64,000 nucleotides of DNA, taken from positions 18,658,722 to 18,722,721 of the forward strand of contig NC_053411.1 of NCBI RefSeq assembly GCF_016859285.1, written 5' to 3'. How positions within the stretch are numbered: the first letter of the stretch is position 1; each line of letters opens with the position of its first letter. Under the pieces are notes generated by a model, which searched no databases, had not been told where the DNA came from, and saw nothing but the letters and a program-made list of their open reading frames with translations. The position numbers were made by a program, and so were the translations under genes. Below are positions 1 to 64,000 of the stretch, in pieces. The DNA is from Xiphias gladius. Its lineage: Eukaryota; Chordata; Actinopteri; Istiophoriformes; Xiphiidae.

Positions 1-275
1 CCGATCAATGAAAGCATTACAACCTTAACTAGTGTTCAAAACTCACTTGCCGAGACCGTTCAGTTCCATAGACCTGCACAGACCTGCTAGAAAACTGTCA
101 CTTGTGTTTTCACTAACAATGCAGATAATGCGCAGAAAATTAATGTAGCACCCAAACTACAGGAGGATTTTTGTGGAATTTTACCTTTTATTTGATTCAT
201 GACAACAGAGAGTCAGCATGAGTCTATACAAGAAAGTGTCTTTTAAAATTTACAGTCTTCAAACTGTTTCTGCAG

Positions 276-8347
<8,072 letters not shown>

Positions 8348-10841
8348 TACTCAAAATGACTCAGACTGCGGCTGGAAACAACAGTGTATGAAACATGGGT
8401 CCAGGGAGTCCCCTCACAATTCAGATGAAGTGAATGAATCCGCTGTGACCGCCGCTTAGTGGAGAAGCGTAGGTGTGTCGGGGGTTTGAGATCACATGTC
8501 CACGTGGACCCGTTTTTTCTTCTTTGCTAGCAACCTCTATTTAATTTTGTCGTATTATTTCCTTATTTATTTTTTCCATAGCCTTGAACGATGAGATTAT
8601 TTAAACTCGTACCTCTTCTCGAACGGGCTCGGGCTTCCCGTGAGCTTCTGCCGGAGGTTTTATTGGCGGATGCGGAGCCATGGTTCACGGTTCTGACATG
8701 GTCTGTTACTACGAAACAAATCATGGCCTTAAACGAAGGTTACAACTCATCGGAAGACCTTTGCTCACGATACACATGTATATTTTCAGCATAGAATCGT
8801 AAATATTGATAGACTTCAGGTTGAAAAGTGATGAAAGCTCTGACGAGTGTTTCTATGTTAACAGCAGGGAGAGATGTGTGTGTGCTTTATATTTTCTTTA
8901 CTATGCCTTTTTGATTTCCTAATAATGCGTCATGCCACACGTGCACATAGTACACGAGTGTGTCCGTGCACATGCAGTCACAGCCTTCTCACCATCTGTG
9001 GCTTATACAAACACACACACACACGCATACGGTACACAAACGCAGCGCAGTACACCCATTCCAAGCTTGCACATGCCGGGCATTATGCACACCGAAAACA
9101 AACACACACTTAAATGGCTGTAAACGCACACGTTTAGCAGCGATATGAAAGAACTCGTGCTGTTACTAAGTCAGTCAGCTTCTCAGTCCATATGTCAGTC
9201 AGTGTGTGCCCATGTTCTGCAAACCGTTTTAGTTCTTTTATTTGTCAGAGGCCGAGCAGCTTTCGAGGCAGTAGTGATCTCTTTCCAGAACTGTTGGCTC
9301 TCAAAAGAGCCGAGAGTGAGATTTCAGGAGGTTTTGCAAGTTGCTTTTGGAGTGTGAAATGTAAAAGGAGTCAATCAGCGTGAGAACGATCACTCAGCTG
9401 TCTCTTTTCAAGTGGAGCGCCACTGATTTTCCACATCAGCGTGTCTCCAGGTGTTGGGGAGCACTACTACATGCGTGAAAAAAGATGTGTGGGGTCTGCG
9501 AAGCATCCTCAGGTTATGTCGCTACAGTCAGCGTCAGTTGGGTCTGAAGACTACAAGATAGGAAAAAATCTGGGGGTGTGGAGCTGGAACGAAGTCTGTC
9601 TGACTCCATCACGAGTCAGACGGTGTTGTAGGAGTGTAATGGTCACTCTTTGAAACGAGTACTCTCACACTAGAAAGTGCCAATTAGGGAACGCGTTGGG
9701 GAACTACTGTAAGTGGCAAACTAACCACTAATCTCAAAGGTCAACACTGTCAAGACAGTTTGCTACTGGTCAACTGCACACATCTGCGTGTCAAAGTTCA
9801 CCAGAGTTGATTTACTTCAACCCCCACAAGCAAATCTGTTCCACTGAAATTACCTGATTTCACTGTGAAATTCCATCACTTTGTGTGACCGGGAATTTTG
9901 ATCATAGTTTTGGTTTCCCTGCTTCGGTTAATTATTACCTTGCCAAATTAATGTGGTTCTTTATTGGCTTAAAGAGATTATTTTTTCCCACAAAGCAGCT
10001 CTGCCTTTGAGAAACGTTTGCACGATTAAAACTATACTTGATCCACGTGTGCTCAACCCCCCCTTTTGACAAAATACATGAAAGACTGAAGGCTTAAGAT
10101 TCATCTCGGTAGTCGTCGTCCTGTCTCGAGCTGCTAGCATTCTTACTGTTGTAGACGTATGGCTTTGGCTATGAGCACACAAGCCAAGGAAGATGGCGTA
10201 TTTCTTCTTTCGTTATGTTAAGTAGTATTCTATTATATACTGTATTATATACACCAAATTTATGTAGATCAACAACATATATGAAAAGCAGTTTTAGTCT
10301 CTATTTATGTACTGATAAATAAGAAGAAGCACAATATATGATATTCAATCCTCACTATCACTATTTAAGAAAAGAAAAACGTAAAAAACAGGACGATATC
10401 TAAGGGGTTTCAAAAAGGCATAATGTTTTTCATGACCTGTCTTCATTTGGCTTCGAGTAGTTTGATACTATTTACTATGATGTATATGTTATAAACACGG
10501 TGGAGATTTACTGAAAAAGGTACAGGGGTTTTAGACAAGGTGGATTTGGGACATTGACGGATGGAACCGCTTTCATCTCAGTGCTGGAAACCCTAACCCA
10601 GAATATTGTCACACTAAATATTAAACTCAGTACATCAGATAAAACTGGGTACCCATGATTTGAGGAGTTCTGTCATTCAGTCCCAAACAACACATAACAC
10701 AGTTAGCAGAGTCAACTTAATTGCATCTTTGCTTCCATTTGAAACATCGTGGTGAAGGATGGAATAGCGGTAATCATTAGCCTTCTCCTTATGATGAATG
10801 TATCAACCTATAGACCAAATTATATGTGTCTTGCTGTCTTT

Positions 10842-10872
10842 TTTGTTTGTTTGTTTGTTTGTTTGTTTGTTT
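10842..10872. repeat. (TTTG)n microsatellite
   Basis: About seven uninterrupted TTTG units. Confidence 0.95.
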
Positions 10873-11291
10873 CGTGTGTATCTTGTGCCTATAAGTGTGT
10901 GGGTGTAATTTTCTTCATGTCTTTGCGTGATCTGAAACTTCACTTTCGAACAATGGAATTCGCCGAGTGCAGCAAATATTCAGGATAAAGTCACTAAAAG
11001 TTTATGTCAAACGACCACAGTCCCGTATCTAAAAGACTTGTGGCAGTAAGTACTATACTACGATGTTTGATCAACTGCTAATGCTAGGAAATTTGCCAGC
11101 GAGGTTTTTTTTTTTAGCTAATGCGGGTTAATAACATTTTTCAGGGAAAAACTTAATTTGACTTGGTAAAGAGTAAAGGAAAAACAACAATAACTAAAAC
11201 GATCGCTTGATCAGTTAGCTACCAAATGATGAGAACAGACACCAAAATCCTCCATGTGTCTCCATGTGCAATAAAGCATTGACTTAACAGA

Positions 11292-11430
11292 GTGTATGCT
11301 ATTTTAGCGTCACGCTACAGTGTTAGCATGTTGCCTGTTATCACTAATCCTAACATAGCATGCCAATATTTTAATACAGTGTCACAGAATATGCTACAGT
11401 GTTAGCATTACCATGCAACATGGTTTGTTA
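11292..11430. repeat. GTTAGCAT-type repeat fragment
   Basis: The 16-mer GCTACAGTGTTAGCAT occurs exactly at 11314-11329 and 11393-11408. Related words (CATAGCATGCC, TTAGCGTCACGC) lie around them. They resemble the GTTAGCATG segment of the longer dispersed repeat at 26341-26847. Confidence 0.55.
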
Positions 11431-13379
11431 ATGTCAACAGGAAGCATGGTACTAGCCCCAGGTCTTCTCTCGTCGATTATATTTACCTTCGAGTCGCAAA
11501 GCTCATATTTGGAAGGAACAAATCTCTGCCGATCTTTCAAAAACCGAGAGAATCCTTTAATAACACCTACCGCAGTTTTGAAAGGTGTTTCCAGAATAAT
11601 CAAAATTTCTTCTGTCCATCTGAATAAAAAATTAATCTGTCCACCACATACTATAAAAGATTTTTAACCCATTTCGAAAATCGCGGCTCTATCCTAATCT
11701 AAGCAAAAACGGTCGCCAGAAACGACATATCTCCTTGCTCATGTAATTCAACAAAACAAAAATACAAACGTTATTGTATATGAAACTTTAAAATGAAGAA
11801 ATATTAATATGACAGATAATCTAGTGTTTACATTTTTCGTTCGTGTCAGAATTGAGCAAGGTAGCATCTTTGCTTGGATTAAGAAGTGGAGTCGCAATTT
11901 AGGATCAGGTATGGGCCAGACTGATCCACATTGAACGCATCCGAATGTAACCGATCCACATAAACAGCATTTTTAATGTGGACAAGATTCAGTGTCTTTG
12001 GTGTATGCTAATTTTTTACCATGACACCTACAATCAGCATTACTGTGCGCCAGGTTAATGTCACACAACAGATCGTTTTGCCCGCTGCCCCCCATCATGG
12101 GTCTCAAGGGAGGACAGTGGGAGGCACCAGAGCCAGTGATGCGTGTTTTTGCTGTAGTTTTTTTTTTTTTTAATCATTTAACAGGCAAGCTGATCAACAC
12201 CAGTCACCAAAATCTTGGTGTCACCCTTTGAAATTGCCACGAATTATTATCACGGCCCTTTTTCATTGAAGGCTCATGTGCGTCATTCAGTTGCTTATGT
12301 CAGTGCCTCTGCGTGTCTGCATTTAAACTGCATTTACCTGGGTTTTCTGTAGGACTTGCCTTGCATGTTATTATTAAATATGTTTAATCTTTTTTTTTTT
12401 TTTCTAATATGAGACATTACTGTATGTTATGTGCTTTACGGCAGGAAAAGACATGTCCCAATATTACAGGCTTTACGGTTAGAGATGGTGATCCACTAGG
12501 TTTAATAAAATGACAACAGCATAATTGTTCGTTTTGAGTGATATGGCGTTTTGTCTTTTATTGCCACTGTTTCTATGTGTTTGTGTCTCTTCGTGTTTCA
12601 GTGAGTCTTTCGGCCTTTATTTCTTCGGTCTTCAATCTAGCGTTTATATTAAATTTTTAGATTTCTAATGAGCACAAAAGAAGAGACGGTTGTCGTTCGG
12701 TGTCCCGTTATTCGCATAGTGCCATTTACACAAGCACAAATACGGGTTTTAAAGAGTTAAAGTTGTTACACTGATGCATCGCAGCAACGTAAGATCATCA
12801 TTTTTAAAAAAAAAAAAAAAAATCCTCCACCTGTTTCCGTAGAAAATGCTTTTTCTCTGATGCGGGGTCTTCTCCTTTCCAAATGAAGACAATAACTACT
12901 TATACAGCCATTTTTGTATCCCTGGCTTTTCAAACAGAAGAGACAATTTTTTTTAAACACATAATAAACTGATCATCATACTTTTCATGATCTTCGCGAA
13001 CCACAAGCTCCCAATATTTCAACAGGACATCGCCAAGTTGTTGTTAGTGACATTTTTGCCTCTGCACACTAAGGACAAAACAAAGAGATTATACTACCAG
13101 AAAAACATTGTTAGGGGATCAAAGTCATTGTCCGGATTGAAGCTTTAAAAAGACTACATTCCAGCTCCTGTAATATTATAAGTGTATGTAATCTGTACAG
13201 TCGTAACAGGAAATGACCACCAGACAATTACTGGTAAATGCTGATCTCTACCAGCCATGTCTCAGGAAATTTTGTGAAATGAGCACAATGTTGAGGAGAG
13301 AGGGATTCGGGGAAGAGGCATGGATAGACAAAGGAGAGCTAACATCGACTCAAACGGTTTTAGACACTGAGAGTAAGAA

Positions 13380-14085
13380 TTTGCTCATCTAAACCAATTT
13401 TTTTTCAGTCACTAAAGGGAACCTTGAGCTAACCTGAATCCAAAATGTTTGTAGCTGCTAAACTGAAATACTAGTTAACTTAAAGAAGGGTTTTTAAGCC
13501 ATAAGCTAACGGAAGCCAACTGTTTTGGATGCTAACAAAATCATTTGCTAACCTGAAAAATGCTGTTTTTGTTAGCTAACCTAGACCAATTATAAGCTAA
13601 CCTTAATCCAAACCATTTTAGCAGCAAAACTGATTTACACACTACACACATTAGAAAATGTGTTAGATGTTAAACTGTTAGCAACACTAAACCCAAAAAT
13701 TATGCTAAATTGAACTTTCCGCTAAGCTAAACAGAATCCAAACCATAGCTAACTGGAGCTGAATAGTTTTAGCCACTTAACTATAATGTTAGCTAACCCA
13801 ACCATTTTGTTTTAGTCGCTAAACAGAAACATGAGCTCAAACAAACTTTATAGCCTTGAAACTGAAATGTTACCTAACCTGAAACAAGCTAAATGGAACC
13901 TTTAGCAACTTTCAGTGAAACTTGTTAGAATTTAATACCTGTTTTAGATATGACACTAAAGCATTAACTAACCTTTAGACACCAAAGTAAGCATTAGCCG
14001 CCCTAAACCCTCGTATTAAGCTACAAAGAACTTTCAGGTAACCTGAACAAAAGTGTTTAGCTGCTGTGGTCGGCTAACATGTTGG
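13380..14085. repeat. Highly degenerate GCTAAC-rich tandem repeat
   Basis: Over about 700 bp the words GCTAACCTGAA, TTTTAGC(T/C)GCTAAACTGAAA and ATCCAAACCATTTTAG recur at irregular spacing of roughly 40-60 bp. The pattern suggests an old tandem array whose unit was near GCTAACCTGAATCCAAACC plus TTTTAGCTGCTAAACTGAA. Substitutions and indels prevent an exact unit. Confidence 0.6.
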
Positions 14086-15978
14086 ATGAACACAGTAAAA
14101 ACAGCGTGTCTACACTGCTAAATAAAAATGACAACAAATATAGGTCCTCTCATAGTTTTTGCTCATGAGACGTCAAACATCAAGCTGGCTTCTAAAATAG
14201 TAAAATAGCCTCATAGATTTGAGGAATCAGTGATGTTGGTGGACAAAAATATTATATCCTGATGTGTTCATAATGTATTTGCAATGTATATTATAGCTGC
14301 AATACGTGATGAGGTGTATTGTCCAAAATTACAATGTTCGAAAGTGTGCAATACATTTCAAAAGCCATACTTGTTTTGCTAGTTGCCTTTGCACACTCAA
14401 GGACACAAATAGCCTCTTTCATACTTTGTTCATTTCTTCCTATTGATTCCTGCCTTTTCCAAAAATGCACTGGGATTTTCTAGTTCAGGCTGGTCACAAG
14501 CATTTAGCAAATGTAACTCTGAATCTGAAGTTATGTCAGCATGAGGTCTCTCTGGCGATCTGTGTCCAAATAAATTCATCTGAGCTGAAAGACCAGTATA
14601 TAAACTTGTCTTCTGTCTCTCTTCACACTGGTTTTCTGCTGAAAGAACTGGAACTCTCTCTAAAAACTTGATACTTAACAATTCACGTTGATTTTAGTTG
14701 TTCAAATCTTTGGGAACAATTCGACCTTTTTGGATTACAAATCAATGACTCACTATGGGAGTTTTTATCAGTAAAGAACGCAGGGATTTTGAAACAGTGT
14801 TGAACATTAACTTGTACACATATTTGTATTTGTATGATGAAATTCATGACTTTCGTTTTACGTTACTGCAATCGAGCGCTTGGTTTCCCTGTAGTTTTGC
14901 ATGTTGCACAACAAATTGTACGGTATATTCTTCAGATAACTGGGGGCCATTTCTCAAAGCATTTCTTTGGATGCTTGATGCGTGTTTTCTTCCTGCAGTT
15001 TGGCCTCGCGGATGGTTTTAGGTACCACAACACCCAAAACTTGTTGCCATACCTGCCGAATCCATCAACAGTTGAACCAGAAACGGAAAGTGAACTAATG
15101 TACAAACTTGGGTTTGTAGAACTTCTGCCGTCTGCAAAGTGTACTCTCTAGCCTTAGTTTCTCCTAACTAATTGCCCTTTAATTTTCCTGCTAACTAGCC
15201 AATCAGCTCTTCTCCTGTGGCATAGCCAGCTACTTACCAGGATGCCTGTGGTATCTGACGTGTGGTTTGTGGCGGCTGCATTACTGGCTTCCAGTATAAC
15301 CAGGTACTCCTTACGCAATGTGTTGCTCCTTGGCTTTTTGTCCACGGTTTCAAGTTATTCACGTCATTCGTTAGTTAAACTCTGTAGGATGTGCGTGGGG
15401 CTGAGGCATCTGCGTCTCCCCAGGCTATGTTCGGAGGATTCAGTGCCCCCAATATCCATAAGTAAATGTTAACGAGGAAATCAGTAGGTCAGGCCTCCTT
15501 GTTGATGTGTCCTGTGCCGACATACAGGAGTGAATACTGCTGCAACCCACCAGACCAGCCCTCAGTTCGTTTCACGCCTGTCCACTGCCAACGACAGGAC
15601 ATAGGTGCACCAACAAAGTCAGCTCACCTATACGACATTACTGTACGTTTCACTAAAGAGGGGTTCCTGCTCTGCGTTATGGGTTTAGGTTGAGCTGGAG
15701 AAACTGTGTTCCAGCCGAGGGAACCAGCAGAACTACTGCTGATGGAGAAATTCCCTTGACACGGAAACAAGCAACAGTCTTGCTTCTCTGTCCTGACTCC
15801 TTTACCCCACCTCAACGTTGCCCTACAGGCAGCACTCGGGGCTCGGGTCCCCGGGCCCTTGTCTCTCGTTGACAACGTCTGTATGAGTTGGTGCCCGTGT
15901 GGTTCTTTCATTTTCCATTTAAGCGTAATTTAGGTCTAAGGAGGCAGTTGGACGCGTGGGACCGGTGTCTGTCCACAG

Positions 15979-16025
15979 TGACGAGACAAGCTAATGATTG
16001 ACTGGTGACCTCGTCCGCTATAAAG
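15979..16025 (+). promoter_or_regulatory. Promoter of CFI copy 1: conserved HNF1-like block and TATA box
   Basis: The block 15979-16009 recurs upstream of CFI copy 2 (28984-29014) with only two differences. Its core GCTAATGATTGAC matches the HNF1 consensus GTTAATNATTAAC except at two positions. A TATAAAG follows at 16019-16025, about 100 bp before the start codon at 16123. CFI is mainly a liver gene in vertebrates, so an HNF1-type site is plausible; function is inferred. Confidence 0.55.
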
Positions 16026-16122
16026 AGAATTGGCCGCCGGTCGCGAGGACGACTTTTGGACAGAGGGAGAAAACCGAAGAAAACGTCTCCGGTAGAGGCC
16101 GAACTGGCTCGTGTTTGTCAGG

Positions 16123-19100
16123 ATGACATCTCTTCCGCTGCCGCTTCTTCTCATCTCTCTCTCTCTCACGGTAAAAGTTAACGCCGCTCGTGCTCGTCGT
16201 CTCCGACACCTGCCCCTTTTTATCCCCCGACGGGCGAAACGCGTGAAAACCTTCCTCCGCCTGTTGGGGACCGTTCCGGTGTCTGTGTCGCGGCTCTTAC
16301 ACCAGCTACATCCCGGTGAAGCCGTGCGTCACCGGGGGTTGGATCCGAACGTGAACGAAACCTCCGCGACACGGCGTCAAACAGGTTCCGACCGGGCGGA
16401 CCGGGCGGATGTTCAGGACCGTGTCCGACCCTGAACATTACAACGCACTGCAGTCGAGAATCCCATGCTGTAGTTCGCGCCAGTGTACGGAGGCTGTGAT
16501 TGGCCAACCTCAACGATTCACTCGTTATCAGTAACGCTCGTGTTACTGAAATTATTACTGGATAATTAGCAGATGCAGTTAAACGAGTTCCTCATTTACA
16601 TGTTCATTTTTAAATGTGCGTAAGTTCAGCATTATTGTGCCACGTGACAACTCAGTTTGCATATTTAATGTATTAATTATTTGATAAAGTTTCTCTCAGA
16701 CAGTAAAACAGGCGTATTGACCTACTGTGAAGTTTGAGATTTAGACAGAAAATACACAACTCTGCTCCAACTCTGGCTTTTTTTTAGTTCCTTCATTCTT
16801 TGTCCCTCGCGGTTATAAATAAATCGCATCTATTCCATTGAAATTCTACTGTATTCTGCCACGTCCCTGCAGTTCTCAGCCCAAAGCTTCACCCCGAAGC
16901 CAGACGACTTTCTGGGACCAGTTGAGTGTCTCGAAAAGAAGTAAGTGCTCTGCTCTCTGATTGGCTGGACTCGTTTCTTTTTACATTTATCAAATGCACT
17001 GTGAAATCCGCTTTATTTTTTCATTTTTTCTTATTTACCAGGTTTACTCGTGACTCTTGTGACCTGGTGTTCTGTCCTCCGTGGCAGCGCTGCACGAACG
17101 GACGTTGCTCCTGCAAGCCGGGCTACCTATGTCCCGCGGAGGGCATGGTCCCAGTTTGCGGGCACAGCAACAGGCAGCTTAGGTCCTATTGCCAGGTAAC
17201 GACATGCACCATAGCCGCCGAGCAAGGCGCCGTCGTCGCCAGCCAGAGTCTCGGGTTGAATTCCCGCTGGCGCCGCTCTTACCAAAGATGTTAAGGTTTA
17301 AAAAGAACTCGTACCGGAGACTTCGCATACGTTGTCAATCAGCTTCTTAATGAGCGATGGAGTTGTCCACAATATATTCAGCAGAAGTCAGAATAATTGG
17401 TCATTAATAATAAGTTTTCCTCACATATGAAATTTTTGTTTTCGTCTGCGCTCTGGTTAAGTTCAGGTTTGAAAAAGTGGGAGTCGTCTTATATTCGAAG
17501 ATGAGACGATTACAAGTTGACAACATGAGATTTTCTCTCTGAATGGAGAGAGTTTCACCGTCTTCTGCGCCGAGTTTTGCTTTAGGCTTAGTGAGTCTTT
17601 CAGAGTCAGTGCTTTATGAGCCCAGTTTAATCTGCTGGAGCTCCTGAAGGCCGGTGTAACGTCCTTTTAAATAAATTAAAGACGGCTGAAAAAGGAGTTC
17701 GTAGCGTCTCCCGACGTCTTCGCCGCTGAAACGAACCAGTGAGGGAAAAAAATCTGTCAAACAGCCAAGAATCTCGGCTGTCTCAGACGACGAGCTCAGA
17801 AAGACGGAAGCCTGAAAAATAGCGTCAGAGAGAATGATTCTGACGACTGATAGACAAGACACACTGATGTGTGTTTACGTAAGAGAAAAGGCTTCAGTGA
17901 TGAGGACTCTCTTCACCTTGGATTAATGGGAGCTCAGGGAAAGTCTCCCAACAGGACGAGTGTCAAAGTGCTTCCTGTCCTCAAAGAGTAAGTTTCTCAA
18001 AAACAGATGTTGGAAAAGGGAGTTTGTCTTGTGTCGTCCTATATTCGGGCCAAAACAGTCTTATATTTGACACAAAGTTTTAGGGTCTTTAAAGAAGGGG
18101 GTTCCTTTATGTTTTCCAGATTTAATGCTTTCTCTGTTTATAAAGAGCGGCTTTACCCCACTGTTTTCACTGTTGTCACATATCCAGAAAAATTTCGACA
18201 TATCCTCTACACTGGACAAACACTGGGCCGGACTGTGCGATACAAGTCACAAATTCTTCAAAAGGTCACGTCAGGTCAAAGCTATTTAATCTATACGGCC
18301 CAAAATCACAATCCGGTAGTTTTCCTCAGAGGGCTTTTTACAGTCTGTACACCAGACAACGCCCTTTATCCTCAGATCCTAGATTAAGGTAAGGAAACCT
18401 TCCCGGACAGGATTACTGGATTTTCTGTGAAAAGTGTAGAAGAACTGTGGTTGTAATAAACACAATAGACCGTGACCACAATGGGAATCAGTTGGTAGTA
18501 CAATAAAGTAACTGTACATTAAGTTTACTAACTAGAAAATGTGGATTCTGTGTTAAATTACTCAGTGAATACATGCGCCACATTTAAAGCCCCTATATGC
18601 AGGATTTGAACATTTCAAACACTGGCTCCCACGAGTTATGGCATTAAAAATACTCTGGTCAAAGACTCAAAGAAGCAACAGGACACAACAACACGCGTTG
18701 CAATAAGCAGGGCTTCAGCTGCCTGCTGGGTTTCGGGCAGGATTCAAACCTGCTGTGGCAAGGCCTTAAAACGGAGGCAAAGTAGCAGCTGTTTCAGAGC
18801 CCGATAATCTACAGAAAACCGTGTACTATCAAACCACACTCGATTATGCATGAACCTGGAACACGCATGAATGAACAGACTGATCCTACACCCCGGCCGC
18901 AAAGCCTCCCATTTATTTAAAGATGGTCTCTTTTCTAGGCGATGGCCGTCTCCTGTCAGACCAGGGAACCCTTCATGTCCCACTTCGGAACAACCTGCAC
19001 AGGTCTGTGCTCAAACATATGCTGAAAATAAACAGACCTCGGTTATCTGCGGAGTTTTTCTAGGGTCCTCACGGTGCTTGATGACATCTTAACCTACGGG

Positions 19101-22100
19101 TTCACCACTGTTCTATTTCACTGCCATTTCAGCCGATCAGCCAAAGTTCAGAGGTTCCGTAGAGCCGGGCACGGGACTAGTGAGGCTCTTTGTTCCCGGC
19201 GCCGGGAGCTCTGGAGGAGGTGGGGAGGAGGTACTGGTGTGTGCGGAGCTGTGGGACATGGCCGCTGCCAACGTGGCCTGCAAGGAGGACGGACACCCGC
19301 TGTAAGAGAAGGAGGCGCCAGTCTCCTGAAATTTCATTCAATCGTGATAACGACGCCTGCGCTTCGATGTAATTGATCTCTTTTGCACGTGTGTACAGTG
19401 GCGCCGCGTCAGCTGGCACCACGCCGTACATCACCTCGGGTAATTTGCCGGGCAAATGTGTGAGCGTCCGTTGCCAAGGTTACGAGAACTCCCTGGCCGA
19501 ATGTGTGATCTACGACAAGGTCGGCATTGACAACGGGGACGTTGCTACGGCAACCTGTTATCAGCCACCAGGTGGGTAGTCAGCGCTCCTGCTCCCTTCC
19601 GTCCCGTCCTGTCATCAGTCTGACCTTTTGTGTACGTCTGTGCGTTTCAGACGAGGAGTGCGACTTCAGATGTGTGAACGGGAAGTGCGTGTCTCTCGGT
19701 CAGACGTGCGACGGCGTCGACGACTGTGGCGACCGAAGTGACGAGATGTGCTGCGAGGGTAAGACACGGAGACGATACACAGATACCGCGGAGTGACGGT
19801 CAGTCGAAGGCAGCTGGACTTGCTCTAAGATCTTGTGCCGGGCCTGGACTGGACTGGAAGAGGGGTCCAGGCATTTAACCTTGATGTGGCGAAAGACCTG
19901 GATACGGCGCCGCCAACCAGCCTTGGCTGCCGGGCCCGGTGGTCACTCGTGGTATTGCACACAAAAATAAAAAAATTCCTGCAACTGCAGACAGAGTTGG
20001 TAAACACTCTTTGTCTTCCGAATTTTTAATCCGCAGAGATTTTATGTTTGTAAAACTTTCCCAGAGACTAGAGAAGTGAGTTTTATCTTGGGGGGCGTCC
20101 TCCGAGTGTAACGTCTACGGGCTGAGCGGGATCGGGCGGCTGGGGCCGGCGCATGCGCAGTGGGACTGCACAGCCTGGAGGACAGAAAAGCTTTAGCAGT
20201 TTTCACTCAAGTGACCGGGCATCATCTTCGACTTCGGTATCCGGTTCTTATATCACATCCGCGATGTGAACTGGTCTGGAACTGGAAGGCGACTCAGTGC
20301 GGAACAGGTTTAAATGTCGTTTCCTGTGGACACGGAGGAAGACGCTTCGAATGAAACAGATCGTCTCAAACATACCGCATGACTGCCATGCGGACTGACA
20401 TCCCGAGTGTGACCTCGATGACCTTGCAGGAGTTAAACGCCGTCGACTCGGCGCCGGTCACTTAGAGCTGAAGAAGCTTTTCAAACAACGGGTGAAACGG
20501 GCGTCATTAAGAATCTACAGCGAGTCCGGCTGCCTTTGACTTAGCACTTAAAGGTCTCCTGTGACCTGGACGCCTGCCTTCGCAGACGTGACGCGTAACC
20601 ACACGTTAATGTCCCGCCTGTCGTAATGTGAGTTACCGTGTGTCTCCACGCATTCGTCAGGTTGCAGGAACGGGGCTTTCCGCTGCAGCACGGGTGTGTG
20701 TTTGCATAAAGAAGCCGTCGGTGACGGACTGATCGACTGCCTGGATGGCGAGGATGAATCAAAGAAACACACAAGTACCGACAACAGCCACACACGCACA
20801 CGCACACTTGCATGATATATTTAATTTTTGTTAAGCTAAACGTGCCAGAATCGTTCACCGAGTCCTACTCAAGTTTTTTATTTCTAGAAAAGGAAATGGG
20901 TCTTACACAGCGCAAGTATCCCAGAATGCCTCATTTTTGCAGTTGGGAACAAAACAAAGCCGTTTAACAGAAATCTGTTCATTTCCTACTGACCCATCAT
21001 TCACCAACAACCAGTGTTATGGATATGTAGCCACTGCTGGTCAAGATATCTGGACGCTGGGCCAAAGTGCTGAGCAGACTGATGAACGTGGACCAAAAGT
21101 TGCTCCACAGATGGCATATTGTTCTAAAGCAGAGCTGGAAGAAGCACTCAGACCTTACACCTAATTAAAGGGAGCAACACCACAGTGTGGAAATACTCCA
21201 CAGCACCACATTAAGTACTCACTATGTGTAATTGCTTGAAGTCCATTCATGCGGTGACTGCATTTTGGCCACTGGATGGCAGCATGGAGCGATTGGGGGA
21301 AATTGAATTTAGTATTTAAATCCTGATTTTTTTTTTTCTAATACATTTATTTTTGTATTCCTCGCAGAGCCAGAGACGTCGCTTCCTGTTCTCACGAACA
21401 CAGGTAACCGCGGTGACGCGCTCGCAGCCGCTGCGCTTCTTGTTACTATGGTAATGTGGTCACCACTGCGGCATCCCGGTCAGCGTCATGTTGATGATAC
21501 ATATCTCTCTGTTGTTTCTGTTTTCCAGAGTACACCTCTCCTAAAAATGGTATGTGGCTTTAACGGATGAATGATCACATGGTAAGTCGTGGTGAATATA
21601 TCGGCAGAAGCAGAGGTAACTTTACTTCAGCGCCCCCTTTGTCTGCGTTTCTAATCAGTATATAAACATTTAATAAACGATTTACAACAAATTGTACTAC
21701 AGTTATGAGCAGATTGAAGCATCGATTAATGTTTTTTTTTAATTGTAGATGACAATATAGTAAAATGGAGATGTAATAATATGTTTTCATTCGAGAAGTT
21801 ATTGCTCTTGACGAATAATGTACATGAATTAACACTTAAAAATGTCCTTATATCTGCTCATAACTACAGTATTGTGTGTTATAAACCTTTTATTAAAAGT
21901 TTATATACAGATTATAAATATTAAATAGGGGTGGCGGGTTAAAATAAAAGTGTTACCAACCTCGATCTCCCTGAAATCAGAGGTTTCCGGCCCTGAGGCC
22001 GTGGGCCTGTATTGGGTCTTGAACATCAAAGCCAGGGATTAAACCCATAATAACTGTACAAGTCAAGCGCTTATAGGCTCCTTTTGTGGTAGCTGAACTT

Positions 22101-25100
22101 GAACTCGGCACTTTTCCTCATCACCTCCGTCCCTGGTTGTCAGCGCAACAAAAACGTGACGACGAAATGTCGGGCACCGCTGCTTGAAATTCTTTTCTTT
22201 TCTACATTTTTACAAAACACATAATCTATTATATGTGATCTATATTAAAAATGATAATTGGATGATTGATACGACAAAAAAAAGGCTGGTAATAACCTCA
22301 CAGCAACAGGCCCCATTCTATATTAAAGAATATCTTCTCTCCCAGACGCTCTGTATGCGACCTATTCATATAAAGCCATTTTACACAATCCATTCTTTGA
22401 AACCAGACAAGGTGGAGTATTTCCAGTGACGTAGAATTATCCTACAACCAGTTATTACAGCAAGCTCATATGTTTTGACAATTTAGTACAGTTTTAATCC
22501 AAACAGACACAATGCAGGAGATTTGCTCAAGTGTCACCTTATTCAAAAAAAGATACAGTCTCCTTCCATGTGCTTTCTGCTTTTTCAGAGAAATTGAACA
22601 GATGGATGAGGATCCCCGCTTTGTTATCACATCTCTAGCATGAGTCATTGTCTCATAGAGTAATTTAGCTCATTGACAGGGAGCCCACTAACTTCTGCTG
22701 ATAATCTTCAGGTCGTTCAGATGAAGAAGTCTGCCAAGAAGCAACAAAGCTTTTCCAAGAGTCATCTGAGATTCCTTGGCCAATTCCCAACTAATGAGCA
22801 TCCCTGCCAATCTGGCCGACTCTATTTTAAATTTTAAACAAGTTTAAAAATAGTTTTTGACCGGAAAAAGAGAGAAATTTTCACGTGGACTTTGTTTTTA
22901 TGTCGAACTGTCAGTAGTAGTAGTTGTTTAAATGATGTTTCTGTGTAGAACTGAAGGCCACCAGAGCACATCTGGAGTCCCAGCTGTACTGTGGGGTTCC
23001 TAATACAAGCAGTTTGAATGATGATGATGATGAAGAGGAGCGAGGAAGAGCCAGGCGCTTCAGGAGGTTGGTGGGAGGACTGCCGACAAAACCGGTCAGT
23101 TACACATTTCATTATCTTTATTACCGCTTACAACGGGAAACCAGCCCGCTGGATCTGACAGTAAATTCCTTGTCTGTGTGCAGACTCAGATCCAGTGGCA
23201 GGTCGCCATAGAGGTGAACAGGAAGATTGACTGTGGAGGAGCTTATATCGGAGGCTGCTGGGTCATCACCGCCGCTCACTGCATCGGGTAGGACACGTGA
23301 AGTAGCGCTGGTGATGACAGCAGTAGTTGTAGTTGTACTCATGACCGGAGAAAAGTTGCAGTCACGCAGTCAGACATTGTAGAGGCAGGTTATTGTCGGA
23401 TTTAGAGCTGAAATGCTTGTTAGGTTAGACAACTAGACGTTTGACCGAAAATTAAATAAGAAGTTCTACAATCAGTTGATCATTTTAGTCACTTTTCAAT
23501 CAAAAAGGGAGTTTTATAGCATTGTAATCTGAATATCTTTGGGGTTTGGATTGTTGGTCACCCAAAACATTTTAAGCATTTGCACAGTCTTGCTTTAATT
23601 TGCGCCTTTCTCAACCAATCGCCACAATTAATGGATCAGAAATTCAACCTGTTAAAAATAAATGAGTAAAAATAAACAAATAAATAATAAAAATGAAAGT
23701 AAATAACAATAAAAGTGTCAGTACCCTGACAACAGTCGTTCTCCTCTCTCTCACCCCTTCTCTCTCTTCCAGACCCAACCCTTCTCTGTCAATAACAAAC
23801 ACTGGAGTTTCTGGTCAAGACGGCCAAGACAACACTAAGTAATGATCGATTTTTCTATGTAGTGAACAAAAAAGTTTCTTACTCTGCCATAACCTCTCTG
23901 TTTTGCACTGATAGTAATAGTCTCTCGCCCATTTATTTCCCCCAGGCCTAATCTTGCTGGGTTTATGGTGAAGTTTTCTCTCTGGCGGAGGAACAGAGCT
24001 CAGAGCTCAACAGACATCGTTCCTGTTCACAACATCCACATCCACCCCAAGTATGCATGCGTGTTTGTCCGTATGTGCAGTATGAACGATGGCGACGTGC
24101 CCCATATATCGTGTTGTGCTCTCGGGTTTTAACCCAGAAAAGGCCAGGTTTGGAAAGGCCTCTATGCTGGACCCGGTGGGACTTGAGTGGAGGTCTGTTC
24201 TATTTTGAGTTTGCTTTAGAATTAAGCTTTGAAGAAGGAGAATGAAATGCCACTTTTCTCTTGGAAAGGCCAGTATGTGGTTGCTTCACTTGTGATAGGA
24301 ATTTTTAAGAAGTTGCATCAATACATTTATCAGTGTTATATGGGAAAACTGGACAGTTTCTAACCTCGAGAGTGCAGCTCAAGATTTGGTAGAAGTCACC
24401 ACCCTGGTGAAGGCAGGATAGCTGAAAATACTTGGGAAATAAAGCCTGGTATGTTGGAGAAGAGTTGTGCGATGCACTTATTTTTTAGAGGCTAAAGAGG
24501 AAACACGTAAAAAGCAAAGATAAACTTCAAAAGGTTTTTGCCAGTGATTTTCTTGACAGGTTAAATGGCCCAACTCTAAATACTTTAGTACATGTGGGAA
24601 CGACGACATCAGATAAGTAAAGTAACGTATCATCAGCTTAGAGGGAGATTTGAAGAGATGTTCCTGATGGATGACCCACTGCTCAAAAATGTGATAAAAT
24701 GGCTCAAAAATAGAAAAAAACTAAAGGGGAAAATGGGGACATCCCTGTCTGGTTCTTTGTGGTGTAACAGAACAGAAACCTGCAGGTTTATCACAACAGA
24801 TATTCAGTATTTTTCAGTCATCGTAAACTAAATATTGCAAAGCATTGCTTCAGCCAAAGATGACAGCAATAATCTAAAACTGTAACCACATTGACCCCAA
24901 ACCCAAACCGACACTAACCATCTTTCCGTAATGTCTAACTCAACCACGGACTCGAATAAAGGTATAACCCCGTCACCCGTGAGAACGACATCGCTCTGGT
25001 GCAGCTGAAGAAACTTCCGATGACCGAGGAGTGTTTGATGAGCAACCCTGCGATCAGCCCTGTCTGTGTTCCCTGGACCACCAGGCTCTTCCATGCCAAC

Positions 25101-27068
25101 CACAGCTGTACCATCTCTGGATGGGGACAAAGCGCAGGTACAAGAGCTTGCCAGCATTAAATATGGTTCCGTGATGTGTACATGAGAAGTTATTAAGCCT
25201 TAAATAGAGGTATGCAAAATCAGTCAAATAGGCCCAAAACAGCTACCTCGGAAAGGGCTTAAGAAGCTCTCCCTCTCATCCATCACTAACAACTAGCTTG
25301 CCAGACTAATGTGGCCTATTGGTTAAGCTCTGTCTCTTCTCCTGTTTCCATGTGGGTATCTTGTATCTATTTGCAACATATGACAGAGAAAGAAAGTCAG
25401 AGAGAGAAAGAGAGAGAGAGTTTTATTACATTTGAAAATACTCCAACCGGTCAGGTTGCTGAACTCTAATGCTAATGTTCACTCAACATTTCCTCCTGTT
25501 GTCTCGATAAATGTCTCTTGTCTCTGTTGTTGTACGGATGTAGTACCGTGAAAATTGTGAAGTGAAAAGTGAAGAGTTATAGTTGTAAATATAAATATAA
25601 GTTATAAATTGTTCTGATATCCTAACAATAGTCCATTTTTTTTGTCTGTAGATGGTAGACTGTCTCAGGTCTTACAGTGGGCTAGCGTCTCCCTCATTGG
25701 AGACTGTCAGAGATTCCACAATGACAGCTTTAAACCTGGCATGATCTGCGCAGGTAGGTGTGGTCGTATCCTGGTGTCTTCTAGTGGGGGTCGTGTTTGA
25801 TATACTTACGAAAAGAAACCCTTTGCGGTTTGCTTTTGTGTGCAGGTGAACTGGACGGCAGCGTTGACGCCTGTCAGGGGGACGATGGAGGTCCACTGGT
25901 GTGTGAGGATGAATTAGGTGTTTCTTACCTGTGGGGCATCGTCAGCTGGGGGCAGGGATGTGGCCGGCCGAGATCTCCTGGAGTTTATACACAGGTGAAT
26001 TATTTAACATCAGCCTGGCAGTTTGACCAGATTGGTATCAAACATGGAACAGATATTCATGGTCCAAAGAGGTTGAACCATTGAAATATCGCCTCTTTCA
26101 GGTCAAAATATATATTCAACAGCCTAATTTAACCAAATTTGGAAAAATCTTTCCAGCACGTGAGCTCTGAATGGGCCGCCATATTTGGATCCTACATCCT
26201 TCGTTTTGTACATCCATCGGAATGATCTTTGTGTTTTCGGTGAATCTGTGACCTCTAGCGGCATTATGACGCCACTTTATACACATACTCTACTTGTACA
26301 CAAGAAATACATTAAAATGCAATCTGAGCACATTCATGCTTCCCAGAGGATGAACCCCACGAGCTTTCCTCTGTCTACCCCTCAGGAAAAAACATCAGCA
26401 TTGCACCAAAGAAAACATAATCAAATGTGGGGGTTGACATGGAATTTACTAATCAAATTCCAGCTTCCCAGAGGATAAGCATTGACATTGAATGTTGTAC
26501 AGATAATAATGTTCCCTCTGGATTAATTGTAGTAATTTATGTGATTTTCTGACTTTTCTTCTAGCGCCGCCCCGAGGTTGAAATTTTAATGTGTCCAATA
26601 CATTTGGTTTATGACCGAATACCTGCAACACTAATGACATTCCCACCAGCCTCAGCTGTACTTTGTGTTTACTGCTATTAAGCTAAACAAAGATGGAGAC
26701 AATAGTCTTACACTACTTAAAATCAGCATGTTAGCATTGTCGCTGTGAGCATGTTAGCACGCTAATGTTAGCATTACGCCTAAAACAACTCCGTGCCTCG
26801 GCGCAGCCTCGCAGAACCACTAGCACGGCTGTAGACTCTTAGTCTTGCCTCCTGTCAAACACTTTTGTATCAGAGAACCCAGTGACGTTTGTAGCCACAG
26901 GTTGACGCTAGCAGGACCTAAAGTCTTGTTTTCTAAAAAATGACGGTAAACCTATAAAAGTAATAATAATAATAACCCTGCTTCTGGTCTCTCTTCCAGG
27001 TTGCTCATTACTTCGAGTGGATCAGACTACATACAGGCTGGCCTGCGGTGACCAAGTTCAACTCCTAG
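16123..27068 (+). CDS. cfi: Complement factor I, copy 1, catalytic Ser replaced by Asp (probable pseudoprotease)
   Basis: Exons: 16123-16170, 16873-16940, 17042-17195, 18939-19002, 19133-19301, 19399-19571, 19651-19758, 20661-20774, 21368-21403, 21529-21549, 22949-23094, 23184-23287, optional 23773-23838, 23946-24050, 24962-25137, 25652-25753, 25846-25994 and 27000-27068 (TAG). The frame closes at 623 residues with the optional exon, 601 without. Order: signal peptide [21 protein letters not shown] (about 36-111, [12 protein letters not shown]); SRCR (about 115-225); LDLa1 ([12 protein letters not shown]) and LDLa2; acidic linker; RFRR cleavage site; trypsin-like domain from residue 359. Active factor I cleaves C3b and C4b with cofactors such as factor H, in plasma. 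Here His (TAAHC, codon 23277-23279) and Asp (ENDIAL, codon 24987-24989) are kept, but the Ser codon is GAT (25884-25886, QGDDGGP). The protease domain begins LVGG, not IVGG/VVGG. S1-pocket Asp (DACQGD) is intact. The exon at 24962 has a weak acceptor. No stop or frameshift is seen, so non-catalytic function is more likely than decay. Confidence 0.93.
17483..18047. repeat. Candidate interspersed element in CFI copy 1 intron 3
   Basis: The intron (17196-18938) has no coding homology. The 15-mers GTCGTCTTATATTCG (17483-17497) and GTCGTCCTATATTCG (18033-18047) bracket about 550 bp in direct orientation. The word GTCTTATATT recurs just after the second. Such motifs are frequent in vertebrate DNA-transposon relics. 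I cannot name the family. Confidence 0.4.
23773..23838 (+). other. Extra 66-nt in-frame cassette exon candidate in the CFI copy 1 protease domain
   Basis: It has a strong acceptor (pyrimidine-rich tract ending TCTCTCTTCCAG) and donor AA|GTAATG. It is in phase with both neighbours, so inclusion adds 22 residues ([20 protein letters not shown] region) and skipping keeps the frame. The next exon, 23946-24050, is 105 nt, exactly like its copy 2 counterpart 38130-38234. The 66-nt block therefore has no counterpart there. Its 5' end (ACCCAACCCTTCTCTG) resembles the 5' end of the copy 2 exon (ACCCAACCCCTCTGCG), suggesting partial exon duplication. Use in mRNA is unproven. Confidence 0.5.
26341..26847. 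repeat. Dispersed percomorph repeat (GTTAGCATG family) in CFI copy 1 intron 16
   Basis: Segments in order: CCCAGAGGATGAA, CTAGCGCCGCCCCGAGGTTG, TGACATTCCCACCAGCC, CAGCTGTACTTTGTGTTT, then GCATGTTAGCATTGTC repeats, ending CTGTAGACTCTTAGTCTTG. I recognise this order from a very abundant percomorph repeat. The remainder of the intron (26100-26340, 26848-26999) shows nothing further. Confidence 0.7.
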
Positions 27069-27257
27069 GAAACACTCTAACACAACCACTGACATAAGGA
27101 TTACATTAATACTTCACCGTGGCTACAGCCATGTACAGACAGATTGTGACTGTAACTCTCTTAATTTTCAACTAATAAGTTATTAATTTGCTGCTGTAGA
27201 GAGGAGATAAAAGCTATTTCAACCATTAGCATTGTGTAGGTTTATTAATGTACTGTT

Positions 27258-27263
27258 AATAAA
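27258..27263 (+). promoter_or_regulatory. Polyadenylation signal of CFI copy 1
   Basis: AATAAA lies 190 bp after the stop codon of CFI copy 1. It is the first canonical signal downstream. Confidence 0.7.
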
Positions 27264-27983
27264 ACATATTCATGTGATTACTAAGTTGATTGGTGTTATT
27301 AACACCTGTGTATTCATGTTGATTAATGTGCATTGTCACTCATGACCTTTCCATGGTGGACATACAAACACACGTGGACACAGTCTGTGCCCCAGATTGC
27401 TTCAGCTCATTGATCTTGTACGGGCAGGTGTGTTTAGTGGGGGTTGCGTTTGTGGTTGTGTGGACATGTGGGGAAAACCCAGATTCCATTCACCTGAAAC
27501 CACAGCAATGAATTTCACTACAGAAACACGAACATGTGGATGCGACCATCAGTTGGGAGGTTGGGAGTTTGACCTCAGTCTGAGCCCGAGCCCTTTCTGT
27601 GCCAGTTTTTTGTGTTGTTTCTCTTAGTCTAAACACACTCTTGCAGCCTTTTTGACAGTGTGTGTTGAGTCCGATTTTGCTCTATATTTCTCTTGTCAAA
27701 AAATCCAATGAAAAGACCCAAGCCAACAATGTGTTAATGCATCGCTCAACCCTTTCTGATTCCTCTCCTCTGTCCGTGGCTCTGAGGAGGCACATTTTTA
27801 AAAACACCTCACAAATATATTGCTTGATATTTTTAAAACAGTCTCAGTAATTTTCCTAAAACAGCCGCTTATCGTAGTTTTTATCAGACAAATAGGATGA
27901 AATAGTTCATTTGCTGGGGACTATTTGCAGCAGCGGATTAATCCACATGTGTTGCTCTACTGAGTATTTGTGGCAGCGGGAAG

Positions 27984-27984
27984 G

Positions 27985-28038
<54 letters not shown>
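27984..28038. repeat. (GT)n microsatellite
   Basis: About 23 uninterrupted TG units from 27992, with an interrupted start. Confidence 0.97.
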
Positions 28039-28039
<1 letters not shown>

Positions 28040-28780
28040 CTGAGTCAAAATAAACTACACTGTGTGTGTATGTGTCCATGGTGATGAAGGAACATGTCAC
28101 CCAGTGCAGCAGTGACGTGTTTTTAATATTTTCTGGACAACAGTGGAGCTCCGTGGCTCAGGGGAATGAGATACATCAGGCCGTGATACACACACAGTGC
28201 TTGTTTGAAGGAGTCATTGTTGGTTTTGATCTACGCTCGAGGTTTGTTGAAAAGAAGAAAACGACGCCATAAATATCACCAGGCCTGTGCTTTAAGTTGC
28301 CTGTGTGAACAAAGCCGAAGCCTCAGAGTCTGCCTGTTTCATGATATGTACACAGTGATTTTGAAATCTTCTTTTATTGATAGAATGTTGAACATTAACT
28401 TATTTGTACTTCCATCCGTCCCTTTATCCTCTTCGGGGTCGCGGAGGGCTGCAACCTGTCCCGGCATGCGTTTTCATTTTTCCCCAGCAGACGTTTTGAC
28501 TCGTCACAGCGGGAAGCGCAGAGTTTTTGCTAATAACAGTAACAATAGTTCCATTCTATGCAAGTGTCCCCGTGAACCATCATAGTGTGACTGCGAGCCA
28601 GCATGTGCAGGAACGGGGCCCTGAAACTAAAGCAGCTAACTTGAATTCAATCATTAATTAAAAATATTTAAACCTGTGTTTCTTCTACTGTGACATGCCC
28701 AAAATGTTTCAGTGAAAAAGGTCTATTGGCTGCTCATGTTCACACTCGCAGGAAATTCAGAGGAGCTTTCAGAGGGATTA

Positions 28781-28863
28781 GAGTCACCGGCCCACAGACG
28801 GAAACAAATGCCAGGTTCAAACCCCAACCTTCAGCGCTGACCACCGAGCCACCGTGCCGCCCA
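28781..28863. repeat. Interspersed repeat 3' fragment
   Basis: The words GGTTCAAACCCCAACCTTC and ACCACCGAGCCACCGTGCC match the tail of a very common teleost repeat, in which normally a 'gcgctaaccactgcgccacc' phrase is seen. A likely related fragment lies at 28411-28470. Confidence 0.55.
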
Positions 28864-28983
28864 CACGTTTGTGTTTGTCTGGTTACTGGAACTGGGGGGT
28901 GTCTGACTCCATATACTGTTCAGTGTCAATACAGTATATGATCAGTCAGCTGAATCAATGTGGAGTCCGGGCTGTTTACGTAT

Positions 28984-29014
28984 TGACGAGACAAGCTAAT
29001 GATTGATTGATGAC
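28984..29014 (+). promoter_or_regulatory. Upstream block of CFI copy 2 shared with copy 1 (HNF1-like)
   Basis: This is the same roughly 31-bp block as 15979-16009, with two substitutions; its core is GCTAATGATTGAT. It sits 280 bp before the copy 2 start codon. The TATA box that follows the block by 10 bp in copy 1 has no match at that spacing here. A TATAAAG exists further on at 29114-29120. Confidence 0.5.
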
Positions 29015-29263
29015 GACATCGGCGGACAAACGATTTGTCAGATTGTCAGTTGAAGTGCTCCAGTTCAGATAGAATAACTGTTTCTCTGTCTGTATCTGTA
29101 GCTGTTTCTTCGTTATAAAGGACTTTTTGTTGTTTAGCGTAAGTCCGTTTTTTTTCTTTTTGTCTCTCCACAACAATATTTCTGAGCACACGAGAAAAAA
29201 GGAGAAAACATTTTTGTAAGAAGCTGAAGTGTAGGTCAACATATTCCGTTCATGTTTGCCAGG

Positions 29264-40814
<11,551 letters not shown>

Positions 40815-41520
40815 TGAAGCAAACGCACACACGCAAAACTCTACTTTTTAAATACTTGGCGAGTCGTACTCGTTGGTGATTGAAGTCGTTTTTTCACAGG
40901 TATTTCACCCTGGCTGCAGCTTGTGTGATGATGGCCACTCTGTTTACTGTGAATAAAACTTTGTCGAGCCGAAGTGTTTTCATTTTCAAAAAAATCGCAT
41001 ACTTAGAATAGCTCTTTTTTGTTTAATGGTTGTATTGGTGATAAAAAAAAGCCAGTTTGTGCCCAATAAATTTGCCAGTAAATTCTATGGCCAATGAAAT
41101 ATTGACCTATGTTTAGATAGCTAATATTAGCCTGACATCTCTCTACAGGTATCAGTAACTTACAGTTTTCTAAATGTACTGCGACCAAAATATAAGTTTC
41201 TGCTTCAACAGCTAGCACATCTCTTCAGCCGAGGCAAAGACTAGAATGTACTGTGTGTATATTGCTGTTCTACGTAAGCGCGGGATGAGTAGTGAGTCAT
41301 CTGAAATATTTTAACATTTCACAGGAGAAAAAAAAAGGGCTTTTAATACGTAAGGAAAAAAAAAATCTGTTTTGACATATATTTGATAGATTCAAAGAGA
41401 TAGCAGAAGAATAAAAAGAGCAACAGAGGATAGGAATTTCCCTTGACAAAGTCAGGTGGCATGGAAACAAACATTTTTCAGAAACAAGGACTTCAAAAAA
41501 AGAGAAAATGAGCCAAAATC
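40815..41520. other. Convergent 3' ends of CFI copy 2 and mcub
   Basis: AATAAA at 40952-40957 (+) serves CFI copy 2. On the minus strand, ATTAAA at 41342-41347 or 41022-41027 could serve mcub. Otherwise the stretch is AT-rich and unremarkable. Confidence 0.55.
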
Positions 41521-44500
41521 TCAGGTGGCTTTTTGCGGTTGAACCGGTTCGACCGGCAGCCGCAGCTGAATGGCGCTTCTCAGCCTCCTAAGGTCGTCCT
41601 CCACCTGCACAAACACACACCGTTTTTCAGCTGACGCATGCGAGGTACGTCCAGCTGTGGGGGTCTGGTGACCTCCCCTTGTTTCTGACGTTCTGACAGC
41701 AACTAAAACCGTGCTGAACATTTCATCTCACACATTCATCTTGGTTTGTCAGGAGCAAACAGTAACAAGCCAAAGCAAACTTTACGGACTGTTTCCCTTG
41801 TGTAAATGGTCACATTGTGTGTTGTGTCAAGTCTAAGGCCCTGCTGCGCCTCACAGCTAATCTGCCTACTTCTTGCGTGTCGTTTTAGTATCACGTACCT
41901 ACGACTTCTGTAAGTGTAAGTCAAACTTCTACCGTGAACTTATTTTAAAGAGCGACTTAGCAGCAGCTGAAAGTCCTGTGCTGTGTCACAGTGGACTCCG
42001 GGGTGTGGCGGTACACCGTGGCATCACCGGTGGGTGGGGTTACAGGTGCGACCCGTCAGGGATGCCGGCTGGCGTCGGGGTCGGAACGGATCAAAACGTT
42101 CACCCAGAGAGGACAATGCAAACACTGCTGTTCAGCCATGATGTTAGGTTACTCTTGAGTTTCAAAGTTTTACTCTTATGGCTGTTTTCCCTTTAAAGTA
42201 TTTTGTAACTTGTTTTTTCTTAAAGTACCGCATCCTGAAAATGAATATGATTCCTATGAGGTGATTCTCAATATCTTTCTGATTGAATAGCTTTGGATTC
42301 ACGACTATAAAGATGTTTTATACTGATTTGGACTGACCGAAGAAGCCGTTTGGGTAAAGGCGGTTCGCTTGCGGTCCCGTGTGTGTTCGAGTCTTGTGGT
42401 CGGCGTGTCAAAAATGTCAGTGCGTTAACAGTGTGCTCACCTTTGCCAGCTCGTCCTTCAGCTCGTTGTATTTTTGAGCGTCGAATTTCTGCTGAGTCGC
42501 TCTCTGGTGGAAGAAGTGAAGGAACTGACGGTCCCTCACGTCCGGGCAGAGGAAATCCTGCGACGCACGCAGTCACACAAACACGATGATAAAGCGCGGA
42601 CACACATTCGTACTTGTCCTCACTGACAGAATACATTCCCTGGCTCCAAACACTTGCGTGAACCCAAACCTAATTCTACCCTTGGCCCCTAAAGGCAAGT
42701 CTCAACCCTCAAACAGTCCGATGATAAACTGAAGACCAGTTCAAACGTCCTCGCTCATATGGTTCCAAAATATGAATTGGTCCTCACAAAAGTAGAAGAC
42801 AAAAACAGGGTCCTTCTACCTGTTTGGTGAGGACGTAGTAGGCGAAGAAGATCATGCTGGTGGTGTAGGAGATGAAGTAGGTGACTGGCTCCATGATGTC
42901 CCAGGCAAACACATACCTGACACACACACACACACACATTATTACAGGCTACCTGAGTGCAGTAAACTCTCACGTTCCAGGCTTGTGAATGTGTGCGTTC
43001 ATCACCAGGTGAGGTAACCCAGGAATCCTCCCTGCAGGGACAGGTAGGCAAGCCCCAACCACCCCAGCATGGATGCTTTAGACTCGGCCTCCTGCGCCAT
43101 CCGGAGTTTAACCTATACACACACAGGCCCGTTTCCGTCACTGCAGAGGACACTGCATTGACTAGTATTTGTTTCAGCAGGGAGAATATGGAAGGAGGGT
43201 GTAAACTTTCATTTTAAATCAATACCAGTTTGTAATGCTATTGTTTGAATGGTTCTAATAATCCTCCTATGTCGTGAAATACATATATACACAAACTTTC
43301 ACTGTATTCAGTATGAAGTAATAGCAGCATCTGATGTGTAGTAGTAATCCCCAGTGTGTGGTAGTAGTGCTCCGTGTGTTTGGCGGCAGCGCTCGTATCA
43401 GTACTGTTTTAGTCCACGGTAGCGGCGGTATTTGATGTGTAGTACCGTCTCCAGCGGCCTCAGCCGCTGTTTGAGCTGCTCCTGCCTGATCAGCAGCTCC
43501 GAGTGTTTGACGTGTTGCTGCCGAGGAAGATTCAGCGCCGAGTGAAGCAGGTGGACCACGTACTTCACGTCGTCCAGACCCAACACGTGTTCGTGAGACG
43601 AGCCTGATGCGCAGAGGAAGAGGCGTTTGCGGCGGCGTCTTTAGCGTTACACGTGCGAAATACCACATTTTAAATTTTGACTGACCCAAAAGTTGTATTT
43701 TCCCATTTCCGTAACGCAAACACGTCTGAAGTGCTAATAGCGACCCCTAGAGACACACGCAGGTTGTACCTTGTCCGAGGGAGCGAACGTTGTGTGTGAC
43801 GTCATTGATGACAAGCTGGAAATCTTTATACAGAACAGTTTCCATGAAAGTGCACGAGGAGATTCTCTGTCCATCTGGTGAAAGAAAGTACAGTTTAGTT
43901 AGTTTTTGTGTATCCGTAACTCGTGTGCCTGCATTATTGTTACTCGTGCGTGTTTCAGTTTAATTTTTAGACCTTGTGAGGACATTTTAAAAAGTGAAGA
44001 CATTTCACTCAGGATATTTGTAGAAAATCAGAATTTTCTGTTGGACATTGGGGACATTCTCTAGGAAGTCGAGAACCTTTTTAACAGTGTAGACATTTTT
44101 GCATAGTGATGATGTTTGTTGCAATTGAGAACATTTTTAGAAAGTAGGGACATTAGTGGAAAAGTGGGGGGAACTTTAACTTCAAGGTTAGAATTAAGTT
44201 TCAGTTAGAGTTCGTGTTACATGCTGGGGACCTTACAAGGGTGGCAGTTCACGAGTTTGCGTTACCTCCATTGAGCAGGGCGGCGCTGTGCACTCCGGGG
44301 TCTTTGGTTGCGATGTCTCGCAGCAGGTCACCCACGGTGGTCAACATGGGAGTCAGAGTGAAACGACCCTCCTGACCTCCGGGCAGACGCAATGAGAGGA
44401 CCGGGCGACCGAGGCTGTAGTGGACAGACACATCTGAAAGACAGGGAGGGATGTACATATCAGTCACACTTTGGTATTTTCTTTGAACTACACAGCTTAA

Positions 44501-45568
44501 GCAAACAAAATTACAGCGTGGTCATCAGTGAGCTTTGGAGGTGTTGGTAGGGGTATTTTTGAGGTTTGGACCGAGCCAGACTAGCTGTTTTCCCCATTTC
44601 CCGTCTTTATGCTAAGCTAGGCTAACCGCGTCCTGACTCCGGCTCTGTACTTAACAGGCAGACGTGAGATTGATATTAATCTTGTGTATTTACCCCAACG
44701 TTAAACTATTCCGATCAAGGGACTTTGGAAAGAAAAAGAAAGAGACAGAGTTTACCTTTGGTTGGGGGTCGACTGCTGTAACTGGAAACGACACAGCCGG
44801 ACCAGACTGAACTGGACTGAGAGAAAAAAATGAATTATCACACGTTTCCGACTCTGGTATGTTCCCTGACAATCGTGGATATTGAACCAGCAACCTTTTC
44901 GTCTTCTAAAAGAAATGAACTTTCTTTCTGTTGGCTCCTGTGTGTGTGTGTGTGTGTCCGGTTAAGTAGTTTTAATACCTAAACCCAAGCAAAACTTAAC
45001 CACAGAGGCGGCAGGTAAGGAACTTCTCACGTGAATCATTTTCTGTATTAGATGGGCGTGGTTACGGAAACAACTGAACTGAGAAAAAGAGAGAAAACCT
45101 GAACGGTTGAGGGACATAGAGAAAGAAATGGAAGGTACGGAGAAAGAGAGAGAGAGAGACGTGCTCGAAAGCTGCACGTCCTAACAGTTCAATCACACAG
45201 GCCTTTCTATACATGTGAGGACCCCCATCGTCATGATGCAGTCCCTAGCTGCATGCCCTAACCCTAAGGGGCCTGTATACTCCGTCAGAACTGCTTGTCA
45301 GATGGCTGGATAGCTTCAGAGACGTTCGCGTCCACTTCAAGCCTGGGTTTGAACTTCTCTCTCTAGCTCTCACAGCTAGCCCCTCTACATGACGCTGACC
45401 AGCGTGGCCAGTCGCACAACTACAGTATAAAGGCTTCTTCTTCTGACGTGGTCACACGCCATGTCAAGCGAAGCGGAGGACTGGCCAAAATGTCCTCGCA
45501 ACGCAGAAATGTCCTCGCTGCGATGGTTTTGAACCTGAAGATGGTCCCCACAAAGATAGCAATACAAG

Positions 45569-45603
<35 letters not shown>

Positions 45604-46217
45604 TGTCTCCTTCTCTTGTCTTGACATGTTGTGGTTTAGCACTCACAGCAGTAGCAGTGGGAGTAATACTAGTACTAGCAGTAAAACGTATGTAGGTGTA
45701 ACGCTAGTAGTTGTGGTATACAGAAGCAGTATTGGCAGTGGTTGCAGTATTAGAGGTAGTAACAGAAGAAGTAGAAGCAACAGTATTAGTAGTATAAGTA
45801 TATAGTGAGCAGTATTTGTGTACCAGACGGTTGTAGAAACGTTAGCGGTTGGATTTGTTAAAACTCTGATGCAATGACAGAGATTCAGACCTACAACTTG
45901 CATAACAGTCGAACATTTCAAGGAGAGTTGTCATTTTTCGACTTAATAAATAGTTCAACTTGTTTGTTTCTGCGGTGGTGTCAGTTACACAAAATACAAA
46001 ATACATACGGTTTAGTTAAATCAATAACAATGGATGAAAACTGTAACATTTATCCCATATCTGTCCTTTCACTCAGAACCCCCGAGATTTGAAGTTACTT
46101 TGAAATCGAAGATTTCCGAAAAAAGTTTAACCATGTCAAACTCACTGTGTAGATCCTGAGTCTTTTGGGTCGAGAGCAGCAGTAACCAAACCTGCAGAGA
46201 AATCTGGAGACAAACAT
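41521..46217 (-). CDS. mcub: Mitochondrial calcium uniporter dominant-negative beta subunit (MCUB), complete, 9 exons
   Basis: Minus-strand exons: 46217-46146, 44816-44756, 44433-44266, 43874-43770, 43603-43446, 43112-43006, 42916-42820, 42557-42441 and 41604-41521. They total 969 nt, 322 residues. The N-terminus [20 protein letters not shown] is an Arg-rich mitochondrial presequence. Then come the matrix beta-grasp-like domain ([32 protein letters not shown]), a coiled coil ([16 protein letters not shown]), a first membrane helix ([19 protein letters not shown]), the pore motif [10 protein letters not shown], a second helix (MIFFAYYVL) and a C-terminal coiled coil ([10 protein letters not shown]). 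MCUB co-assembles with MCU in the inner membrane and lowers calcium uptake (family knowledge). In the loop before DIME, Val226 replaces the MCU Glu and Tyr221 the MCU Arg. The E-to-V change is the one that marks mammalian MCUB, supporting MCUB over MCU. Part of the C-terminal tail ([19 protein letters not shown]) looks more MCU-like. Confidence 0.93.
42605..42812. repeat. GTCCTCAC-family dispersed element in an mcub intron
   Basis: It has the same order as 3356-3925: CTTGTCCTCACTGACAGAAT, CTAATTCTACCCTTGGCCCC, CAACCCTCAAACAG, then TTGGTCCTCACAAAAGTAG. The minisatellite core is nearly absent. Confidence 0.7.
43970..44242. repeat. GTCCTCAC-family dispersed element, inverted, in an mcub intron
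   Basis: Units such as GTGAGGACATTTTAAAAAGT and GGGACATT repeat here. It ends with GTTAGAATTAAG and CTGGGGACCTTACAAGG, the reverse complement of the 3356-3925 arrangement. Confidence 0.65.
44528..44712. repeat. Dispersed repeat with CTTTATGCTAAGCTAGGC motif next to mcub exon 2
   Basis: The order is GAGCTTTGGAGGTG, GAGCCAGACTAGCTGTTTTC, GTCTTTATGCTAAGCTAGGC and GTATTTACCCCAACGTTAAA. The same arrangement is found diverged at 62042-62190. It ends about 45 bp from the splice donor of mcub exon 2. Confidence 0.65.
45211..45601. repeat. GTCCTCAC-family element with terminal (CA)n, in mcub intron 1
   Basis: Pieces include ACATGTGAGGACCCCC, CTAACCCTAAGGGG, AAAATGTCCTCGC (twice) and GGTCCCCACAAAGATAGCAA, followed by about 15 CA units (45570-45601). 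Confidence 0.7.
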
Positions 46218-47908
46218 GACGAGATGCTGAACCGCAGGCAGAAGTGAAGTGAAGAGCTGAAATTTCTTTCCAGTGCCATAAACCGGCCGATGTGAATGTT
46301 TGAAATGTCAGCGAGGCGAGTAGGAACAGGTTTCATGGCGGGCTGAGCCCCAGGAAGGCCAGCGGGGAAGTTAACCCTTACCTGACTCAGGTAAGAGTTC
46401 ACTTCCCCGCTCGCCTTCCTGGGCGGTCTCCTAAACGGGATTAAAAATGGTGTGGAAACACACCAGAAGGCTTGTTTTTCTTTTTCTTGTCAGTGTAGTA
46501 GCAGACAGAGGCAGCACTGCTCACGTTACGTACCGATGTTCTACCCCGTTCAGGTTGAAAACCTGCTTTAAGATGGTGTCAAACCAAAATTCAAAACGCC
46601 AAACGCAAGCCCTTTTTACGTTTTTATTTTGACCTAGAACTTGAGTTGAAACCAAACTTCAACTTAAGTTGTTTATGAGGAAAGAAAGAAATAAAAACAA
46701 AGGATGGAACGAATGGCAACTTTCTATAACAATGCCTAATATTTTCTTCATATTAAGATCATCATAATATGTTTTATAGTTTAATCTGTAAAGTAACTAG
46801 TAACTGCAGCTGTTGTAACTGTAGCGGGGTAGAAGTAAAAAGTAGTATGAGGCTGAAATAGTCAGGGGAAAGCACAAAAACTACAGAAACGCACTTATAT
46901 ACAGAACGTGGATGAATATACTTAATTACATTCCACCACTGCATTTTCCACACACAATTCTTGTCTAATATGACAGGTTATAACGGGCTAATATTTCTGC
47001 AGCCCACTGCTGCAGGATTATAATCCCTGGAGTTGCCCATGTAGAATTATGAATTTACAAGACAAAGTCCCATTTAGTTAAAAATCAGTATGATGCTGCC
47101 GTAGACCTGAGAGGGAGCGATGAGAAAGGATGCAGCAAAGCCTGCATCGGCTACCAAAACACGGTCTGTCGTATACATTTCAATGTGTGAAAATGTAAAA
47201 TACACATTTACGCGTCTGCAAAGCAAACAGAACAATGCAATTTGAAAATAAAGGTGAAAACATGCTGCGGTGCTGATATAAAGAACGTGAATGCAGCTCT
47301 TGTTGAGCTACAAGCTACAGCAAACCTGCCAGAGTTACATATGTATATTTCCGCAACAGATGACACGACCTGTCACGAGGCCTTCAACATTTTTCAACAG
47401 CAGAGGTCCATAAACTCAGTCAAGGTGCCAGTTCTGTTGCACTGTCACTAGAGGATTTCAGTAATATCATTACATTAAATTTGAAATCTGCTTTTTCAAA
47501 GCCCATCGCCCTTCAGTCACTTCTTTAGTTCTGAAGAAGGAGCAGCGATTTTGAAGTAATTATATATACACTGGGATTAGCCCGACAACTTGAAAACATG
47601 ATTATGATTATTAGCATCTCTTTTCTGCGATGTCCCCAGTAAATTCAAATCAAATACAGTCGTCTGACACTTACAAAGAAGTCTCCAAATTCAATCATTT
47701 CATAGTTTGATGACTGAGCTCCACTCTGTCAATACTCACATCTTTAAAAGCTGTAAGCTGCAATTCCAGGTTTATTTCACCCTTTAGGGAAGAGCACAAT
47801 AACGGGGTTAAAGAAATCACATAGACACAACAGTCTTCTGGCTCAGCAGCTCACCTCTGACTTCATAATAACAATATTTTTGTCAGAACCAGCATGTTTA
47901 CTACTGAC
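46218..47908. other. mcub upstream region
   Basis: It holds the palindrome at 46349-46423 and an ACTTAAGTA-family repeat (46801-46942, ending TTCCACCACTGC). The remainder, 46943-47908, is AT-rich. I see no gene in it, and no B30.2 or other terminal exon belonging to the neighbouring LRR exons. Confidence 0.55.
46349..46423. repeat. Near-perfect 75-bp palindrome upstream of mcub
   Basis: The arms 46349-46385 and 46387-46423 are reverse complements at 34 of 37 positions around a single centre base (46386). It lies 132-206 bp upstream of the mcub start codon, in the likely 5' UTR or promoter. Origin unknown. Confidence 0.9.
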
Positions 47909-49817
47909 CTCAGGGTCTGCAGCCCATATCGTGGACTGTCCAGTCCAGCAGACGGCAGCTTCGCTCCTGAGTCCTGCAGGTTGTTGTCACTCAGGTCATG
48001 TTCTCTCAGACGGGAGGGGTTTGACCTCTGGTGCTCTCTGTCGAGCTGCAGAAACTCAGTCTGAGCACGAAACAAAACCAACAGTTGGAGGCGACAGTCT
48101 TATAGAAAACCTGCAACATTTCAAAACTCACTGCAGATGTGGAGATTTTACAGATAAAGAATTTCGCAAAACTACAAAAAAAAATAACGTAAAGAAAAAA
48201 CGTAAGAAAGACAGGAAAGCTTACAAAGTAATTAACGTTTAACATTAAATGGACAACGGATCCATTTTATGAATCATCCATTCATAAAACACTAATTTTG
48301 AGTATGACGGGTTCTGTGAATGAAGGGGTGCTTAGGTTGATCGAGTACGGCTCTGGTGGCACATTAAACAAAACAGGTTGGGAACCACCGGTCTGAACCA
48401 CATTAAACATTGCCGTGCAATAGCCTTTTTTTCAACTGACAGCAAAGTATGTCCATGTTTGATTTGACTTTAAAGCCAGCAGTTGAGCTAAATGGACTGA
48501 AGTGGATTAGCTTAAAACTTGTCAGGAAGGTGTCGCATGTTGTGACACCTACATGGACTCTACCAATTGTCTAGCAATGTCAAGGCTTCCCCAGATCTTA
48601 GAAATAAAGTTGAGTAAAGCTTTACTATAACTAATAACAATGATATCGAAAACCACAAATAAAAGAGGACCTAGATTATTTCTCTTACACAGAACTGTGA
48701 AATTCTTCTCACCTCAGCGTCTCCAGCCTAGAATTTAGACTCTCCAGTCCAGCAGACAGTAGCCTTACTCCTAAATCCTGCAGCTTGTTATAACTCATAC
48801 CCAGCTCTCTCAGATGGCAGGTGCTGGACTTCAGAGCCGAGGCCAAAAAAGTGCAGCTGCTTCCTGACAAGCTGCAGTGCTTCAAACTAAATGACCCAAA
48901 AAAAAAAAAAAATTTAAAAATGTTAAAATACAAATCCCAAGTGAAATGTTCTTTTCTTTCCTTTTTTTGTTTTTTCATCCAGTTTGTTTGTCAGTAAGCT
49001 GTTCATAACATTTCTATAATATTGATTTCAACATAGAACTAAAAACAAGCTGCCTGCCCTCAGAATTTGCAGTCTACAATTTGGATAGTCCAGTCCAGCA
49101 GACAGCAGCTTCACTCCTGAGTCCTGCAGGTTGTTGTCACTCAGGTCAAGTTCTCTCAGATGGGAGGGATTTGACTTCAGAACCGAGGCCAGGAAAGAAC
49201 GGCAGCTCTCTGACAGCCGGCACTCACTCAACCTAAATAAAGAATGGAGAACAAATCATGTAACTACCAGGACTGGCAGAGCCTTGTGCAGCCAGAAAAC
49301 ATTGTCTCGATGGACTTGGTGGTCTAAATTAAACACCAAAGGGAAATCACCACATCTGAAGCAACTGTGGAAGCATTTTAGCTAAAGTTCCTTTATTGCC
49401 CACTAGGAATCCGGAAATGCTTAGTCAAAAGCAACAGGACCTGGTTTAGAGTCTTAAAAATGAGGACTGAAAAAGCCTTTTAGATGAAAGGTAAAATGTC
49501 TTCAAGAATTTAAAACAAGTCCATTTTCTGTTGACTTCTAGATACAGTATACCAGGACCTGGATGACTGTAAAGCTTCACAGGCATGTTTATGTAAACGT
49601 TTTATATAATGACTACAGAACTAATTAAATTAAGCGGTCTGACCTGAGAGTCTCCAGTCTACAGGTCGGACTCTTCAGTCCAGCAGTCAGCAGCTTCGCT
49701 CCTGAATCCCGCAGCTCGTTGTTACTCAGGTCCGATACTCTCAGACGGGAGGGGTTGGATTTCGTAGCCGAAGCCAAGATCTCACAGTGACTCTCTGACA
49801 GTCGACAGTCAGGAGGT
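47909..49817 (-). pseudogene. NLRC3-like NLR relic: four LRR exons without NACHT
   Basis: In minus-strand order: 49817-49644, 49232-49059 and 48886-48713 (each exactly 174 nt, the usual size of a fish NLR leucine-rich-repeat exon), then a truncated piece, about 48060-47909. Typical residues are [20 protein letters not shown] and [13 protein letters not shown]. The exons at 49817 and 48886 are open with good splice sites. The exon 49232-49059 has GG instead of GT at its donor (+ strand CC at 49057-49058). The last piece has lost its 5' half (starts near LDREHQRSNPSRL). No FISNA/NACHT exon is found upstream to 55 kb. Intact fish NLRs are cytosolic innate sensors; this is most likely a dead fragment. 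Confidence 0.75.
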
Positions 49818-52800
49818 CTGCAGATGTCATGGAAAATCAGCGATTGTCAAACCAACCCCACTCAGTCTACCAGTTTCTATTTATACAGAATTAAAATATC
49901 GTGTTGAGCAGTATATCAATAACACTACATCTGCGTGTTTGAAGGATCAGTACTTGGCCCAGTTTTGTTCTGTGTCCGTTGTTCTTCTTTGCCAAATTCC
50001 TTGTACAATAATATCTCCATTTACGTGCATTTATTTTTTTTTTAATCTTGATATAAATATATAAAAGCAGAAAGTGACATTGACGTATTTATATCTTGTT
50101 CGTTTTTTTGACTGAACGTCTGAAACCGAGCCTAAACCCTTACGGGGACTTAATGTTCACTGGTGGTTCTTTGTTTCCTCCTGTCACGTTTCATGATAAA
50201 GGGACTATGAAACTAATTTGACAGGTAGCCTCTGTGAATACAGTTTCCGTGTTACCGCACTAAATCCGTCTTACAACCCCTGTTTATGGTAGCTTATCTT
50301 TTTTACTGACCACGACTAGCTACTGTTATCACAGCTCGCTTCGGGGAGAAAAGTCAAAGTCCAGCTGCAACCTTCAAGCTTTACTCAAGGTGTGTTTTGC
50401 TTCATTTGGCTGTTTGAGCGTTTTCATTCATTGGATGCTCGCTGGGAACGTTCTGGTTCTGTTTGTGCGGGTCTTCGTACTCGGCACGTGCAGCTTGAGG
50501 CTCACTACTCCGGCCTGGAGGGGAAATCACCTCTGACCTCCGGACACCACCGACTCTGCTCTCGGGCTCCCAACGCGACATCTGAAAAAAGACCGGTTTA
50601 AGTGAAGACCCCAACATGTCATGATTTCTGTGTTGTATTAAAGTGTGAGCAGTCCTCTAACTGGGTGAACGAAGGAGGTTCAGTGGTCAACACCGGAGGG
50701 CGTCCCATGGACCCGTCGCTCTTTAAAGACACACAGGTGATTTCTGGAGACTCTGCTCCGTCCTCCACACGAACACTCATCTTCGGCGTTCCCAATGGTC
50801 TGAAAATAAGTGAAACGACTACAAACGAAACCACAGACGACAGACGCTTGCAGTCCAGACAAAAACTGCCAGAGCGTACATTAACCGGTCTGTTGGGTCA
50901 GTGCTGATTTCACAAGCCCTGAGCGTCACGGCCGGGACCAGTTGTCAACATTTATCAGTGTGTTACTTTTCCTCCCTTCTCGCAGACTGCCAGCCCCCCC
51001 CCCCGGGTACATCCCCATTCCTCTCGAATCCACGGTTCCCCGGCATCAGTCACACAGAAGCACATCGTTAAACCGCCACCTGGAGACTTGAGCACGGGCT
51101 GGAGAGATCTACCAGGATGTCCAGTAAACATCTCTGCGACTGCAGCTCGCTCCCGAATCAGCCTTTTCTGCAAAGACCGGAAGCGTACCGGGGGGACCGG
51201 TACGGCCGCGCGGCTCCGGAGCGGCTCGTGCAGCAGCGCCTGTGCTCATCGGGCTTGCGATGACGCCAGAGGACTGACGGTCACACCTGATCGCGCGTGA
51301 CCGACCGCGACCTGCCACGTTTCCAAGGAATGAGGACTCAATAGAGAGAAGAGGATCAGAGCCTGTGACCGGAGACAGAAGAAAAGCGACATGTTCACCT
51401 GCAAATAACAGACTGAAACTATTCTCGTCCTAATTACACAGCTTGAAATAACGATAGTGATAATATCAACAACTGAGACTTTCTGTTCTGCAGCGCTCTA
51501 ACACTGAATTGGCTTTTTATTCTTAGGTTTACCGGTAAAAAGTGACGGATTTTTCCTTGTGTCTTTGATTTGGGGCCAAATTTTGGATTTTAGAGATTCG
51601 AGCTTTTCCTTCGTGTCCCAGCCTGTCAGCTGCAGTCACAGATGCGACCTCGGGGTGGCGCCGTTGCCCCGTGAGTGTCTGATAGGACCTTAGCTTCACA
51701 CACACACACACACACACACTGGGCTGTGTGTGTATAAATTGATTCTCTCTCAGCGCACTATCATGTCACTTTAGTGAATGAGACCGACGAAGCAGCCGGC
51801 AGCTCGACACTCAACCCCTGTGTGTCGTATCAGTTTCCCTTTTCTCCCTGGGACAGATGTGCTTCTGTCGTTTTCTGCGTCTCTCCTCCCGCGATCAGCG
51901 TAAGTGTCCGGGCACTTCAGACAGGCGGTGCTTTTCCCGCCTCGGTCGCTCGCTGCTCGCTGCGTGACCGAGCGAGCGGGGAGTGGAGGCCTCGTAGTAT
52001 TTCTAACCCACAAAAGGTGGCGCATCAGGTTGTGGGGCTGTGGGCAGGAAGCGGTGAACCTGCCCTGGAACCTACGTTTCTGTCCTTTTTGCTTCCCCCA
52101 CTCTTTTGTTGGCATCTGTGAGGACGCTAAACGGTGGCTACTGTAGAGGTTCTGCTGTTTTACTTGACGGTTTTAACTTTGGAGACGTTCTTACTCTTCC
52201 CTCTACTACATTTATTTGGCACGGAAACGTCCCTTTTGGTGGTTTTTGTTTCCTGTGACTTTATAATATTTTCCTCTCTCTCTTCGTCGTCTCCTCGCAA
52301 AATGTTCCGAGCTACGCGACGTTCCTTGGATTCATGTATCCGTAGCAGGGATCAAATAAGGGGCTTTTTCTCCCTTTCTTCCATTGAAGTATGGAGGGTG
52401 AATATTAGTTTCCACCACACATAAACACACAGAGCTGCAGGTATGAAAACATTCAAGGAAAGTGGTGTGTGAGTGGTGTAAACGTGATACTGATGACATC
52501 ATACCGTTCATCTAAAGCCAAAAGTGTGTGTGTGTGTGTTATGTGAGAGAGGGAATAAGTAAATGTGTTCTTGAATGATCCCATAATGACTGACTGTTGT
52601 TAGTGTGGTTTCCCGTGTGTGTGTGTGTGTGTGCGTGCGTGTGTTTACCTTATCTATGGCCGATGATTACAGGTTAGATGGTATCGGCACAATTAACACA
52701 CACAAACACACACGGAGGTGTCGTCGTTTCGTGAGTGTGGGAAGGTTAAATGTCACCGACAAAGGTCGTGAGTTTAATTGTCATCAAGATAGAAGGATAT

Positions 52801-54944
52801 GGAAAAACACTGCCTGTGTGTGTGTGTGTGTGTGTGTGCTGATTGATGGTGTGCTGGAGTGTGTGACTCCCAGAAGGAACGGTCGTTGGCGGTGACTCAT
52901 CTTTCAGCAGCCAGGTTTTACGGACGCTGCCGCTGGTCCGGGCATCTCAACGACCGCCGGCTGGATTTGCATCAGTGTTCGTTCAGGCGTTCGTGATCCC
53001 CAGAGGATGAACCAGTTCGGGGACTCATCCACCGGAGCGCCACATAGATCCCTTCAGTTCTGTGGATCCACTCGCACGGGTGAAGGCTGAATCCAAACCT
53101 GCAGCCTCCAGACCTCCAGGATTTGGTCTGAATGCTCTGTGTTACATTAAAAACAAGTGAGCTCATGAAGCCCGTAATGTTTCTTAAGGTTAAACCCGTG
53201 TCGCCCAGGTTGGGACCCGGCGGACTAAACCTTCTACCTGTCTCTGACGTAGCTGAAAGCAGCTCCACCCGGAGCAGCTCCAACAGTGAACCGCTGCTGA
53301 AGCCTCCGGGACTCAGGATCAATGATCTGTTTTACTACATCGGTCACAGGGAGGATTTCCTGCAAAACGAGGACTTTTTACTTGAAATACTCTAAGCGCG
53401 TTTAGCTGATAAAACCTTTACTTGATCTTACTCGTAATGGAGCATTTTACATTTTCGTCCTGCTACTTTAACTTAAAGTAAAAGTACTTCTTCCGTCGCT
53501 GGTGAAAACACGCCGCTACAAGTTACTGAGAATAATACAAATGCAAAAAAAGAAAAGACATCAGACCTGATAGAGCTGGATACTGTAAGAATCTTATATA
53601 CAGGGAGATGAACAGCTTCAAAACCAGGATCGTACGTGAACTGTTAAAGTCTGGTTTTCGGCCTCACTACGTTAGAATCAAGGACAGCGACAGGACAGGT
53701 TGGGATTTAAGTGCGGGGCGGAAACTTTTACCAGAAACCGTAAAGCGTTTCTCTCTCCGCCAACATGTCAGGCCAAAACTGGATGTCTCGCAGTCATGTT
53801 GGAGGTTTCCTGCAGATGTGGCCCGCCGGAATCCAAAGGTCCAGACCCAAGCTGAACCAGGTCAGGGTTCAGAGTCCGCAGCCCGCCTCGGCTCGGGTCT
53901 CTGCGGCGGAAGAAGAATCAAATAAAGGGAGAGGAGGAGGAGAGGTAGCTCGAGGTGAGGGCAACAACCGGTAAACTGATCCGTGAAAGCGGCGATTGTC
54001 TGCAGTGCGTACAAAACCGAAAGAAAGGCGGCAGGCAGGACCGGTGCTGGGCGTCACCTAGTACTCCAGCGCTGTACTTAGGTACAGTTTGGGGTTACTT
54101 GTACTTTGCTTGAGTATTTTCATTCCACGCCACTTTACACTTCAATTTCGGCACTTTTTATACAGAAACTTTGCAAAAGAAGATTATAGTAAAACACATG
54201 TTAAGTGTAAAATGACAGGTTATTTTGAGTAACAGCATTTTGGACAAAAAGCGGTGAGCTGGTAAAAATACAATGACCTGCTACAAACCCAGCAAACAGT
54301 TTGGAAAGTCACAGAAAAGCAGCTCCGGCTCGGCCAGTAAAACCCAGTGAGTTGTAGAGTCACCTGTAGAGGTAATTTCAGTGCTTGATGAGTACTTTTA
54401 CTTTTCATACTTACCTTTGGTCGCCAACGTGTCAACGCCATCCAGCCACGACATTAAAAACAGCAGCTGGTTTTAATGCTGGGGCTGGATGTCTGTTTAT
54501 GCACAAGACTCCGACCACAGAACGGGGACTTTCTCCTCAGCTCAGAGGACGAGTCTCCGCGCGTCGTCCATCTTTTAAAAATCTGTGTCTGTTTGCGTCT
54601 CACCGGACATGTGAGATAACGGGAAGGACCGGGACTCGTTTTACTGGGAGACTTCGGGTCTTCAACTGAAAACAATCCGAATAAATGATTTGGGCTTGTT
54701 TTTCTGGCGGGGGGGGGTCTTGTCTACTTGATTGTTGCTGTGTTCGTTTGCACCACCGGCAAAAACCAACATCTGTCTTCATGCCCTTCCGTCTCTACCT
54801 GTATCGATGGCTGCAGGTGAGGTGTGTGTGTGTGTGTGTGTGTGGGGGGGGTGCGGGTATCGATGTGCGGTTCGGGAGGGGGCGGGGGCGCGTGGCCGGG
54901 GCTGTGGGCGGACCGGGATCGCGCTTGGTGGCATGGAAGCACCC
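49818..54944. other. Intergenic region between the NLR relic and dkk2
   Basis: No gene is supported. Open frames at 50602-50907, 51774-52121, 53132-53395 and 53608-53925 have no recognisable homology or splice context. Simple repeats: a C-run near 50995-51004, CA 51697-51718, TG 52615-52640 and 52817-52838, and TG followed by a G-run at 54823-54850. An interspersed element occupies about 53251-53517. Confidence 0.55.
53251..53517. repeat. Interspersed element, copy in + orientation
   Basis: Its left 96 bp (53251-53346, AGCTGAAAGCAGCTCCACCC onward) is the reverse complement of 55691-55780 with few differences. Its right part (ACTTAAAGTAAAAGTACTTC near 53473-53492) matches the ACTTAAGTAAAAGTA family. 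Confidence 0.75.
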
Positions 54945-55383
54945 TATAAAGTGGATCAGGGTCCGGGTACGTCTCACCTGTCCTCCTCCCAGCAGTGAAA
55001 CAGCAGCATCTTCGTCTGCTCCCCCGAGAGTCCGGTGCAATCATCGCCTCTTTTTTTAAATACCTCTTTTATCTTTTGGTGACATTTTGGTCACAAGAGG
55101 AGAAGCAGAAAGTGGATTTAACGCGACAGCAGGAGCAAATCCGGATTAATCGGTGACCTTCTTCTGGAGCGTCTTTCGGGGACCGGGGGCCTCACTCCGC
55201 AAGCGACAGGTAGGGGTCCCGATGCTGTCGTTTCACGAGGACATCGGCCTTCCAGAGTAAACTAACTGTTTTATGATCGCAGCTACACGAGCTGGTGCGA
55301 CGCAGCGTCCTGGCCCGTCACGTCGATTCGGGTTCTCCCTCTGAGACGTGGAGTCGGGAGTAAAGTGCGTTTTCTGTCCGCAG
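54945..55383 (+). promoter_or_regulatory. Candidate dkk2 promoter and 5' UTR intron
   Basis: TATAAA lies at 54945-54950 in a GC-rich stretch about 440 bp before the ATG. A good donor (GACAG|GTAGGG at 55210) and a CAG acceptor at 55381-55383 suggest a 174-bp intron in the 5' UTR ending 8 nt before the start codon. This is inference from signals only. Confidence 0.4.
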
Positions 55384-55391
55384 CCGCAGCC

Positions 55392-58300
55392 ATGACCCGC
55401 GAGCTGGTGCTGATGGTGAGCCTCGGGCTCGTGCTGTTGGCGTGTTCCCGAGGCGCGGAGGCGCGTGTCAGGCTCAACTCCATCAGGACGGTGATCCTGA
55501 GGGAGGGGCACGCGCTGCCGGTGAACCGGAGCACGTGGGAGCCGAGTCTGGACCTGACGGTAAGTGGGACCCTGTGTGTTCCTGGTGTGATATCAAGTGA
55601 GCAGCGCTGGAGAAAGTACTCGGGTCCGTTACTGAAGTAAAAGTACTCCATTACAAGTCAAAGTCCGATGTAATTAAAGTATTAAAAATCTGACCGATGT
55701 AATAAAACAGATCTGATCCTGAGTCACGGAGGCTTCGGCAGCGGTTCACTGCTGGAGCTGCTCCAGGTGGAGCTGCTTTTAGTTTAGTCCACTGGTTCCC
55801 AACCCGGGGGTCGGGCCCCTCCAGAGGGTCGCCGGGTGAACCCGAGGGGTCGTCGGATGATTCATGGGAGAGGTTTAGAGAGGAAATGTGTCTTTGGTGG
55901 AACTGACGACTCGTAGACCTGAAACATGACCAGGAGACACAACCTCACAGATTCTGATTTTTTTTGAAAGCGTGAAATACAACAAATTAACAATGTGTTG
56001 TATTTTATAGATAAAATTATGAGATACAGGAAGTCAAGATTAACACCTACAGAAGAAGAATTTAATCCGATTCAATTAGAAGTAACAACTAACTGAAGTT
56101 CAAATAACTGTGGTGGAGTAAAAAGTACAATCTTTCCCTCTGAAATGTAGCGGATTGGAAGTATGAAGAAGCAGAAGTACAAGTAACTCAAAACTCCACA
56201 GTAGTTTACAGTACAACTATCAGTTCCAATAGCCCAAACTTTATCAACAGGACTGTTACAATGTTTAAAACTTTATCCACAACTTTGTAACAATGTTTCA
56301 AACTTTATCAACAACATTGTAACAATGTTTCAAACTTTATCAACAACATTGTAACAATGTTTCAAACTTTATCAACAACATTGTAACAATGTTTCAAACT
56401 TTATCAACAACATTGTAACAATGTTTCAAACTTTATCAACAAGACTGTTACAATTTTTCAAAGTTCAGTTCACAACCGTTGTGTTTGGTGTTCAGTCTGT
56501 ACAGTAGTGAATCTCTCGCTGTGTCTTCTTTCAGCTCTACCAGTGCATGAGCGACCTAGAGTGCAGCGAGGGGAGCTATTGCCACGCTCCCTCCAAAGGC
56601 CCCGCCCACTCCCGCTGCCAGACCTGTCGTAGGAGGAAGCGGCGTTGCCACAGGGACAGCATGTGTTGCCCAGGAAACCGCTGCAGCAACAGTAAGATTA
56701 GCCGTTACGTACAGTGTACCCTGTGTCAGAAATGATTCGTCGTAATCCAAAATTATGGCATGTCTTTTATTTTATAGTGTTGTCTGAATGTCTAAAGAGA
56801 ACTAATATTATACCCATATAGAAAAAAAAAAATAGTGCGTAACCAATGGTCACCAACCAAGAGCTAAAAAGGTAAATACAGATGACTGAAAGATGAGCAT
56901 TATAAGGAAGTACATTTCTGCCAGGAAAAGGAAAAAAATATTAAATGTTAGGAATGACTAAGAGATAACACTCACCACAAGTCAGAATTATAAAATACTA
57001 AATCTGAAGTTTGATTTAGGTCCAAATTATGAGTAAGTATCTCTTAAAAAGTCAAAACCTTGATGTAGTATTTCATAATTCAGATTTTGTATCTGATGAT
57101 TTAAACTAAAAATGTCATATATCATATACCATCTCATAATTGTTCCGTTCTGTATCTCATTATTCTGACTTACTGTTTTGTAATTTTGACCTAGTTTCTC
57201 ATATACTACTACATTAAAAAAATCTGACCATTTAAAAATCTAGTAATCTTGATGTAGTTTTTTACCATGTATGAGTATTTTAACCTTCTAACATTTTGTG
57301 TATATTTTCTTGGCAGGAATAAGGTTCCATAGTAGTCTCACTGGCATTTTTGTTCTGTTTTCGCAACAAAGCTTATTGCTATCAGACGGAGTGCAGTTGT
57401 TTCACGGTTATGACACGTCGATGGGCAAACGTTCACAACAACTAAAATGTTTCTTCTCTGCCCTCTTCCGCCTTCAGATATCTGTGTTCCTGACGTGGAC
57501 AGTTTTGCGTCTCAAAGGATTCCAGGCTCCGATGGAGAGACGAATCCACTGTCCACAAAGAAAGGATGGAAGAAGAGAGGAAGAGTGGACGCCAAAGGGG
57601 CCGCTGGGAAAGGTGAATAATTGTCTTCCTCACTTAGCTGTTGGTGTTTTCACACGTCCGCATCATCCCAATAAACCTCCAGAAACTCGATTTATTCAGG
57701 ATTTCTGTTGTCCGATGTGGTTCTAATCTTGTCCTCGGTGGAAAAGTCTTTTGGACCACTTCATGCACCTTGAATAAGTGTAGTTTTTCTGTTTGTTTGT
57801 TTTATCAGCGGCTTTTAATCAGGTTTTTAGAAAACAGTGAACATGATGCATCTCACCGATAGCTAAAGGATTGATTGTATGTCCTCGGGTTGTTGTATTG
57901 TTTAATAAAAGGAGGTGATATTATTTTCGTTTTAAACACAAGTGCTTATTAACTGGCTGTCACACTCCATATTTAATCAAATTTTACGCTTATCTAATCA
58001 TCCAGTAGTACCTTCTTTTCTTCTTCATGGCATGTCCTGGATGTTTTAGAGCCACTTCTGATGCTAAAAAATAATTAAGAAATGGATTCACTTTTTGACT
58101 CAAAAACGAGGAGCCCTGTTTCTTAAGCCACAAGAGCTTCTGTTCAAAACGGTCACTTTAATTTAATTTGTTTATCTTTACACCAGAATATTTCAAACTC
58201 TGCTGACAAGAGAAAACTTGGAACGTGATTTTTTTGGTTTCAGATCAAGCCCAGAAGAGGGCTACCCGATTCCTGCGGGGCGACATAATTACTGCTGCTG

Positions 58301-58793
58301 CTTTCTTCACGTATCGTCAACTGTTTTTGCATCTGTCTGTGTGTTTCCAGGTCAGGTCGGGGATCCCTGTTTGCGCTCATCAGACTGTTCGGACAGTTTG
58401 TGCTGCGCCCGTCACTTCTGGACTCGCATCTGCAAGCCGGTGTTGAGGGAGGGACAGGTTTGCACGCGACACCGCCGGAAAGGGAACCACGGCCTGGAGC
58501 TGTTCCAGCGCTGCCCGTGTGGGGACGGGCTAAGCTGCCGAACGCTGCGAGAGCCCGGCGCCCAGTCTTCATCATCATCATCACCTTCATCATCATCATC
58601 ACCATCATCATCATCATCGTCGTCATCGCTCCTGGCAGCAGCGGCAAAGTCCAAGTTTGCGTCGTCCTCTTCCTCGTCTCGCCATTCGTCTCCTCACACA
58701 TCTTTGCTGTCTTCAACTTCTTCATCGTCAGCAAAGTCGTCATCATTGTCAGCAGTGGCAAAAACGAGGCTTCATGTGTGCCAGAAAAACTGA
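55392..58793 (+). CDS. dkk2: Dickkopf-2 (secreted Wnt/LRP modulator) with Ser-rich loop expansion
   Basis: Exons: 55392-55559, 56535-56691, 57478-57612 and 58351-58793; 903 nt, 300 residues (human DKK2 is 259). The protein has a signal peptide ([19 protein letters not shown]) and an N-terminal RLNSIR, the Asn-X-Ile motif that contacts the LRP5/6 first propeller. The first Cys-rich domain starts at Cys60 ([17 protein letters not shown]). After a basic linker (KKGWKKRGR), the second runs from Cys160 ([25 protein letters not shown]) to Cys297 (LHVCQKN) with all ten cysteines. DKK2 binds LRP5/6 and Kremen outside the cell and tunes Wnt/beta-catenin signalling (family knowledge). [10 protein letters not shown] and RRKRRCHRD favour DKK2 over DKK1. 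Oddity: between the ninth (216) and tenth (297) cysteines lie 80 residues instead of about 16, from a Ser-rich insert encoded partly by a TCA/TCG repeat. Confidence 0.94.
55691..55780. repeat. Interspersed element, inverted copy in dkk2 intron 1
   Basis: It is the reverse complement of 53251-53346 with few changes. The adjacent 55600-55690 carries the ACTGAAGTAAAAGTACTCC motif of the same family. It begins about 40 bp after the exon 1 donor. Confidence 0.75.
56101..56215. repeat. ACTTAAGTA-family repeat piece in dkk2 intron 1
   Basis: GGTGGAGTAAAAAGTACAAT and CAGTAGTTTACAGTACAACT match the tail seen at 60950-61100. Confidence 0.55.
56235..56463. repeat. 32-bp tandem repeat (about 7 units) in dkk2 intron 1
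   Basis: The unit runs CAAACTTTATCAACAACATT then GTAACAATGTTT. The central four units are identical; the outer ones carry substitutions (GGACTGTTACAATG, AAGACTGTTACAATT). There are no spacers between units. Confidence 0.95.
58566..58620 (+). repeat. TCA/TCG trinucleotide repeat inside dkk2 exon 4
   Basis: Interrupted TCA/TCG codons encode Ser with occasional Pro (CCT, CCA). The low-complexity Ser-rich segment continues with more mixed codons to about 58758. Confidence 0.95.
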
Positions 58794-60536
58794 GGAAGGA
58801 TGGATGGATGGATAGAAAGACAGACTGATGAAGGGGAGGTGAGAGGAAGAGTGGTTTGAAGGGAGGGAAAGACTGAAGGAAGGAACGACCTCCCTCTCTT
58901 TGCCCATGACCAACCCCAGAGGGATCGAGAGGCAGAGACAGAAAAACAAGAGAGTGAGACAGAGTGAAATGGCCAGAGGGGTGAATAACCCTACCTGAGT
59001 TACACCTGTGAAAACTCCCTGCTTAACCCCCCCGCCCCGCCACCCAGCCGCAGCCCCTCACCCCCTCAACCCCACAACCCCCCAGCCTTCTCAAAACTCT
59101 TCCAGTATCTCAATGCTAATTAGCTTCCTGTCAGTCTGCATTCACACACAAACTTGGCCGGGTGTGAAACTCTTTGTGGTTCAGACCTGGTTTCCTCCTG
59201 GGTGTCTAGACGAACAGAAACCACTTTAAAATCTGGTTTGACCCCATTTACACCAATAGGAAAAGCATTACTATTGAAAACCTGATGCATGTCTGTTGTG
59301 GTTGCCTCCGTCAGGCTTTGATGATCAAAAGATATCCAATTGTGTGCTGTTATTTAAAATCAAAAACAGGCTACAGAAATGCATACAAATCAGAAAAGAA
59401 AACTATATCCTTATTCTCATAACAAAAGAGAACAATGTGCTCTCACTTGTATAATTTAAGCAATGTTCTAATAGTAACTCATTATCTGTTACCATAGTAT
59501 CTGTTAACATATTCTGTTTTTAAAACAAAAGTCCTGAATTGCACTGATATAAGTTGATTTATTTTTAGCCCAGTTACAGACTGGTTTCCCTCCATCTATC
59601 CACTCAAGTACCACGACTTGAGAAAAGTTCCACTCCTTTGTAACATAGCCTCAGAATTCATACAACAAAGTTTTGTGTTAGCTTAAAATCGGGGGTAAAA
59701 TTGATTTCATTATGGAAAAACTGAACTGAACCTTCAGCTGTTTGCATTTTTTGCAGTCAGGAAAGACCAAAAAGTAGCTGCGACAGGTGTTAAAAAGAAA
59801 CTCCAAAAGAAATACATACCTTCTCCTCTTCTCTCAAGCTAATACCCGTTTGAAAAATGTGCTAAATTCGCTGAATTCGCACCACAGTGGAAAGTCGGAA
59901 ATTCCCAGCAACTTAGACCTGGTGCGTTACAATGTGCCAGTTTCGAAAAACACAACATCCAGAGAGTTGTGGCAGAGTTAGCTAACTAACATGCCGTCAC
60001 ATTAGCGGTTTCAGTCACTCCGTACTCAACCATTTATCCTACATGTGATGAATTTATGATCATACGATGCTGCAAATCAAACAAAAGTGTATTTTATTCG
60101 CATCCTGTTTAAAGGTAGGTTTTCCAACATTTCAATTTCCCAATAAGCAAATCCAAGAAATTACTGATACGTTGCATTAGAGGAAGATGACGGTGAGAAA
60201 GAGCAATCCGGGCGTCAGTAGAAACTCTTCAAATCCATATTCACTCCCTGGACTGTGAAATGTTGCCTCGTTAAACCAAAAACTGTCCCTGCCCAAACTT
60301 AGGGCCTGAGGTTTGTCCGGACGTCCCGTTTGATTGCACTCTTTTTATTGTGAGAGTTATTTTTCTATAAGTTGTTCCTGTATATTTTCGATGAATGTTG
60401 GTATAATTATTGTTATGTTGTTATGTGTCACTCTGCCAGTTTATTTTGGGGGTTGATTTTCCACGACCTTGAGAAGCGATCTGATGTTTGTGTAATGTTA
60501 CGCAGTCTGAGAATCAATCATCAAGCTGTGTTTATG

Positions 60537-60542
60537 ATTAAA
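60537..60542 (+). promoter_or_regulatory. Candidate dkk2 polyadenylation signal
   Basis: ATTAAA is followed within 20-40 nt by a GT-rich run (GTGTCTGTGTGTCTGG) and T's, a typical downstream element. It implies a 3' UTR of about 1.8 kb. Earlier variant signals are not excluded. Confidence 0.4.
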
Positions 60543-60610
60543 AGGCTTTGTCATTTGCAACGTGTCTGTGTGTCTGGTTTTTTGGGACAAACATAGGCAT
60601 TTATGTTACT

Positions 60611-61226
60611 ACACTATGTCGCCAAAAGTCCACCTCCTGACACCACTCTCCTGTTCAAGTCAATGGGAAAGTGGTCTTGGACTTTTAGACCCCGCAGTTT
60701 ATATATTGAATTAAAAAAACGTATCTTCTTAAAACAAGTGAGAAAAATAATTGAAACTGCACTGAATGGTTGGAATATTCTCATTGCGTTGTCAGATTTT
60801 TTTCCGCTTTTATTAAAGAAAATAAGACTTTAAGGACTCGACCAGTAAAATGACTTGAGGAGGAGATTTTGAGCACTGAACAGTGCATCATGTTTTGAAA
60901 TGAATCACCTTATAGGATTCAGTAACAAGTCACTACAGCTACCAAATTAATGTAATGGAGTAAAAAGTACAATAATTGCCATTGAAATATGGCAAAGAAG
61001 AGGTATAAAGTAGCATAAATGGAAATACTCAGGTAATGTACAAATACCTCAAAATTGTACGTAAGTACAGTACTTGAGTAGATGTGCTTTCCGTTTCTGG
61101 TGGTCTGGTGGAAAGCCTGAAACCAGAAGGGTGGAGGCGGTTATAGCAGCAGCCTAATGCCCAAGGTTGAATGAACACATATGAGTGTAATACTGAGGTG
61201 TCCAGATACTTCTAGCCATGTAGCGT
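60611..61226. mobile_element. Non-autonomous Tc1/mariner-like relic with nested ACTTAAGTA-family repeat
   Basis: The left end ACACTATGTCGCCAAAAGTC and the right end GGTGTCCAGATACTTCTAGC then CATGTAGCGT are imperfect inverted termini of the same family as 35686-36515. The right part also keeps GTGGAAAGCCTGAAACCAGA and CCTAATGCCCAAGGTT of that family. The middle (60950-61100) holds AGTACAGTACTTGAGTAGAT of the ACTTAAGTA family. Confidence 0.6.
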
Positions 61227-62041
61227 AGGGTGATAAGATTGTGTGTTGTGATTGCCAACCTTTTTGTTTTTCTCTGTGAGGAACTGATTAGGAATGATTT
61301 AGGGATGCTCACAGTAAGCTATCCTGCTCACATAGTGGCCATTTTACATTCAATGTGTTATTGTTGTTTGCTAGCAGAAGAAGCTAGCTAGCCCTGTCTT
61401 AACTAGTAAAACAAGCTAGCTTACATCGGGGCAAATTCTAGCTTTGGTCATGATTTTTGTTCCTCAGACTGATGCTAACTGATAAGCTATCAGTGTATCT
61501 AAAGTGTTGCTTAAGTGCAGCAGCTGAGTAGTTTTGATGAAGTAGTTTCACTAACTGTAGCTTTGTATGCTTATTTTTCTGTGCTACAGTTGCGTGGTTG
61601 TGTAAAGAGATAATGGTTAAATCACATCGTATACTTTCTCGTACTATAGCAATAATAGATTAGTCTGCTTAAAATAACCAAAAGCTGATGGGATAAAAGT
61701 GTCCCGTACTTTACGTTAGCAACAACAGAACTGTTGTGATTGCTCGTAATTTTTCTCGGCTCCTCTTCTTGAGATATTGAGATTTTTGTCGCCCTCCGTT
61801 CTGCCCGCGGGACGCTAGCACTGTGCCTCCCCCTAAAACGTCAAAACATCAAATTGTTATGTTTACATTTCTGTTTATTTACGGATTAAAAAAGGAAGAA
61901 AAAAAAAAAACAATGTAATTGTGCTCACCAATAAGCCCTATTTTTTTATATTTGCATTGAAGGTTTAAAGGATAGAGTCATATGTTGTCATATGTCCCTT
62001 GAGGCAAACTGGTGGTATTGGGATATGTAAATTAAATTGAT

Positions 62042-62190
62042 TTGAGGTTTAGAGGTGGCAGTCAAAGCCAGACTATCTATTTCTCCGTGTATCCTATCTT
62101 TATCTTTATCCTATCTTTATTGCTAAGCTAGGCTAACAACATTCTTCCTCCAACTCCCATTTCCCCCAAAACGTTGAACTAACATTTAAT
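62042..62190. repeat. Second copy of the GCTAAGCTAGGC dispersed repeat
   Basis: It contains AGAGGTGGCAG, AAGCCAGACTATCTATTTCT, ATTGCTAAGCTAGGCTAAC and AACGTTGAACTAACATTTAA, in the same order as 44528-44712. An internal duplication of ATCCTATCTTT is present. Confidence 0.6.
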
Positions 62191-63850
62191 ATCAGAGGCA
62201 GAGAGCCCTCCATCTGTCCGGGCCACATGTATCTGAAAACCAGGCAGTGAATGTTTTTCCCAGTAGATGTGGGTGATGATAAGATTTAAAAAGAGGAAAA
62301 ACATGTCCCAGCAGGCCGGGGAAGAAACAGGGAAATGGTCCCATCTGAGTAGATAGAAGTTATTTATGACCCCAGAGTTAAAGCTCACTATCAGATACTT
62401 AAACTGTTTGCTGATTTACATATCTGTCAGAAGGCTAACAGGTTATTTCTGTCATCACCTTGTAACAAAAAACCAGTTTAAAGGAACAGAGGACATAAAA
62501 AGGACAAATTTGCAGATATCAAGGCTTAAGAATCAGCAGATTGTCTTTCATTTGAGTTTGTGTGGTCTTAGTTTCAACATGAACATTTTATCTGATCTAC
62601 TCTTGTCTGAATTAGCTGAGTCACATCACTTTTTCTAGCTTTTAAAACCCCTAAAACTCGTACTTTCCTCTAAACTAAACCATCACATAATTTAACTTAA
62701 TACTTTCCTGCTACTATTGCCTAATGGGAAAGTTTCGAGGTATCAAACTTCATAGCTGCCTGCCCCTAAAACCAACTGAAGCTTTGCAGCATGTTCTTAA
62801 TTTTAAATATTCTGCAATCCACAAAGATCTTTTAAGTTTTTACTCTGATTTCCTGATATCTGAATACCACATCAGCGTTTTCTAATCTGAACTCCCCTAT
62901 CGCTAGGAAAACATGTTTAGTGCTTTTTTTTTTTTGCTTTTCCAAAACAAAAAACACAAAAGCAAAAGTGTAAGGAATTGATTAAAATGTTTTTCTCTGC
63001 TCAAACGTAATTTGCAAACGTTATCATGCTTGTTTACTAGCTTACCGTATCATTAGGAAAGTATCATTGGCTAACTAACAGCCACGTTAATTTGTGGGGT
63101 TACAGTTTATGTTAAAAAACAAAACCCTGCTCAGCGTGTGGGAGCTGTTGGATGTTGGATGATTGATAATGCATTAGAGTTAGCGCCTAACATTAGCGGC
63201 TAACAATAAATCAGTCTCACATTTTTCCTTTTTACACTGTAGTGCAATACTAACGCTAACTAGCTACCCCGCTATACAAGAACAGTGTTGCTCCATTATT
63301 TCCATAGGCCTTCGTCGAAACAGACTAGGCCAAGTTCGGACTCGCGTACTTGGAAGTTAAAATTTTCAAGTTCGACTCGGGAGTCCAAACCCCCGAGGGC
63401 AGAAGGACTACTCTGCGTTCTTGCTGACACCACCAGCTCAGCTCCGTTCTGACGATTATAGTTCAAAAAAACTGTAACTGACTGCATCAAAATTACCCTT
63501 TTGTTAGGAAAAGCCTAATTGACAGCGAGATGCAGTCAAAAAACACACCCATTATCCAATGTATAATGTATAAAATGAAATTTAATATAAACTGCACTGC
63601 TTCTTTTGACCTTCATTTATACATAATTACTTGTTTTTATTGGAATGTGAGGATATATGGTCATAAGGACCCTTAAGTAAAGCTTTACTTTCAGATAAGC
63701 TAATGTGGCGGCAACGAATATTATATTTCATCTCTGAGACCAAAATGTATCTTCCAGAGGGAATCAAACACTACAGGGACATCAGAGCCAATGGTAAATT
63801 ACCAAAGGGCTGGTGAGATAAGACTGTTCTCTCTGGAAGACGATGGACGT

Positions 63851-63890
63851 AGATTCGAAGACCGGTCGTCTCAGACGGGTCTTCGAATCT
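63851..63890. repeat. Perfect 13-bp inverted repeat with palindromic loop
   Basis: Arms AGATTCGAAGACC (63851-63863) and GGTCTTCGAATCT (63878-63890) pair exactly. The loop contains CGTCTCAGACG, itself a palindrome around one base. CAGAGACATCAGAG-type words flank it on both sides (about 63776-63790 and 63892-63905). Confidence 0.85.
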
Positions 63891-64000
63891 CCAGAGACAT
63901 CAGAGCGAATTTCCAAACAGACGTTAATCGACCACATATTGGAAGCCACCGATGGTCCTTCCTGGGGTAGACCTGTGTCATTTTAGGCGCTTGAATCCTT

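Follow-up and report, generated by a model that had tools for sequence, protein, structure and literature searches.

Tandem complement factor I genes in Xiphias gladius, one with aspartate in place of the catalytic serine: a possible non-cleaving competitor of its neighbour

Two adjoining factor I genes

The window analysed here is a stretch of 64,000 nt from Xiphias gladius contig NC_053411.1 (18,658,722-18,722,721), taken from a single assembly (GCF_016859285.1, 690.8 Mb). It contains two adjoining genes for complement factor I (CFI), the enzyme central to the cofactor-dependent inactivation of C3b in plasma. Both are on the forward strand. Copy 1 (16123-27068) is a complete gene with 18 modelled exons and an open frame of 623 amino acids; copy 2 (29264-40814) has 16 modelled exons, 629 amino acids and a complete catalytic triad, with the serine in GDSGGP. 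Exon boundaries and start codons were assigned by reading the sequence and comparing the two copies; where copy 2 exon 2 begins is uncertain. The proteins are 65% identical (384 of 591 aligned residues).

From the N to the C terminus, copy 1 consists of a signal-like N terminus, a FIMAC/Kazal region, an SRCR domain, two LDLa domains, a furin-type site (RFRR/LVGG), and a trypsin domain. Pfam finds FIMAC, Kazal, SRCR, LDLa (two stretches), and trypsin domains in both copies; in copy 1 the matches, each above its cut-off, are to CFAI_FIMAC_N, Kazal_CFAI, SRCR, Ldl_recept_a (two stretches), and Trypsin, and they follow the domain order of factor I. The trypsin domain scores 178.4 bits in copy 1 vs. 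193.0 in copy 2. The top PDB match of each copy is human factor I. For the whole copy 1 protein, the factor I chains 2xrc_A (391.7 bits) and 9b3h_A (390.9 bits) are followed, outside factor I, by LRP2 chains at no more than 208.9 bits (the best stretch being the LDLa region); matches to other proteases reach at most 148 bits. The dibasic (RRKR-type) site before the trypsin domain reads RFRR/LVGG in copy 1 and RFKR/VVGG in copy 2, and the new N-terminal residue after cleavage would be Leu in copy 1 and Val in copy 2, compared to Ile in the human protein.

Frame disruption, loss of splice dinucleotides, and loss of introns, by which a pseudogene might be recognized, are all absent from copy 1, whose 18 exons are open and joined by GT-AG introns. 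A preliminary description of this DNA had reported a frame intact over about 600 residues, and all 623 codons are indeed open. It had also listed the accessory domains, the Asp of the triad, and the S1-pocket Asp as kept; the Pfam matches and the alignment agree.

Some features are peculiar to one copy. A 36-nt exon 9 (21368-21403), encoding 12 residues of the linker before the protease domain, is modelled in copy 1 alone, while exon 2 of copy 2 (30142-30260) encodes a Thr/Pro-rich stretch that copy 1 lacks; a ATCCAACAG repeat beside this stretch makes the exon 2 acceptor uncertain. Outside the two genes, a stop-to-stop frame at 4006-4563 matches Iml2/TTC39 (PF10300) and is likely an exon of a neighbouring gene; it was the only one with a Pfam match among 20 non-CFI frames picked from the 103 listed. 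An Rfam search of the 64-kb window at gathering thresholds gave no match.

Nearly all significant blastn matches between the two gene regions are exons. One of the others is a 31-bp block upstream of copy 1 (15979-16009, forward strand), identical at 29 of 31 positions to 28984-29014 upstream of copy 2 (E 5.7e-7) and conserved amid promoters that otherwise align poorly. It includes GCTAATGATTGAC, which resembles an HNF1 site with two mismatches to the consensus (copy 2 has three), and GCTAATGATTGA, similar to the palindrome of HNF1; the identity of the factor is a guess. Matches this good (up to two mismatches) are not rare, with 10 on one strand in 64 kb. A TATAAAG follows the block at 16019-16025, and an AATAAA poly(A) signal lies on the forward strand at 27258-27263, 189 nt after the stop codon of copy 1; copy 2, like copy 1, has TATAAA and AATAAA signals. 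A further non-exonic match, 77% identical, joins 21136-21201 in copy 1 intron 8 to 29606-29671 in copy 2 intron 1. These introns do not correspond, and the match is probably a dispersed repeat.

The catalytic serine codon and the protease exons

The catalytic serine position of copy 1 (25884-25886) is occupied by GAT, encoding Asp565. It lies in exon 17 (25846-25994), which also encodes the S1-pocket Asp559 and Asp564. The context at 25878-25894 is GGG GAC GAT GGA GGT CC, vs. GGG GAC AGT GGC GGT CC at 39433-39449 in copy 2, where the serine codon is AGT (39439-39441); the aligned residue is Ser in copy 2 and in three PDB factor I chains. The preliminary reading of an Asp for the catalytic Ser is thus borne out in an open exon, and so is its argument that no single sequencing error would account for it: two adjacent bases of the codon differ, and the flanks are clean. 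Otherwise copy 1 retains His399, the catalytic Asp468, Asp559, Asp564, the furin-type site, and all domains. At eight positions of the trypsin domain it departs where copy 2 and both mammals in the alignment agree, and one of these, S565D, is catalytic. Copy 1 therefore lacks the complete His-Asp-Ser triad of an active enzyme and has the sequence features of an S1A serine pseudoprotease, namely a trypsin domain with a triad residue lost.

By the established chemistry of S1A enzymes, Asp at position 195 is close to certain to abolish catalysis, and we know of no S1A enzyme that works with Asp195. Human factor I in which this Ser is changed (S525A) is likewise without C3b-cleaving activity (PMC9832388).

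A spare exon could in principle supply the serine. The unsplit pattern G-D-x-G-G-P occurs at two places in the window, one per copy (mean 0.02 in 100 shuffles), and a pattern search of the 64 kb gave no alternative unsplit GDSGGP exon for copy 1, so that no spare Ser exon is evident. In a search of the 690.8-Mb assembly with copy 1 exon 17, the only matches were the exon itself (100%) and its copy 2 counterpart (78%). With the copy 1 protein as query, no further factor I gene was found among the 71 candidates scored of 328, and the high-identity multi-exon matches among those 71 all fall inside the window. The exact pattern CxGDDGGP occurs at three places in the assembly, copy 1 included. The other two are in stop-to-stop frames of only 41 and 33 aa, which by eye do not resemble proteases, leaving copy 1 as the only evident S1A protease with this exact unsplit motif in the assembly. 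Relatives were also sought with exon 15 peptides: none appeared in 177 pattern matches of the copy 2 peptide in a genome-contig collection, or in 17 of the copy 1 peptide in viral contigs.

Exon 12 of copy 1 (23184-23287, forward strand), which encodes the catalytic His399, is nearly identical to exon 12 of copy 2 (37370-37473). The blast match (23170-23294, 92%) ends near the exon edges. Among degenerate codons for the same residue, 1 of 29 differs in this exon vs. 114 of 330 elsewhere (Fisher p 0.0002, for an exon chosen post hoc from 17). In 20,000 codon shuffles no identical run was as long as the longest one observed, 66 nt. Exon 12 has probably been homogenised by gene conversion between the two copies, limited to the exon and its edges. 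The kept His, which had been counted as a sign of selection on copy 1, is then not independent evidence for it.

Exon 13 (23773-23838, forward strand) is modelled in copy 1 alone. Its 66 nt would add 22 residues in frame, in the loop after the His. Its donor is the weakest of the 32, and it has the same phase on both sides, so that skipping it would preserve the frame. It seems to derive from a duplicated exon 14 acceptor region, because the acceptor regions of copy 1 exons 13 and 14 (23773-23945) both match the acceptor of copy 2 exon 14.

Exon 15 (24962-25137, forward strand) encodes the catalytic Asp468, in NDIAL. All 32 modelled introns of the two copies are GT-AG, and to this extent the splice sites are kept, as had been claimed; however, the exon 15 acceptor (24942-24961, ..CGAATAAAG/G) has the lowest score of 32. 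It scores -4.92 vs. a mean of 7.55 (sd 4.33), the next lowest being copy 1 exon 8 at -0.30; these scores are relative, since the leave-one-out matrix draws on these two genes only (32 acceptors). It is 41% pyrimidines, a value otherwise found only at the uncertain acceptor of copy 2 exon 2. A branch-point-like CTAAC lies upstream, with its A at -24 and no intervening AG, so that the site could be used. Of two rival acceptors, that at 25085 (score 5.00) is in frame but would remove 41 residues, including the catalytic Asp, and that at 25005 would shift the frame. The preceding intron 14 is 911 nt long vs. 120 in copy 2 and contains a fragment of an interspersed repeat (about 24396-24487) with 10 further genome matches at 78-83%. 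A transposon was considered as the cause of the weak acceptor and rejected, the fragment being away from the 3′ end of the intron.

Constraint since the duplication

Pairwise dN/dS between the copies, which averages both lineages, is 0.31-0.38 by four methods over 562 codons, with dS about 0.62-0.70; for the trypsin domain it is about 0.25-0.29. Relative rates were compared over the 517 gap-free columns of a four-sequence alignment that included two mammals, human factor I serving as outgroup. Copy 1 shows no acceleration: it has 25 changes of its own and copy 2 has 23 (p 0.77), a set of 48 informative changes with little power against a recent loss or a short neutral period. The trypsin domain alone gives 11 and 11, and omitting exon 12, with human alone (three-way columns), gives 26 and 22.

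By exon, there is no clear excess in exon 15 (six changes specific to copy 1, four to copy 2). In exon 17, with the human outgroup, the Ser is the single change specific to copy 1, vs. five specific to copy 2; the substrate-facing exon of the dead copy is thus nearer to the human one than is that of the live copy. One of the five is at residue 593, Pro in copy 1 and Ala in copy 2, which by counting corresponds to human P553. The human variant P553S reduces complex formation to 65% (PMC9832388). The unchanged remainder of exon 17 in copy 1 fits a recent loss as well as it fits retained binding.

The open frame is more informative than the relative-rate test. Under simulated neutral point mutation, a 623-codon frame remained open in 48, 25, 3.4, and 0% of 500 runs at 0.01, 0.02, 0.05, and 0.1 changes per site, respectively. 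Divergence since the duplication is roughly 0.3 changes per site per lineage, and copy 1 therefore probably did not evolve neutrally over most of that time, but could have done so over the last few hundredths of changes per site. The pairwise dN/dS, the equal relative rates, and the open frame together support constraint on copy 1 since the duplication, in which the periods before and after the loss of the Ser are inseparable. The purifying selection put forward in the preliminary description holds in that sense, and is not tied to the period after the loss.

Possible roles of a factor I paralogue lacking the serine

The explanation we favour, with a probability somewhat short of even, is that copy 1 is a dead paralogue that binds complexes of C3b and cofactor and competes for them with copy 2. 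It would be translated, secreted, and cleavable by furin, yet unable to hydrolyse peptide bonds, with Asp in place of the nucleophile Ser195. Like the engineered human S525A, it would dock on C3b (or C4b) together with a cofactor such as factor H, and would hold the complex uncleaved in competition with copy 2. C3b would then be inactivated more slowly, and complement activation or C3b-cofactor binding at a surface would be prolonged, to an extent set by the ratio of copy 1 to copy 2 protein.

The present analysis contributes to this proposal the sequence, the complete architecture, the failure to find a further copy in the searches above, and the overall constraint since the duplication; that copy 1 is made, binds C3b (or C4b) alongside a cofactor, holds the complex uncleaved, and competes, we infer. 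In its favour are the open frame around GAT, the domains and kept residues, dN/dS, the relative rates, exon 17, the upstream block, the poly(A) signal, and the human precedent; against it is the exon 15 acceptor.

The precedent is close, copy 1 being a genome-encoded counterpart of S525A that has Asp where the mutant has Ala, and is our reason for favouring competition. S525A is reported to form stable C3b:FH:FI complexes that inhibit wild-type factor I, and the patient active-site mutant H380R is also inactive, binds C3b:FH, and competes (PMC9832388). The dominant-negative effect in the human system is modest, which counts against competition as the role of copy 1: S525A reduces cleavage by the wild type by 15% at equimolar amounts and by 20% at twofold excess (PMC9832388). 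Human I340T forms no ternary complex with FH1-4, yet retains C3b binding and inhibition (PMC9832388). Binding is thus sensitive to the new N-terminal position, although Leu for Ile, as in copy 1, is mild. The exon 13 insert may also disturb binding.

The main rival, which we regard as a serious possibility though somewhat less likely than competition, is that copy 1 is a nascent pseudogene: active until recently, it would have lost the Ser, the exon 15 acceptor, or both, and be drifting with few scars as yet. The exon 15 acceptor and the exon 13 donor, each the weakest of its 32, are in keeping with this, as is an exon 17 with no other copy-1-specific change relative to human, which is what a young loss would leave; and at 0.02 neutral changes per site a quarter of simulated frames are still free of stops. 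On the other hand, the 18 modelled exons contain no stop, frameshift, or lost GT/AG, exon 15 has no clear excess of changes, and an AGT ancestor could reach GAT only by two nonsynonymous changes, through an inactive Gly or Asn, or by one double-base mutation.

Haptoglobin and HGF make use of dead protease domains. It is conceivable, but improbable, that copy 1 too is kept for a role other than competing, as a ligand, carrier, or scaffold, or through its A-chain. Known serine pseudoproteases include ligands, cofactors, decoys, and scaffolds (PMC13194640), and the 22-residue insert modelled in copy 1 alone, which in sequence lies close to the active site, could form a new binding loop; however, the almost unchanged S1 pocket and exon 17 point to the original substrate, not to a new partner. 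Slightly less probable again is that GAT reflects a mistake in assembly or base calling, or a minor allele of a copy 1 that is otherwise active. The GAT call does come from one assembly, but the two adjacent differences are in a single codon of otherwise clean sequence, no alternative haplotig was seen among the assembly matches of exon 17, and GAT differs from copy 2, so that mis-joining with copy 2 is no explanation. Residual proteolysis, with Asp as nucleophile or activating a water, is very unlikely: His, Asp102, the Gly of GD(D)GG, and Asp194 are intact, but S525A and H380R abolish the activity of the human enzyme (PMC9832388).

If copy 1 does compete with copy 2, this would be a vertebrate with its own factor I antagonist, a tandem paralogue lacking only the catalytic Ser and acting as a dose-dependent brake on complement inactivation; that larger claim we consider doubtful. 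Copy 1 may act as a natural decoy for the working gene next to it, or may be a gene just starting to die. Fixed in the dead state, it would amount to nature's own test of whether a complement brake of this kind can be useful, and the two copies offer a pair of proteins for direct comparison of binding without cleavage. In humans, reduced factor I raises the risk of macular degeneration (PMC11277764), and catalytically dead variants behave as dominant negatives (PMC9832388).

Among known systems, the human S525A and H380R proteins are the closest, being the same protein with a catalytic residue lost and the rest intact, in which an uncleaved C3b:FH:FI complex competes with the wild type (PMC9832388). 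They are laboratory-made or rare disease alleles, while copy 1 is a separate gene, with Asp, beside a paralogue that looks active. Teleost factor I as described from grass carp, aligned with 13 other species, shares with copy 1 the FIMAC, SRCR, two LDLa, and trypsin domains and the dibasic site, but in that account His, Asp, and Ser are all highly conserved among the fish sequences; recombinant grass carp CFI reduces serum C3b (PMC9569754). The scabies mite SMIPP-S are, like copy 1, serine protease paralogues without catalysis, and they interfere with complement (PMC7815109); unlike it they are parasite gut proteins directed against the complement of the host, and are not factor I. Protein Z is a plasma pseudoprotease related to active coagulation enzymes, with a cofactor role (PMC5008636). 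Both the His and the Ser of its triad are unconserved (PMC5008636), so that unlike copy 1 it has also lost the His, and it differs further in belonging to coagulation and in its Gla/EGF architecture. A natural, genome-encoded factor I paralogue without the Ser was not found in our literature search. S1A pseudoproteases as such are already known.
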